A DNA stretch of 64,000 nucleotides from contig JARLJI010000244.1 of the NCBI GenBank assembly GCA_031291295.1, positions 55,078 through 119,077 on the forward strand, in the 5' to 3' direction. Positions 1-64,000 of the stretch are shown piece by piece (the stretch's first letter is position 1; every line of letters begins with the position of its first letter). Below the pieces are notes generated by a model that worked only from the letters and a program-made list of their open reading frames with translations, ran no database searches and had not been told where the DNA came from. Source of the stretch: Rhodoferax sp. (GTDB taxonomy: Bacteria; Pseudomonadota; Gammaproteobacteria; Burkholderiales; Burkholderiaceae_C). The translations under genes and the position numbers were made by a program.

Positions 1-1052
1 CCCATGGGATTGACTCGGGCCGGGTCGAGCCCCAGCGTGTTGATGACCGCCAGCGACTGCGCGGCAAAGGCTTCGTTGAGCTCGATCCAGTCCATGTCGT
101 CCAGCGTGAGGCCGGCGTAGCGCAGCGCCGCCGGGATCGCCTCGATCGGGCCGATGCCCATGAGGTGCGGCGGCACGCCGCGGCTGGCGTAGCTGACAAA
201 GCGCGCCAGCGGCGTGAGGCCGAAACGCTGGATGGCCGCCTCACTCGCCAGGATCAGCGCGCCCGCGCCATCCGAGGTTTGCGAGCTGTTGCCGGCCGTG
301 ACCGAGCCGCGCGCCGCAAACACGGTCTTGAGCCTGGCCAGGCCTTCAACGGTGGTGTCGGGGCGCGCGCCTTCGTCAAGGCTCACGGTGCGCTTGGTGA
401 CGCTGACTTCGGCCGAGTCCAGGTCCACGGAGCGTTCGGCAACTTCAACCGGCGTAATCTCGTCGGTGAACTCGCCGGCTTTCATCGCGGCGACGGCCTT
501 CATGTTCGACCGATACGCAAACTCGTCCTGCGCCTCACGGCTCACCTTCCACTGCTGCGCGACCTTCTCGGCCGTCAGGCCCATGCCGTAGGCGATGCCG
601 TAGCTCTCGACATCGTCGGTGTTGGCGAAAATGGTGGGCGAGAGACTGGGCGAGTTGCCCATCATCGGCACCATGCTCATGCTCTCGGTGCCGGCGGCGA
701 TCATCACGTCGGCCTCGCCCACGCGGATGCGGTCGGCCGCCATCTGCACGGCCGACAGGCCCGAGGCGCAAAAGCGGTTCACGGTGATGCCGCCCACGCT
801 CTTGGGCAGGCCCGCGAGGATGGCGCCGATGCGCGCCACGTTCAGGCCCTGCTGGGCCTCGGGAATCGCGCAGCCGCAGATCACGTCTTCAATGGCCTTC
901 GGGTCCAGCCCCGGCACCTGCGCCAGCGCCGCACGCAGCGCCGTGGCCAGCAGGTCGTCCGGGCGGGTGTTGCGGAAGAACCCGCGGTGCGAACGCCCGA
1001 TCGGCGTGCGCGTGGCGGCAACGATGTAGGCGTCTTGAACTTGTTTGCTCAT
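1..1052 (-). CDS. fadA: Thiolase / acetyl-CoA acyltransferase (FadA-like), truncated by window start
   Basis: Reverse frame from ATG at 1052: MSKQVQDAYIVAATRTPIGRSHRGFFRNTRPDDLLATAL..., with thiolase motif VNRFCASGLSAVQMAADRI and NEAFAAQSLAV; no stop before the window edge. Confidence 0.9.
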   Translation of the reverse strand, partial: MSKQVQDAYIVAATRTPIGRSHRGFFRNTRPDDLLATALRAALAQVPGLDPKAIEDVICGCAIPEAQQGLNVARIGAILAGLPKSVGGITVNRFCASGLSAVQMAADRIRVGEADVMIAAGTESMSMVPMMGNSPSLSPTIFANTDDVESYGIAYGMGLTAEKVAQQWKVSREAQDEFAYRSNMKAVAAMKAGEFTDEITPVEVAERSVDLDSAEVSVTKRTVSLDEGARPDTTVEGLARLKTVFAARGSVTAGNSSQTSDGAGALILASEAAIQRFGLTPLARFVSYASRGVPPHLMGIGPIEAIPAALRYAGLTLDDMDWIELNEAFAAQSLAVINTLGLDPARVNPM

Positions 1053-1468
1053 GATGAAGCTCCTGGGTGGTTTTGCTCCTTCCCCCTCCGGGGGAAGGCT
1101 GGGATGGGGGCCGGCACCGCCAGCGCAGCCAGGCGATCAGCAATCACCTGAAGCACCCCATCGAGATTGAGAAACGGTGCATTCGTCGGAAAGCGCAACA
1201 CTTCGAACCCATGTGCGCGAAAAAACGCATCGCGCCTCGCATCGTAGGCTTCCTGATCCTGATGCTGCGATCCGTCGAGTTCAACGACCAATTTGGGATA
1301 CAGGCAAGTGAAATCGGCGATGTAGCTGCCCAGCGGGTGCTGGCGCCGAAACTTCACGCCCAATTGCTCGCCGCGCAGACGCGACCACAGCTTGCGCTCA
1401 GAGTCGGTCATCGCCGTGCGCAAGGCACGCGCATTGGTCTGCGCGGCGGGAGTGGATTGGTGTTGCAC
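1049..1468 (-). CDS. DUF559 domain-containing (endonuclease-like) protein
   Basis: LWSRLRGEQLGVKFRRQHPLGSYIADFTCLYPKLVVELDGSQH...DARRDAFFRAHGFEVLRF is typical DUF559; GTG start; C-terminus runs through the left repeat. Confidence 0.85.
   Translation of the reverse strand: MQHQSTPAAQTNARALRTAMTDSERKLWSRLRGEQLGVKFRRQHPLGSYIADFTCLYPKLVVELDGSQHQDQEAYDARRDAFFRAHGFEVLRFPTNAPFLNLDGVLQVIADRLAALAVPAPIPAFPRRGKEQNHPGASS
1075..1111. repeat. Left inverted repeat flanking DUF559 gene (CTTCCCCC-rich palindrome)
   Basis: GCTCCTTCCCCCTCCGGGGGAAGGCTGGGATGGGGGC; near-complement of 1493-1534. Confidence 0.8.
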
Positions 1469-1492
1469 GATGGCGTGGTTTGTGGCGCTTTG

Positions 1493-1534
1493 CCCCCATC
1501 CCTGCCTTCCCCCAGAGGGGGAAGGAGAAGGGCA
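1493..1534. repeat. Right inverted repeat flanking DUF559 gene
   Basis: GCCCCCATCCCTGCCTTCCCCCAGAGGGGGAAGGAGAAGGGC; reverse complement closely matches 1075-1111. Confidence 0.8.
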
Positions 1535-1539
1535 AAGGG

Positions 1540-3939
1540 TCAGTTCCGTACGGGTTTTCCTGTGCTGAGCATGCCCATGATGCGTTCCTGGGTCTTCGGG
1601 TGTTCCAGCAGCGCGCCGAAGGCGCGGCGTTCCAGCGTCATTACGTATTCCTCCGTCACCAGCGTGCCGGCGTCCACGTCACCGCCCGTGACCACGCCGG
1701 CAATCAGGCTGGCAATGTGAAAGTCGTGCTGGCTGATAAAGCCGCCGTCGCGCATGTTCACGAGCTGCCCCTGGATGGTGGCCCGGCCAGCGCGCCCGGC
1801 CACCGGGAACAGGCGCTTGTGCGGCGCGCGGTAGCCGCCCAGCGCCATCGCCTTCGCTTCGTTCAGCGCCACGAACAGCAGTTCGTCCTTGTTCGGCACG
1901 AACAGGTCGCTGTCCAGCAGGTAGCCGAGCTTGCGCGATTCGAGCGCGCTGGTGCCGACCTTGGCCATGGCGGCCGCGGTAAAGCCTTCGGTCAAAAACG
2001 GCAGCAGATCCTTGCCCGTACTGGTGGCCGCGTTCTCGGCGGCGCGCCGGGCGATGTAGGTCAGGCCGCCGGCGCCGGGCACCAGGCCCACGCCCACTTC
2101 GACCAGACCGATGTAGCTCTCCATATGGACCACGCGGCGTGCCGAGTACGCGGCCATTTCGCAGCCGCCGCCCAGCGCCAGGCCGCGCACGGCAGACACC
2201 ACCGGCACGCTGGCGTAGCGCAGCTTGAGCATGATGCGCTGCAGTTCATGCTCGGCCTCGTCGATGGCGGCGACGCCGCCGACCATGAAGCCCGGCAGCA
2301 TGGCCTGCAGGTCGGCGCCGGCGCTGAAGGGCTCGTCGCCCGACCAGATCACCACGCCCTGATAGTCCTTCTCGGCCAGGTCCACCGCCAGCGACAGGCC
2401 TTCGGCCACGTCCGGGCTGATGGCGTGCATCTTGGTCTTGATGCTGGCGATGACGACCTCATCATCGAGCGTCCACAGGCGGATCGCGGCGTCTTCGTGC
2501 AGCGTCTTGCCGGCCGTCCTGAAATCGGGCAGGGACTCGCCCCGCAATTTCTCGGGAAAATGCTGCCTAGCGTAGACGGGCAGCGCACGTCGCGCTATAA
2601 ATTTCTGAGCAGATGCGCTCCACGAGCCGGCTGCCGTGTGCACGCCACCGGCCTCGGGCACGGGGCCGGTGAACACCCAATCGGGCAGCGGCGCCCTGGA
2701 CAGCGCCTTGCCTGCATCGATGTCCTCCTGCACCATCTTCGCCACCTCGACCCAGCCCGCTTCCTGCCAGAGCTCGAACGGCCCCTGCTGCATGCCGAAG
2801 CCCCAGCGCAGGCACAAGTCCACGTCGCGCGCGGTCTCGGCGATGGTGGCCAGGTGCACGGCCGCATAGTGAAAGCTGTTGCGCAGGATCGCCCACAGAA
2901 AGCGTCCTTGGGCGCCCTCGCTGTCCCGCAGCAGCTTCAGACGCTCGCCCGCAGGCTTCTTGAGCATGCGGGCGTAGACCTCGTCGGCCTTCGCGCCGGC
3001 GGGCACGTAATCCTTGCTCGCGAGATCGAAGCGCAGCACGTCGCGCCCCACCTTCTTGTAGAAGCCCGCCTTGGTCTTCTGGCCCAGGTTACCGAGTTCC
3101 AGCAGAGTCTTGAGCACCTCGGGCGTGCCAAAGCTCGCGTAGAACGGGTCGCTCTGTTCGTTCAGATTGTTCTGCAGCGTCTCTATCACGTGGGCCATGG
3201 TGTCCAGGCCCACCACGTCGGCGGTGCGGAAGGTGCCCGAGCTCGCGCGGCCCAGCTTCCTGCCCGTGAGGTCGTCCACCACGTCGAACGTCAGGCCGAA
3301 GTTGTCCACCTCCTTCATGGTCGCCAGCATGCCGGCGATGCCGACGCGGTTGGCTATGATGTTGGGCGTGTCGGGCGCGCCCACCACGCCCTTGCCCAGG
3401 CCGCTGGTGACGAAGGTTTCCAGATCGTCGAGAATTTGCGGCTCGGTGGTCGGCGTGTTGATCAGCTCCACCAAGTACATATAGCGCGGCGGGTTGAAGA
3501 AGTGGATGCCACAAAAGCGCGGCTTGATTTCCCCGGGCAGCGCCTCGCTGAGCTTGGTGATGGACAGGCCCGAGGTGTTGGACGCCACGATGGCGTGCGG
3601 CGCAAGAAACGGCGCGATCTTGCGGTACAGGTCGAGCTTCCAGTCCATGCGCTCGGCGATGGCCTCGATCACCAGATCGCACTCCTTGAGCACGTCCATG
3701 TGCTCTTCGTAGTTGGCCTGCTGGATCAGCACGGCATCGTCCGCCACGCCCAGCGGCGACGGCTTGAGCTTCTTCAGGCCCTCGATGGCGCGGGTGACGA
3801 TGCCGTTTTTCGGACCATCCTTGGCGGGCAGGTCGAACAGCACCACCGGCACGCGGACATTGACCAGGTGCGCCGCGATCTGCGCACCCATCACACCGGC
3901 GCCGAGCACGGCGACTTTGCGAACTTGAAATCGGTTCAT
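1540..3939 (-). CDS. fadB: 3-hydroxyacyl-CoA dehydrogenase / enoyl-CoA hydratase (FadB-like)
   Basis: MNRFQVRKVAVLGAGVMGAQIAAHL..., HFFNPPRYMYLVELI, C-terminal crotonase region EPFSAGADLQAML. Confidence 0.9.
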   Translation of the reverse strand: MNRFQVRKVAVLGAGVMGAQIAAHLVNVRVPVVLFDLPAKDGPKNGIVTRAIEGLKKLKPSPLGVADDAVLIQQANYEEHMDVLKECDLVIEAIAERMDWKLDLYRKIAPFLAPHAIVASNTSGLSITKLSEALPGEIKPRFCGIHFFNPPRYMYLVELINTPTTEPQILDDLETFVTSGLGKGVVGAPDTPNIIANRVGIAGMLATMKEVDNFGLTFDVVDDLTGRKLGRASSGTFRTADVVGLDTMAHVIETLQNNLNEQSDPFYASFGTPEVLKTLLELGNLGQKTKAGFYKKVGRDVLRFDLASKDYVPAGAKADEVYARMLKKPAGERLKLLRDSEGAQGRFLWAILRNSFHYAAVHLATIAETARDVDLCLRWGFGMQQGPFELWQEAGWVEVAKMVQEDIDAGKALSRAPLPDWVFTGPVPEAGGVHTAAGSWSASAQKFIARRALPVYARQHFPEKLRGESLPDFRTAGKTLHEDAAIRLWTLDDEVVIASIKTKMHAISPDVAEGLSLAVDLAEKDYQGVVIWSGDEPFSAGADLQAMLPGFMVGGVAAIDEAEHELQRIMLKLRYASVPVVSAVRGLALGGGCEMAAYSARRVVHMESYIGLVEVGVGLVPGAGGLTYIARRAAENAATSTGKDLLPFLTEGFTAAAMAKVGTSALESRKLGYLLDSDLFVPNKDELLFVALNEAKAMALGGYRAPHKRLFPVAGRAGRATIQGQLVNMRDGGFISQHDFHIASLIAGVVTGGDVDAGTLVTEEYVMTLERRAFGALLEHPKTQERIMGMLSTGKPVRN

Positions 3940-3971
3940 GAGTTTTCCAGAAAAGAGTTTGCGATGCGCCG

Positions 3972-4412
3972 TCACTCGACGCGCAGCCACACCTGGGTGC
4001 GGTAGAACGGACCCAGGTAGCCACGCACCTCGAGCTTCTTGCCGCCGTCCACGGGTTTGAGGCGGGTGCGGTAGACCTTGCCGTTGTTCGGGTCGACAAT
4101 GTCGCCGCCGTCCCACACGGTCTTGTCGTCGGCACTTTGCTTGAGGTGACGCAGGATGGTCAGCCCCACCAGCGGCTTGTCCTTGCGATCGTCGGTGCAT
4201 TTGTCGCACACGGCGTCGGGCTTGGCGGCGGCAGGGTCCAGCAGCTTCTCGATGCTGCCGCTGTACACGCCCGCGTTGTCCTTGATGCGCACCAGGGATT
4301 TTTCGGCCTTGGTGTCGTCGTCAATGGTTTTCCATACACCGACCGGGCTCATCTGCGCCATCGCAGAGGTGCCAAACGCTACAAAACCAATAGCAATCAG
4401 TGCTTTAAACAT
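3972..4412 (-). CDS. DUF2147 domain-containing secreted protein
   Basis: MFKALIAIGFVAFGTSAMAQ signal peptide, then SPVGVWKTIDDDTKAEKSLVRI... Confidence 0.8.
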   Translation of the reverse strand: MFKALIAIGFVAFGTSAMAQMSPVGVWKTIDDDTKAEKSLVRIKDNAGVYSGSIEKLLDPAAAKPDAVCDKCTDDRKDKPLVGLTILRHLKQSADDKTVWDGGDIVDPNNGKVYRTRLKPVDGGKKLEVRGYLGPFYRTQVWLRVE

Positions 4413-4432
4413 AAGGGCTCCAGGCAAAAATG
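4382..4432. repeat. Dispersed TAGC...GGGCT repeat (copy 1), spans DUF2147 start codon
   Basis: CAAAACCAATAGCAATCAGTGCTTTAAACATAAGGGCTCCAGGCAAAAAT. Confidence 0.55.
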
Positions 4433-4486
4433 ACTTGAAAAACGGGCACCGGGCTGACACTGAGCGGGCAGCGATCCGGCGCCCGG

Positions 4487-6298
4487 TCAGGCAAACACGG
4501 CATCCGTCTCCATCAGCACCTTGCTGCCCGAGCGCGCGGTGCGCATCAGCGTCGCCGTCTCAGGGAACAGCCGGGCGAAGTAGAAGCGCGCCGTCTGCAG
4601 CTTGCCCCGGTAGAACGGGTCGGCCGGCTTGCCTTGTGATTGCGCGGCCGCGATTTCCTTCAGCGCCACCTGCGCCATGCGGGCCCAGAAATAGCCGAAC
4701 ACCAGGTGGCCGGCCACGCGCAGGTAGTCCACCGCGGCGGCGCCCACTTCGTCGGCGTTCTGGAACGCCTTGAACCCCAGTTCGGTCGTGAGCTTGGTGA
4801 TCTGGTCGCCCAGGACCGCCAGCGGGTTGATGAACTCGGCCATCTTCTCGTTGACGCCCTCTTCTTCCACCAGCTGGCCCACCAGTTTGCCGAACTTTCT
4901 GAGCGTGGCGCCGTTGTTGCCCAGCACCTTGCGCCCCAGCAGGTCGAGCGACTGGATGGTGTTGGTGCCCTCGTAGATCATGTTGATGCGGGCATCGCGC
5001 ACAAACTGCTCCATACCCCATTCCTTGATGTAGCCGTGGCCACCGAACACCTGCTGGCAGGCCGAGGTCGCGGTCCAGCCGTTGTCGGTGATGAAGGCTT
5101 TCACAATGGGCGTGAGCAGGGCCACCAGCTCAGCCGCGTCCTGGCGCACCTTCTCGTCGGGGTGGCTCAGTTCCTTGTCGATCAAGAGCGCGCAGTACAG
5201 GCTCAGGGCGCGGCCGCCTTCGGCATAGGCCTTGGCCGTCAGCAGCATCTTGCGCACGTCGGGGTGCACCAGGATGCCATCGGCGGGCTGGTCCTTGTTC
5301 TTCGGGCCCGTCAACGAGCGGCCCTGGATGCGGTCCTTGGCATAGGCCAGCGCGTTCTGGTAGGCCACCTCGGTCAGGCCCAGCGACTGCATGCCCACGC
5401 CGATGCGCGCGGCATTCATCATCACGAACATGGCGGCGAGGCCCTTGTTGGGCTGGCCGACCAGCCAGCCCTGCGCGCCCTCGAGCACGATTTGCGCGGT
5501 GGCGTTGCCGTGGATGCCCATCTTGTGTTCCAGGCCGGCGCAGTAGATGCCGTTGCGCGCGCCCAGCGTGCCATCCTTGTTCACCAGGAACTTCGGCACG
5601 ATGAACAGCGAAATCCCCTTGCTGCCCTGCGGCGCATCGGGCAACCGGGCCAGCACCAGGTGGATGATGTTGCTCACCATGTCGTGCTCGCCGGCGCTGA
5701 TGAAGATTTTGTTGCCGGTGATCTTGTAGCTGCCGTCCACCAATGGTTCCGCCTTGGTGCGTAAGAGCCCCAGGTCGGTGCCGCAATGCGGCTCGGTCAG
5801 GCACATGGTGCCGGTCCACTCGCCGCTGGTGAGCTTGGGCAGGTAGGTCTGCTTCTGCGCGTCGGTGCCGTGCGTGTGCAGGCATTCGTAGGCGCCGTGC
5901 GTCAGTCCCGGGTACATGGTCCAGGCCTGGTTCGCGCTGTTGAGCATCTCGTAGAAGCACTGGTTCACCACGATCGGCAAGCCCTGGCCGCCATACGCCG
6001 GATCGCCGCTGAGCGCGGGCCAGCCGCCTTCCACATATTTGGCATAGGCCGCCTTGAAGCCCTTGGGCGTGGTGACCTCGTGAGTGCTCTGGTCCAGCAC
6101 GCAGCCCTCGGTGTCGCCGCTGATGTTCAGCGGGAAGGTGACCTCCTGCGCGAACTTGCCGCCTTCTTCCAGGATGGCACTGATGGTGTCCACGTCGACA
6201 TCGGCGTGCTTGGGCATGGCCTTGAATTCATCGGTGACCTTGAGCACCTCGTGCATCACGAAGTGCATGTCGCGCAGGGGCGGCGTGTAGGTAGGCAT
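4487..6298 (-). CDS. Acyl-CoA dehydrogenase
   Basis: MPTYTPPLRDMHFVMHEVL..., GTMCLTEPHCGTDLGLLRTKA, YEGTNTIQSLDLLGRKVL. Confidence 0.93.
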   Translation of the reverse strand: MPTYTPPLRDMHFVMHEVLKVTDEFKAMPKHADVDVDTISAILEEGGKFAQEVTFPLNISGDTEGCVLDQSTHEVTTPKGFKAAYAKYVEGGWPALSGDPAYGGQGLPIVVNQCFYEMLNSANQAWTMYPGLTHGAYECLHTHGTDAQKQTYLPKLTSGEWTGTMCLTEPHCGTDLGLLRTKAEPLVDGSYKITGNKIFISAGEHDMVSNIIHLVLARLPDAPQGSKGISLFIVPKFLVNKDGTLGARNGIYCAGLEHKMGIHGNATAQIVLEGAQGWLVGQPNKGLAAMFVMMNAARIGVGMQSLGLTEVAYQNALAYAKDRIQGRSLTGPKNKDQPADGILVHPDVRKMLLTAKAYAEGGRALSLYCALLIDKELSHPDEKVRQDAAELVALLTPIVKAFITDNGWTATSACQQVFGGHGYIKEWGMEQFVRDARINMIYEGTNTIQSLDLLGRKVLGNNGATLRKFGKLVGQLVEEEGVNEKMAEFINPLAVLGDQITKLTTELGFKAFQNADEVGAAAVDYLRVAGHLVFGYFWARMAQVALKEIAAAQSQGKPADPFYRGKLQTARFYFARLFPETATLMRTARSGSKVLMETDAVFA

Positions 6299-6303
6299 GG
6301 TGG

Positions 6304-7041
6304 TTACTCCTTGGTGCTGGGGGTGGTCTTGGTGGATGGGGTGGATCGGCCGACCGGCCTGGCTGCCGCGTCGTTGCCGTAGCGGGCCAGGATGTGGTCG
6401 AAGCCGGTGTTGGCGCGTGCGATCGAGCCGGGGCTTTTCAGGAAACGCGCCTCGTAGTGCAGCGCCAGGATGAGGCCGTGAATCTCGAACGCCATCTGCC
6501 GCTCGTCGGCGTCAAGGCGCAAATGGCCTTCTTCCTTGGCCTGCACCACCGCGCGGACCATGGCCGCCAGCCAGGTCCCGACTGAACTGGCGAGCGCGTC
6601 GCGCACCGGGCCGGGCCGGTCGTCGAACTCGACCGCGCCGCTGATGTACAGGCAGCCCGAGTCGATTTCAGCCGAGGTGCGCTTCATCCAGTTGACAAAC
6701 AGCGCACGCAGCCGCGGCAGCCCGCGCGGCTCGCGCAGGGCCGGGCCAAACACCTCGCCCTCGAAGCGGTCGTGGTACTCGCGGATAACCGAGATCTGCA
6801 GTTCCTCGCGCGAGCCGAAATGGGCGAACACGCCCGACTTGCTCATGCGCGTGACTTCGGCCAGCGCGCCGATGGACAGGCCCTCCAGACCGATCTGGGT
6901 GGCCAGTCCCAGGGCTGCATCCACGATGGTGGCCTTGGTCTGCTGGCCCTTGTGCAAGGCCGGGCTAGCCTCGCCGGCGGGCCGGCGGCTCTTGCGCTGA
7001 CCAGCGCCGAGGGTCTTGCGGGGGTGTTCGGTGACAGGCAT
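6304..7041 (-). CDS. TetR/AcrR family transcriptional regulator
   Basis: TKATIVDAALGLATQIGLEGLSIGALAEVTRMSKSGVFAHFGSREELQISVI HTH. Confidence 0.9.
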   Translation of the reverse strand: MPVTEHPRKTLGAGQRKSRRPAGEASPALHKGQQTKATIVDAALGLATQIGLEGLSIGALAEVTRMSKSGVFAHFGSREELQISVIREYHDRFEGEVFGPALREPRGLPRLRALFVNWMKRTSAEIDSGCLYISGAVEFDDRPGPVRDALASSVGTWLAAMVRAVVQAKEEGHLRLDADERQMAFEIHGLILALHYEARFLKSPGSIARANTGFDHILARYGNDAAARPVGRSTPSTKTTPSTKE

Positions 7042-7052
7042 GGGGTCCAGAC

Positions 7053-7080
7053 AAAATAAAACGAACGATCGTTCTATTTT
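7053..7080. promoter_or_regulatory. Candidate TetR operator
   Basis: AAAATAAAACGAACGATCGTTCTATTTT, with perfect 12-bp palindrome GAACGATCGTTC at 7063-7074, about 20 bp upstream of the TetR start. Confidence 0.65.
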
Positions 7081-7160
7081 GCAGGACTTTTAGATACCCC
7101 GGCCCAAGCTGAGGGCTTCTAGAGGATGTCTTCTAAGAAGTCCCCGGGGAAACCCTCGAA

Positions 7161-8015
7161 TCAATCCTGCAACTTGAACGGCACCACCACCTGGCGCTGC
7201 TCGCCCAGGCCTTCGATGCCGAGCGTCATGACGTCGCCCTTCTTGAGGAAGGTTGGCGGCTTCATGCCCATGCCGACACCGGGCGGCGTGCCCGTGGTGA
7301 TCACGTCGCCGGGCATCAAGGTCATGAACTGGCTCACGTAGCTGACGATCTTGGCCACGCCAAAAATCATGGTCTTCGTATTGCCGGTCTGCCTGCGCTC
7401 GCCGTTCAGGTCGAGCCACATCGCGAGCTTTTGCGGATTCGGCAACTCGTCGCGCGTTACCAGCCAGGGGCCGATGGGACCGAAGGTGTCGCAGCCCTTG
7501 CCCTTGTCCCATTGCGATCCGCGCTCCAACTGGAATTCACGCTCGCTCACATCGTTGACCGTACAGTAACCCGCCACGAAATTGAGCGCGTCTTTCTGCG
7601 ACACATAGCGCGCCCGCGTGCCGATGACCACGCCGAGCTCGACTTCCCAGTCCGACTTGACCGAACCCTTGGGCAGCATCACCGCGTCGTTGGGCCCCTG
7701 GATGCAGGTCGTGGCCTTCATGAACACGATCGGTTCTTTCGGGATGGGCATGTTGGACTCGGCCGCATGGTCGGAGTAGTTCAGGCCGATCGCAATGAAC
7801 TTGCCGACGCCCGCCACCGGGCAGCCCAGGCGCGGCGCGCCCCTGACGCGCGCCAGCTTGTCCACCTTGAGCTTGCGCAGCCGGGCCAACGCCTTGTCGT
7901 CGAGCTGGTCGGGGGTGATGTCTTTCAGCACAGTGCTCAGGTCGCGCAGCTGGCCATCGCCATCGATCAGGCCGGGCTTCTCTTTACCGGGGTTGCCATA
8001 GCGAACGAGTTTCAT
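7161..8015 (-). CDS. Fumarylacetoacetate hydrolase (FAH) family protein
   Basis: FIAIGLNYSDHAAESNMPIPKEPIVFMKATTCIQGPND, DWEVELGVVIG. Confidence 0.9.
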   Translation of the reverse strand: MKLVRYGNPGKEKPGLIDGDGQLRDLSTVLKDITPDQLDDKALARLRKLKVDKLARVRGAPRLGCPVAGVGKFIAIGLNYSDHAAESNMPIPKEPIVFMKATTCIQGPNDAVMLPKGSVKSDWEVELGVVIGTRARYVSQKDALNFVAGYCTVNDVSEREFQLERGSQWDKGKGCDTFGPIGPWLVTRDELPNPQKLAMWLDLNGERRQTGNTKTMIFGVAKIVSYVSQFMTLMPGDVITTGTPPGVGMGMKPPTFLKKGDVMTLGIEGLGEQRQVVVPFKLQD

Positions 8016-8087
8016 CGGGTTCCTTTCAGTTTGAAGAGTGGACTGTAAGTCAGCAGGTGGAGCGACCGCCCGACAGGCCGAGCCGGT

Positions 8088-8822
8088 TCATATCGTCATG
8101 CCACCGTCCACCGAGAACAATTGCCCCGTGGCGAACAGCGATTCGTCGCTGGCCAGGTACACCACGATGGGGGCAATCTCGTGGGCCTGCGCCAGCCGCC
8201 CCATGGGCTGGCGCGCGATGAAATTCTTGCGCGCCTCGGCCGGATCGGCGTAGCTGCTGATGCGCTCGCCCAGCGAGGGCGTATCCACCGTGCCCGGGGC
8301 AATGGCGTTGCAGCGAATCCCCTGGCCGACAAAATCGGCGGCGACCGCTTTCGTCAGCCCCACCACGGCGGCCTTGCTGGCGCCATACACAAAACGGTTG
8401 GGCAAGCCCTTCACGCTGCTGGCCACACTGGACATGTTGATGATGCTGCCCCCACCATGGGCCAGCATTTTGGGCAGCGCGGCCTGGATCATCCAGTACT
8501 GCGAGCGCACGTTCAGGTTGAAGGCGAAGTCCCACTCTTCATCCGTGGCCTGCAGGATGGTGCCGTTGTGCACAAAGCCGGCGCAGTTGAACAGGATGTC
8601 GAGCGCCGGCAAATCGGCGGCGACCTTGTGGATGGCGGCCTTGTCGAGCACGTCCAGCGCCAGCGCGGTGACGTTGGCCACGCCCGCGTAGCTCTCCAGC
8701 AGCCTGGCGTTGACGTCGGTGGCCCAGACCTGGGCGCCCTCGGCAGCCATGGCCAGCGCGCTGGCCCGGCCGATCCCTTGCCCGGCCGCCGTCACCAGCG
8801 CGGTTTTACCTTTGAGTCTCAT
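8088..8822 (-). CDS. SDR family oxidoreductase
   Basis: MRLKGKTALVTAAGQGIGRASALAMAAEGAQVWATDVN, YGASKAAVVGLTKAVA; TGxxxGxG and YxxxK. Confidence 0.9.
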   Translation of the reverse strand: MRLKGKTALVTAAGQGIGRASALAMAAEGAQVWATDVNARLLESYAGVANVTALALDVLDKAAIHKVAADLPALDILFNCAGFVHNGTILQATDEEWDFAFNLNVRSQYWMIQAALPKMLAHGGGSIINMSSVASSVKGLPNRFVYGASKAAVVGLTKAVAADFVGQGIRCNAIAPGTVDTPSLGERISSYADPAEARKNFIARQPMGRLAQAHEIAPIVVYLASDESLFATGQLFSVDGGMTI

Positions 8823-8939
8823 GGGGTCTCCATCCTGGGGGTGAGGCTTCGCATGTTTCAGGGTTTTGCCCGACGCTGCGGCGCGATAGTTCGTCCGCCC
8901 TGAACAATGCACAAGTTGTTCAAGGTGGATTTTCTAAGA

Positions 8940-8995
8940 AAAAGTGGCCCTAGCCCTTACCCCACCTGGGCAAGCAGCTTCTCTTTTTATAGCAT
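8940..8995. repeat. Dispersed repeat (copy 2, inverted orientation)
   Basis: Reverse complement AAGCTGCTTGCCCAGGTGGGGTAAGGGCTAGGGCCACTTTTT matches the family. Confidence 0.5.
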
Positions 8996-9643
8996 CAAGG
9001 CCAGGCTGGCGTCCAGGTACTCGGAGGGAGCGCGCTTGAACCCCGAGCGCGCAAAGCGCTGCAGCCGGCCCACCACGAAGGCGGTGAGTGCCGATGCCCG
9101 CACCTGCGCATCGACGCTGGGTGTGGCCGAGCCGTTGGCATCGGCCGCGCCGCGCAGGCTTTGCCGCAGGGTCGCCTCGATCTTGTCGAAAAACTGGTTC
9201 ATGCGCTGCTGCAGGCGTTCGTTCTCGAACACCAGCGCATCGCCCACCATCACGCGCGTCATGCCGGGGTTTTTCTCGGCAAACTGCAGCAGCATGTGGA
9301 CGACCTTGCCGGCCTGGCGGATGCCAGCGTCGGCACCCGATGCTTCACGCTCGGTGATCTGATTCACCAGCGAGAACACCGTCTGCTCGATGAACTCGAT
9401 CAGCCCCTCGAACATCTGCGCCTTGCTGGCAAAGTGGCGGTACAGCGCGGCCTCGCTCACCTCGAGCCGCGCTGCCAGCGCCGCCGTAGTGATGCGCTCG
9501 GCCCCCGGCTGCTCCAGCATGGTGGCCAACGCCTGCAGAATCTGCACCCGCCGTTCGCCCGGCTTGGGCCGCTTGCGCGCGGGGACGGCGACTTCGCCGG
9601 CGGAGGGGCCGGCGGAGGATGTGGAGAGATCGACGTCGGACAT
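8987..9643 (-). CDS. slmA: Nucleoid occlusion factor SlmA (TetR family)
   Basis: KPGERRVQILQALATMLEQPGAERITTAALAARLEVSEAALYRHFASKAQMFEGLIEFIE; next to argB. Confidence 0.88.
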   Translation of the reverse strand: MSDVDLSTSSAGPSAGEVAVPARKRPKPGERRVQILQALATMLEQPGAERITTAALAARLEVSEAALYRHFASKAQMFEGLIEFIEQTVFSLVNQITEREASGADAGIRQAGKVVHMLLQFAEKNPGMTRVMVGDALVFENERLQQRMNQFFDKIEATLRQSLRGAADANGSATPSVDAQVRASALTAFVVGRLQRFARSGFKRAPSEYLDASLALML

Positions 9644-9726
9644 GTTTGCAACAAGGTGTAGTCGAATGATTCTCGCACAGCGGTTACCCAAGGCTTTTTC
9701 CGGTACCGGGCACCGCCCTCACACCC

Positions 9727-10617
9727 TCAATGCGAGCGAATCATCGTCCCGTAGGCCTGCTCGGTCAGGATCTCCAGCAGCATCGCGTGCGGCACGCGGC
9801 CGTCGATGATGTGGACCGAGTTCACGCCGCTCTTGGCCGCGTCGAGCGCGCCGGCAATCTTGGGCAGCATGCCGCCCGAGATGGTGCCGTCGGCAAACAG
9901 CGCGTCGATCTCGCGCGCACTCAGGTCGGTCAGCAGCTTGCCCGACTTGTCGAGCACGCCGGGGGTGTTGGTCAGCAGCACCAGTTTCTCGGCCTTGAGC
10001 ACGATGGCCAGCTTGCCCGCCACCACGTCCGCGTTGATGTTGTAGCTCTCATTGTGTTCGCCAAAGCCAATCGGGCTGATCACGGGAATGAAAGCATCGT
10101 CCTGCAGCGCCTTCACCACGCTCGGGTCGATGCTCACGATGTCGCCGACCTGGCCCACGTCGTGCTCCTTGGTCGGGTCGTTGCTGTCGAGCATCTTGAG
10201 TTTTTGCGCGCGGATCATGCCGCCATCGCGCCCGGTCAGCCCCACGGCCTTGCCGCCGGCCTGGTTGATCAGGCCCACGATGTCCTGCTGCACCTCGCCG
10301 GCCAGCACCCATTCGACCACTTCCATGGTTTCGGCGTCGGTCACGCGCATGCCCTGGATGAACTCGCCCTTCTTGCCGAGCCGGTTCAGTGCCGTCTCGA
10401 TCTGCGGGCCGCCGCCGTGCACCACCACCGGGTTCATGCCGACCAGCTTGAGCAGCACCACGTCTTCGGCAAAATCGGCCTGCAGCGCCGGGTCGGTCAT
10501 GGCGTTGCCGCCGTACTTGATGACCATGGTCTTGCCGTGGAACTTGCGGATGTAGGGCAGCGCCTGGGCCAGGATTTCGGCCTTGTCGCGCGGGGTGATC
10601 AGGGTGGGGTCGGTCAT
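9727..10617 (-). CDS. argB: Acetylglutamate kinase
   Basis: [49 protein letters not shown]. Confidence 0.96.
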
Positions 10618-11804
10618 ACTGATTTCTCCGTTTTCTCGTTGCGATCCTCTTCCCACAGCAGCCTGATCAAAAGGCCGCGCCAGGCGAACGCGGCCGCGAG
10701 CAAGGCCGCCAGCGCCGCGCCCAGCACGATTACCATGCGCGGGCTCGGGCGCTCGGGGCGGCTGGGTACCGACGGCGTAGCCACAAACTGGGCTTGCGAC
10801 AGGAAGCGCGCACTGATCTGCGACACATCGGCCGCCATCGACGACAGCTTTTCCTTTTCGGCGTCGGTCTTGGCCGTTTTGGCAAGCTGGGTAATCACGC
10901 CGGAAACCCGGGTCACGCTGTCGCTGCCACTTTGCGCCTTCCCCACCGCCACCTCGGCCTCATCAATCAGGGCTTTGGCGAAGGCCTGCTGTTCGATCTC
11001 GCGGTCCAGCCTTTGCAGATTTTCCTTGATGCCAATCACCTCGGACTCCGCGCCGACCAGTTGTGCCATCGGCGTCATGAACTTTTCGTTGTCCTTGCGC
11101 ACATCCACCACCTGCTGGCTCTCGCGCCGCGCTGCCTCGGGGTAACTCGCCACGATCACCTTGAGCGCCTTGGCGCGGGCCTGCGCCTGCTCGATGTCGA
11201 ATTCGTATTTGAGCTTGCGCTCGAGCGCCCGGTCGGCAAATTGCCGACTGTCGGCAGCCCAGCGAAAAACCTGGTCGCGCAGCGCCTCGCGCGCGGCCAC
11301 TTCCTTGAAATACGAACCGAGCCAGGTCGCCACCTGCGCGGCCCGGGTCGCGTCGTGCGCGGTATACGTCAATCTCAACCCCAGATAGACCATGAGCTTG
11401 CGCTCACGCTCCTGCCGCCGATCTTCGCCGCCACTTCGGTTGTCTCTGCTGTCTCTGCTGTCCCTGGCATCCTGATCCGGCTGCAGCAGGACGTCGGGTA
11501 TGTCTTTGGCATCGGCCTTGCTGATCTTTGGAATCGGGGAGTGCCACTGACCCTGACCCACATCGGTTTCCAGTCGCTCCATCTCTTGAGCATTCACCCC
11601 TGGCAGCGGCACCACGCTGGCCATTTGGCGCAGAGTCGCGGGCGCATCCGCCAGCTCGGTAAACCGTTTGTACTCGGCCGGGCCCATCTCCATGCTGAGG
11701 ACTCCCTCGGACTTGTAGCGCAGCAGCGGGCCGTAACCCAGAACGCCGCCCAGCACCGCGCCCAGCACAGCCGCAACGACGACCAACCCAATCTTCCTGT
11801 TCAT
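10614..11804 (-). CDS. Wzz/chain-length determinant-like membrane protein
   Basis: N- and C-terminal TM segments around a coiled-coil; position at the end of the polysaccharide locus. Confidence 0.65.
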
Positions 11805-11828
11805 AAACACTCCGAAATTTGCGGGCCA

Positions 11829-13769
11829 TCATGCCACGCGATTTTCCTGCTCCGGCGCATAGCCGCTCACCAATTGCATGAATATGTTTCTGATGGCCGC
11901 CGCATCGTTGTCGTTGGCGGCACGACGCAGGGCCGCCAGGGATTTCTCGAGCTCGCCCCAGGCGACAAAATCTTCATGCGCCTTCATGATCCGCTCGTGC
12001 GCCGTGGGTACCGGATCGTCACCGATCAGCAACTCTTCATATAGCTTTTCACCGGGGCGCAGGCCGATCACCTGGATCTCGATGTCGCCGTCCGGATGGT
12101 CCGCGTCGCGCAGCGACAGGCCCGACAGCTGCACCATACGCCGCGCCAGATCCATGATCTTGACGGGCTGGCCCATGTCCAGCACAAACACGTCACCGCC
12201 TTCCGCCATGGCGCCGGCCTGCAGCACCAGCTGCGCGGCCTCGGGAATCGTCATGAAATAGCGCGTCACCTCTTCGTGCGTGACGGTGACCGGGCCACCC
12301 GCCATCAACTGCTTGCGAAACAGCGGGACCACGCTGCCGCTGCTGCCCAGCACGTTGCCGAAACGCACCATCGAAAAGCGTGTCTGGTTTGGCACCTCCG
12401 GGCCAGCCTGGCCATCGAGCGCGCAAAAGCGCACGCGGGGGCTGGCCGCCAGCGACTGCAGCACCAGCTCGGCCATGCGCTTGGTGGCGCCCATGACATT
12501 GGTGGGACGCACGGCCTTGTCGGTCGAGATCAGCACAAAATTCGCCACCCCCGTCTCGATCGCGACGCGCGCAATGTTGAGGGTGCCCAACACATTGTTC
12601 AGCACCCCCTCCGTGGGGTTGCTCTCGACCAGGGGCACGTGCTTGTAGGCCGCGGCGTGGTAGATGGTGGCCGGCTGGTAGCGTTGGCAAATTTCCTTCA
12701 TGCGTTCGTAATTGCGCACGCTGCCCAGCAAGGGCGTCAACTGCACGGGCAATGCAGCGTCGGCGCACAGGCCCAGCAGTTCGCCGTGAATGGCATAGAG
12801 GCCAAATTCATTGTGATCCAGCAGCACCAGCTGGCGCGGCTTCTCCAGAATGATCTGGCGACACAGCTCGCCGCCGATGCTGCCCCCCGCTCCGGTGACC
12901 AGCACCGTTTTTCCGGCCAGATTGCGCGCCAGCAGGGCCGGGTTGGGTGGCACCGGGGCACGCCCCAGCAGATCTTCCACGTCCAGCTCCTGGAAGTCCT
13001 GCATGGTGACCCGCCCCGCCGCCAGGTCGCCCATGCCGGGCAAGGTGCGCACGTGCACCGGCAGGCTACGCAGGCTGTCGATGATCTCGTTGCGCCGCGC
13101 GCGGCCCACCACGGGCATGGCCAGCAGGATATCGGTCACTCCCATGCGCTCGACGGCGCCGGGCACCTCGGCCGGCGTCATGATGTCGACCCCGTTGATG
13201 CTTTGCCCGGCCTTGGACACATCGTCGTCAATAAACCCGAGCAGCACAAACTGCCGGGCCACGCCCAGCGCCAGTGCGGTTTGCACCCCGGCCTCGCCCG
13301 CACCGTAAATCAGCATGCGCCCTTCGGCATGCGGCTTTTTGCCACCCACCCCCGCCAGCCAGAAGCGGGCCATAGCACGGCTGGTGCCCACCAGTAGCAG
13401 GAACAACAGCGGCTGGATCAGCCCGACGGTGCGCGGCACGCCCTGCCATTTGAAATACAGCAGAGAGCCAAAAAACAGGGCCGCGTAAAGGGCGATTGCC
13501 TTGGCTGTGCTGGCCATGGCCGCCATACCGGTGTAGCGAAAGATCGCGCGGTACAGCCCGAACCGGACAAAGACCGGCACCGCGAGCAACGGCGCCAGGG
13601 CGTAGACATATTTCTGCTGATCCCGCGGCCAGCCGACCTGATCCACCCGCAAGTAAAAGGCCGCCCAGACCGAAAACAAGGCCAGGCAGATATCCAGCAG
13701 CATGACCACCAGGCGCTTGGCGGGGCGCGGCAGCGCCAGCACGGGACCCGTAAACTGGTTCAGCGGCAT
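11829..13769 (-). CDS. Polytopic nucleoside-diphosphate-sugar 4,6-dehydratase (WbpM/PglF-like)
   Basis: N-terminal TM region, then GKTVLVTGAGGSIGGELCRQIILEKPRQLVLLDHNEFGLYAI...NPTEGVLNNVLGTLNIA. Confidence 0.9.
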   Translation of the reverse strand: MPLNQFTGPVLALPRPAKRLVVMLLDICLALFSVWAAFYLRVDQVGWPRDQQKYVYALAPLLAVPVFVRFGLYRAIFRYTGMAAMASTAKAIALYAALFFGSLLYFKWQGVPRTVGLIQPLLFLLLVGTSRAMARFWLAGVGGKKPHAEGRMLIYGAGEAGVQTALALGVARQFVLLGFIDDDVSKAGQSINGVDIMTPAEVPGAVERMGVTDILLAMPVVGRARRNEIIDSLRSLPVHVRTLPGMGDLAAGRVTMQDFQELDVEDLLGRAPVPPNPALLARNLAGKTVLVTGAGGSIGGELCRQIILEKPRQLVLLDHNEFGLYAIHGELLGLCADAALPVQLTPLLGSVRNYERMKEICQRYQPATIYHAAAYKHVPLVESNPTEGVLNNVLGTLNIARVAIETGVANFVLISTDKAVRPTNVMGATKRMAELVLQSLAASPRVRFCALDGQAGPEVPNQTRFSMVRFGNVLGSSGSVVPLFRKQLMAGGPVTVTHEEVTRYFMTIPEAAQLVLQAGAMAEGGDVFVLDMGQPVKIMDLARRMVQLSGLSLRDADHPDGDIEIQVIGLRPGEKLYEELLIGDDPVPTAHERIMKAHEDFVAWGELEKSLAALRRAANDNDAAAIRNIFMQLVSGYAPEQENRVA

Positions 13770-14935
13770 GCCTGCCTCAAAACAGCAGCCAGCACCTTGC
13801 AAGTTTTCGCAATCTCATCCTCGGTCAGCGTGGGATGCACCAGAAACATCAGGCTGGTTTCGCCCAACTCGCGGGCTACCGGCAGACGCTCGGCTGGACG
13901 CCAGCCGGTATGGTCGAAGGCCTTTTCGAGATACACCTCAGAGCACGACCCCTGGTAGCAAGGAACACCTTCGGCCTTGATGGCTTCCACGATGCGGTCG
14001 CGGTCCCAGCCCGGGGCCAGGCGGTCGGGTTGCACATACACATAGCACTTGTAATGCGCATGCATGCTGCCCGCAGGCACGGCTGGCACACGCACTGCCG
14101 CATGCGGACGGCAAGCGGCCCAAATCGACTCGGCATGTTGCGTGCGCTTCACCGTCCAGTCGGCCATGCGGCGCAACTGGATGCGGCCAATGGCGGCCTG
14201 CACCTCCAGCATGCGCCAGTTGGTTCCAAAGCTTTCATGCACCCAGCGAAAGCCCGGCGGGTGCTGGCGCTCGTACACCGCCTCGTAGCTCTTGCCGTGG
14301 TCCTTGTACGACCACATGCTGGACCAGAGCGCGTGGTCGTTGGTGGTGACCATGCCGCCCTCGCCTGCGGTGGTCATGATTTTGTCCTGGCAAAACGACC
14401 ATGCGCCCACATGTCCTATGGACCCAATGCTGCGATCTTTATAGCGCGCGCCATGCGCCTGGGCGCAATCCTCGATAACCTTGAAGCCGTGCGCCTGCGC
14501 CAGCGCCATGATCGGATCCATGTCGCAGGGCCAGCCGGCCAGGTGCACGCAAATCACCGCTTTGGTTGCGGGCGTGAGCACCCGGGCGATCGTAGCGGCC
14601 GACAGGTTGCCACTGTCGGGGTCCACATCGGCAAACACCGACGTGGCGCCCGCGTTGACCACGCACGAGACGCTGGCTATGAAGGTGCGCGGCGTTACCA
14701 CCACCTCGTCGCCGGGGCCAACGCCCAGCGCCTTGAGCGCGACATCCAGCGCCAGCGTGCCGTTGGCCAGCGCCACGGCATGCCCGGTGCCCGTCCATGC
14801 AGCAAACTCTTTTTCAAACGTGCGGCATTCCTGTCCGGTCCAGTAATTGACCTTGTTGGACAGCACAACGTCGCGCACGGCATCGGCCTCTTCTTCGGTA
14901 AAGCTCGGCCACGGGGAAAATTCGGTATTCAACAC
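13760..14935 (-). CDS. DegT/DnrJ/EryC1/StrS aminotransferase (PglE-like)
   Basis: HAVALANGTLALDVALKALGVGPGDEVVVTPRTFIAS...GHVGAWSFCQDKIMTTAGEGGMVTT. Confidence 0.88.
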   Translation of the reverse strand: MLNTEFSPWPSFTEEEADAVRDVVLSNKVNYWTGQECRTFEKEFAAWTGTGHAVALANGTLALDVALKALGVGPGDEVVVTPRTFIASVSCVVNAGATSVFADVDPDSGNLSAATIARVLTPATKAVICVHLAGWPCDMDPIMALAQAHGFKVIEDCAQAHGARYKDRSIGSIGHVGAWSFCQDKIMTTAGEGGMVTTNDHALWSSMWSYKDHGKSYEAVYERQHPPGFRWVHESFGTNWRMLEVQAAIGRIQLRRMADWTVKRTQHAESIWAACRPHAAVRVPAVPAGSMHAHYKCYVYVQPDRLAPGWDRDRIVEAIKAEGVPCYQGSCSEVYLEKAFDHTGWRPAERLPVARELGETSLMFLVHPTLTEDEIAKTCKVLAAVLRQACR

Positions 14936-14938
14936 AAT

Positions 14939-15598
14939 TCAACCTTTCAAAAATGGCTTGGCCGGGTTGCCAACCACGGTAACGCCGGGTGGCACGTCGC
15001 GCGTGACCACCGCGCCCATGCCAACCACAGCCCCCCGGCCAATCACCAGCGGCTGCCCCGGCATGCCCTGCTTGATGACAGCGCCCGCGCCGATGTAGGC
15101 ATGGTCTTCGATGACGATGTTGCCGTTGCACTGGACCCCTGGCGCGAAGGTGACGAAATCGCCAATCACGCAGTCATGCGCCACATAGCTATAGATGTTG
15201 GCGTGAAAGTGTCGACCGATGCGGATGTTGGACGTAAGCGTGACAAAGGGGCTCAGCACCGCGCCCTCGCCCAGCAGCACCTCGTCCATCGTTACCACGT
15301 TGGCGGCGGCTACCGTCCACGGCCGCACGCCATCAGCAGCGCAACGCACGGCCAGCTTCTCGCGCACCGCACTACTACCAATGGCCAGCACTGCATGGCG
15401 TGGGCCGGCGGGCGCCTGCAGGAATTCCGCATAGCGGAGCACCCGCTGGCCATTGACCATGGGCGCCCCGGGCTGGTCGTCCACAAACACCAGTTGCGTG
15501 GCCGCAATGCCCTGGCGCTGTAACTGCGCGCGCGCCAAGGGCATCACTTCACGGCCGTAGCCGCTGGCACCATATACGGCGAAAAGAGGGGAATTCAT
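14939..15598 (-). CDS. NeuD/PglD-family sugar O/N-acetyltransferase
   Basis: Hexapeptide repeats [47 protein letters not shown]. Confidence 0.88.
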   Translation of the reverse strand: MNSPLFAVYGASGYGREVMPLARAQLQRQGIAATQLVFVDDQPGAPMVNGQRVLRYAEFLQAPAGPRHAVLAIGSSAVREKLAVRCAADGVRPWTVAAANVVTMDEVLLGEGAVLSPFVTLTSNIRIGRHFHANIYSYVAHDCVIGDFVTFAPGVQCNGNIVIEDHAYIGAGAVIKQGMPGQPLVIGRGAVVGMGAVVTRDVPPGVTVVGNPAKPFLKG

Positions 15599-16200
15599 CG
15601 CTTGTCTCCAATCTGCGAGCCGGTGAACCGCGGCATCGTGGCTTCACCCGTAGCGCTGATGCCTTCACGCACCAGCACCTTGCGCACCGTGCGCCACAGG
15701 ATCTTGACGTCCAGCCACAGCGTGCGGTGGTCAACGTACCAGACGTCAAGCTTGAACTTGTCGTCCCAACTCAGCGCATTGCGGCCGTTAACTTGCGCCC
15801 AGCCGGTGATGCCGGGGCGCACCTCATGGCGGCGCGCCTGCTCGGGCGAGTACAGCGGTAAATATTCCATGAGCAGCGGACGCGGGCCGACGAGGCTCAT
15901 ATCGCCCCTGAGCACGTTCCACAGTTCGGGCAACTCGTCCAGGCTGGTAGCACGCAAGAAGCGACCAAAGGCCGTGAGGCGATCGGCATCAGGCAGCAAC
16001 TGTCCATCGGGCGCGCGTGCATCCGTCATGGTTCGAAACTTGACCATCCTGAACGGCCTGCCATGCAGGCCCGGACGGGTCTGCGTGAAGAACACCGGAC
16101 TACCCAGCTTGCGGCGCACCTGCCATATCAAAAATAATAACGGCAGGCCCAGTAACAGCAAGGACAGAGCGGCCAAAAGGACGTCAAAGATACGCTTCAT
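15595..16200 (-). CDS. PglC-like undecaprenyl-phosphate phosphoglycosyltransferase
   Basis: MKRIFDVLLAALSLLLLGLP..., KFRTMTDARAPDG, LRGDMSLVGPRPLLMEYLPLYS. Confidence 0.92.
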   Translation of the reverse strand: MKRIFDVLLAALSLLLLGLPLLFLIWQVRRKLGSPVFFTQTRPGLHGRPFRMVKFRTMTDARAPDGQLLPDADRLTAFGRFLRATSLDELPELWNVLRGDMSLVGPRPLLMEYLPLYSPEQARRHEVRPGITGWAQVNGRNALSWDDKFKLDVWYVDHRTLWLDVKILWRTVRKVLVREGISATGEATMPRFTGSQIGDKR

Positions 16201-17435
16201 TGCTTCAATGACTGGTTACATGACAAGCGCCTGAAGATCGCCCCAAACCTGGCCGCCCCCACCCGCAGGGCCAAGTGCTCCTGATAATAGTATTTCGCCT
16301 TCTGTCCCATATCGGCCAATCGCTCAGGCGTCAATGACGCAAGCATTTCGGCCGCCGCGACCATTGCTTCGGCGTCTTCAGACTCGGCCACCACGCCAGC
16401 GCCCGACTGCCGCACCAAGTCGGCGGCGTCCCCATCCACCGCCATCAGTAGCGGCTTTCCCACGGCCATGTAGGCCTGGGTCTTGGAAGGGATGGTGATT
16501 TCAAACAATGGGTCTTTGCGCAGGTGCACCAGCAATGCTTCTGCCGCATTCAACAGGGTGCCTACCTCGGCCATGGGCACCGGCGGCAAAAACACAACGT
16601 TACGCAACTGCCGCTCGCTGACCACATGCTTGAGCCGTTCCACCTCCACGCCACCGCCCAACAGCACGAAACACACACGCGAACCGCGCGCCTGCAGCAC
16701 CGCGGCCGCGTCCAACACTGCATCCAGCGCCTGGGCTTTGCCCATGTTGCCAGCAAATAGAACCCGAAACTGCTCAGGACCCGGAAAGCTCGCCGGCATC
16801 TGCCCCTGCGGCGCGGCCAAGGCAGCCTCGTCGGCCCAGTTGTAGATCACATTGACCTTGGCATCCGGCACGCCACGCTGCACGAGCAAGCGCTTGAAGC
16901 CAGGGGACAGCACAACGATATGATCCACTCGGCGATATACCCATTGGCACACGGAGGCCACAACGCTCAACGCCCGGGGGTTGCTGATCATGCCCGTGGC
17001 ACGCAGGGTATCGGGCCACATGTCCTGGATGTCATACACCACCGGGATGCGGCGAAACAGGCGAATCAAGCTGGCTGTAATGCCCACCGTGAGCGGCGGA
17101 TGATAGGCATACATCACATCGGCACGGCGAGCCATAAACAAGCCATAAAACAGTGCAGAAGCTGCAAAACTCAGGTAGTTCAACACCCGCTTGACGGCGG
17201 ACTGATCATGGTTGGGGTACAGCGGAACCCGCGTGACCTGCACATCGTCAATAGTTTCGCGCTGCAGCAGCTTGATCTTGTAGCCTGGATAGACCTTGCC
17301 GCCCGGGTAGTTGGGGAAGCCTGTCAGCACCTCCACCTCAAAGCCCTGGCGTACCAGTTCGCGGGCAAACACCATGCCCTTGAAGGTTGGCTCCGGGTCA
17401 AACCATTGCGTCAGCAGCAATACGCGGACGGTCAT
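16197..17435 (-). CDS. Glycosyltransferase family 4 (WbuB/WbjE-like)
   Basis: LLTQWFDPEPTFKGMVFARELVRQGFEVEVLTGFPNYPGGKVYPGY; follows fnlABC genes. Confidence 0.85.
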   Translation of the reverse strand: MTVRVLLLTQWFDPEPTFKGMVFARELVRQGFEVEVLTGFPNYPGGKVYPGYKIKLLQRETIDDVQVTRVPLYPNHDQSAVKRVLNYLSFAASALFYGLFMARRADVMYAYHPPLTVGITASLIRLFRRIPVVYDIQDMWPDTLRATGMISNPRALSVVASVCQWVYRRVDHIVVLSPGFKRLLVQRGVPDAKVNVIYNWADEAALAAPQGQMPASFPGPEQFRVLFAGNMGKAQALDAVLDAAAVLQARGSRVCFVLLGGGVEVERLKHVVSERQLRNVVFLPPVPMAEVGTLLNAAEALLVHLRKDPLFEITIPSKTQAYMAVGKPLLMAVDGDAADLVRQSGAGVVAESEDAEAMVAAAEMLASLTPERLADMGQKAKYYYQEHLALRVGAARFGAIFRRLSCNQSLKQ

Positions 17436-17438
17436 GGG

Positions 17439-18587
17439 TCAGTACTTTTTCCACACCACGCGGTTCACATAGTCGGTGTAGCTGTGGATGATGCGCAGCA
17501 CCTTGTCGGACACATTGGGCATGCTGTAATCCGCCACCTGGCGAATGCCGTGCGGGTCCGTGCGTTCAGCACCTCGCGGCTGCGTGGACAGAATCGCCAG
17601 CCCCTGGCGCACGCGCTCTACCTCCAGCCCTACCATCATCACGGCAGCCTCTTCCATGCCCTCGGGCCGCTCGTGCGCCTCGCGCAGGTTGAGTGCCGGG
17701 AAGTTCAGGATAGACGACTCTTCATTGATGGTGCCGCTGTCCGACAGCACGGCCCTAGCCGAAAGCTGTAACTTCACGTAGTCGTGAAAGCCCAGCGGCT
17801 TGAGCAGCCGCACCTGCGGGTGAAAGCGCGCACCCGTTGCGTCAATACGCTTTTGCGTGCGTGGGTGGGTGGACACGATCACTGGAAAATTGTTGTCTTC
17901 TGCCAGGGCGTTCAGCACGTCTACCAGCTTGGCAAACGTCTGTGGCGATTCGATGTTTTCTTCGCGGTGCGCGCTGACCACAAAGTAGCCCTCCGCGTGC
18001 AGCCCAAGGCGCGCCAGCACATCAGACGCCTCGATGCTCGGACGGTAGTGCGTCAGCACCTCGAACATCGGGCTGCCGGTCTTGATGACCAGATCCGGCG
18101 GCAGGCCCTCGCGCAGCAGGTAGTCGCGCGCGATGGTGCTATAGGTCAGGTTCACATCGGCCGTGTGGTCCACGATGCGGCGGTTAGTTTCCTCGGGCAC
18201 GCGCTGGTCAAAACAGCGGTTACCGGCCTCCATGTGAAAGATCGGAATCTTGCGTCGCTTGGCCGGAATCACGGCCAGGCAGCTATTGGTATCGCCCAGC
18301 ACCAGCATGGCCTCGGGCTGCACCTCGTCCAGCACCTGGTCCACCGCGATGATGAGGTTGCCAATCGTGTGGGCCGCGCCGCTGCTGCCCGCCGCACTAT
18401 TCAAAAAATGGTCCGGTTTGCGCACGCCCAGGTCGTCAAAGAACACCTGGTTCAGCTCGTAGTCGTAGTTCTGCCCAGTGTGCACCAACACATGCTCGCA
18501 ATGGTCGTCCAGTCGCGCCAGCACACGTGAGAGGCGAATGATCTCGGGCCGCGTGCCGACCACGGTCATGACCTTCAACTTCTTCAT
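17439..18587 (-). CDS. fnlC: UDP-N-acetylglucosamine 2-epimerase family (FnlC/WbjD-like)
   Basis: [21 protein letters not shown]...[18 protein letters not shown]. Confidence 0.87.
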
Positions 18588-19696
18588 AGCTTGACTCTCA
18601 TTGCAATAGTGTCGGGCTTGTCCCGATCAAAGATTTCGTTGGCCCACAGCATGACCACCATTTCTTCTGTGCCCACATTGGTGATGTCGTGCGTCCAGCC
18701 GGGCACGGTTTCAACCACCCGCGGTGCATCGCCAGAGGTGAGCACCTCGTAGGTTTCATTGGTCACAATATGACGAAATCCAAAGCGCGCCGAACCCTTG
18801 ATAACAAGAAACTTCTCGGTCTTGGTATGGTGGTAGTGCCCGCCCCGCGTGATGCCGGGATGTGCGGTAAAGAAAGAGAACTGCCCGCTATCGGGCGTCT
18901 TCAGCATCTCGACAAACACGCCGCGCTCATCGCCATGGCTTGTCAAGTCATACGCAAACTTGGCGGGCGGCAGGTAGCTAACGTATGTAGCATACAAGGC
19001 ACGCACCAGGCCTGTGCCTACGCGCTCTGACACAAGGGAAGTGCGGCAGTTTTTGAAGGCTTCAATCTGCGCCGCCAAGTCACCCAGGCCAATGCCGTAA
19101 ACGGGCTCAACCGTCCCCCATTGCAAGCCCTGCCCCACGTTGCCCAGCGCATGCACGAATGCCGAAACCACGTCATCGACGTATACCAGCTTCAACTGCG
19201 TGGACGCGTCGTTGACCTGGATGGGCAAATCGTTGGCGATGTTGTGGCAGAAAGTGGCCACCACCGAGTTGTAGTTGGGCTTGCACCACTTGCCAAACAC
19301 GTTGGGCAGGCGGTAGATCGCGGCAGGGTTGTCCGTTTGCACGCAGAATTGTTCCACCGCCCGCTCGGCGGCACGCTTGCTCTGGCCATACGGGTTGGTC
19401 AGCTCAGCCTGAATGGACGAAGCCAGGATCAAGGGAATGTGCCGCCCCGTGGCCTGGATGGCGGCACACAGCCGCGCCGTCAGGTCGGCATTGCCTGCGG
19501 TGAATTCGGCAACATCTCTGGGGCGGTTAGTGCCGGCCAGATGCACCACGGCATCTGCCGCGCATACCTTGTCGGTCAACACGTCTGGCGTCTCTTCACG
19601 ATTGAACCGCAGCACCTCGAAGCCCGGCAGCTCGCCCAGGCGAACCACCAGGTTCTTGCCCACAAAGCCGTTGGAGCCAGTCACCAGTACGCGCAT
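18584..19696 (-). CDS. fnlB: CapF/FnlB/WbjC-like bifunctional epimerase-reductase with C-terminal cupin
   Basis: [23 protein letters not shown]...[46 protein letters not shown]. Confidence 0.88.
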
Positions 19697-19697
19697 G

Positions 19698-20750
19698 TCA
19701 CTCCTCCGGATGCGCGTGCTCGCCACGGGCAATCGCCTGCACAAAGCTCAGCTTTTGCAGCAACTGCTTCATCCCGGCAACGTCCAGCCGGATGGTGTTG
19801 TGAGAGTGGTAATCCTCGGCGACGGAGACTTTGGCCTCGCCCTGCTCCACGTACTTGCCGTAGTTCAGGTCGCGCAGGTCGGGCGGCACGCGGTAGTAGT
19901 CGCCCAAATCCTGGGCTGCCGCCATCTCTTCGCGACTCAGCAGCGCCTCATACAGCTTTTCACCATGCCGCGTCCCGATCACCTGAATGGGATGCTTGGG
20001 CTTGCTCATCAATTCACAAACGGCGCGCGCCAACGTCTCAATCGTGGCCGCAGGCGCCTTCTGCACAAAGATGTCGCCGTTGTTCCCGTGTTCGAAGGCA
20101 TAGAGCACAAGCTCCACCGCATCGTCCAGCGTCATCATGAACCGCGTCATGGCCGGATCGGTGATGGTGATTGGCAAGCCTTTACGTATTTGCTCTACAA
20201 AAAGCGGAATCACCGAGCCGCGCGAAGCCATCACGTTGCCGTAACGCGTGCCGCAGAGCACCGTACCGGATCCCTCCAGGTTGCGAGAAGCCGCCACCAT
20301 CACCTTCTCCATCATGGCCTTGGAAATTCCCATGGCATTGATCGGATAGACCGCTTTGTCCGTGCTCAAACACACCACCCGTTTCACCCCGCTGGCGATG
20401 GCCGCCTGCAGGACGTTCTCTGTGCCGAGTATGTTGGTGCGCACCGCCTCCATCGGATGGAACTCGCACGACGGGACCTGCTTTAGCGCAGCGGCGTGAA
20501 AGCAATAGTCAACCCCGCGAAAGGCCTTCTCCAGGCTGTACTCGTCGCGAACGTCCCCAAGATAAAACTTGATCTTCGGGTCGGCATAGCGCTTGCGCAT
20601 GTCGTCCTGCTTCTTTTCATCTCGACTGAAGATCCGAATTTCAGAAATCCCAGAACTCAAGAATCGACGAAGAACCGCATTGCCGAAAGAACCGGTACCT
20701 CCTGTGATCAACAAAGTCCCGGACAATTGATTTTCCCTCTCTAGTCTCAT
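19698..20750 (-). CDS. fnlA: CapE/FnlA/WbjB-like UDP-GlcNAc 4,6-dehydratase/5-epimerase
   Basis: LLITGGTGSFGNAVLRRFLSSGISEIRIFSRDEKKQDDMRKRYADPKIKFYLGDVRD. Confidence 0.88.
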   Translation of the reverse strand: MRLERENQLSGTLLITGGTGSFGNAVLRRFLSSGISEIRIFSRDEKKQDDMRKRYADPKIKFYLGDVRDEYSLEKAFRGVDYCFHAAALKQVPSCEFHPMEAVRTNILGTENVLQAAIASGVKRVVCLSTDKAVYPINAMGISKAMMEKVMVAASRNLEGSGTVLCGTRYGNVMASRGSVIPLFVEQIRKGLPITITDPAMTRFMMTLDDAVELVLYAFEHGNNGDIFVQKAPAATIETLARAVCELMSKPKHPIQVIGTRHGEKLYEALLSREEMAAAQDLGDYYRVPPDLRDLNYGKYVEQGEAKVSVAEDYHSHNTIRLDVAGMKQLLQKLSFVQAIARGEHAHPEE

Positions 20751-21568
20751 AACATTTTCCTATAATCGAAATAACCGGCTTTAGAGAATTCGTATGTAGT
20801 TCGTTTTGGGATCTTCGAAAGGGTTGCGCTTTCCTCATGGTCAACTCGCAAAGAAGGATCGAACCAGAGAATTCCATTGGCGGAATGTATTTGATCTGAG
20901 AAATACGCCTCTTCTCCGTAAAGAAAATGCGAATAATGCAAATATCTAAATTTCCTCAAAAAAGCCAATGTTAAAATATAGCAAGCGCCAATCCCCATGT
21001 GAATCTCACAAGCGCTTGCCGGCTGTGGTGGTGATAATTTCTCTGGTCTGATAATTCGCAGAATGAAAAGTAACAGTCGTGCAATATAGTAGTGAGAAAA
21101 ATAGACGTCAAGCTGAAAACGACGCCACCATCCCATTCTCTTCATAACATGAGGATTTTGGTGAACACCATCTTTCGTAATGACGTTGGGGCATACTGCA
21201 TAAACACTCTCGCCATAATTCGCGCTACAAAGTTTCCAACAGAATTCCGGTTCGAAATATAAATCATTGTTGCAGATAACCACGTAACTACAAGTGTTAA
21301 GCGCAGCATATTTCAGCCCATAATTCAGCCCCCCAAAGTAGCCCAAATTTTCTGGAGCACGAAAATATCTTATCCACGTATAATCCTTCCCTAGTTTCTC
21401 GAAGAGCCCGGCATCCTCATGATCAATCGAATTATCAACAATAATACAATCGATCATGAAATCATAATCTTTCCCGAATTGCTTCGCTAGGGAAGAGCAA
21501 AATTTCTCTGTGTAGAGAAAATTATTAAAATTTACACAGATAAAAATTATCTTTTTAATTTCAGCCAA
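20747..21568 (-). CDS. Glycosyltransferase family 2
   Basis: FICVNFNNFLYTEKFC...DCIIVDNSIDHEDAG...APENLGYFGGLNYGLKYA; AT-rich. Confidence 0.85.
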   Translation of the reverse strand: MAEIKKIIFICVNFNNFLYTEKFCSSLAKQFGKDYDFMIDCIIVDNSIDHEDAGLFEKLGKDYTWIRYFRAPENLGYFGGLNYGLKYAALNTCSYVVICNNDLYFEPEFCWKLCSANYGESVYAVCPNVITKDGVHQNPHVMKRMGWWRRFQLDVYFSHYYIARLLLFILRIIRPEKLSPPQPASACEIHMGIGACYILTLAFLRKFRYLHYSHFLYGEEAYFSDQIHSANGILWFDPSLRVDHEESATLSKIPKRTTYEFSKAGYFDYRKML

Positions 21569-21621
21569 AAAAACACCTATAAAAATTACTAAATATGATG
21601 AACTTGGAACTGTGTAACAAG

Positions 21622-22710
21622 CTACCGTTCTTCCCAGAAAAACTTGTACGGATTAAATGGCGACATCAGATGATCTTCGTCCAGCGCAATTGATCCGGAA
21701 CTTGCTGGATCCCCTTTTTGCAAAACTATTAACGTGCCGTACAGCCACATAACCGATAAGCCCACCAGGGCAATGCTGCGCACCCTTCTTTTCCATCCAG
21801 TCAGATCATACTCAACGACAGAAAATAGAAGGAGCGCATTTACGATGATTTCAACTCTGCCTACCAGCATGAATAAGGATGTTCCCCACCGCAAAACTAG
21901 CCAAATAAGGAACAAGGATGTTACTCGGAGACGATTTTCTCTCTCAACAACACTTAAATAAAGTGCAAAATATAGTGGAAGACTAAAAATGAAACTCCTA
22001 TTTTCAGTATCGGATATCTGGGAGAAAATTTCGCTAGAGTATATTATATACTTTCCATACAAAGCGTCATTATTCAGCACGAAATAATATGCACCTATCA
22101 ACGTAATTACGACCAGAGCGATAGCAAGCAACTTCGTATTCTTTTTTTTCTGATTCAAAATAATCATCGGCAAAAATGCGATCGCTGTTGAATAGTGTAT
22201 CAATACCGCCGCAATTCCAGCCAAATAAAATCCAACATTATTGTTTTTATTATTTGAAAGCTGATTGGCCAATACAATAAATAAAATAGCAGTGCCGGCT
22301 CGAAGAATATTAAATTCAAAATTCAGATAAAAAATTGCAATATATACCATTAAGAAATTCGCAGGATTTTTTGATATGCTTATCAACTTTATCAATAAAA
22401 TACCTTGAATAATTGAAATTAATGCAATGAATACAAATGAACTATTAATTATAAATGCGGAAAATTTGATCAATGCCGCAAATAGTGGCTCTATCGATTT
22501 TGAAATGTCCAGCATATTTTCGATGCTGCCGTTGATAAACATCACATGGTACGAATATGTATCGGTACCGACATAGCCTCTCATCGCAGAAAATAAGGTT
22601 ATTAATAGTACGCAAAAATACGCAACCCGTTTTTGCTGCTCTTGACGCCCTGCGCGGATCATAAACATTAAAGAACAGCAGCCGATCAAAATAACGACAT
22701 AAAGAAACAA
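21622..22710 (-). CDS. EpsG-family membrane protein, probable Wzy polymerase (TTG start)
   Basis: Polytopic; SAMRGYVGTDTYSYHVMF resembles EpsG; in-frame TGA lies directly upstream of the TTG. Confidence 0.75.
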   Translation of the reverse strand: MFLYVVILIGCCSLMFMIRAGRQEQQKRVAYFCVLLITLFSAMRGYVGTDTYSYHVMFINGSIENMLDISKSIEPLFAALIKFSAFIINSSFVFIALISIIQGILLIKLISISKNPANFLMVYIAIFYLNFEFNILRAGTAILFIVLANQLSNNKNNNVGFYLAGIAAVLIHYSTAIAFLPMIILNQKKKNTKLLAIALVVITLIGAYYFVLNNDALYGKYIIYSSEIFSQISDTENRSFIFSLPLYFALYLSVVERENRLRVTSLFLIWLVLRWGTSLFMLVGRVEIIVNALLLFSVVEYDLTGWKRRVRSIALVGLSVMWLYGTLIVLQKGDPASSGSIALDEDHLMSPFNPYKFFWEER

Positions 22711-22802
22711 TCAGCTCCCCTTATGGACGGTAAACGGCAGTGAGTGTCCGACCTGCGTTTTAGAATCAACGAAGCCGATGCCAAGTAAAACTTTTTTATC
22801 TA

Positions 22803-23939
22803 TTAGCATTCGAGGAGTCGGTCAATTTCTTTCTTTGAAAAATATCGTTCATAAAAAGAAATGATATTTTCTTGGTAATTCCTATAACTATAATTGCTTG
22901 CTAAGATTTCGAATTGCGCGCGATGAATAGCTTCATATTCATCAGGATTTCTATTAATCCTCAAAACATCTGTGGTGAAATTCCGTACCAATTCATCCCA
23001 TGAAGGGTACACGAAATTTAATTTTTTATAATCCTCATCGAAAAAGCGATCATTATAAACTGCTATGCCAATGCCACCAGAAAACACGGATTCCGCGAAA
23101 TAACCATCTAACCCCTCGCCAAATGTGAGCGAGAAACGCGCGGCGGAGATGATTTGGAGATACTCGCTATAAGTCATATCTTTGATCACCACAAATTCGA
23201 ATTGCGGTAGTTCATTTTGAATCTTTTTCAGAATGGCGCCTCGGAATTCGTGTGTATCTGGAGAGATAACAATAAGCTCTTTTTTTTCGTCAAATCTTTG
23301 ATAAATATATTTATCTGGACTAATCCATACGGACAGGTGATGAACTGGGCAGTTGTATCGTCGTCTTGTATCTTCTCCGGAATACGCCTTATGTGCAGTG
23401 GTAATTGTCACAGCACCATATAATTTCAATCTGTTCACAAAGACGGGGGAAGGGGCCACGTCTATATTTTGCAGGAGTATGTTGAAGCATAATTCAACAT
23501 TAAATTGGCCAAACAGCTTTCGAAGATTTTTGGCTATGTAATGCGTGTATATTTCAGGCACATGCAATAAAATTTTTTTTGCATTACTGCATCTAAGCAA
23601 GAGGTCCCTATAATTAACTAGAATTTGGTCGTTTTCAAATTTTGTAAATTTCGATAACGGGGGGTGATGAGGAATGACGCATACAAAAACACCAGTCTTC
23701 GATTTTATGAATATTTTTTTTGTTTCTGCGGCCAAGGAAATGATCGACATAACGCCGCCGGAAACCATGTCGAACCCTGGCGCGAAGAAAATAATAAGAG
23801 AATCATAAGAGCTGCATAGATCTTCATCCAAGTAATTTTTCTGTACTTTTCGAATATTAGAGGTCGCACTTGGCCTTCTCAAATAAATATGTTTTATCAG
23901 ATTGCATAATTTGCTCCAAATTCTTTCAAGAAAAATCAT
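22803..23939 (-). CDS. Probable glycosyltransferase
   Basis: FFAPGFDMVSGGVMSIISLA...FSLTFGEGLDGYFAESVFSGGIGIAVYN; AT-rich, within GT cluster. Confidence 0.6.
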   Translation of the reverse strand: MIFLERIWSKLCNLIKHIYLRRPSATSNIRKVQKNYLDEDLCSSYDSLIIFFAPGFDMVSGGVMSIISLAAETKKIFIKSKTGVFVCVIPHHPPLSKFTKFENDQILVNYRDLLLRCSNAKKILLHVPEIYTHYIAKNLRKLFGQFNVELCFNILLQNIDVAPSPVFVNRLKLYGAVTITTAHKAYSGEDTRRRYNCPVHHLSVWISPDKYIYQRFDEKKELIVISPDTHEFRGAILKKIQNELPQFEFVVIKDMTYSEYLQIISAARFSLTFGEGLDGYFAESVFSGGIGIAVYNDRFFDEDYKKLNFVYPSWDELVRNFTTDVLRINRNPDEYEAIHRAQFEILASNYSYRNYQENIISFYERYFSKKEIDRLLEC

Positions 23940-24029
23940 GAGTATTCCGCGATGCGTTATATTATTCAATAACTAGCAATATTGTTTACTTCGTGTAAAC
24001 AATAAGATCGATAGATTTTCACTAACTTG

Positions 24030-25556
24030 TTAATTCTTATACAAAAAATGTGCGCGCCATTCAATCTTTAATTTCCTTCTCATCCATGATGAGCTTACCG
24101 AGGAAATCATTAATAATATCAAACTCACTATAGAAATGTAGGCGATGATCGATATTCTTTGATTCGGCCAGCGTATAAATTCGTATTCCATTGCAGCAGC
24201 CACCACCGATGGCAATGTAATAACTCCCACATCTTGCAGCAACCACTGGGCATGCAGGCCCTTTACAAATCTACCGTGTACCTTTGGCACCCAAACTAGG
24301 AAATACACGGCATTAGCACTTAGCCAAGCGAAACCCGCGCCGAGGACGCCATATTTCAAGGTGGCCCAAATCAACACGGGGATCAACAACACGATAAACA
24401 GCGCATTACCGATCACGTGCAGCTTTAGATCACCCTTGGCGAACTGCAGGTAATACGGGAAGGCAGCCATGGCCAGAAAGCCGTTGCCCAAGGCATAGAG
24501 GCGTAACACGGGCGCGGCCTGTGCGGCGGCATGGGCGTCGCCGGTCCAGACCCATAGCACTTGTTCAGCAAAGAAAGCGAGCGTCAAGCAGGCGGGGATT
24601 GCGATGACGGCTACCATTTGTGTAGCGTTTCGGTAGAGGGTGATCAGGCCGGCTTCATCGCATTCGGCCTGCAGTCGTGCCATCCGGGGCAAAAGCGCGG
24701 CGCTGATGGGACCGCTGATCATCATCACACCGCTGGCTGCCAGCACGGCCAGAGTGAAGTAGCCATAGTCGGCCAGCGGCAGCAGCTTGGATAGCACCAG
24801 CTTGTCAGTCTGCGTGACCAGCACCCACACCGATGAGGTGAAGGCAATGGTGAGCGAGAACTTGAGCACCGGCTTGATAGGAGCGAACAGCGAAGCGGGT
24901 GACCAGCCCAGGAGTTGCCCCTGCGGCACGGCCGGAAACAAGCCATAGGCCCTGGCCGCCAGGCCGGCCAGTTCAACCACCGCCACGAGCAACTGGTAAG
25001 TAAAAAACACCGCCGGGGAATGCCCCACCCATATCAATATGGGCAGCACACCAACAAAGCGCAGCGTGGCTACGAAGGCGTTGAAACCGCCCAGCCACAC
25101 CAGCGCCTCAGAGCCCGAAATACAGCCCCGGTACAGCCCCGACATCCAGCGAAGCGCCACGCCAATGGCCATAAGCTGCAGGGCCAGTTGCACCTGTGCT
25201 AGCGCCAGGGTTTCCACCTTGAGCCATCCATGGGCAATGTGCCCGGAAAACGCGAACATCGCGCCGCCGCCCAGCAACGCAACGGAAAAGAAAATGAGTT
25301 GCAGGGCACGCAGCAGGCGGCGATAGCTCAGTGCATCGGTTGCGCCGCCCCTGAAGCGGGCGGTTTCGCGCGCCACGGTGGGGGTAAGGCCCATGTCCAG
25401 CAAGTTGAACCAGGCCTGCAGCATAGTGAAAAAACCCACCAAGCCATAGGCTTCCGCACCCATGTATTTCAAATACATGGGAAGGATGAGGATGCCGACC
25501 AGCGTTACGTAGATTTGACTGGCGTAGCTGGCAAGAATATTTCGCTTGAGCGACAC
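24030..25556 (-). CDS. wzx: Wzx-type oligosaccharide flippase
   Basis: Polytopic MSLKRNILASYASQIYVTLVGILILPMYLKYMGAEAYGLVGFFTMLQAWFNLLDMGLTPTVARETAR. Confidence 0.85.
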   Translation of the reverse strand: MSLKRNILASYASQIYVTLVGILILPMYLKYMGAEAYGLVGFFTMLQAWFNLLDMGLTPTVARETARFRGGATDALSYRRLLRALQLIFFSVALLGGGAMFAFSGHIAHGWLKVETLALAQVQLALQLMAIGVALRWMSGLYRGCISGSEALVWLGGFNAFVATLRFVGVLPILIWVGHSPAVFFTYQLLVAVVELAGLAARAYGLFPAVPQGQLLGWSPASLFAPIKPVLKFSLTIAFTSSVWVLVTQTDKLVLSKLLPLADYGYFTLAVLAASGVMMISGPISAALLPRMARLQAECDEAGLITLYRNATQMVAVIAIPACLTLAFFAEQVLWVWTGDAHAAAQAAPVLRLYALGNGFLAMAAFPYYLQFAKGDLKLHVIGNALFIVLLIPVLIWATLKYGVLGAGFAWLSANAVYFLVWVPKVHGRFVKGLHAQWLLQDVGVITLPSVVAAAMEYEFIRWPNQRISIIAYISIVSLILLMISSVSSSWMRRKLKIEWRAHFLYKN

Positions 25557-25560
25557 GGGT

Positions 25561-26226
25561 TTAACGTTTTTCCATCACGCGAGCAGGATTGCCGACCACA
25601 GTTGCACCGGCAGGAACGTCTTTTGTGACCACAGCCCCCATTCCAACGACAGCACCCTTTCCGATACGCAAGGGCTTCTCCGACGTGCCTTCTCGGATAA
25701 TTGCATTGGTACCTATGTAGGCATAATCCTCAATATGAACCCGGCCGTTGCATCTAACACCAGGCGCAAAAGTCACAAAATCTCCAATAACACAATCATG
25801 AGCCACATAGGCGTATATATTGCAGTGGAAAAATTTCCCAATGCTTGCATTTGATGTGACCATTGTGTTGGGGCAGAAAACCGAACCGTTTGCAATGATG
25901 TTGCAATCAAAGATGGTCGCTTGAGGGGCCTGCAATGACAGGGGCTCTGCATTGGAGCCCACTTCGGTGACCATTGCCTCACGATCTCGGCCGCTGCCAA
26001 CAGCAACATTGAAATATTTCTTTCCCTTGAGTTGAATGAATTCATCCAACGACAGGACAGAATAACCATTTACTGTAGATTCCTTGGGTTGCCAAGTTTC
26101 GACGAAATAAACATTAATATTTTCTTCTGAAATCAACAGGGTTTTTGCAACACTTCCTTTCACAAATGGCATTACCTCACGCGCAAAACCACCGGCGCCC
26201 AGTAACCCGAATTTGACACGTCCCAT
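25561..26226 (-). CDS. NeuD/VioB-like acetyltransferase
   Basis: [17 protein letters not shown]...[47 protein letters not shown]. Confidence 0.85.
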
Positions 26227-26228
26227 AT

Positions 26229-27335
26229 TCAGTCTCCTTTAAGGATTGATGTCACTCGCGCCAAGTCCGAATTGGCGAGGTTCGGATAAATCGGCAGGCA
26301 GAGCACTTTCTGCGCCGCCGCAAAGGCTACGGGCAGATTTTCGCGATGCGCCGAGGGCATGCCCCGGTACATCGGAAAGTCGGTGATCAGTGGGTAAAAG
26401 TAGCGGCGGGCAAAGATGCTGTTGTCTTTGAGTTTTTGATACAACGCATCGCGGCTCAGCGGATAGTCGGCTTCAACCAGGATTGGGAAATATGAGTAGT
26501 TAGCCACTTGCTCGCCGGCATCCTGCAGGCAGCGGATGCCGGGCACGTTTTTCAGCGCTTCGCGGTAGGCCGCATCAATGGATTTGCGCCGAGCCAGGGC
26601 CTGGTCAACGTGCTTGAGTTGCAGCAGGCCGAATGCGGCGTTGATCTCGCTCATCTTGCCGTTGATGCCGGGGGCTACAACCGTCACTTCGTCCACAAAG
26701 CCGAAATTCTTCAACTGGTCGATGCGCAGCTTGGTCTTGGCGTCGGGGCAGATGATGGCGCCGCCTTCAAAGGTGTTGAATACCTTGGTGGCGTGAAAGC
26801 TGAGCACTGAGAGGTCGCCGTGGCGCAGCACGCTTCCCACCTCGTCTTGCACGCCAAAGGCGTGGGCGGCGTCGTAGATGACCTTGAGGTTGTAGTTGTC
26901 GGCAATCTTTTGTATGGCCTGCACATCACACGGATGGCCGTAGCAGTGCACGGGCATGATGGCCGTAGTGTGGGGAGTGATGGCGGCCTCGATCCGGGCC
27001 GGGTCCAGGTTCAGCGTGTTGGGGTCCACGTCCACGAACACGGGCTTGATGCCGTTCCACAGCAGCGAATGGGCTGTAGCGACGAAGGAATACGGCGTGG
27101 TGATGACTTCGCCGGTGATGCGCAGCGCCTGGAGCGCCGTTATCAGGCCGAGCGTGCCATTGGAAAACAGCGCCAGGTGCTTGACGCCCAGATACTCACA
27201 GAGCGCTTTTTCCAGCTGCTGATGGAATGGCCCTCCATTGGTCAGCATCTTTTTGTCCCATATCTCCTGGAGATAGGGAATGAACTCCTCCAGCGGCGGG
27301 AGGTATGGCTGGGTGACGTAAATGGGTGGCTTCAT
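26229..27335 (-). CDS. DegT/DnrJ-family aminotransferase (VioA-like)
   Basis: [71 protein letters not shown]. Confidence 0.85.
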
Positions 27336-27352
27336 GGTTTTTGAGTGTTCCC

Positions 27353-27405
27353 GAATTGATAGCTAATTGCGCCTGTCTGGTATGCGGCAGAGCCCAATTT
27401 GATGA
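27353..27405. repeat. Dispersed repeat (copy 3, diverged)
   Basis: GAATTGATAGCTAATTGCGCCTGTCTGGTATGCGGCAGAGCCCAATTTGAT. Confidence 0.4.
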
Positions 27406-27537
27406 TCATAGTTGCGCCATACAAACGACGCCAATTGGACAAGCCGGCAGGCGAGCTGTACACGGGAATGTGTTTCAGCGGCTACAGGACATTGTCGGCG
27501 TATGTTTAGCGATACGCACTTCGCAAACATCCAACCA

Positions 27538-28080
27538 TCAAAACGCCTCAGCATCGTGCAATGCACGCCCCTGCTGGTCTTTGGCTGACAGGCTGGGTTC
27601 AGTTACCACGGGCCATTGGATGCCGATGTTCGGGTCGTTCCACGCAATGCACCGCTCATGTTGGGGTGCATAGTAGTCCGTGGTCTTGTAGAGAAAGTCA
27701 GCACTATCGCTGATGACCAGGAAACCATGTGCAAACCCCGGCGGTACCCACATCTGCCTGTGGTTGTCTTCGGTCAGCTCCACCCCCACCCATTTGCCGA
27801 AGGTGGGCGAGCCTTTGCGGATGTCCACGGCCACGTCAAACACCGCCCCGCGCACCACACGCACCAGCTTGCCCTGCGGCTGCTGGACCTGGTAATGCAG
27901 GCCGCGCAGCACGCCTTTGGCGGAGCGCGAGTGGTTATCCTGCACAAAATAGACGTCCAGGCCCGTGGCCTGGTTGAAGGCTTTCTGGTTGAAGCTCTCA
28001 AAGAAGAAGCCACGGGCGTCGCCGAACACCTTGGGCTCGATGATCAGGACGTCGGGGATGGCGGTGGGGATGATGTTCAT
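27538..28080 (-). CDS. rmlC: dTDP-4-dehydrorhamnose 3,5-epimerase
   Basis: VLIIEPKVFGDARGFFFESFNQKAF...QDNHSRSAKGVLRGLHYQVQQPQGKLVRVVRG. Confidence 0.95.
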   Translation of the reverse strand: MNIIPTAIPDVLIIEPKVFGDARGFFFESFNQKAFNQATGLDVYFVQDNHSRSAKGVLRGLHYQVQQPQGKLVRVVRGAVFDVAVDIRKGSPTFGKWVGVELTEDNHRQMWVPPGFAHGFLVISDSADFLYKTTDYYAPQHERCIAWNDPNIGIQWPVVTEPSLSAKDQQGRALHDAEAF

Positions 28081-28098
28081 GCGGGGTACGGAGGTATG

Positions 28099-28123
28099 GC
28101 TCCCGGGTCAAGCCCGGGATGAC
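28099..28123. repeat. REP-like palindrome (CCCGGGTCAAGCCCGGGATGAC)
   Basis: GGCTCCCGGGTCAAGCCCGGGATGAC-type hairpin between vapC and rmlC. Confidence 0.7.
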
Positions 28124-28138
28124 AGAGTGAGGTTAACG

Positions 28139-28537
28139 TTAGACCCAATTTTCGAACTGCAGGCTGGGCACGCGCTCAAATTCGCGCAGATTGTTGCTGA
28201 CGAGCACCAGGCCTTGGCTACGGGCGTGAGCTGAAATGTGCAGGTCGTTCACGCCAATGGGCTGCCCCATTTTATCAAGGTGGGCGCGAATGCTGCCGTA
28301 ATGGTAGGCGGCTTTCGCGTCGTAGGGCAGCACGGTAAGCCGGCTGCAAAAGTCTTCGACGCTGGCAAGGTTGCGGGGCGGGTCGCTGCTTTTTTCAACC
28401 CCATGGATCAATTCTGCCAGCGTGATTGAAGAGATGGCCATGCGCCCGGCATGCCTGTTGAATACCTCCAACACCTGAATGGGGCGTTGCTTGATGACGT
28501 AAATGACGATGTTGGTGTCGAGCAGGTATTGCAGCAT
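28139..28537 (-). CDS. vapC: PIN-domain toxin (VapC), TA module 1
   Basis: MLQYLLDTNIVIYVIKQRP...ISSITLAELIHGVEKS...IGVNDLHISAHARSQGLVLVSNNLREFERV. Confidence 0.92.
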   Translation of the reverse strand: MLQYLLDTNIVIYVIKQRPIQVLEVFNRHAGRMAISSITLAELIHGVEKSSDPPRNLASVEDFCSRLTVLPYDAKAAYHYGSIRAHLDKMGQPIGVNDLHISAHARSQGLVLVSNNLREFERVPSLQFENWV

Positions 28538-28545
28538 GACGCGGG

Positions 28546-28782
28546 CTAAAGGCTTTCGCGCTCGGGCTGGTTTTGGCTGGCGCGCTCTTCCAGAAAATCG
28601 GGCGTGGCAGCGGACTGGTTGCCTAGAAAAAAGCTGTCCCAAGCCGCATTGGCCGGCGTGATGATCCGGTCCTGCCCGAGGATGCGCACTTCCACCTTTT
28701 TAACGGAGTCCGGGAAACGCATGTCGGCGGGCAACCGTACCGCCTGGGTTCGGTTATTTGTGAATACGGTGGTTGTGGTCAT
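28546..28782 (-). CDS. vapB: VapB antitoxin, TA module 1
   Basis: MTTTTVFTNNRTQAVRLPADMRFPDSVKKVEVRILGQDRIITP; directly upstream of PIN gene. Confidence 0.9.
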   Translation of the reverse strand: MTTTTVFTNNRTQAVRLPADMRFPDSVKKVEVRILGQDRIITPANAAWDSFFLGNQSAATPDFLEERASQNQPERESL

Positions 28783-28798
28783 GGCGAGCCTCATTTGC

Positions 28799-28817
28799 GA
28801 TATACCTATAGTATATA
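28799..28817. promoter_or_regulatory. Candidate TA-1 operator
   Basis: GATATAC-ctata-GTATATA inverted repeat, 17 bp upstream of vapB start. Confidence 0.55.
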
Positions 28818-28922
28818 CGAAGCTGGCCGGTTTGCAGCAGACTCGCGTCCGTGCCTATGTCGAGCCACATTTTCCGCTCAGCTTGCAGGCGACTTTGGAG
28901 TGGATTGCGAGGGTCATTTTAC

Positions 28923-28983
28923 TATTGTTTTAATAGCTACTGGTGCATACTGCACGGGGGCTAGAGGTTGATTTCATTCAAAA
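28923..28983. repeat. Dispersed repeat (copy 4)
   Basis: TATTGTTTTAATAGCTACTGGTGCATACTGCACGGGGGCTAGAGGTTGATTT. Confidence 0.55.
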
Positions 28984-29382
28984 ATCTCCCACGAAGGGAT
29001 TTCGGATAGGTAGCCCGTCGATCAGCATGCCACTTTGCATATCTTCAGAAAGCAGGACCTCGGCGCCGGACAGGAGCGCGCTGGCAACAATATTGGCGTC
29101 ATACAACGACAGCTGAAAGCGCTTGGCGACCTCGACTGCCTTTTCATGCGACGCGAGAGTCAAGGGCTGCACATCGCAGGCGGCCTTCACCGCCAACAGC
29201 AACGCGTCAACTTCTTCCCACGGCATCTTGAGCTTGCGACGGCAAACCGACGCCACTTCATTGAGCACCTGCACGCTGATCACACCCCCCGCCGCCAGTA
29301 AGGCTTCTGCGCGGTCGGCCTTGGCGATGTCACCGGACAAAAGATACAAAACAATATTGCTGTCCAGAAAGGGCTTGCTCAC
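28978..29382 (-). CDS. PIN-domain toxin, TA module 2
   Basis: MSKPFLDSNIVLYLLSGDIAKADRAEALLAAGGVISVQVLNEVASV...LYDANIVASALLSGAEVLLSEDM. Confidence 0.9.
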   Translation of the reverse strand: MSKPFLDSNIVLYLLSGDIAKADRAEALLAAGGVISVQVLNEVASVCRRKLKMPWEEVDALLLAVKAACDVQPLTLASHEKAVEVAKRFQLSLYDANIVASALLSGAEVLLSEDMQSGMLIDGLPIRNPFVGDF

Positions 29383-29621
29383 CGCGTGTCGTCCCGCTCA
29401 TTGGCTTGCAGGCGGTTGAAATGAAAATCGGCCGGCAAACGTCCGCGAAACTGGTGCAAGCGCGCAAGGAGCTCCTTCACAGCCGGTTTCTTGCTGACCT
29501 CGAAGGCCCTGTCTCCGACAAGATGGAGTTCGATTTCTTCGCCTTCTTTCAGATCGAGCGCCTGCACCAGACCGGCCGGGAATCTCACCGCCAGCGAGTT
29601 ACCCCATTTTGAGACTTGCAT
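29379..29621 (-). CDS. AbrB/MazE-family antitoxin, TA module 2
   Basis: MQVSKWGNSLAVRFPAGLVQALDLKEGEEIELHLVG; 4-bp overlap with toxin gene. Confidence 0.9.
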   Translation of the reverse strand: MQVSKWGNSLAVRFPAGLVQALDLKEGEEIELHLVGDRAFEVSKKPAVKELLARLHQFRGRLPADFHFNRLQANERDDTR

Positions 29622-29636
29622 GGTTTTCCCCTTTTG

Positions 29637-29660
29637 GATATACATTTTTTAAAGTATATC
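29637..29660. promoter_or_regulatory. Candidate TA-2 operator
   Basis: Perfect inverted repeat GATATAC-N10-GTATATC, 15 bp upstream of antitoxin start. Confidence 0.6.
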
Positions 29661-29666
29661 TTTTTA

Positions 29667-30761
29667 TTATTTCTGCCCGATGTACCAGGGCATCGCCAGC
29701 GCCACCCCCTCGCCAATGCGCTGCGTGGGCGCGTAGCCCAGCAAGCGCTGGGCCTTGCCGATGTCGGCCAGGCTGTGGCGCACGTCGCCGGCGCGGAACT
29801 CGCGGTGCACGGGTTGGGCGTCCTCCAGATGCGGGTAGCGCGGCAGCAGGTTGCGGTGCAGTTGGGCGTACAGCTCGTTGAGCGTGGTGCGATCGCCCAC
29901 GGCGACGTTGAAGACTTGGTTGACGGGGGACATGGATTGCGGGTCGGAGCCCGCAATGACAGGGGCCGTTGCGGCCAGCAGGTTGGCCTGCACGACGTTG
30001 TCGATAAAGCAGAAGTCGCGGCTGGTTTCGCCGTCGCCGTTGATGTACACGGGCTCGCCCCGGATCAGGCTGGCGATCCACTTGGGGATGACGGCGGCGT
30101 AGGCGCCTTCGGGGTCCTGCCGGGGGCCGAAGACGTTGAAGTAGCGCAGGCCGATGCTTTGCAGGCCGTAGTTGCGGGCAAACACGTCGGCGTACAACTC
30201 GTTGACGTATTTGGTGACGGCGTAGGGACTGAGGGGCTTGCCGATGACGTCTTCCACCTTGGGCAGGCCGGGGTGGTCGCCATAGGTGGAGCTGCTGGCG
30301 GCGTAGACGAAGCGTTTGACCTGGGCGTCGCGCGCGGCCACCAGCATGTTCAGGAAGCCGGTGATGTTGGTGGCGTTGGTGGTGAGGGGGTCTGCGATGG
30401 AGCGGGGGACGCTGCCGAGGGCGGCTTGGTGCAGGACGTAGTTGACGGGGTGGTTGGGTGGGGGCGGATTCCCGCCTTCGCGGGAATGACGATGCACCAT
30501 GGCTTGCTGGCAGTCGGCCAGGTTACGGATGTCGCCCTGGATGAAGTGGAAGTGGGTCCACTGCGCGGGGGTGACCAGGCTCTGCACTTCATCGAGGTTG
30601 CGCTGGTGGCCGGTGGCAAAGTTGTCCAGCCCGACCACGCGCTGGTTCAACTTGAGCAGGGTCTCCAGCAGGTTGGAGCCGATGAAGCCGGCCACGCCGG
30701 TGATGAGCCAGGTGGCAGGCTCCTGCGCGAGACGGGTTTGGAGTTGTTGGTAGGCGGTCAT
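29667..30761 (-). CDS. WbpP-like UDP-GlcNAc(A) C4-epimerase carrying two repeat-derived in-frame inserts
   Basis: [42 protein letters not shown]...[24 protein letters not shown]. Confidence 0.9.
29934..29960. repeat. Palindromic repeat inside epimerase CDS
   Basis: ATTGCGGG-tcggag-CCCGCAATGAC, encodes [11 protein letters not shown]. Confidence 0.8.
30466..30490. repeat. REP-like palindrome inside epimerase CDS
   Basis: GGATTCCCGC-cttc-GCGGGAATGAC, encodes HSREGGNP. Confidence 0.85.
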
Positions 30762-30763
30762 TT

Positions 30764-32203
30764 TTATTTTCCCGGCGGCGGCGCCAGGCGGCCATAAGTG
30801 TCTTCAAAGCGCACGATGTCGTCCTCACCCAGGTAGCTGCCGGTCTGCACCTCGATCATCTCCAGATCGGTCTTGCCCGGGTTTTCCAGGCGGTGGGTTT
30901 CGCCTATAGGGATGTAGGTGGACTGGTTTTCGGTGAGCAGGAATTGCTCGGCGCCCTTGGTAACCAGCGCCGTGCCGTACACCACGATCCAGTGCTCGGC
31001 GCGGTGGTGGTGCTTTTGCAGGCTGAGCTTGGCGCCGGGGCGCACGGTGATGCGCTTGACCTGAAAGCGCTCGCCGTGGTCGATGCTGTCGTAGCAGCCC
31101 CAAGGGCGCGCCACCTTGCGGTGCAGGCTGGCTTCGGGGCTTTGCCGGGCGTCCAGTTGCGCCACCACGCCCTTGACCTGCTCGGCGTGACTGCTGGCGG
31201 CCACCAGCAGCGCGTCCGGCGTGTCGATCACCAGCAGGTCCTGCGTGCCCAGCGTCACCACCACGCGATGCGGCGCGTGGATATAGGTGCGCTCGCTTTG
31301 CACCGCCAGGCCGCGGCCGTCGATGCGGTTGCCCTGCTCATCGGCCGGGCTCAGATCTGCCACGGCGTTCCAGCTGCCCACGTCGCTCCAGGCGCCTGCA
31401 AACGGCACCACGGCCACCGGTTGGTGGCGCTCCAGCACCGCGTAGTCGATGCTGTCGGCGCGGCAGGCGCCAAAGGCTGCGGGCTCAGGCCGCACGAACT
31501 GCTGGTCTTGCGTGGCTTTGGCCATGGCCTGCTGGCAGCTCTGCAAAATATCAGGCGCATGCTGCTGCAATGCTTGCAGCAGGGTACTGGCCTGCACCAG
31601 GAAAATACCCGCGTTCCAGAGAACGTTGCCTTGCAAAAGCAGCGCCTGGGCCTGGTCGGCGCCGGGCTTTTCGATGAAGCGGGCGACGCCAAAACTGCCA
31701 TCTGCGCTGGCGCTGCCCTGCTCGATATAGCCATAGGCAGTGCTGGGAAAGCTGGGGACCACGCCAAAGGTCACGATGGCGCCCTGCCCTGCGGCGGGGA
31801 TGCCACGTTGCACCATGGCGGCAAACGCCTGCGTGTCGGGGATGTGGTGGTCCGAGGGGCAAAACAGCAGCAGGTCTTGCGGCTGGGCTTGCAGCGCGGC
31901 CAGCGCCATGGCGGGCGCGGTGTTGCGCGCCACCGGCTCCAGCACGATGCGGCCCGTGGCTTTGGCCGCCTGCATGGCTTCGGCGACCAGAAAGCGGTGC
32001 TCTTCGGCAGCAACGCAAATGACCGCGGCGCCGCCGCCACTGCCGCCGCCACTACTGCCGTTGATTCGTGCGACCCGCTCCAGCGTGAGCTGCAGCAGGC
32101 TTTTGTTGTCAACCAGCGGGACAAACTGCTTGGGAAAGCTCTTGCGCGACAGCGGCCACAGCCGTGTGCCTGAGCCGCCGCAAAGAATGACGGGATGAAT
32201 CAT
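30764..32203 (-). CDS. manC: Mannose-1-phosphate guanylyltransferase / mannose-6-phosphate isomerase
   Basis: [68 protein letters not shown]. Confidence 0.95.
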
Positions 32204-32261
32204 GAAGCGGGACTGTCACGCAGGCCACACAGAACGTCTGCCATGGCGCCAGGGTCGAACG

Positions 32262-33149
32262 TCATTTGCCCGCTCCTTCTTTCAGCAGCCGCAGCATGTA
32301 TTGGCCATAGCCGTTCTTGGCCAGCGGTTGCGCCAGCTTTTCGAACTGCTCGATGCCGATGAAGCCGTTGCGCCAGGCGATTTCTTCGGGGCAGGCGATC
32401 TTCAGGCCCTGGCGCTGCTCCAGTGTCGCGATGAACTGGCTGGCCTGCAGCAGGCTCTCGTGCGTGCCGGTGTCGAGCCAGGCGTAGCCGCGCTGCATGA
32501 TCTGCACGCTGAGCTGGCCACGCTCCAGGTAGGCCTGATTAACGGCGGTGATCTCGAGCTCGCCGCGCGCGCTGGGCTTGACGGCCTTGGCGATGTCGAC
32601 CACCTTGTTGTCGTAGAAGTACAGGCCGGTAACGGCGTAGTTGCTTTTGGGCTGCGTGGGCTTTTCCTCGATGCTGCTGGCCTTGCCGTTTTTGTCGAAG
32701 GCCACCACGCCGTAGCGCTCGGGGTCTTGCACGTGGTAGGCAAACACGGTGGCGCCGCTGGTTTGCTTGTCGGCATCGCCGAGCAGCTGCACGAAGTCGT
32801 GGCCGTGAAAGATGTTGTCGCCCAGCACCAGCGCGCTGGGCGCGTTGCCGACAAACTGGTCGCCGATGATGAAGGCTTGGGCCAGACCGTCGGGGCTGGG
32901 TTGCACCGCATATTGAATGTTGATGCCCCACTGGCTGCCGTCGCCCAGCAGTTGCTGGAAACGCGGCGTGTCTTGCGGCGTGCTGATGACCAGCACGTCG
33001 CGGATACCGGCCAGCATGAGGGTGCTGAGCGGGTAATAGATCATGGGCTTGTCATACACCGGCAGCAGCTGCTTGCTCAGGGCCAGGGTGGCCGGGTGCA
33101 GGCGCGTGCCAGAGCCGCCGGCGAGGATGATGCCTTTGCGTTGGGTCAT
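32262..33149 (-). CDS. rmlA: Glucose-1-phosphate thymidylyltransferase
   Basis: [47 protein letters not shown]. Confidence 0.97.
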
Positions 33150-33161
33150 TGGATATTTTAG

Positions 33162-34058
33162 TTAGAGAATTTCTGTGAGCATGCGCGCCACGCCCTGCTG
33201 CCAGGGCGGCAGACTCAGGCCGAACGCGGCTTGCAGTTTGGCGGTGTCGAGCCGGGAATTGTGGGGGCGGCGGGCGGGCGTGGGGAAGGCACTGGTGGAG
33301 ACCGGGTCCACGGCGGTCGCTACTATTTTGATAGTTGATTGTGCAGTCTGGGCCTGGGCTATGACGTATTTTGCATACCCATGCCAACTGGTTTCACCGC
33401 CCGCCGCCAGGTGGTACAGGCCGGCCTGCTGCGGCTGCTGCAAGACGCTGCGGATGGCGTGCGCCGTGACGTCGGCCAGCAGGTCGGCGCCGGTGGGCGC
33501 GCCGGTCTGGTCGTCGATCACCGTCAGGCGCTCGCGCTCCTGGGCGAGACGCAGCATGGTTTTGGCAAAGTTGCTGCCGCGCGCGCCATAGACCCAGCTG
33601 GTACGAAAAATCAGGTGGCGCGGGCATGTGGCCGCGATGAGCCGCTCGCCTTCCAGTTTGGTCTGGCCATAGACGCCCAGCGGTGCCGGGGTGTCGGTCT
33701 CTGTCCATGGGCGGGTGCCGCTACCGTCGAACACGTAGTCGGTGCTGTAGTGCACCAGCAAGGCACCCAATTTGGCCGCCTCCTGCGCCAGTACGCCGGG
33801 GGCCAGGGCGTTGAGCGTGCGGGCGAGTTCGGGCTCGCTCTCGGCCTTGTCGACGGCCGTGTGGGCGGCGGCGTTGACGATGACGTCCGGGCGCACGGTC
33901 CGCACGGTTTGGGCCAGGCCTTGCAGGTTGGCGAGGTCACCGCACAGATCCGGGCTGTGGCGGTCGAGCGCAACCAGTTCACCCAGCACGCTCAGGGAGC
34001 GTTGCAGTTCCCAGCCGACCTGGCCGTTCTTGCCGAGCAGCAAAATCTTCAGGGTCAT
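33162..34058 (-). CDS. rmlD: dTDP-4-dehydrorhamnose reductase
   Basis: MTLKILLLGKNGQVGWELQRSL...VHYSTDYVFDGSGTRPWTETDTPAPLGVYGQTKLEGE. Confidence 0.95.
   Translation of the reverse strand: MTLKILLLGKNGQVGWELQRSLSVLGELVALDRHSPDLCGDLANLQGLAQTVRTVRPDVIVNAAAHTAVDKAESEPELARTLNALAPGVLAQEAAKLGALLVHYSTDYVFDGSGTRPWTETDTPAPLGVYGQTKLEGERLIAATCPRHLIFRTSWVYGARGSNFAKTMLRLAQERERLTVIDDQTGAPTGADLLADVTAHAIRSVLQQPQQAGLYHLAAGGETSWHGYAKYVIAQAQTAQSTIKIVATAVDPVSTSAFPTPARRPHNSRLDTAKLQAAFGLSLPPWQQGVARMLTEIL
33323..33375. repeat. Dispersed repeat (copy 5) inside rmlD
   Basis: ATTTTGATAGTTGATTGTGCAGTCTGGGCCTGGGCTATGACGTATTTTGCAT. Confidence 0.5.
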
Positions 34059-34453
34059 AAGGCCCACTCTTCCACGGCCAGGCCGGGCACACGCAAAAAT
34101 TCACGGGCGTTGTTAGTCACCACGACTGAATCCTCGGCCATCGCGTGTGCGGCAATAAGCAGATCCATACCGCCTATGCTTTTGCCGGCCTGTTCCAGCA
34201 CCACGCGTATGCTGGCGTAATGCAAAGTCGCATCGAGGGGCCAGGGGCGTACTTCAAATCCGGCCAACCAAGCCTCGACCGCAGCGGAAAAGCGCGCCGA
34301 GCCCAGTTTCGCCGCCCCGAAGCGCAACTCCGCAGCCACGATGGCCGACAGCCAGAGCTGGCCGCGGTCCAACCCGGCAAACCGTTCGATCATCGAGGCC
34401 GGGTGGCGGCGCAGGATATCGCTGCAGATATTGGTGTCCAGCGTACGGCGCAT
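34055..34453 (-). CDS. vapC: PIN-domain toxin (VapC), TA module 3
   Basis: MRRTLDTNICSDILRRHPASMIERFAGLDRGQLWLSAIVAAELRFGAAK...IGGMDLLIAAHAMAEDSVVVTNNAREFLRV. Confidence 0.93.
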   Translation of the reverse strand: MRRTLDTNICSDILRRHPASMIERFAGLDRGQLWLSAIVAAELRFGAAKLGSARFSAAVEAWLAGFEVRPWPLDATLHYASIRVVLEQAGKSIGGMDLLIAAHAMAEDSVVVTNNAREFLRVPGLAVEEWAL

Positions 34454-34461
34454 GACCCGAC

Positions 34462-34713
34462 TCAAGTCCAGTCGCGCGCCTGCGGCAGGCTGTCGCTGCG
34501 ATCCGCAAGAAAGGTATCGGGCAGCGGCTCGCTGGTCTGGTAGAAGCCCGCAAGCCAGTCGGCCATGCTCCTCCCGGGCGAGTCTTCGGGCTGTACCCAC
34601 AGTGCGTTGCCGATCTGTTCGATGCGCACTTCCTTGGCATCCAGGCGCAATTTGGCTGGCAAACGGATGGCCTGGCTTCGGCCGCTCATAAAAAGTTTTG
34701 CGATGGTGCTCAT
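34462..34713 (-). CDS. vapB: VapB antitoxin, TA module 3
   Basis: MSTIAKLFMSGRSQAIRLPAKLRLDAKEVRIEQIGNALWVQP. Confidence 0.92.
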   Translation of the reverse strand: MSTIAKLFMSGRSQAIRLPAKLRLDAKEVRIEQIGNALWVQPEDSPGRSMADWLAGFYQTSEPLPDTFLADRSDSLPQARDWT

Positions 34714-34724
34714 GCGGGCCTCCA

Positions 34725-34753
34725 GATGTAATATCACAATGGCATATTACATC
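34725..34753. promoter_or_regulatory. Candidate TA-3 operator
   Basis: Perfect 10-bp arms GATGTAATAT-N9-ATATTACATC, 12 bp upstream of vapB start. Confidence 0.65.
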
Positions 34754-34757
34754 AGAA

Positions 34758-35840
34758 TCAAATCACCGTCTGCGCGGATGTATTGCTGGCGTACTGGGTG
34801 TGTATCCACTCCCGGTAAGCACCGCTTTGCACATGGGCCACCCAGTCAGGGTTGGCCAGATACCACTGCACGGTCTTGCGGATACCGGTCTCGAAGGTCT
34901 CGGCCGGGCGCCAGGCAAGTTCGCGCTCGATCTTGCTGGCGTCGATCGCGTAGCGGCGGTCATGGCCGGGGCGGTCCCGGACGTAGGCGATTTGCGCGCG
35001 GTAACGGTTGCCATGGGCGGCGGGGCGCAGCTCGTCGAGCAGGGCGCACACGGTGTGCACGATCTCCAGGTTGGGGTTTTCGTTCCAGCCGCCCACGTTG
35101 TAGGTTTCGCCCGGCCGGCCCGCCTCCAGCACGCGCCGGATGGCGCTGCAGTGGTCCTTGACATACAGCCAGTCGCGCACCTGCTGGCCGTCGCCATACA
35201 CCGGCAAGGGTTTGCCGGCCAAGGCGTTGACGATCATCAAGGGGATGAGTTTTTCCGGGAAGTGGTACGGGCCGTAGTTGTTGGAGCAGTTGGTGGTGAG
35301 CACCGGCAGGCCATAGGTGTGGTGGTAGGCGCGCACCAGATGGTCGCTGGCGGCCTTGCTGGCGCTGTACGGGCTGTTGGGCTCGTAGGGATGCGTTTCG
35401 GTGAAGGCCGGCTCGGTCGGGGCGAGGGACCCGTAGACCTCATCGGTGGAGACATGCAGGAAACGAAAGGCGGTCTTGGCATTGGCTTCAAGACCGTTCC
35501 ACCAGGCGCGCACGGATTCCAGCAATGCGAAGGTGCCGACGATGTTGGTCTGGATGAATTCCGCTGGGCCTTGGATGGAGCGGTCCACATGCGACTCGGC
35601 GGCAAAGTTGACGATGGCGCGCGGCCGGTGCTGCTCCAGCAGGCTGGCGGTTAGCGCCGCATCGCCAATGTCGCCCTGCACAAAGACGTGACGCGCGTCA
35701 CCCTGCAGCGAGGCCAGGTTTTCGCGATTGCCGGCGTAGGTGAGTTTGTCGAGATTGAGGACCGGCTCATCGTGCGCTGCCAGCCAGTCCAGAACAAAAT
35801 TGGCGCCGATAAAGCCGGCGCCGCCGGTAACCAGAATCAT
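34758..35840 (-). CDS. rmlB: dTDP-glucose 4,6-dehydratase
   Basis: [58 protein letters not shown]. Confidence 0.96.
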
Positions 35841-35896
35841 GGGGGGTCCCTGTCGAATTGCCCGAATAAAAATAATCCGGAATGTCTTTTCCCTGA

Positions 35897-37255
35897 TTAT
35901 CGCCGCCGGCCACGCGGCGTCAGGCCGGCAAAAGCCGTATCGTGCCCCAGCAGCCAGTCGGGCGCCAAGTGAAGCTGTATCTCGGGCGGCAGTGTGCCAC
36001 CCTTGGGCGGATTGAGTGTGATGAGCTGTAACGCGGCCTCGGGCCAATCAGGAGCAGCGTCCTGCAGTGCACGCACTTCGCGCGCCAGGGTGTCGGGGTT
36101 GTCGAGCTCGGCGCAGACTTGAATCAGGGCTTCGCCGCCGGCCGGACCACGCGCATAAAAGTCCACCTCGAAACCGGCAGGCGTGCGCACGTAGCTCACT
36201 TGGGCGCCGCGGCGCTGCAGTTCGTGCAGGACCGCCGTTTCGAGTGCATGGCCCACATTGGCCCTGCCTGAGCGATCAAACAGCGCCATCAGCCCTGTGT
36301 CCACGGGGTACACCTTGCGCGGATTGACCTGCCGGCGGCGCTCGGAGTCCGTGGCAAGGTCGAGGCTGCACAACAGAAAGGCATCTTCCAGGTGCGCGAG
36401 GTAGCTGTGCAAGGTGTCCTTGCCCACCGCCACGCCACGCGACTTGAGGTCCGCATGGAACTTGTTGATGCTGAAAGCACCGGCAGCATTGCCCAGAAGT
36501 TGCCGCACCATCCAGTGCAGTACCTGGGGCTGGCTGAGGTTATGGCGCTCCACCACGTCGCGCAATAGCACGACATCGACATAGGTGCGCAGCAGTTCAA
36601 ACCGGTTGCGCGCATCGAGCCCCTGCGCTTCGGGGAACCCGCCTTGGGCCAGGTAGTCGAGCAAGTCTTTGTCGAGCTGCGAGCGTTCGGCCTTGGTCAT
36701 GCGGCCTGTCGGCTTTTGCGGTTCGCGGCCGGCGTGGCGCAGCATTTCACGAAAGCTGAACGGAAAAACAACCGCCTCCATGGCTCTGCCACGCATGCTG
36801 GTGGCGACTTCACGCGAGAGCAGGCGGGCGGACGAACCAGAGAGGAAGAGGTCGATGTTCTCGCTGTCGAGCAGGCGCCGCGCAAACAGCTCCCAACCGG
36901 GCACCAGCTGAATTTCATCCAAAAAGAAACTGGCCCGGCGCGCATCGCGCCAGGTGGGATTGAGCTGATAGAACGCTTCGACAAGGAGGTCAAGATCCTG
37001 AACCTGCAGGTCGGCCAGGCGCTCGTCTTCAAAACTGAAATAGAGCAAACCCTCGCGCGGCGTGCCGCTGGCATGGCGATCGGCAAGAATTTGCCACAGC
37101 AGGCTGGTTTTGCCGGCCCTTCGCATCCCGATCACGGCCGTCGCCTTGCCTTTGACGGCGGGCAGCCAGACATCCCGGCGCGTCAGCACGGGGGGCGCTG
37201 CGGCTTGCGCGTCAATGATTTTTTGGCGGATGACGGGGCGAAATTGACTTTCCAT
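35897..37255 (-). CDS. AAA-family ATPase with DUF4143-like C-terminus
   Basis: Walker [67 protein letters not shown]. Confidence 0.88.
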
Positions 37256-37285
37256 AAGGGACAATTCTATATTGAATTGTCCTTT
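37256..37285. promoter_or_regulatory. Inverted repeat abutting the ATPase start codon
   Basis: AAGGGACAATTC-tatatt-GAATTGTCCTTT (11/12 arm match). Confidence 0.6.
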
Positions 37286-37324
37286 ATATAAGGATGAATA
37301 AGCGCCTTAGCGGCCGATTCAACC

Positions 37325-39310
37325 TCAGAAATGAATCCCCCGCATCATCTGCTGCATGGCCACCGCCTCGGCCGACAGCTGTGGCTTGGCGCCCTTCTCG
37401 CCCTTGGCAGCAGAGGAGTCGGGGAACATGCGAAAGCTGGTGTTCATGGCGATCTGGGCCACGCGCGGCACCAGCGCGTGCAGCACCTGGCCTGCGATGC
37501 CCAGGCGGGTCGCCACGCGCACCGGCTTGAAGATGCAGGCCTGCGCCACCAGGTCGGCGGCTTCTTCGGGGCTCAGCGTGGGCACGTTGTTGTACAGATT
37601 CGTGGGCGCGATCATGGGCGTGCGCACCAGCGGCATGTTGATGGTGCTGAAGGTAATGCCCTGGTCCGCAAACTCGCTGGAGGCGCAGCGCGTCCAGGCG
37701 TCCAGTGCCGATTTGGAGGCCACATAGGCCGAGAAGCGCGGCGCATTGGTCAGCACGCCGATCGAGCTGATGTTGACCACATGACCCTTGCGTTTGGCCA
37801 CCATGCCGGGTAGCAGACCCATGGTGATGCGCAGGCAGCCAAAGTAGTTGAGCTGCATGGTGCGCTCGAAATCGTGAAAGCGGTCGTAGCTGGCCTCGAT
37901 GGCGCGGCGGATGGAGCGCCCGGCGTTGTTGATGAGGAAGTCCACGCCGCCATGGTTGTCCACCAACAGTCGCACAAAGCGGTCGCAGTCCGCCATGTCG
38001 GCGATGTCGGCCGTGTAGGCCACGAACTCATGTCCCTGGGCCCGGGCTTCCTTGCAGGCTTCGTCGAGCTTGTCCTGGTCGCGCCCGCAAATGACGGTGA
38101 TGGCGCCTGCCTCGGCAAACTTGTGCGCGGCGGCCAGGCCGATGCCCGATGAGCCGCCCGTGACCAGCACGACCTTGCCGCCCACCGTGCCCCTGAGCGA
38201 GTGGTCGATGTGCAGGTCCGGGTCGAGGTGCCGCTCCCAGTAATCCCACAGCCGCCACGCGTAGTCCTTGAGATGCGGGCATGCTATGCCCGAGCCCTTG
38301 AGTGCGGCCAGGGTGTCGCGGCAGTCGAAGCGCGTGGGGTAGTTCACGAAGGTGAACATGTCCTCGGGCAGGCCCAGGTCCTTCATGATGGCGTTGCGGA
38401 TGCGGCGCACCGGCGCCAGCGCCATCAGGCTCTTTTTGACACCGCGCGGAATGAAGCCCAGCAGCGCCGCATTCACGAACAGGTTCATCTTGGGCGCATG
38501 GGCGGCGCGGCTGAAGATGTCAAGCACATCGCCCACGCGGTAGCCCTGCGGGTCGACCAGGTGGAAGCACTTTTTGGCGATGGCGGTCTTGTGGCTGATG
38601 TGGTCCAGCGCATCCACCACAAAATCCACCGGCACGATGTTGATGCGCCCGCCCTCCAGGCCCACCATCGGCATCCACGGCGGCAGCAGCTGGCGCAGGC
38701 GCTGGATCAGCTTGAAGAAGTAGTACGGCCCGTCGATCTTGTCCATCTCGCCGGTGGTGCTGTCGCCCACCACCATCGCCGGCCGGTACACGCTCCAGGG
38801 CACCTTGCACTCCTTGCGCACGATTTTTTCGCTCTCGTGCTTGGTCATGAAATACGGGTGGTCGACGTTCTCGGCCTCGTCGAACATGTCCTCGCGGAAC
38901 ACGCCCTCGTACAGGCCGGCCGCCGCAATCGACGACACATGGTGGACGTGCCCTGCGTCAATCGCCTTGGCGAATTCGACGGTGTTGCGCGTGCCTTCGA
39001 TGTTGACGGCGATCTGGCTGGCCTCGTCGGCACTCAGGTCGTAGACCGCGGCCAGGTGGTAGAAGTGGTCGATCTGGCCCTTGAGCTTTTTGACGGCGTC
39101 GGCCGCGACCCCGAGCTTTTTGCTGGTCAGGTCGCCAAACACCGGAATCACCCGGGCCGCGCCGGCGCCCCAGAACTCGCGCAGCCCCGCGACCTTGGCC
39201 TCGCTCTCCTTGCGGATCAGGAAGTAGACCACCGAGCCTTTGCGCTCCAGCAGTTTCTTGACGAGGCGTTTGCCAATGAAGCCGGTGGCGCCGGTAACGA
39301 AATACTGCAT
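37325..39310 (-). CDS. Two-domain SDR protein, fatty acyl-CoA reductase-like (N-terminal NAD_binding_4 plus C-terminal SDR)
   Basis: MQYFVTGATGFIGKRLVKKLLERKGSVVYFLIRKES... then GKVVLVTGGSSGIGLAAAHKFAEAGA; 661 aa. Confidence 0.8.
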   Translation of the reverse strand: MQYFVTGATGFIGKRLVKKLLERKGSVVYFLIRKESEAKVAGLREFWGAGAARVIPVFGDLTSKKLGVAADAVKKLKGQIDHFYHLAAVYDLSADEASQIAVNIEGTRNTVEFAKAIDAGHVHHVSSIAAAGLYEGVFREDMFDEAENVDHPYFMTKHESEKIVRKECKVPWSVYRPAMVVGDSTTGEMDKIDGPYYFFKLIQRLRQLLPPWMPMVGLEGGRINIVPVDFVVDALDHISHKTAIAKKCFHLVDPQGYRVGDVLDIFSRAAHAPKMNLFVNAALLGFIPRGVKKSLMALAPVRRIRNAIMKDLGLPEDMFTFVNYPTRFDCRDTLAALKGSGIACPHLKDYAWRLWDYWERHLDPDLHIDHSLRGTVGGKVVLVTGGSSGIGLAAAHKFAEAGAITVICGRDQDKLDEACKEARAQGHEFVAYTADIADMADCDRFVRLLVDNHGGVDFLINNAGRSIRRAIEASYDRFHDFERTMQLNYFGCLRITMGLLPGMVAKRKGHVVNISSIGVLTNAPRFSAYVASKSALDAWTRCASSEFADQGITFSTINMPLVRTPMIAPTNLYNNVPTLSPEEAADLVAQACIFKPVRVATRLGIAGQVLHALVPRVAQIAMNTSFRMFPDSSAAKGEKGAKPQLSAEAVAMQQMMRGIHF

Positions 39311-39534
39311 GGGGCTCTCCAGTTAGTTGCTGCATTCTTGCCGAAAGCGTGGCACTGCCGGTTCAGCACAAACCCGTGGAAACCCTGAAGGCCAGCCCCC
39401 GGCAGGTGACCATGGGGGGTGCTTTTAGTCAGCCCCCCCTAGACCAAAGCCGTTCCCAGCGACTAAAGTCCTTTCACGTACCGGGTTGCGATCTGCACCG
39501 GCGCTTTGATTCACCGATCTGTCTGGAGAACCCC

Positions 39535-40035
39535 ATGGTCAAGAAACTACAAAAACTGAGCGCCGACAAAAATACCGGGGCCCAACTCGCTGGCACGGTG
39601 AAGGATTCGGCCCAGCAAATCTGGCTGGCCGGCCTGGGCGCCTTCGCCAAGGCGCAGGAAGAAGGCGGCAAGGTATTTGAAACCCTCGTCAAGGAAGGCC
39701 TGAGCATCCAGCGCAAGACGCAATCGGCGGCCGAAGAAAAAATCTCCGAAGCCACGAACCGCATGGCCAGCCTGGCCAACGACATTTCGGCCAAGGCCAC
39801 GGGTAAGTGGGACAAACTGGAAAACATCTTTGAAGACCGCGTGGCCAAGGCCCTGAATGCGCTGGGCGTGCCGTCCGCCAAGGACATCGACGTCCTGATC
39901 GCCCGCATTGACGAGCTGAACGAGAACGTGCAAAAGCTGTCGCGCAAGGCCGCTGCTGCGCCCAAGACAACGGCCAGCGGCGCCGCCAAACCAGCCGCCA
40001 AACGCGCGACATCGCGCGGTACCGCGGCGCGCTGA
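39535..40035 (+). CDS. Phasin family protein
   Basis: QQIWLAGLGAFAKAQEEGGKVFETLVKEGLSIQRKTQ...KWDKLENIFEDRVAKALNALGVPSAKDIDVL; Ala/Lys-rich tail. Confidence 0.88.
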   Translation: MVKKLQKLSADKNTGAQLAGTVKDSAQQIWLAGLGAFAKAQEEGGKVFETLVKEGLSIQRKTQSAAEEKISEATNRMASLANDISAKATGKWDKLENIFEDRVAKALNALGVPSAKDIDVLIARIDELNENVQKLSRKAAAAPKTTASGAAKPAAKRATSRGTAAR

Positions 40036-40080
40036 TTGGCATCACGTGCATCATCCCGGGCCACGCCGGGGTTTTCAGCA

Positions 40081-40104
40081 AAGGGCGCTCGGCGCCTTTT
40101 TTTG
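40081..40104 (+). terminator. Rho-independent terminator after phasin gene
   Basis: GGCGC-tcg-GCGCC followed by TTTTTTT. Confidence 0.6.
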
Positions 40105-40237
40105 CGCCCGTTCGTTTTGCCGCAGTGCAGCAATTTCGTGCCCGTCCGCGCTCTACACTGAGCGGCTATGCCTTTCTTCAGGACTGCGTTGAAGGGACTC
40201 GGTTAGTGTAGAAACACAAAAAAAGGGGTAGACATTC

Positions 40238-40900
40238 ATGGCGAAAAAGGCGCCACGCCGCACCGCAGAGCGCATTCTGGAGGTCACGCTCGAGCTGTTC
40301 AACCGGTTTGGTGAACCCAATGTCTCGACCACGCTGATCTCGGCCGAGCTGAACATCAGCCCGGGCAACCTGTATTACCACTACCCGGCCAAGGACGAAC
40401 TGATCAACTCGCTGTTCGATCGCTACGAGCGGGCTCTGGGCGAACTGCTGGGCGCCAGCGACGGTGTGCGCGACGTGGAAGATGCCTGGTTCTTCATGCA
40501 CACACTGTTCGAGCTGATCTGGCAGTACCGCTTCCTGTACCGCGACCTGAACGACCTGCTGAGCAAGAATCGGCGGCTGGAGACCCACTTCCAGTGGGTG
40601 CTGAAAAACAAGACCCGGGCCATCACCACCATGCTGGACGGCATGAGCCGTACCGGCGTGGTCAATATCGACTCGCGCGAGGTCGAAGCCACGGCCACCA
40701 GCATGGTGGTGGTGCTGACCTACTGGCTGAGCTTTGAATACGTGCGCGACCCGCGCAAGGCGCTGGAGCCCGAGCACGCGCAGATGGCGCTGCTGCGGGG
40801 TGCGCATCACGTACTGAATTTGCTGATCCCTTACCTGGAACCGGGTCAGCGCATGCACCTGCTGAACCTGGTCGGGGCGTATGGCAAGAACGACAATTGA
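40238..40900 (+). CDS. TetR/AcrR family regulator
   Basis: RRTAERILEVTLELFNRFGEPNVSTTLISAELNISPGNLYYHYPAKDELINSLF. Confidence 0.92.
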   Translation: MAKKAPRRTAERILEVTLELFNRFGEPNVSTTLISAELNISPGNLYYHYPAKDELINSLFDRYERALGELLGASDGVRDVEDAWFFMHTLFELIWQYRFLYRDLNDLLSKNRRLETHFQWVLKNKTRAITTMLDGMSRTGVVNIDSREVEATATSMVVVLTYWLSFEYVRDPRKALEPEHAQMALLRGAHHVLNLLIPYLEPGQRMHLLNLVGAYGKNDN

Positions 40901-40910
40901 CAAGGAGAAG

Positions 40911-41699
40911 ATGATGGCCAAATGGACTGCTTTCCCCCACGCGGGCGACTACGACTTCGACGCCGCCAGCGTGAAGAAAAACTGGGCGCGCCTGCATGCC
41001 GGCGACAGCGAGCCGCTGCCATCGGATGCGAAGGTGCTGGCCGCCTGGGTCCTGTTCCACAACGGCGAATTCCAGAAGGCCGCCGAAGCGGGCCTGAAGG
41101 TCTTTGATGCGGGACAGAGCGCCGGCATCACCGTGGCCAACAAGGCCACCTGCATCTACGCCAACTACCTCGAGAAAAAGGAGAAAACCAAGCTCGAGCT
41201 GTTCATGGAAGCTGCTGGGCGGGCCGAGGCTCAAGCGGCCGCCGACCCCAAGAACGCCAACGCCTGGTACTGGCAAGCCTATGCGCTGGGCCGCTACAGC
41301 CAGGGCATCAGCGTGGCCAAGGCACTGGCGCAAGGCCTGGGCGGCAAGGTCAAGGCGGCGCTGGAACAGACCATCAAGCTGCAGCCCAAACATGCCGACG
41401 CGCATATTGCGCTGGGCTCGTTCCACGCCGAAGTGATCGACAAGGTCGGCTCGCTGATCGGCGGCATGACCTATGGCGCCAAGAAGGACACTGGCCTCAA
41501 GCTGTTCCAGGAAGCGCTCAAGCTGAATCCGGGTTCGGCCATTGCGATGATCGAGTACGCCAACGGCATGGTCATGCTCGATGGCGACAAGAAAATGAAG
41601 GAAGCCACCAAGCTGTACGAACAGGCGGCTGCGTCCAAGCCGATGGATGCGATGGAGCGGCTGGACGTGGAGTTGGCGAAGGCCGAGCTGGAGGATTGA
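40911..41699 (+). CDS. TPR-like hypothetical protein
   Basis: KVLAAWVLFHNGEFQKAAEAGLKVFDAG...ALEQTIKLQPKHADAHIALGSFHAEV helical repeats. Confidence 0.75.
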   Translation: MMAKWTAFPHAGDYDFDAASVKKNWARLHAGDSEPLPSDAKVLAAWVLFHNGEFQKAAEAGLKVFDAGQSAGITVANKATCIYANYLEKKEKTKLELFMEAAGRAEAQAAADPKNANAWYWQAYALGRYSQGISVAKALAQGLGGKVKAALEQTIKLQPKHADAHIALGSFHAEVIDKVGSLIGGMTYGAKKDTGLKLFQEALKLNPGSAIAMIEYANGMVMLDGDKKMKEATKLYEQAAASKPMDAMERLDVELAKAELED

Positions 41700-41720
41700 G
41701 GGGCCTCGCCCCTCGCTCAA

Positions 41721-43253
41721 TCACTCCTCCCACGGCAGCATCAGCGTCACCATCGAGAGCTTGGCAAACTCGGGCTCGAACTCGTCGATGATGGCCTGCG
41801 GGTCGGGGCACAGGGTGGCGTCGGTGATGACGCCGAACTGCACGCCGCCGCCATAGCTCAAGATGGACACGCCCAGCCCGACGGAGCCCGACTGCGGCAC
41901 CCAGAACATGTTCTGCTCGATGGTGGCGCCGCAGAACTTGAGCTTGTCCTTGGGGCCCGGCACATTGGTCACGACGGCCGTGGTCTTCTTGCCGAACAGG
42001 TTGAGCATGGCGTCCTGCGCCGGCTTGACCAGCAGCCCCGCCACCGCCAGCAGGCCGAAGGCCAGCAGCGGCTGGTAGCTGCCCTTCATCTGGCCCATGC
42101 GGCGGCGCACCTCGTAGATGCGCTCGATCGGATTGTCTATGCCGATGGGCAGCACCAGCGGCGCCAGACCAAAACGGTTGCCCAGCTCGTAGGCCTGCCC
42201 GATCGGGCGCAGGTTGACCGGCACCATGGCGCGGATCTCCTGGCCCGCGACATCGTCACCCTTGGCCTTGAGGTATTCGCCGATGGCGCCCGCCACGCAG
42301 CTCAGCAGCACATCGTTGATGGAACAGTTGAGTGCCTTGCCGACGGCCTTGACCTCCTCGAGTGGAATCGGCTGGCACCAGGCCACGCGCTTGGTGGTGC
42401 CGGGCTGGCCCTTGAGCCGGGTCCTGGAGTCGTCGGGCATCAGCGCCAGCGCCGCCAGGTCGCTGGTCACCTGGTAGGCTATCCGGGCCGCGTCCAGCGT
42501 GTCGCTCAGACCTTTTTGCGGCTCGCGCAGCATCTCCAGGGATCGGACCACACCGTCGCCGGCGCGGCCCAGCGCCCGCACGGCCAGGCTGGTCAACGGC
42601 TTGATCAGAGTGTCGGCGAGCCAGTCCTCGGCGCCCTCCAGTCCGCCGCGAGGGGCGGCTTTGGCCTTGTGCTCGGGCGGCGCCGTGCCGCCATCGACCA
42701 GCGACTGGGTCACCGAGATCAGCGCAATGCCGTCGGCAATGCAATGGTGGATGCGCACCACCAGCGCCGAGCCGCCCTGATAGTGCGGCACCAGATGAAA
42801 TTGCCACAGCGGATGCTTGCGGTCGAGCGGCTGCATGACCAGCTGCGCGACCCGGTCCTGCAGCGCCTCCTGCTCGTGCCCTTTGGGCTTTTTGGGCAGG
42901 TGCTCGACCACCACGTGATGGGCCATGTCGAAATCACGGTCCACGACCCAGGTGGCGCCGGCCGTGTCTTCGACCACGCGCTGGGTAAAACGGGGGTACT
43001 TGAGCAGCCGCTCCTCGATGCGCGCGCGCAGCGCATCATGCGTGATGCCGGGGCGCAGCACCCAGATGCCCACGATCATCATCAGGTTGCTGGGCGAGTC
43101 CATGCGCAGCCAGGCGGTGTCGACCTTGCTCATGCGTTCGCCCGACAGGCCCAGCATGCCGCTGGCGGCCCGGGTCACGTTTTTCTGCACGACGCCGGCG
43201 GTCTTGCGTGTGGCTTTTTTCGCCGCTTCGGCGTTGACTATGCGGGTGACCAT
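41721..43253 (-). CDS. Wax ester synthase / diacylglycerol acyltransferase (WS/DGAT)
   Basis: Catalytic HHxxxDG motif VVRIHHCIADGIALI; TNVPGPKDKLKFCGATIEQNMFWVPQSGSVGLGVSILSY. Confidence 0.93.
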   Translation of the reverse strand: MVTRIVNAEAAKKATRKTAGVVQKNVTRAASGMLGLSGERMSKVDTAWLRMDSPSNLMMIVGIWVLRPGITHDALRARIEERLLKYPRFTQRVVEDTAGATWVVDRDFDMAHHVVVEHLPKKPKGHEQEALQDRVAQLVMQPLDRKHPLWQFHLVPHYQGGSALVVRIHHCIADGIALISVTQSLVDGGTAPPEHKAKAAPRGGLEGAEDWLADTLIKPLTSLAVRALGRAGDGVVRSLEMLREPQKGLSDTLDAARIAYQVTSDLAALALMPDDSRTRLKGQPGTTKRVAWCQPIPLEEVKAVGKALNCSINDVLLSCVAGAIGEYLKAKGDDVAGQEIRAMVPVNLRPIGQAYELGNRFGLAPLVLPIGIDNPIERIYEVRRRMGQMKGSYQPLLAFGLLAVAGLLVKPAQDAMLNLFGKKTTAVVTNVPGPKDKLKFCGATIEQNMFWVPQSGSVGLGVSILSYGGGVQFGVITDATLCPDPQAIIDEFEPEFAKLSMVTLMLPWEE

Positions 43254-43355
43254 GGAATCTCCACCGTTCTTTGGGTTATGGTTACCCGTAAGATACCGCG
43301 CAGCGACCACTTGCGGTAGATGTTTTACCCACCCTACGACCCGAAGGAGCATGCC

Positions 43356-43610
43356 ATGGCCGACAGACAAGCCGCATTCGAAGCCGCAGTTGCCAATTCC
43401 AGGAAATTGACTGAGCGCCCCGACAACGCCACGCTGCTTAAAATCTACGCGCTGTACAAGCAGGCCAGCGTGGGCGACAACGGCGAGAAGAAGCCCGGCT
43501 TCGGTGACATGGTGGGCCGCGCCAAATGGGATGCGTGGAACGGTCTCAAGGGCACGGCCAGCACGGACGCGATGCAACAGTACATCGACCTGATCGGGTC
43601 GCTCAGCTGA
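43356..43610 (+). CDS. Acyl-CoA-binding protein
   Basis: NATLLKIYALYKQASVGDNGEKKPGFGDMVGRAKWDAWNGLKG. Confidence 0.93.
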   Translation: MADRQAAFEAAVANSRKLTERPDNATLLKIYALYKQASVGDNGEKKPGFGDMVGRAKWDAWNGLKGTASTDAMQQYIDLIGSLS

Positions 43611-43645
43611 ATTTCAATGAAAACGGGCTATAGCCCTTACTACAT
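43611..43645. repeat. Dispersed repeat (copy 6, inverted orientation)
   Basis: Reverse complement GTAGTAAGGGCTATAGCCCGTTTTCATTGAAAT. Confidence 0.5.
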
Positions 43646-43648
43646 CAG

Positions 43649-43686
43649 CACGAATCGCTATTGAATCAATAGCGATTCGTGTTTTT
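43649..43686 (+). terminator. Strong hairpin terminator between convergent genes
   Basis: CACGAATCGCTATTG-aat-CAATAGCGATTCGTG (15-bp perfect stem) then TTTTT. Confidence 0.8.
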
Positions 43687-43690
43687 GGAG

Positions 43691-44953
43691 CTACCCCGTG
43701 CCGGCCACGATGCCCTGGTCCTTGAGCGCCTGGATCTGCGCGTTTGATAAGCCCATGCCGCGCAGTACCGCGTGGGTGTCCTGGCCCAGCGCGGGCGCGT
43801 TGCGGCGGTGCGCGCCCGGCGTGCGCGAGAGCTTGGGCACGATGCCGGGCAGCGCCAGCAGGCTGCCGTCGTCCATGCGCACCTCGTCCACCATGCTGCG
43901 CGCGCGGTAGTGCGGGTCGGCCGCAATGTCGGCCACGGTGTAGATGCGCCCGGCCGGCACCTGGGCTTCGTCAAGCGCGGCCAGTACCTCGGCCACCGAA
44001 TGCTGCGCCGTCCAGGCGCCAATGGCGGCATCGATCTCCTGCACCCGCGCCACGCGGCCCACGTTGTCGGCCAACGCCGGATCGGCACCGAGGTCGGCGC
44101 GCCCGATGGCGGCCATCAGGCGCCTGAAAATGCTGTCGCCATTGCCTGCGATCAGCGCATAACCGCCGTCATCGCAAAGGTAGGCATTGCTCGGCGCAAT
44201 GCCCGGCAACGCGCTGCCGCCCGGCCCGCGCACGGCGCCGAAGGCGCTGTACTCGGGCAGCAGGCTTTCCATGCAGTTGAATACCGCTTCGTACAGCGCC
44301 ACATCGATCACCTGCCCCTGGCCTGAGACATGGCGCTCCTGCAGCGCCAGCAGGATGCCGATCACGCCATGCAGCGCGGCCAGCGTGTCGCCGATGCTGA
44401 CCCCTACGCGCACCGGCACGCGGCCCGGCTCGGCGGTCAGGTGCCGCAGGCCGCCCATGGCCTCGGCCACCACGCCAAAGCCGGGCTTGTCGCGGTACGG
44501 CCCGCTCTGCCCGTAGCCGCTGATGCGCAGCATGACCAGCCGCGGATTCAGCGCGAGCAGTGCATCGGGCCCGAGGCCCCAGCCCTCCATGGCACCGGGG
44601 CGAAAGTTCTCGACCAGCACATCGGCGTCCTGGACCAGCTGGCGCACGAGGGCCTGCGCCTGCGGATCTTTCAGGTCCAGCGCGAGCGAGCGCTTGTTGC
44701 GCGACTGCACCTGCCACCAGACCGAGGTGCCGTCCTTGAGCAGCCGCCAGCGGCGCAGCGGATCGCCCCCGCCAGCCTGGGGGCGCTTCGGGTCCGCAGG
44801 TGGCTCGATCTTGATGACGTCGGCGCCAAAGTCGGCCAGCGTTTTCGCGGCAAACGGGCCGGCGATCAGCTGACCCAGCTCGATCACCTTCAGCCCGGCG
44901 AGCGGCCCGGCCGAGGGCGCAGGCGCGCTGGAGGGGCCATCAGCGGGCGTCAT
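43691..44953 (-). CDS. CaiB/BaiF-family CoA transferase
   Basis: LAGLKVIELGQLIAGPFAAKTLADFGADVIKIEPPADPKRPQ...SRNKRSLALDLKDPQAQALV. Confidence 0.92.
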   Translation of the reverse strand: MTPADGPSSAPAPSAGPLAGLKVIELGQLIAGPFAAKTLADFGADVIKIEPPADPKRPQAGGGDPLRRWRLLKDGTSVWWQVQSRNKRSLALDLKDPQAQALVRQLVQDADVLVENFRPGAMEGWGLGPDALLALNPRLVMLRISGYGQSGPYRDKPGFGVVAEAMGGLRHLTAEPGRVPVRVGVSIGDTLAALHGVIGILLALQERHVSGQGQVIDVALYEAVFNCMESLLPEYSAFGAVRGPGGSALPGIAPSNAYLCDDGGYALIAGNGDSIFRRLMAAIGRADLGADPALADNVGRVARVQEIDAAIGAWTAQHSVAEVLAALDEAQVPAGRIYTVADIAADPHYRARSMVDEVRMDDGSLLALPGIVPKLSRTPGAHRRNAPALGQDTHAVLRGMGLSNAQIQALKDQGIVAGTG

Positions 44954-45284
44954 GTCTTTTGGGGCATTTTTTTGGCGGCAGTTTTTTTTGCAGCCGGTTT
45001 GGTGGCCAGCAGCGCATCGAGGTTTTTCACGATCTCGCTCTCGATTCTGCCCTTGAACGTGCCCAGCAGAAAACCGAGCCGGGCGTCGAGCTCGAAGCGG
45101 TCCTTGCTGACCTTGAGCGTGCCGTTCACCCCGCTGCGGGTAAAGCACACCTCGTCGCTGCTGCGGCCCTCCTTGTAGGTGCATTCCATGCCGAACTCTG
45201 CCTCGGCCTGCTCGGCCCACTGGAACGCGACCTTGCGCGCGGCGGCCAGCCCCAGGGCGTGTTCTCGTTGAATGTGGATGTCAT
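44950..45284 (-). CDS. Polyhydroxyalkanoic acid system family protein
   Basis: MHDIHIQREHALGLAAARKVAFQWAEQAEAEFGMECTY...KVSKDRFELDARLGFLLGTFKGRIESEI; Lys/Ala-rich tail. Confidence 0.8.
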
Positions 45285-46351
45285 GCACCGTCGGTCTCCA
45301 GGGCTTTGGTTCGTTCGTCTTTCGGCAACGCCGCCAGCCGTTTGACCGCATCATAAAACCGCGGCCAGTTGTTGCCCTCGCGCGCGAACAGCGCCTCGAA
45401 GGCCGGCACCAGCTCGTCGTAGGCGGCCTGGGCGCCAAACGAGGCGTTGTTGGCGCCGGCCACCCACGCGTCGTAGCCCGCATAGCCGCCCCACGACGCC
45501 TTGAGCTTCGCGTAATTGTCCCGGAATTCCTGCAATGCTCTGTTTTTCATAGCTAACAGTTCAAACCTGTCAAGGGCTACAGCTTCATTTTGCTTATAAA
45601 TCGCGGCGAGCTCGCGGCGCGTGGCCTGGGTCAGGGCACGAAACTGCTGGCGCCGCGCGTCGAAGCGGGCGTACTCGTCGCGCGCTGCCGGCGAGGCCTG
45701 CTCGGCCAGCCAGCGCGCGCTGCCCAAACGCTCGACCGTGGTGGCATACGACTCGTTGAAGATGGTGTCGCCCGGGACGTACAGCACCTGGTGCGCCAGT
45801 TCGTGAAAGATGATGCGGGCCAGCTCGCCCTCGGGGTAGTTGATGAAGGTGTTGAGCAGCGGGTCGCCGCCGGCCCAGTTCATCCAGCCCAGCGTGGAGT
45901 ACGCGGGCACGCCGTACACACTGACCTCCAGCCCCTGCGCCTGGAGCCGGGCCGCCTCGCGCCGCGCCGCGGCCTCATTGAAGTAGCCGCGGTAGCCGAC
46001 GCAGCCGGCCACCGGAAAGCACCAGGTCTTGAGCGTGAGAGAGAACTCGGGCGCGGCCACCACGTTCCAGACCACGGCGCTGCGGTGCAGGTCGGCGTAG
46101 CGGTGGTAGCTGGTGTTGTCGGGCTCGTCCAGCTCGGTCACGGCAAAGCGGCGGATGCGCTGGCTGAGTTCCAGCCGTTCCTTGAGCTTTTCTGGCGTGT
46201 GGCTGTCGGCCAGCCAGTCGTTCACCGGACGGGCCGCCTCCATCAGGCTGACATGGCCGCTGACCGACTGCCAGTAGTAGCCCAAGTCGGCGCAGCCGGA
46301 CAGGCACAGCGCCGCCGCGCCAACCGCCACGAGCCCCGCGATGCTGGCCAT
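45281..46351 (-). CDS. Predicted aminopeptidase (COG4324-like) lipoprotein
   Basis: ALCLSGCADLGYYWQSVSGH; VPAYSTLGWMNWAGGDPLLNTFINYPEGELARIIFHELAHQ zinc motif. Confidence 0.88.
   Translation of the reverse strand: MASIAGLVAVGAAALCLSGCADLGYYWQSVSGHVSLMEAARPVNDWLADSHTPEKLKERLELSQRIRRFAVTELDEPDNTSYHRYADLHRSAVVWNVVAAPEFSLTLKTWCFPVAGCVGYRGYFNEAAARREAARLQAQGLEVSVYGVPAYSTLGWMNWAGGDPLLNTFINYPEGELARIIFHELAHQVLYVPGDTIFNESYATTVERLGSARWLAEQASPAARDEYARFDARRQQFRALTQATRRELAAIYKQNEAVALDRFELLAMKNRALQEFRDNYAKLKASWGGYAGYDAWVAGANNASFGAQAAYDELVPAFEALFAREGNNWPRFYDAVKRLAALPKDERTKALETDGA
45541..45600. repeat. Dispersed repeat (copy 7) inside aminopeptidase CDS
   Basis: TTTTTCATAGCTAACAGTTCAAACCTGTCAAGGGCTACAGCTTCATTTTGC. 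Confidence 0.6.
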
Positions 46352-46365
46352 GACAAGTCCGCGCC

Positions 46366-48456
46366 TCACGCCAGCGCGGCGCGCTGATCGACCTCGACCT
46401 GCACCAGGCAATCGTAAAACACCGGCCCGCGCCCGAGGTCGGTCAGGCGCTGGCTGGTGAGCTGGTTGACGTTGCTGCCGTCCAGTCCCAGCTTGCGCCA
46501 CCAGACCCCCAAACCATTGACCACGCCGGGGCGCGCGCGCCGCGACACCGCAGCCTTGCAGCGGTACTCGCCGCGCTGGTTGAAGACCCGGACCACCGCA
46601 CCCGCCGTGATGCCACGCGCCGCCGCGTCCACCTCGTTGATTTCCAGCAGCGGCTCACCTTCGATGTCACGCAGGCTTTGGACGTTGACGAAGCTGGAGT
46701 TGAGAAAGTTGCGCGCCGGCGGCGAGATCATCGCGAGCGGGTAGGCGGTGGACGTGCCTGCCGCCTCGTAGTTAGGCACGTGGTCGGGCAGGCCGTCCAG
46801 CCCCTGCGCGGCCAGCCGTTCGCTGAAGAATTCGCACTTGCCCGAGGGCGTGGGAAAGTTGCCATTGGCGAACGGCGCATCTGGCACCGGCACGGTCGCA
46901 AACCCCTGCGCCAGCAGCAGGTCGAAATCGACCTGATCGACACCGTCGTGTCGAAACGCCATGCGGCACAGCGCCTCGTCGTCATCGGCAAAGCACGGCT
47001 CGGTGAAGCCCATGCGGGCCGCCAGCTCGCGGAAGATCTGGGTGTTGGGTTTGGCCTCGCCGACGGGCGCGATGGCCGGCCGGTTCAGCAGCACGTCGGT
47101 GTGGCCGTAGGCGCTGTGCACGTCCCAATGTTCGAGCTGCGTGGTGGCGGGCAGCACGTAGTCGGCATAGTCCACGGTGTCGGTCTTGAACTGCTCCAGC
47201 ACCACGGTGAACAGGTCATCGCGCGCAAAGCCCTGCACCACCCGGCCAGAGTCCGGCGCGACGGCCACGGGGTTGCTGTTGTAGACCACCAGCGCCTCGA
47301 TCTTCGGGCCGAGCGCCTGTGAGGCTTCGCGCAGCAAATCGTCGCCGATGGTGACCATGTTGATGGTGCGCGGCGCGCGCCCGGCCAGCAGGTCGGGCCG
47401 CTGCAGCGCCGCCTTGTTGACCGGGAACACGCCCGAGCTGGACAGCAGCAGCCCACCCGCGCGGTGCCGCCACGCGCCCGTGAGCGCGGGCAGGCAGGCC
47501 ACGGCACGCGCCGCGTTGCCGCCGCCGTGCACGCGCTGCATGCCGTAATTCAGGCGGATGGCGCTTTGCGGCGTGGTGCCGTAGTCGCGCGCCAGCGTGC
47601 GAATCTGCTCGGGCGGCACGCCGCAGATCTCGGCGGCGCGCTCCGAATTCCATAGCAACACGCGCTCGCGCAGTGCGGGCCAGCCGACGGTATGCTGCTC
47701 AATGTAGGCGTGGTCGAGCCAGTCGTGGGTGATCAGCTCGTGCATCAGCGCCAGCGCCAGTGCGCCGTCGGTGCCGGGACGCAGGGCGATGTGCTCATGG
47801 CATTTGTCGGCGGTCTCGGTCTTGCGCGGATCGATGCACACCAGCCTGGCGCCGGCGCGTTTGGCGGCCTGGGCGTAGCGCCAGAAATGCAGGTTGCTGG
47901 CAATCGGGTTGCTGCCCCAGATAAGGATCAACCTGGCTTCGGCAAAGAACTCGACTTTCATGCCGACCTTGCCGCCCAGCGTGTGTGTCAGGCCTTCGCC
48001 GCCGGCCGTCGAGCAGATGGTGCGCTCCAGCAGGGAGGCGCCCAGCTTGTGGAAGAAGCGCGCCGCCATCGACTCGCCCTGCACCTGGCCCATCGTGCCG
48101 CAATAGCTGTAAGGGAGAATAGCCTGCGGGTCGCGCGCCGCAATACCCTTCAGGCGGGCCGCAATGTCGTTTAGCGCCGCGTCCCAGCTGACCGGCTCGA
48201 ACTGGCCCGAACCCTTGGGGCCGACTCTTTTGAGGGGATGCAGGATGCGCTCGGGGTCATAGGTACGCTCGGTATAGCGCGACACCTTGGTGCACAGCAC
48301 GCCGTCGGTGTGCGGATGCACCGGGTTGCCCTGGACCTTGGTGGCGATGCCATCCTCGACGGTGGTGAGCAGGGAGCAGGTGTCGGGGCAGTCGTGCGGG
48401 CAGGCACCCTTGATGAGTACGGAAGTTCTAGGGTGAATGCCGATGGCATCATTCAT
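46366..48456 (-). CDS. Molybdopterin-dependent oxidoreductase
   Basis: GACPHDCPDTCSLLTTVEDGIATKVQGNPVHP 4Fe-4S motif; LILIWGSNPIASNLHFW. Confidence 0.92.
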   Translation of the reverse strand: MNDAIGIHPRTSVLIKGACPHDCPDTCSLLTTVEDGIATKVQGNPVHPHTDGVLCTKVSRYTERTYDPERILHPLKRVGPKGSGQFEPVSWDAALNDIAARLKGIAARDPQAILPYSYCGTMGQVQGESMAARFFHKLGASLLERTICSTAGGEGLTHTLGGKVGMKVEFFAEARLILIWGSNPIASNLHFWRYAQAAKRAGARLVCIDPRKTETADKCHEHIALRPGTDGALALALMHELITHDWLDHAYIEQHTVGWPALRERVLLWNSERAAEICGVPPEQIRTLARDYGTTPQSAIRLNYGMQRVHGGGNAARAVACLPALTGAWRHRAGGLLLSSSGVFPVNKAALQRPDLLAGRAPRTINMVTIGDDLLREASQALGPKIEALVVYNSNPVAVAPDSGRVVQGFARDDLFTVVLEQFKTDTVDYADYVLPATTQLEHWDVHSAYGHTDVLLNRPAIAPVGEAKPNTQIFRELAARMGFTEPCFADDDEALCRMAFRHDGVDQVDFDLLLAQGFATVPVPDAPFANGNFPTPSGKCEFFSERLAAQGLDGLPDHVPNYEAAGTSTAYPLAMISPPARNFLNSSFVNVQSLRDIEGEPLLEINEVDAAARGITAGAVVRVFNQRGEYRCKAAVSRRARPGVVNGLGVWWRKLGLDGSNVNQLTSQRLTDLGRGPVFYDCLVQVEVDQRAALA

Positions 48457-48519
48457 GAGACTGGCCTCCAATGCACAGGGGCGTAATTCAAATTAACAGA
48501 GAGCGCCCTCTATTTCATC

Positions 48520-49659
48520 ATGACCCATCAAAAACTCAATCGCCGGCACTTTTCCGTGGTGTCCGGCGCCGCCATGCTGGCCGGCTTCAACACGGCCCGC
48601 GCGCAGGGCGACAAGATCATTCTGGGCCAGTCGGCCGCGTTTACCGGGCCGGCGGCCCAGCTGGGCATCCAGTTCTACCAGGGCGCCAAGCTGCATTTCG
48701 ACCAGCTCAACGCGCAGGGCGGCGTGGCCCAGCGCCAGATCGAGATCCGCGCGCTCGACGATGGCTACGAGCCCGACCGCTGCGCCGAGAACACGCGCAA
48801 GCTGATCAATGAAGATGTGTTGGCCCTGTTCGGCTACATCGGCACGCCCACCAGCCTGGCCGCGCTGCCGCTGTTCACCAAGGCCAGGATGCCGTTTTTT
48901 GCGCCCTTCACCGGCTCGATGGGCTTGCGCCAGCCGTTCGACCGCTATGCGTTTCACGTGCGCGCCTCGTACAACGACGAGACCGCGCTGATCGTCAAGC
49001 AGCTCACCTACCTCGGGCTCAAGAAGATCGGGGTGTTCTACCAGAACGATGCCTACGGCCAGGCCGGGCTGAACGGCGTGACGCTGGCGCTGGCCAGCCA
49101 GAAGCTGCAGCCGGTGGCCCGCGCCACGGTGGAGCGCAACTCGGTGGAGGTGGCCGCCGCCGTCAAGACCCTGGTGGCCGCGGCACCCAACGCCATCGTG
49201 CAGATCGGCGCCTACAAGGGCTGTGCGGCCTTTATCCGGGCCGCGCGCAAGGCCGGCTACGGCGGCACCTTCTACAACGTGTCGTTCGTCGGCACCCAGG
49301 CGCTGGCCGATGAGCTCGGCAAGGAGGGGGCCGGCGTGGTGGTGTCCCAGGTGGTACCGTCGCCGTACACCGCGTCGCGCCCGATCTCGCGGGAATTTGC
49401 GGAGGCGATCAAAAAGGGCGGTGGCAAGGTGCAGGCCAACTTCTCCAGCATGGAAGGCTATCTGGCCGCGCGGGTGTTCAGCGACGGCCTGCGCAATGCC
49501 CGCTGCCCGAGCCGCGAGGCGCTGATCGCCGGTCTGGAGTCGCTGGGCGGGCGCTCCTACGGGGGCTTCGACGTGACATTCGACGCCGGCGACCATGCGG
49601 CGTCCCATTTTGTCGAACTCTCCATGCTGACCGGCGATAGCCACGTGGTACGGACCTGA
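48520..49659 (+). CDS. ABC transporter substrate-binding protein (LivK type)
   Basis: LGQSAAFTGPAAQLGIQFYQGAKLHFDQLNAQGGVAQRQIEIRALDDGYEP. Confidence 0.92.
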   Translation: MTHQKLNRRHFSVVSGAAMLAGFNTARAQGDKIILGQSAAFTGPAAQLGIQFYQGAKLHFDQLNAQGGVAQRQIEIRALDDGYEPDRCAENTRKLINEDVLALFGYIGTPTSLAALPLFTKARMPFFAPFTGSMGLRQPFDRYAFHVRASYNDETALIVKQLTYLGLKKIGVFYQNDAYGQAGLNGVTLALASQKLQPVARATVERNSVEVAAAVKTLVAAAPNAIVQIGAYKGCAAFIRAARKAGYGGTFYNVSFVGTQALADELGKEGAGVVVSQVVPSPYTASRPISREFAEAIKKGGGKVQANFSSMEGYLAARVFSDGLRNARCPSREALIAGLESLGGRSYGGFDVTFDAGDHAASHFVELSMLTGDSHVVRT

Positions 49660-49704
49660 GCCGCCCTGAACTTGGCCGGGTCCGGCCCGGCGCCGCGCGC
49701 CGTC

Positions 49705-50862
49705 TCAGGCCAGCGCGGGCGCGGCCGCCAGGCCCTGCATGAAGGCCTCGCAGCGGGCGAGCTGCTCCAGGCTCACGTATTCGTCGCTCTGATGCGCCTG
49801 ATTGATGCTGCCCGGCCCGCACACCACGGTGGGAATGCCCGATCTCTTGAAAAGCCCCGCCTCGGTGCCGAACGCCACCAGCGTGGTGCGCGGCTCGCCC
49901 GACAGGCGCAGGGCGAGTTGGGTCACAGGGTCCTGCGCCGAGCCCAGAAAGCTCGGGACTTCGCAGATCGTCTCGAAGCTGAAGCCCGCTTCGGGCGCTA
50001 CTTTTTTCATAGCTGACTGCAGAGACAGGGCATGGGCTACCACCTCTTTTTGCATCACAGTGGCGTCGGCGGTGGGCAGGTCGCGGAATTCGTAGCGGAA
50101 CTCGGCGTCGCGCGGCACCACGTTGTCGGCGATGCCGCCGTGGAACTGGCCCACGCTGGCGGTGGAAAAAGGCACGTCAAAGCCCTCGTAGCGCGGCTCG
50201 TGGCGCTCGAAGCCCTCGGCCATGTCGCGCACCTTTCCGACCAGGCGCGCCGCCATCTCGATCGCGTTCACCGATTGCGGCGTGAGCGACGAATGCGCCT
50301 CCTTGCCACGCACGCAGCATTTGTAGCGGTACACACCCTTGTGCGCAATGGCCGGCACCATGCTGGTGGGCTCGCCGATGATGCAGGCCAGCGGGTTGAC
50401 GCCAGCGTCCTTCATGTCGGCGATCAATTCCCGCACGCCGAAGCAGCCCACTTCCTCGTCGTAACTGAACGCCAAGTGAATCGCAAACGGAGCCGGGCTC
50501 TCCAGAAAAGCCCGCGCACTGGACAGCGCGATGGCAATGAAGCTTTTCATGTCGGCGCTGCCACGGCCGTACAGGCGCTCGTCTTTCACGGTTGCGCCGA
50601 GCGGGTCCAGCGTCCAGTCCTGCCCGTCCCACGGCACGGTGTCGGTGTGGCCGGACAGGATCACGCCGGCCGGCTTGCCCTCGCCCAGGGTGGCGAACAA
50701 ATTGGCCTTGGTTTTGTCGGCGTTGTAGGTGAGGCGGCTCGTGACGCCCAGCTGCAGCAGGTGATCGCGGATGAAATGAATCAACGCCAGATTGGAGTTG
50801 CGGCTGACGGTGTTCATGCGCACCAGCGTTTGCGCGAGTGCCAGGGCGTGGTTTGAAATCAT
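49705..50862 (-). CDS. argE: Acetylornithine deacetylase
   Basis: GVILSGHTDTVPWDGQDWTLDPLGATVKDERLYGRGSADMKSFIA; M20 metal motifs. Confidence 0.92.
   Translation of the reverse strand: MISNHALALAQTLVRMNTVSRNSNLALIHFIRDHLLQLGVTSRLTYNADKTKANLFATLGEGKPAGVILSGHTDTVPWDGQDWTLDPLGATVKDERLYGRGSADMKSFIAIALSSARAFLESPAPFAIHLAFSYDEEVGCFGVRELIADMKDAGVNPLACIIGEPTSMVPAIAHKGVYRYKCCVRGKEAHSSLTPQSVNAIEMAARLVGKVRDMAEGFERHEPRYEGFDVPFSTASVGQFHGGIADNVVPRDAEFRYEFRDLPTADATVMQKEVVAHALSLQSAMKKVAPEAGFSFETICEVPSFLGSAQDPVTQLALRLSGEPRTTLVAFGTEAGLFKRSGIPTVVCGPGSINQAHQSDEYVSLEQLARCEAFMQGLAAAPALA
50001..50055. repeat. Dispersed repeat (copy 8) inside argE
   Basis: CTTTTTTCATAGCTGACTGCAGAGACAGGGCATGGGCTACCACCTCTTTTTGCAT. 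Confidence 0.6.
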
Positions 50863-50942
50863 CGGGCCATTGTGCGGGATTTTCCCGGATGGCGCGGGAG
50901 GCAGGCCTGGCCTAAACTAGCCGCAGCACAAGGAGCTGTCAT

Positions 50943-52151
50943 ATGAAAGTCATTGATTCCATCGTTACGCAGGCGGCCGGCATTGCCGCCATCCGCCGCG
51001 ACATCCACGCGCACCCCGAACTGTGCTTCAAGGAGGTGCGCACCGCCGACGTGGTGGCACAGAAGCTGACCGAGTGGGGCATCCCCATCCACCGCGGCAT
51101 GGGCACCACGGGCGTGGTCGGCATCATCAAGAACGGCACCAGCGAGCGCGCGGTCGGCCTGCGCGCCGACATGGACGCGCTGCCGATGCAGGAGTTCAAC
51201 ACCTTCGCCCACGCCAGCCAGAACGCCGGCAAGATGCACGCCTGCGGCCACGACGGCCACACCGCCATGCTGCTGGCAGCCGCCCAGCACTTCGCAAAAA
51301 ACCGCAACTTCGACGGCACGGTCTACGTGATCTTCCAGCCGGCCGAGGAAGGCGGCGGCGGCGCGCGCGAGATGATCAAGGACGGCCTGTTCGAGAAATT
51401 CCCGATGGAGGCGGTGTTCGGCATGCACAACTGGCCGGGCACCAACGTCGGCAAGTTCGCCGTGAGCGCGGGGCCGGTGATGGCGTCGAGCAACGAGTTC
51501 AAGATCACCATCCACGGCAAGGGCAGCCATGCCGGGCTGCCGTACATGGGCATCGACCCGGTGCCGATCGCCTGCCAGATGGTGCTGGGGTTGCAGAGCA
51601 TCATCAGTCGCAACAAGAAGCCGGTCGAGGCCGCGGTGCTGTCGGTCACCATGATCCACGCCGGCGAGGCCACCAACGTGGTGCCCGACAGCTGCGAGTT
51701 GCAGGGCACGGTGCGCACCTTTTCCTACGAGGTGCTGGACCTGATCGAAAAACGCATGAAGCAGGTGGCCGAGCACACCTGCGCCGCGCACGAGGCGACC
51801 TGCGACTTCGAGTTCGTGCGCAACTACCCGCCCACCATCAACTCCGCCGCCGAGGCCGAATTCGCGCGCCGGGTGATGCAGGACATCGTCGGCGCCGACA
51901 ACGTGATCGAGCAGGAGCCGACCATGGGCGCGGAGGACTTCTCCTACATGCTGCAGGCCAAGCCGGGCGCCTACTGTTTCATCGCCAACGGCGACGGCAC
52001 GCACCGCGAGATGGGCCACGGCGCGGGCCCGTGCATGCTGCACAACCCGAGCTACGACTTCAACGACGACCTGATTCCGCTGGGCGCCACCTACTGGGTG
52101 CGGCTCGCCGAAGACTGGCTCAAGACCCCGCGCGGGGGGGCCGGCGCATGA
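50943..52151 (+). CDS. M20 family amidohydrolase (hippurate hydrolase-like)
   Basis: IRRDIHAHPELCFKEVRTADVVAQKL...RADMDALPMQEFNTFAHAS...MHACGHDGHTAMLL. Confidence 0.94.
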   Translation: MKVIDSIVTQAAGIAAIRRDIHAHPELCFKEVRTADVVAQKLTEWGIPIHRGMGTTGVVGIIKNGTSERAVGLRADMDALPMQEFNTFAHASQNAGKMHACGHDGHTAMLLAAAQHFAKNRNFDGTVYVIFQPAEEGGGGAREMIKDGLFEKFPMEAVFGMHNWPGTNVGKFAVSAGPVMASSNEFKITIHGKGSHAGLPYMGIDPVPIACQMVLGLQSIISRNKKPVEAAVLSVTMIHAGEATNVVPDSCELQGTVRTFSYEVLDLIEKRMKQVAEHTCAAHEATCDFEFVRNYPPTINSAAEAEFARRVMQDIVGADNVIEQEPTMGAEDFSYMLQAKPGAYCFIANGDGTHREMGHGAGPCMLHNPSYDFNDDLIPLGATYWVRLAEDWLKTPRGGAGA

Positions 52152-53245
52152 TCGGCCTGATACAGGCGTTCTCCCCCAGCTATGCCGCAGCCCGCGTCAA
52201 GTTCCTGGAGGCCGCCGCCACGGCCGGGCTGCCCAACGAATCGCACAACCACCCGCTGCCCGGGCGCGATGGCGAGGTGCTGGCGATGGACGTGGCGCTC
52301 GACGGCCCGGCGAATGCCGACAAACTGCTGATCGTCACCAGCGCCTGCCACGGCGTGGAAGGCTATTGCGGCAGCGGCGTGCAGGTGTTTGCGCTGCACG
52401 ACGCCGAGTGGCGCGCCAAGGCGAAGGCACAGGGCGTGGCGGTACTCTACGTGCACGCGCTCAACCCCTACGGTTTTTCACACGTGCGCCGCGCCACCCA
52501 CGAGAACGTGGATTTGAACCGCAACTTTCACGACTTCAGCAAGCCCCTGCCCGCGAACCCCGGCTACCGCGAACTGGCGCCGCTGCTGCTGCCCGAGCAA
52601 TGGCCGCCGTCGCCCGAGAACACGGCCGCGATCGGCCAGTTCGTCGCCACGCGCGGGATGGCCGCGTTCCAGGCGGCCATCTCGGGCGGCCAGCATGAAT
52701 TTCCCGACGGCCTGTTCTTCGGCGGCACCGCGCCGACCTGGAGCAACCAGACCTTTCGCCGCGTGCTGCAAACGCATGGCCGCCAGGCCCGGCGCATCGC
52801 CTGGATCGACATCCACACCGGCCTGGGCCCCAACGGCGTGGGCGAGCGCATCTATGCCGGCAACGACGACGCGGCCGCGATCCAGCGCGCACGTGCCTGG
52901 TGGGACGGCGGCGGGGCCACGCCCGTGACCTCGATCTTCGACGGCTCGTCGACCTCGGCTTTCGTGACCGGCCTGATGTGCGGCGCCCTCTACGAGGAAT
53001 GCCCGCAAGCCGAATACACCGGCATCGCCATGGAGTACGGGACGGTGCCGATGCTCGACGTGATGCACGCCATGCGCGCCGAGCACTGGCTCAACATCCA
53101 CCGCGATGCGCCGCCTGAACTGGCCCGGCAGATCAAGCAGCAGATGATGGACGCGTTCTACACCGACACCGATGCCTGGAAAGGGCAGATCATCAGCCAG
53201 GCGAGGCAGGCGATGTTTCAGGCCGTGGCTGGGCTGAGTTCTTGA
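52148..53245 (+). CDS. DUF2817 / M14-like metallopeptidase
   Basis: LLIVTSACHGVEGYCGSGVQVFAL...ENVDLNRNFHDF...IDIHTGLGPNGVGERIY; ATGA overlap with previous gene. Confidence 0.88.
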   Translation: MIGLIQAFSPSYAAARVKFLEAAATAGLPNESHNHPLPGRDGEVLAMDVALDGPANADKLLIVTSACHGVEGYCGSGVQVFALHDAEWRAKAKAQGVAVLYVHALNPYGFSHVRRATHENVDLNRNFHDFSKPLPANPGYRELAPLLLPEQWPPSPENTAAIGQFVATRGMAAFQAAISGGQHEFPDGLFFGGTAPTWSNQTFRRVLQTHGRQARRIAWIDIHTGLGPNGVGERIYAGNDDAAAIQRARAWWDGGGATPVTSIFDGSSTSAFVTGLMCGALYEECPQAEYTGIAMEYGTVPMLDVMHAMRAEHWLNIHRDAPPELARQIKQQMMDAFYTDTDAWKGQIISQARQAMFQAVAGLSS

Positions 53246-53300
53246 TGATTTTGGCTTTTAGCCCTTGCCGGGCATACCCAGCTAGCTATTGAATTCATAG
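53246..53300. repeat. Dispersed repeat (copy 9, inverted orientation)
   Basis: Reverse complement GAATTCAATAGCTAGCTGGGTATGCCCGGCAAGGGCTAAAAGCCAAAAT. Confidence 0.6.
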
Positions 53301-53330
53301 TAAGCCCTTTGTTGTTTCCGGACCCGTAGC

Positions 53331-53365
53331 TGTCATTCCCGGCTTGACCGGGAATCCACAGTAGT
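53331..53365. repeat. Left 35-bp inverted repeat of 705-bp composite element
   Basis: TGTCATTCCCGGCTTGACCGGGAATCCACAGTAGT; 34/35 complementary to 54001-54035. Confidence 0.9.
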
Positions 53366-54000
53366 GAAGCGTTGACCTTTGCAAGGGCTGCTGGCCGGGT
53401 TGCGCCCCGGCGGGCGCCTCACTTTTCTTTGCTTCGCCAAAGCAAAGTAAGCAAAAGAAAGGCGAGCCGGATTCGTCGGCCCTGCGGGCACGCTGCGTTG
53501 CTCGACTTGAGCCGGGTGCGCGCAAACTCGGCTTCGCCTCAAACACGCGCGCCCCTGATCGGCTCAAGTCTGCGCTACTCGCCTCCTCATGACGGCGTGA
53601 GGACAACCAAAACAGCCAATACCAATACGACAAGGACGCGCCGTGGCGCGTCCTTATGGGCCTCGTGTTCGGCATCGAATTCGTCTTGGGTCTTGGGTCT
53701 TGGTACCGGTATTGGTTATTGGTATTCGGCTCCCCGCCGTCCAGACACGGCTGAGCAGCGCAGGGGCAAGCGGATCAAGAAGCGCGCGCTGTTTGAGCCC
53801 GCAGGGCGAGTTTGCGCGCTTCCCGCTTGCCCCGCGCAGCGCAAGGCACCCCGAAGGGGCCGTGTCTGCGGCTGCCCTTTCTTTGGGTGACTTTTCTTTG
53901 GGCACGCAAAGAAAAGTTACTGCGCTGTCGGGCGCACATCCCGACCCCCAGCCCGTCGGGCAACAACCGGAACCGAGCCGCTCGCAATGGTCCCATCCCA

Positions 54001-54035
54001 ACTACCGTGGATTCCCGGTCAAGCCGGGAATGACA
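54001..54035. repeat. Right 35-bp inverted repeat of composite element
   Basis: ACTACCGTGGATTCCCGGTCAAGCCGGGAATGACA. Confidence 0.9.
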
Positions 54036-54106
54036 AGAGAAGAGCCGGGAATAACGGCGGCTGCGCCGGAAATGACAAATCAGAAACCTGGAATGACAGC
54101 AGCGCC
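54023..54106. repeat. Degenerate 21-bp tandem array (4 units) running into coaX 3' end
   Basis: Units at 54023, 54044, 54065, 54086: GCCGGGAATGAC..., GCCGGGAATAAC..., GCCGGAAATGAC..., ACCTGGAATGAC... Confidence 0.75.
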
Positions 54107-54901
54107 AGGGTTTGGCAGAAGAGCCGGAAACCGCCGGGCCGCAATTTCCAGCAAACCATCAAAAATCAGGTTATCCACCAGCTCGAAGGTCCCCAGCATG
54201 CTCGGCGCCATCTTCCAGCCTGCGCCGCCCGTCATCACGCACATCGGCTCGGCGCCGCAGTGCTGGCGCACGTGCTGCATCATGCGTTCGATCGCCCCGG
54301 CGATTGCGTAGGTGCCGCCGCTGGTCAGGGCATCGCTGGTGTTGGTGGGAAATTCACGCACCTCGCCGGTGGGCACATGCAGCCCGGCGGTGCCGGATTC
54401 GAGCGCTCGCAGCATGATGCCGTGGCCGGGCAGGATCAGCCCGCCCAGGAACTTGCCGCCGGCATCGATGGCCTCCACCGTCACGGCCGTGCCAACCATC
54501 GCCACCACCATCGGCCGCGGCGCGCTGCCGCGCAGCGCGGCTTGGTCCAGCATGCGATGGCGCGCGCCGATCATCGCGACCCATCGATCGGCGCCGAGGC
54601 GCGCGGGATGGTCGTAGCCGTTGATCAGGCCCGCCTCGGCGCTGCTGGAAACCACCCATTGCGGGGCCACGTCCCAGAGCTCCATCTGCTCCTGCACGCA
54701 GCGCTTGATGGCGTCGCCCGCCACGATGCAGCCGAGCATGGCCTGCGGCGCGGGCAGGTCGCGCCAAGCGCCCTCCGCCAGTTTCTCGATGTTCTCCAAA
54801 AACTCCGCGCCGTGGGCGAGCAGCGTGGCGCCAGGGCGCGGGGCGTCGTAATGCGCCCACTTGAGTCGCGTGTTGCCTACGTCGATGGCGAGAAACGTCA
54901 T
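54080..54901 (-). CDS. coaX: Type III pantothenate kinase
   Basis: [19 protein letters not shown]...[14 protein letters not shown]...[24 protein letters not shown]. Confidence 0.96.
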
Positions 54902-55092
54902 GCTGTCCCCAATGTTTTGCGCATTATCACCAAACCGGTGCCGCCCGGCACAAAGGCATGGGTTTCGTGCTGGTCGCCAGCCACCAGGATTTACATGGCA
55001 TGCCTGCGGGTGCTACGGCACGGCATCCAGCCGCAACGGGGTTTGCGGCTAAAGTGCAGCTTCGTTCATTTTGATCTATTTGGAAGCCCGCC

Positions 55093-56532
55093 ATGAACAT
55101 CACCGAGCTCACGGCCGACGCGCTCTCGAAGGCCATCCACGCGCGCCAGGTGTCGTGCCGCGAGGTGATGCTGGCCTACCTGACGCGCATCGAAGCCGTG
55201 AATCCGGCGTTCAACGCCATCGTCAGCCTGCAGGATGGCGACGGTCTGTTGCGCCAGGCCGCCACGCACGACTTGCAACTCGCGCGCGGCGAATCCATGG
55301 GCTGGATGCACGGCATGCCGCAGGCCATCAAGGACCTGTCCAACACGGCCGGCATCCCGACCACGCTGGGCTCGCCGCTGATGCGCCACTTCGTGCCAAA
55401 GGAAGACGGCCTGCTGGCCCGGCGCATGAAGGCGGCCGGCTGCATCGTGATCGGCAAGACCAACACACCCGAGTTCGGCCTGGGCTCGCACACCTTCAAT
55501 GAAGTCTTTGGTGTTACGCGCAACGCCTACGACCCGACTTTCTCGGCCGGTGGCAGCAGCGGCGGCGGTGCAGTGGCGCTGGCCCAGCGCCTGTTGCCGG
55601 TGGCCGACGGCTCGGACTTCATGGGCAGCCTGCGCAACCCCGCGGCCTGGGCCAATGTGTTTGGCCTGCGGCCCTCGCAGGGGCGCGTGCCGATGGCGCC
55701 CGCGCAGGATGTATGGGTGTCGCAACTCGGCACCGAAGGCCCCATGGGGCGCACCGTGCGCGACGTGGCCTTGCTGCTGTCGGTGCAGGCGGGTTACGAT
55801 ACCAGCGCTCCGCTTTCGATAGCGCAAGATGGCCACCCGTTCAGGGCTGCGCTTGATTTTGACCCCAAGGGGTCGAGGATTGGCTGGCTCGCCGACCTGG
55901 ACGGCTACCTGCCCATGGAGGCAGGGATTTTGCCCGTGTGCGAGCAGGCGCTGGGTCGCCTGCAAGGCTTGGGCTGCACGGTCGAACCCGCCGCGCTGGG
56001 CCTGCCGCCCGATGGCATCTGGCAAGCCTGGCTGCTGTGGCGGCGCGCCCTGGTGGCGTCGCGCATTGCGCCATTCCTGCTGAATGCGAAAAACCGCGCG
56101 CACATCAAGCCCGAGGCGCTCTGGGAATACGACCAGGCGCAGGGCCTCAGCGGCCCGCAACTGCTCGCCGCCAGCGTGCAGCGCACGGCCTTCTACCAGC
56201 AGATGCTGCGGCTGTTCGAGCAGTACGACTACCTGGCGCTGCCCACGGCCCAGGTCTGGCCGTTCGAGGCAAGCCAGCGCTGGCCGCAAAGCATCGCCAG
56301 CGGCGGGGGCAGCGTCGCCATGGACACCTACCACCGCTGGATGGAAGTGGTGATCTACGCCACCTTCGCGGGCCTGCCCTGCATCAGCGTGCCGGCGGGT
56401 TTCAACGCCGCGGGCCTGCCGATGGGGCTGCAAATTATCGGCAACCCGCAAGCCGACTTTGCCGTGCTGCAGCTGGCCGGCGCCTACGAGCAGGTTGCGC
56501 AGGACGTGCTGCAAAGGAAGCCCGGCGGCTGA
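55093..56532 (+). CDS. Amidase (GatA-like amidase signature family)
   Basis: GMPQAIKDLSNTAGIPTTLGSPLM...FSAGGSSGGGAVALAQRLLPVADGSD. Confidence 0.94.
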   Translation: MNITELTADALSKAIHARQVSCREVMLAYLTRIEAVNPAFNAIVSLQDGDGLLRQAATHDLQLARGESMGWMHGMPQAIKDLSNTAGIPTTLGSPLMRHFVPKEDGLLARRMKAAGCIVIGKTNTPEFGLGSHTFNEVFGVTRNAYDPTFSAGGSSGGGAVALAQRLLPVADGSDFMGSLRNPAAWANVFGLRPSQGRVPMAPAQDVWVSQLGTEGPMGRTVRDVALLLSVQAGYDTSAPLSIAQDGHPFRAALDFDPKGSRIGWLADLDGYLPMEAGILPVCEQALGRLQGLGCTVEPAALGLPPDGIWQAWLLWRRALVASRIAPFLLNAKNRAHIKPEALWEYDQAQGLSGPQLLAASVQRTAFYQQMLRLFEQYDYLALPTAQVWPFEASQRWPQSIASGGGSVAMDTYHRWMEVVIYATFAGLPCISVPAGFNAAGLPMGLQIIGNPQADFAVLQLAGAYEQVAQDVLQRKPGG

Positions 56533-56586
56533 GGGGTCGCGGGGGTCGCGGGGGTCGCGGGGGTCGCGGGGGTCGCGGGGGTCGGC
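56533..56586. repeat. 9-bp tandem repeat (GGGGTCGCG), 5 perfect copies plus 1 imperfect
   Basis: Begins at the base after the amidase TGA (56530-56532). Confidence 0.95.
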
Positions 56587-56725
56587 ATGAGGCTCGCAGG
56601 GTTAATCGTGTGACCGCTTGCGCGACCAAGTTATCCTTGCTGACCTGAAGCAGCCATGCTACAACCGAGACACGTTCAATACGTTACGTTACAAGCGCCT
56701 AAATTCACCGCCCATTCCACCCACG

Positions 56726-57706
56726 ATGAGCTTTCCTCTCTACCATTCGCCCGGTACCATCGTCTTCCTCGATGACGATCCCGACTACCTCGACATGCTG
56801 GCGCTGGTGATGCCGGAGGACTGGCACGTGCGGCTGTTTCGGCGGCCGCAGATCTGCATCAACCAGCTGCAGCAGGAGCCGCCATTGTGGGAAGCCGACG
56901 CGTGGACGCAACAGGAGATGATCGAAGCGTCGCGTGCCGGTGGCCCCCCCTTGATTTCGCAAATCCTGCGCTACTGGTCGGAAAACAGCCAGCGCTACGC
57001 CCTCACCCAGGTGTGCGTGGTCGACTATTCCATGCCGGGCATGGACGGCCTGCAGGCACTGGGTGAACTGGTGGACTGGCCGGGGCTGCGCGTGCTGCTG
57101 ACCGGCCAGGCGGACGAGCAGATTGCGGTGGACGCGTTCAACCGCGGCCTGATCGAGCAATTCATCGCCAAACAGACCCCGGACATCTCGCGCCGCCTGA
57201 TCGAGACGCTGCGGCGCATGCAGGCCACAGCCAGCGGGCGCCTCTCCCAGATCTGGCGCACCACGCTGACGCAAAGCCAGAATGCGCTGCTGCGGGTGCC
57301 ATCAATTGCGCATGACCTGTCCGAATTCGTGGCCGACCACTGGGTCGAATACGTAGTGATCGGCCGGCCCTTCGGCATTCTGGGCCGCGATGCGAATGGC
57401 CGGGTTGGCTGGCTTCAGCTGGAGCCCGTGAGCGGCCTGGGCGAACTGGCCGAACTCGCCGGCGCCGCCGGGGTCAACTCCCAGAGTGTCGCCGAGATTC
57501 AAAAAGGCAAGAAACTGGCCGACCTGGAACTCGGGCAGTCCCTGGGGCGGGCCGGCGCCCCCGAACTGGGTCCGGCGCTTCCGATCGGACGCGAAGGATC
57601 GCTGCTGGGGGCGTTGTTTGCCGTGGGCAGCGAGCACAGCCCGCACGCCAGCACCAGCTACCACCGCTGGTTGGCCGCTCAGCCGAAGCGTTTCGTGCAA
57701 GATTAG
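56726..57706 (+). CDS. Orphan response regulator with expanded receiver and unassigned C-terminal domain
   Basis: IVFLDDDPDYLDML...VCVVDYSMPGMDGLQALGEL...VLLTGQADEQIAVDAFNRGLIEQFIAKQ. Confidence 0.85.
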   Translation: MSFPLYHSPGTIVFLDDDPDYLDMLALVMPEDWHVRLFRRPQICINQLQQEPPLWEADAWTQQEMIEASRAGGPPLISQILRYWSENSQRYALTQVCVVDYSMPGMDGLQALGELVDWPGLRVLLTGQADEQIAVDAFNRGLIEQFIAKQTPDISRRLIETLRRMQATASGRLSQIWRTTLTQSQNALLRVPSIAHDLSEFVADHWVEYVVIGRPFGILGRDANGRVGWLQLEPVSGLGELAELAGAAGVNSQSVAEIQKGKKLADLELGQSLGRAGAPELGPALPIGREGSLLGALFAVGSEHSPHASTSYHRWLAAQPKRFVQD

Positions 57707-57712
57707 TCTTTC

Positions 57713-58855
57713 TCAGGCTTGCCGCCACGGCAGGCCGTGCAAGCGCCAGCCGCCCCTGCGGCCGCGGTGTGCCTGCTCATCCGGGTCGCCCTCGAAGCCT
57801 TCCAGAATGTTGTAGGCCTGCAGGCCCAGTTCGGTCGCGCGTTTGGCCGCCGCAATCGAGCGCACGCCGCTGCGGCACAGCAGCACCACCTTCTTGCCCG
57901 GTGGCACGGCTTCCTTGAGGCCGGCATCGAACGCCGGGTTCATCGCCATGCCGGGCCACTGCTTCCAGGCCAGCGGCACCGCGCCGGGCACGAAACCGAC
58001 CCACTCGCGCTCGGCATCGGTGCGCACATCGACCAGCACGGCCTCGCCGGCCTGCCACCAGCGGCAAGCGAGCTGCGGCGACACATCGCCGGCATAGCCT
58101 TGCGCGGGGCGCGGCGCGTCTGACGCGGCGAGCGGGGTGAGGGGCGACGCGTCGGCATCATGGCGCAGACCCGAGCTCAGATTCGCCGGCACCGCCTCGT
58201 CCATGCGTTTGGGTTTGGGCAGGTCCAGCCCATTCATGGTGGCGACAAACTCGGCCAGCGTCTTGCCCGCCACGCGCGCGTTGCCGGCCTTCTCGGCGCC
58301 AATGGTCGAATGCGTGCGGCCCTGGTAGTCGTGGGCCGGCCAGACGGTGGTGGCATCGGGCAGCGCGAACAACACCTCGGTCAGGCTGCGGTACAGGTCC
58401 GCGGCGCTGCCGGACTGGAAATCGGTGCGCCCGCAACCGTTGATAAGCAGCGTGTCGCCGGTAAAAACATGGTCGCCGTCCGGCGTCTTCCACAGATAGC
58501 TCATGCTGCCCGCCGTATGGCCGGGCGTGTGCAGCGCGGTGATAGCCTCGCCGCCGAACTTAAGCACCTCGCCGTGCCTGAGTTGCACCGCCGCCGTACT
58601 GATGCCGCAGCCCGCCGGGGCGGCCGTTTGGGCGCCGGCATGCTCGGCCAGCAGCCCGGCGCTGGTGATGTGGTCGGCGTGCGCATGCGTCTCCACCGTC
58701 CACAGCAGCTTGAGGCCGTACTGCCTGAGTACGCCCAGGTCGCGCTCGACCTGTTCGTCCACCGGATCGATGATGAGCGCGTCCCGCGTGGCCTCGTCAA
58801 ACAACACGTAGGTGTAGGTGCTGGACGCGGGATCGAAAAGCTGTAGGGGTTTCAT
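57713..58855 (-). CDS. Persulfide dioxygenase (ETHE1-like MBL) - rhodanese fusion
   Basis: WTVETHAHADHITSAGLLAEH...TGDTLLINGCGRTDFQSG; C-terminal VVLLCRSGVRSIAAAKRATELG. Confidence 0.9.
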   Translation of the reverse strand: MKPLQLFDPASSTYTYVLFDEATRDALIIDPVDEQVERDLGVLRQYGLKLLWTVETHAHADHITSAGLLAEHAGAQTAAPAGCGISTAAVQLRHGEVLKFGGEAITALHTPGHTAGSMSYLWKTPDGDHVFTGDTLLINGCGRTDFQSGSAADLYRSLTEVLFALPDATTVWPAHDYQGRTHSTIGAEKAGNARVAGKTLAEFVATMNGLDLPKPKRMDEAVPANLSSGLRHDADASPLTPLAASDAPRPAQGYAGDVSPQLACRWWQAGEAVLVDVRTDAEREWVGFVPGAVPLAWKQWPGMAMNPAFDAGLKEAVPPGKKVVLLCRSGVRSIAAAKRATELGLQAYNILEGFEGDPDEQAHRGRRGGWRLHGLPWRQA

Positions 58856-59013
58856 GGCAATCTCCAAGGAGGTATCCTGACTCGCCACTGAAGTTTAGAA
58901 CGTTGAGGAGCCTCGCATGCATTTTTATTGGCAATCGCTGGCCGGCGCCCCAATGCTCTTGTTTTTGTAGCGACCCTGACAGCTGGCATGTGGGCTGCAG
59001 TACGATTGACGTC

Positions 59014-59844
59014 ATGAATACCGATAAACTTCTGGCGCCGTGGCAGCTGCATGATGACGCGAGCGGCAAACCCTGCCGGCTGGCCGGCTTCGACCCCAAG
59101 GCCCAGCCTTTTTCCATCGGCGACAAGGCCCAGGACAAGGTCCGCGTCGAGGCCCTGGCGCTGGAGCTGGACACGCTGCAGGAACTGTTTTACGCCGACC
59201 GGCGCTACAAACTGCTGGTGGTGCTGCAAGGCATCGACGCCGCGGGCAAGGACGGCACCATCCGCGGCGTGTTTGGCCAGCTCAGTCCGCTGGGGGTGGA
59301 CACCATCGGCTGGAAGGTGCCGTCCGAGGAAGAGCGCACCCACGACTACCTGTGGCGCATCCACCAGAAAATGCCCGGTGCGGGCCAGGTGATGATTTTC
59401 AACCGCAGCCACTACGAAGAGGTGCTGGTGCCGGTGGTCAACGGCTGGATCACGCCGGCGCAGACGCGCCAGCGCTACCAGCACATCAACGAGTTCGAGC
59501 GGCTGTTGGTGGAAACCGGCACGGTGGTGCTCAAGTTCATGCTGCACATCAGTTATGAGGAGCAACGCGTGCGCCTGCAGGAGCGCGTGGACGATCCCAC
59601 CAAGCACTGGAAATTCAGCCTGGGTGACCTGGAGGTGCGCAAGCAATGGCCCGCGTACCAGCAGGCCTACGAGGGGCTGCTGGGTGCCACCAGCACGGCC
59701 TGGGCGCCCTGGACCGTGGTGCCGGCCGACTCCAAGACCCACCGCAACCTGATGATCGCCACTGTGGTGCGCGACGCCTTACGCGGACTGGATCTGCGCT
59801 ACCCGCCGAGCGATCCGAAGCTGGCCGGGCTCAAGGTCAAGTAA
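59014..59844 (+). CDS. Polyphosphate kinase 2 family protein
   Basis: LLVVLQGIDAAGKDGTIRGVFGQLSPLGVDTIGWKVPSEEERTHDYLWRIHQKMPGAGQVMIFNRSHYEEVLV. Confidence 0.95.
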   Translation: MNTDKLLAPWQLHDDASGKPCRLAGFDPKAQPFSIGDKAQDKVRVEALALELDTLQELFYADRRYKLLVVLQGIDAAGKDGTIRGVFGQLSPLGVDTIGWKVPSEEERTHDYLWRIHQKMPGAGQVMIFNRSHYEEVLVPVVNGWITPAQTRQRYQHINEFERLLVETGTVVLKFMLHISYEEQRVRLQERVDDPTKHWKFSLGDLEVRKQWPAYQQAYEGLLGATSTAWAPWTVVPADSKTHRNLMIATVVRDALRGLDLRYPPSDPKLAGLKVK

Positions 59845-59898
59845 GCCCGCGGGTTGACGCCGGATTCGGGAGTGCTAAAAAGGGCCGGGTCCTCTTTT

Positions 59899-59928
59899 CT
59901 AATTGACGTTTACGTAAACGTCAATTAG
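59899..59928. promoter_or_regulatory. Perfect 30-bp palindrome upstream of icmF
   Basis: CTAATTGACGTTTACGTAAACGTCAATTAG. Confidence 0.75.
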
Positions 59929-59983
59929 TATCGTGCCACCCCAGATCCGATCCACACCCAACGCTGCCCCGCATGGAGACACC

Positions 59984-62900
59984 ATGACCGACCTGTCCGC
60001 TGAATACCAGGCCCTTGCCAACTACCGCCCCACGCACAAGGTGCGCTTCGTCACGGCCGCCAGCCTGTTCGACGGGCACGACGCGGCCATCAACATCATG
60101 CGGCGCATCCTGCAGGGCATGGGCGCCGAGGTCATCCACCTGGGCCACAACCGCAGCGTGGACGAGGTCGTGACCGCCGCGCTGCAGGAAGACGCGCAGG
60201 GCATCGCCATCAGCAGCTACCAGGGCGGGCACGTGGAGTACTTCAAGTACATGGTGGACCTGCTCAAAAGCCGCGGCGGCGAACACATCCAGGTCTTTGG
60301 CGGCGGCGGCGGCGTGATCGTGCCGCCCGAGATCCGCGAGCTGCAGGCCTACGGCGTGGCGCGCATCTTCAGCCCCGAAGACGGCCAGAAGATGGGCCTG
60401 GCCGGCATGATCGGCGAGATGGTGATGCGCTGCGACAAGGACCTCAGCGGCTTCGCGCCGAAGGACATTGCTGCCATCCAGGGCCACGGCGAGATGGCCT
60501 GGCGCGCGCTGGCCCAGTTGATCACGGCCCTCGAAAATGCTGCGGGCCCGGCGGCAGGCGAAAGCGCCGATCCCAAATTGGCGACGCTGGTCCAGACCCT
60601 GCGCACCCAGGCGGCGGCGAAGAAGGTGCCCGTGCTCGGCATCACCGGCACCGGCGGCGCCGGCAAGTCATCGCTCACGGACGAGCTGATCCGGCGCCTG
60701 CGGCTGGACCAGAACGACAGCCTGCGCGTGGCGGTGATCAGCATCGACCCGTCACGCCGCAAGAGCGGCGGCGCGCTCTTGGGCGACCGCATCCGCATGA
60801 ATGCCATTGGTCCATGGCGCAAGCCGCTGCCTGCCAAGGGGGCCGGCAAGCCGGCCGCGGCCGCCGCCGACAACGGCCAACGGGTGTTCATGCGCAGCCT
60901 GGCCACGCGCGACTTCGGCTCCGAAATCAGCGCCGCGCTGCCTGACGTGATCGCCGCCTGCAAGGTGGCGGGTTTTGATCTGATCGTGGTGGAAACCTCG
61001 GGCATCCGCCAGGGCGACGCCGCCATCGTGCCGCACGTGGACGTGCCCATGTACGTGATGACGCCCGAGTTCGGCGCCGCCAGCCAGCTGGAAAAAATCG
61101 ACATGCTGGACTTCGCCGAGTTCGTGGCCATCAACAAGTTCGACCGCAAGGGCGCGCTCGACGCGCTGCGCGACGTGGCCAAGCAGGTGCAGCGCAACAA
61201 GGAGGCCTGGACCACGCCGCCGGATCAGATGCCGGTGTTCGGCACCATGGCCGCGCGCTTCAACGACGACGGCGTGACCGCGCTGTACCAGGCCCTCAGC
61301 GTGCGCCTGGCCGAATTGGGCCTCAAGCTCGGCAAATCCAGCCTGCCGCACGTGAGCGTGCGGCACAGCACGAACCAGACGCCGGTGGTGCCGGCGGCGC
61401 GCACGCGGTATCTGGCAGAGATCAGCGACACCGTGCGCGGCTACAAGAAACGCGCGCGCGAACAGGCCCAACTGGCGCGCGAGATCCAGCAGCTGCGCGC
61501 CGCCGCCGCCATGCTGACCGTGGCCAAGCCGGACAAGGCGCGCGCCGCCGAGGCCGCCATCGACCTGGCCGTGGCGCGCGAGCAGACGCAGGACCCGCCC
61601 GCCAAAAAGCTGCTGGCGCAGTGGCCCGAAATGCAGAAGGCCTATGCCGGCGACGAGTACGTGGTGAAGATCCGCGACAAGGAAATCCGCACCGCACTCA
61701 CCACCAGGAGCCTGTCGGGCACCACCATCCGCAAGGTGGCACTGCCGCAGTACCAGGACCACGGCGAGATCCTGCAATGGCTGATGCTGGACAACGTGCC
61801 CGGCAGCTACCCCTACACCGCCGGCACCTTCGCGTTCAAGCGCGAGGGCGAGGATCCGACCCGCATGTTCGCGGGCGAGGGCGACGCCTTTCGCACCAAC
61901 ACCCGCTTCAAGCTGCTGAGCTCGGGCATGGCGGCCAAGCGGCTCTCGACCGCGTTTGACAGCGTGACCCTGTACGGCAACGACCCCGATCCGCGTCCCG
62001 ACATCTACGGCAAGGTCGGCAACTCGGGCGTGTCGATCGCCACGCTGGACGACATGAAGGTGCTGTACGGCGGTTTTGACCTGTGCAGCCCGTCGACGTC
62101 GGTCTCCATGACGATCAACGGCCCGGCGCCGACCATCCTGGCGATGTTCATGAACACCGCGATCGACCAGAACATCGACAAGTTCAAACAGGACAACGGC
62201 CGCGAGCCGACGGAGACCGAGACGGCCAAGATCAAGGAGTGGGTGCAGGAGAACGTGCGCGGTACGGTGCAGGCCGACATCCTCAAGGAAGACCAGGGCC
62301 AGAACACCTGCATCTTCTCGACCGAGTTCAGCCTCAAGGTGATGGGCGACATCGCCGAGTACTTCGTGCACAACCGGGTGCGCAACTTCTACAGCGTGTC
62401 CATCAGCGGCTACCACATCGCCGAGGCCGGCGCGAACCCGATCAGCCAGCTCGCCTTCACGCTGTCCAACGGCTTCACCTTTGTGGAAGCGTACCTGGCG
62501 CGCGGCATGCACATCGACGACTTCGCGCCCAACCTGAGCTTCTTCTTCAGCAACGGCATGGACCCCGAGTACACCGTGATGGGCCGCGTGGCGCGGCGCA
62601 TCTGGGCGGTGGCGATGAAAGAGAAATATGGCGCGAACGAACGCAGCCAGAAGCTCAAGTACCACATCCAGACCAGTGGCCGCAGCCTGCACGCGCAGGA
62701 GATCCAGTTCAACGACATCCGCACCACCTTGCAGGCGCTGATCGCGATCTACGACAACTGCAACTCGCTGCACACCAACGCCTTCGACGAGGCCATCACC
62801 ACGCCGACCGAGGATTCGGTGCGCCGCGCGATGGCGATCCAGCTCATCATCAACCGCGAGTGGGGCCTGTCCAAGAACGAGAACCCGAACCAGGGCAGCT

Positions 62901-63358
62901 TCATCATCGAGGAGCTGACCGAGCTGGTCGAAGAAGCCGTGCTACTGGAATTCGAACGCATCGCCGAGCGCGGTGGCGTATTGGGCGCCATGGAAACCGG
63001 CTACCAGCGCGGGCGCATCCAGGACGAGTCGATGCACTACGAGATGCTCAAGCACACGGGCGAGCTGCCGATCGTGGGCGTCAACACCTTCCGCAACCCG
63101 CATGGCGATGCCGTGCAGGACAAGCTGGAGCTGGCGCGCTCCACCGACGAGGAAAAGCAGGGCCAGCTGAAACGGCTGGCCGACTTCCACCAGCGCCACG
63201 CCAAGGAATCCCCCGCGATGCTCAAGACACTGCAGCTCGCCGTGATCGAGAACAAAAACGTGTTCGAGGTGCTGATGCAGGCCGTGCGCGTGTGTTCGCT
63301 GGGCCAGATCACGAATGCGCTGTTCGAGGTCGGCGGGCAGTACCGGCGCAATATGTGA
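59984..63358 (+). CDS. icmF: Fused isobutyryl-CoA mutase (B12-binding, MeaB-like GTPase, mutase)
   Basis: [40 protein letters not shown]-loop [19 protein letters not shown]-terminal mutase region. Confidence 0.93.
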
Positions 63359-63375
63359 ATGCTGGCGCGAATGCT

Positions 63376-63436
63376 ACGAATTTTGTAGCAATCAGCGCCC
63401 GCAGGTAAAGGGCTGGCGCCCGATTTCTCTTATAAC
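63376..63436. repeat. Dispersed repeat (copy 10)
   Basis: TACGAATTTTGTAGCAATCAGCGCCCGCAGGTAAAGGGCTGGCGCCCGATTT. Confidence 0.55.
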
Positions 63437-63452
63437 ACCAACGCCCCGCGGA

Positions 63453-63617
63453 TCAGCCGCCCTTTTTCGGCCGCTTGCCCGGGTTTTTCTTGTTGTTGGT
63501 GGCGGTGCCGCGCTCCAGGCTGCGTTTTTGTCCGCGGCCGGCCGTGGTGGTATAGCCCGGTGCGGGAATGGGTTTGGGCGCGCAAATGTCGCTCTCGGTT
63601 CTGATTTTCTTGACCAT
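63453..63617 (-). CDS. Small Lys/Arg-rich hypothetical protein (54 aa)
   Basis: MVKKIRTESDICAPKPIPAPGYTTTAGRGQKRSLERGTATNNKKNPGKRPKKGG. Confidence 0.45.
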   Translation of the reverse strand: MVKKIRTESDICAPKPIPAPGYTTTAGRGQKRSLERGTATNNKKNPGKRPKKGG

Positions 63618-63731
63618 GCAATAACTCCGGTAGGTTTTAGGAAACCCCCAATTATCCCCGCACTTGCCCGCGTGGCAGACTCCTGGAATCCAGACTCCGA
63701 TCGCCCACGGCACCTTGCGCCCTGTCCCGTC

Positions 63732-64000
63732 ATGAATCTTGACATCGAACAGCTCCCGGCCGCCTGCGACGTGCTCGTCGTCGGCGCCGGTCCGGCCGGC
63801 AGCGCGGCGGCGCAGCTGCTGGCGCGCGGCGGGCTGGACGTGGTGCTGGTCGACCAGCACGCCTTTCCGCGCGACAAGGCCTGCGGCGACGGCCTGATTC
63901 CCGACGCCCACGAGGCGCTGCGCCGGCTCGGCGTGTGGGACGCCGTGATGGGCGAGGCGCAGCCGGCGCGCTTCGTGCGCTGCGTCGGCCCGCGCGGCAG
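63732..64000 (+). CDS. FAD-dependent oxidoreductase (geranylgeranyl reductase-like), truncated at window end
   Basis: CDVLVVGAGPAGSAAAQLLARGGLDVVLVDQHAFPRDKACGDGLIPDAHEALRRLGVWDAV. Confidence 0.88.
   Translation, partial: MNLDIEQLPAACDVLVVGAGPAGSAAAQLLARGGLDVVLVDQHAFPRDKACGDGLIPDAHEALRRLGVWDAVMGEAQPARFVRCVGPRG

Follow-up and report, generated by a model that had tools for sequence, protein, structure and literature searches.

A DUF559 Nuclease as the Probable Companion of BoxC/PIT/TM Triplex-Forming Repeats

Introduction

BoxC/PIT/TM repeats were first seen in Escherichia coli in the 1990s, are among the commonest repeats of bacteria, and are tied to genome instability. To our knowledge, some thirty years have brought to light no gene that makes or uses them. 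Holder et al. found their motif, a G/C-rich intrastrand triplex, in over 260 genomes, including those of E. coli and Synechocystis, and counted 23 copies in MG1655, some as inverted pairs; mobility functions were never found beside the motif, and its neighbors belonged to no functional class (PMC4666352). The repeats analyzed here resemble these elements in having a C/T stem, a G/A stem, and a G-rich mirror tail able to form a purine-motif triplex, and in being intergenic and sometimes arranged as inverted pairs. The literature, however, presents such repeats without an associated gene, whereas those reported here flank DUF559 genes, and their number depends on these.

Another point of comparison is the REPtron, that is, a RAYT (TnpA-REP) gene with its REP or REPIN sequences (PMC8266576). 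The likeness lies in a small, single-copy nuclease gene situated between inverted palindromes, in scattered gene-less inverted pairs, and in the covariation of gene and repeat. The enzymes differ, as RAYT is an HUH Y1 enzyme (PF01797) whereas the protein of our locus belongs to PF04480 and is of the PD-(D/E)XK/EDxHD type. The repeats differ too, in that REPs have a GTAG-type tag, whereas DUF559 repeats have a triplex tail and no tag. Both features tested, the HUH Y1 transposase and the GTAG/CGTC tag, thus place the locus outside the RAYT group.

The direct members of the DUF559/YcjD family include NGO0050 (PDB 3hrl), Caulobacter VsrA (PMC12907096), and E. coli YcjD (PMC1189080); none of these sources connects the proteins to repeats, whereas here DUF559 is tied to them. 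The homing endonuclease I-Bth0305I (PDB 3r3p) shares the fold of the catalytic domain and the E-D-x-H-D residues, but it is intron-encoded and has one target gene, whereas DUF559 is a stand-alone catalytic domain, without an intron, that lies between repeats. A Vsr repair system would be marked by nicking at T:G mismatches and by linkage to a cytosine methylase; the neighbors of the DUF559 gene studied here are fadB and thiolase. We propose that DUF559 is probably the companion nuclease of the BoxC/PIT/TM repeats, in a REPtron-like partnership in which it processes them and probably also spreads or maintains them.

The DUF559 Locus and Its Repeats

The window, by which we mean the whole 64,000-nucleotide stretch of DNA that was analyzed, contains the following features.

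1049..1468, minus strand: DUF559 gene, 139 aa, EDxHD/Vsr-like PD-(D/E)XK nuclease (E24, D52, D65, H69, D76), assigned by PF04480, AlphaFold, fold match, and conserved catalytic residues
1076..1111, plus strand: left repeat (3′ of the gene), TM/BoxC-type, hairpin 1078-1098 and tail CTGGGATGGGGGC into the gene
1492..1527, minus strand: right repeat (5′ of the gene), TM/BoxC-type, hairpin 1505-1525 and tail CAGGGATGGGGGC into the gene
1052..1111, minus strand: C-terminal extension of the DUF559 protein (roughly residues 120-139), derived from both repeat and flank and modeled as unstructured
3..1052, minus strand: thiolase, downstream operon neighbor, whose ATG overlaps the DUF559 stop
1540..4209, minus strand: fadB-like gene, upstream neighbor; relatives have an empty site at the fadB-thiolase junction
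60825..60869, plus strand: repeat-free linker in an isobutyryl-CoA-mutase-like fusion gene (59933-63358), of which the near-identical copy G000:C16:349373-350189 has an in-frame gene-less repeat pair there

The left copy, CTCCTTCCCCCTCCGGGGGAAGGCTGGGATGGGGGC (1076-1111, +), recurs in inverted orientation at 1492-1527 (-) with 34 of 36 bases identical, and the gene between the two matched PF04480 in a profile search (E 7e-36; 123 bits against a curated cut-off of 20.6). The earlier note, made from the sequence alone, had described a DUF559 gene framed by inverted near-identical repeats between thiolase and fadB-like genes, and both the frame and the two neighbors are confirmed. Its view that the C-terminus is repeat-derived also holds: the flank and the left repeat encode the last 20 or so residues, which have no structure in the AlphaFold model. 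Its description of each repeat as a palindrome is correct in that the stem is a perfect 9 bp around a 3-base loop, but the repeat is more than a palindrome, having a 3′ G-rich tail as well; both tails point toward the gene.

The DUF559 TGA and the thiolase ATG overlap as ATGA (1052-1049). The window gene is the only DUF559 copy in the 4.9-Mb genome, and the motif CTTCCCCCN{3,12}GGGGGAAG occurs at two sites in the whole window, which are the two DUF559 flanks. The window unit contains no transposase, and an Rfam search returned no family and one chance match only. A defense system at this locus was considered and rejected, as PADLOC gave merely a weak match to a DpdF domain.

Association of DUF559 with Repeats across Bacteria

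Full-length stand-alone DUF559 is encoded in 19 of the 151 genomes of the family that we surveyed. Hairpins adjoin the gene in all 19, and their sequence varies from genome to genome (CCTTCCCCC, CCCTCTCCCGC, CCCTCCCCTGC, CCTCCCCC). Further loci were picked blind to repeats, 80 through a genome scan and 30 as the best Pfam matches in the phylum. A de novo inverted-repeat test (score of at least 16) was positive at 83 of 120 DUF559 loci, compared with 5 of 748 (0.7%) control intervals of the same size in the same DNA. With 40 loci added from multi-copy genomes, the sample grew to 161 DUF559 loci from several phyla. A strict test for hairpin and tail within 360 bp found repeats on at least one side at 123 of the 161 and on both sides at 69, against 9 and 0, respectively, of 367 control intervals. 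Loci with repeats on both sides are chiefly tails-inward (54/161). The pairing extends to Deinococcota and Cyanobacteriota, and in Deinococcus units the tails face outward.

The association is firm and general across distant bacteria, and the suggested tie of the nuclease to palindromes of its own extends far beyond the locus for which it was first made. The earlier note had also asked whether the repeats always flank other DUF559 copies. Mostly they do, but the strict test leaves 38 of the 161 genes without a repeat. In at least two of these the repeat was missed, and 123 is a floor because the test passes over clear cases (L018, L025). In the open-access literature we found no prior report tying DUF559 to BoxC-type repeats, although a subscription paper could exist.

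Repeat abundance depends on the gene. Copies of the strict pattern number 14 in G000 and up to 498 in other genomes. Ten or more are present in 15 of 19 DUF559 genomes of the family versus 5 of 132 others (Fisher p 3e-13), and in 76 of 102 DUF559 genomes of the phylum versus 14 of 297 others (Fisher p 3e-44). Across the 18 genera having both states, repeats are more numerous with DUF559 in 14, less so in 1, and tied in 3 (sign test p 0.0005). The earlier note would have taken repeats equally common away from DUF559, with no empty-site evidence, as a refutation; repeats away from the gene do occur, but the genomes that harbor them nearly always have a DUF559 gene. The repeat-rich genomes without one (G016 with 53 repeats, G143 with 31, G347 with 42, and G288 with 116) are best explained by past gene loss, as in G045. 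G016, a complete genome of the family, also has 20 Y1_Tnp matches, several of them identical, which could be read as an IS200-type expansion alongside orphan BoxC-type repeats.

The repeat variants are, moreover, gene-specific. Repeat similarity tracks the relatedness of the DUF559 proteins (Mantel r 0.29; permutation maximum 0.15), and paralogous DUF559 genes in one genome tend toward different repeats that are matched left to right (p 0.007, n = 8 vs 35). Gene-less repeat pairs, 55-100 bp apart, have the same inward layout as the gene unit.

Repeat Identity and the Triplex Signature

The window repeat is a BoxC/PIT/TM intrastrand-triplex repeat. In nearly every variant the tail mirrors the purine stem (GGGGGAAGG with GGATGGGGG; GGGAGAGGG with GGGTGAGGG; GGGGAAAGG with GGTTAGGGG), the tail-stem mirror score being 8.08 for own tails versus 7.11 (sd 0.10) for permuted ones. 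Stem A is paired to tail A/T at a ratio of 271:31, compared with about 220:80 upon permutation. The tail thus varies together with the stem, as the third strand of a triplex would, and this is expected if the purine-motif triplex matters. The left copy by itself, folded as a single strand, did no better than shuffles (z -0.4) because the shuffles are equally G+C-rich, and covariation was therefore used instead. Variant units at three loci of Pseudomonadota (L180, L181, L199) have an additional hairpin between purine stem and tail, so the tail-stem distance is flexible in some lineages.

The DUF559 Protein

The AlphaFold model of the window protein has a confident core (pLDDT 86). Its best Foldseek matches are the DUF559 protein NGO0050 (3hrl), which a PDB sequence search also retrieved (E 4e-38), and, with a TM-score of 0.77 by target, the EDxHD homing endonuclease I-Bth0305I (3r3p); Vsr matched more weakly, in keeping with the relation to Vsr and restriction-like folds that had been suggested at the outset. 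Matches to cholera/enterotoxin B in the PDB sequence search were discarded as chance-level (E >0.05) and of unrelated fold. E24, D52, D65, H69, and D76 are conserved in 170-171 of 171 sequences, with or without flanking repeats. Judged by the model and these residues, the window protein has the fold and active site of a PD-(D/E)XK/EDxHD nuclease, and DNA cleavage is predicted. In Caulobacter, the family member VsrA is induced by the SOS response and, in a methylase mutant, causes responses to DNA damage (PMC12907096), from which it follows that the family is active in vivo.

A Model for the Repeats and Alternative Explanations

If DUF559 is the nuclease partner of these repeats, the complete unit would be the gene with its two inverted repeats, and the scattered gene-less pairs would be non-autonomous derivatives of it. 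The G-rich repeat strand, when single-stranded during replication, repair, or the SOS response, would fold into a hairpin or a purine-motif triplex. The small EDxHD/Vsr-like enzyme may recognize this fold together with the cognate stem sequence and nick or cut there, and repair or template switching could then copy, maintain, or delete pairs of repeats and at times the gene unit as well. We infer that DUF559 binds and cuts the repeats and that this cutting causes them to spread.

The main rival is a repair-only role, in which DUF559 is a structure-resolving or Vsr-like repair nuclease of the host, needed by genomes rich in triplex repeats, and the flanking repeats are its own sensor or regulatory sites, with no spreading involved. 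VsrA is SOS-induced and has been suggested to act as a nuclease in mismatch repair (PMC12907096), Vsr is a relative in fold, and the gene has long been kept at one locus, all of which would suit such a role. Taken alone, however, it leaves unexplained why the gene lies inside a head-to-head pair, why paralogues have matched repeats of their own, and why gene-less copies have the identical paired architecture; we regard it as unlikely, though deserving of serious attention. A second alternative is that the repeats are independent elements spread by another agent, such as RAYT (Y1_Tnp), and gather by DUF559 because, for example, it offers a safe intergenic landing site. Repeats are indeed found at a distance from DUF559, and some genomes have them but not the gene, yet control intervals are unflanked, Y1_Tnp genes occur in 113 of the 151 family genomes irrespective of repeats and are absent from the repeat-rich G021, G044, and G075, none of 20 Y1_Tnp loci had such repeats by the strict test, and the GTAG/CGTC tag of RAYT-type REPs stands beside 5 of 194 repeats. 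RAYT was accordingly rejected as the driver of the repeats, and this alternative, largely refuted, seems to us improbable.

The idea that the hairpins terminate transcription or act as insulators, and bracket a small gene by happenstance, is more doubtful still. Stable G+C hairpins in intergenic DNA would fit it, but the U-tract is absent, the mirror covariation of the tail has no role in a terminator, other genes in the same loci lack such hairpins, and the BoxC/PIT elements that have been tested had neither promoter nor terminator activity (PMC4666352). That chance or base composition in a G+C-rich genome produced the pattern, as the low complexity of the motif might suggest, is refuted by 0 matches in 100 shuffles, by a reversed-pattern control of 0 in almost all genomes of the family and phylum counts, and by the mere 0.7% of control intervals with flanking inverted repeats. 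In three genomes of one genus without DUF559 (G382, G430, G454), the reversed control CCCYCTYCC..GGRAGRGGG occurs 10-19 times, possibly as another palindromic repeat family.

We favor a companion nuclease. Counting against it are the DUF559 genes that have no repeat in the strict test, the genomes that keep many repeats but no gene, the age and fixation of the window unit and of the E. coli zntA-tusA repeat, the one-sided repeats of E. coli ycjD, and the outward tails of Deinococcus units. If this reading is correct, a large family of "unknown function" would gain a substrate, and DUF559 might be the first enzyme specialized for a DNA triplex. DUF559 is a 12-15 kDa nuclease that is present in E. 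coli K-12 (ycjD), and the tie to it makes the origin, spread, and function of the repeats directly testable. More tentatively, and with somewhat less than even confidence, we raise the possibility of a new class of prokaryotic selfish element in which a stand-alone EDxHD nuclease recognizes intrastrand triplexes and spreads triplex-forming repeat pairs in many phyla; it would be a non-HUH counterpart of RAYT/REPIN and would account for the origin of BoxC/PIT/TM repeats.

History and Mobility of the Unit

The order fadB-DUF559-thiolase is found at 14 of the 19 family loci and also in Variovorax, Comamonas, Rhodoferax, and Herbaspirillum. Because the same junction is occupied in all of these, the window unit is old and has mostly been inherited vertically. 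The empty sites that the earlier note had proposed to look for exist: in ten relatives the fadB-thiolase junction measures 11-35 bp and has no hairpin. In G045, whose genome has 21 repeats and no stand-alone DUF559, the junction is 52 bp with a single bare hairpin, a scar of the kind that loss of the unit between its palindromes would leave. The notion of a minimal mobile or homing-like unit is supported in part, by the homing-endonuclease fold and the empty sites; present-day movement of the window unit would go beyond these observations.

In E. coli, ycjD was matched in 3369 of 5426 genomes, and three BoxC-like repeats lie downstream of it, on one side only. The strains without ycjD that we examined (ST131, O157, and others; sapF-fabI region, L265, L267-L272) have eef efflux genes in its place, so there is no clean empty ycjD allele, and E. 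coli was set aside for this comparison. The zntA-tusA repeat, the single E. coli copy that was checked, is old and fixed and showed no polymorphism.

That the DUF559-repeat system is mobile is suggested by the gene-less pairs, which are insertion-polymorphic within the genus. One such pair lies in frame in a copy of the isobutyryl-CoA-mutase-like gene on contig C16, where it serves as a protein linker (PSPLPPLGEGRDGG...PLPSPSGGGS); the linker of the window copy (60825-60869) and those of two congeners are without the repeat pair, and outgroups are without any linker there. At the gene-less pairs, neither exact insertion ends nor a target-site duplication could be read because the flanks are too diverged. 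The C16 copy (L337), a second mutase-like copy about 90% identical to window positions 59933-63358, is situated at a contig end, and since the bin is listed as 5.55% contaminated, it may derive from a close strain. Finally, in relatives without DUF559 such as L278 and L283, a gene of about 500 bp often lies between fadB and thiolase, which by eye we take to be a PaaI/DUF4442-type thioesterase.
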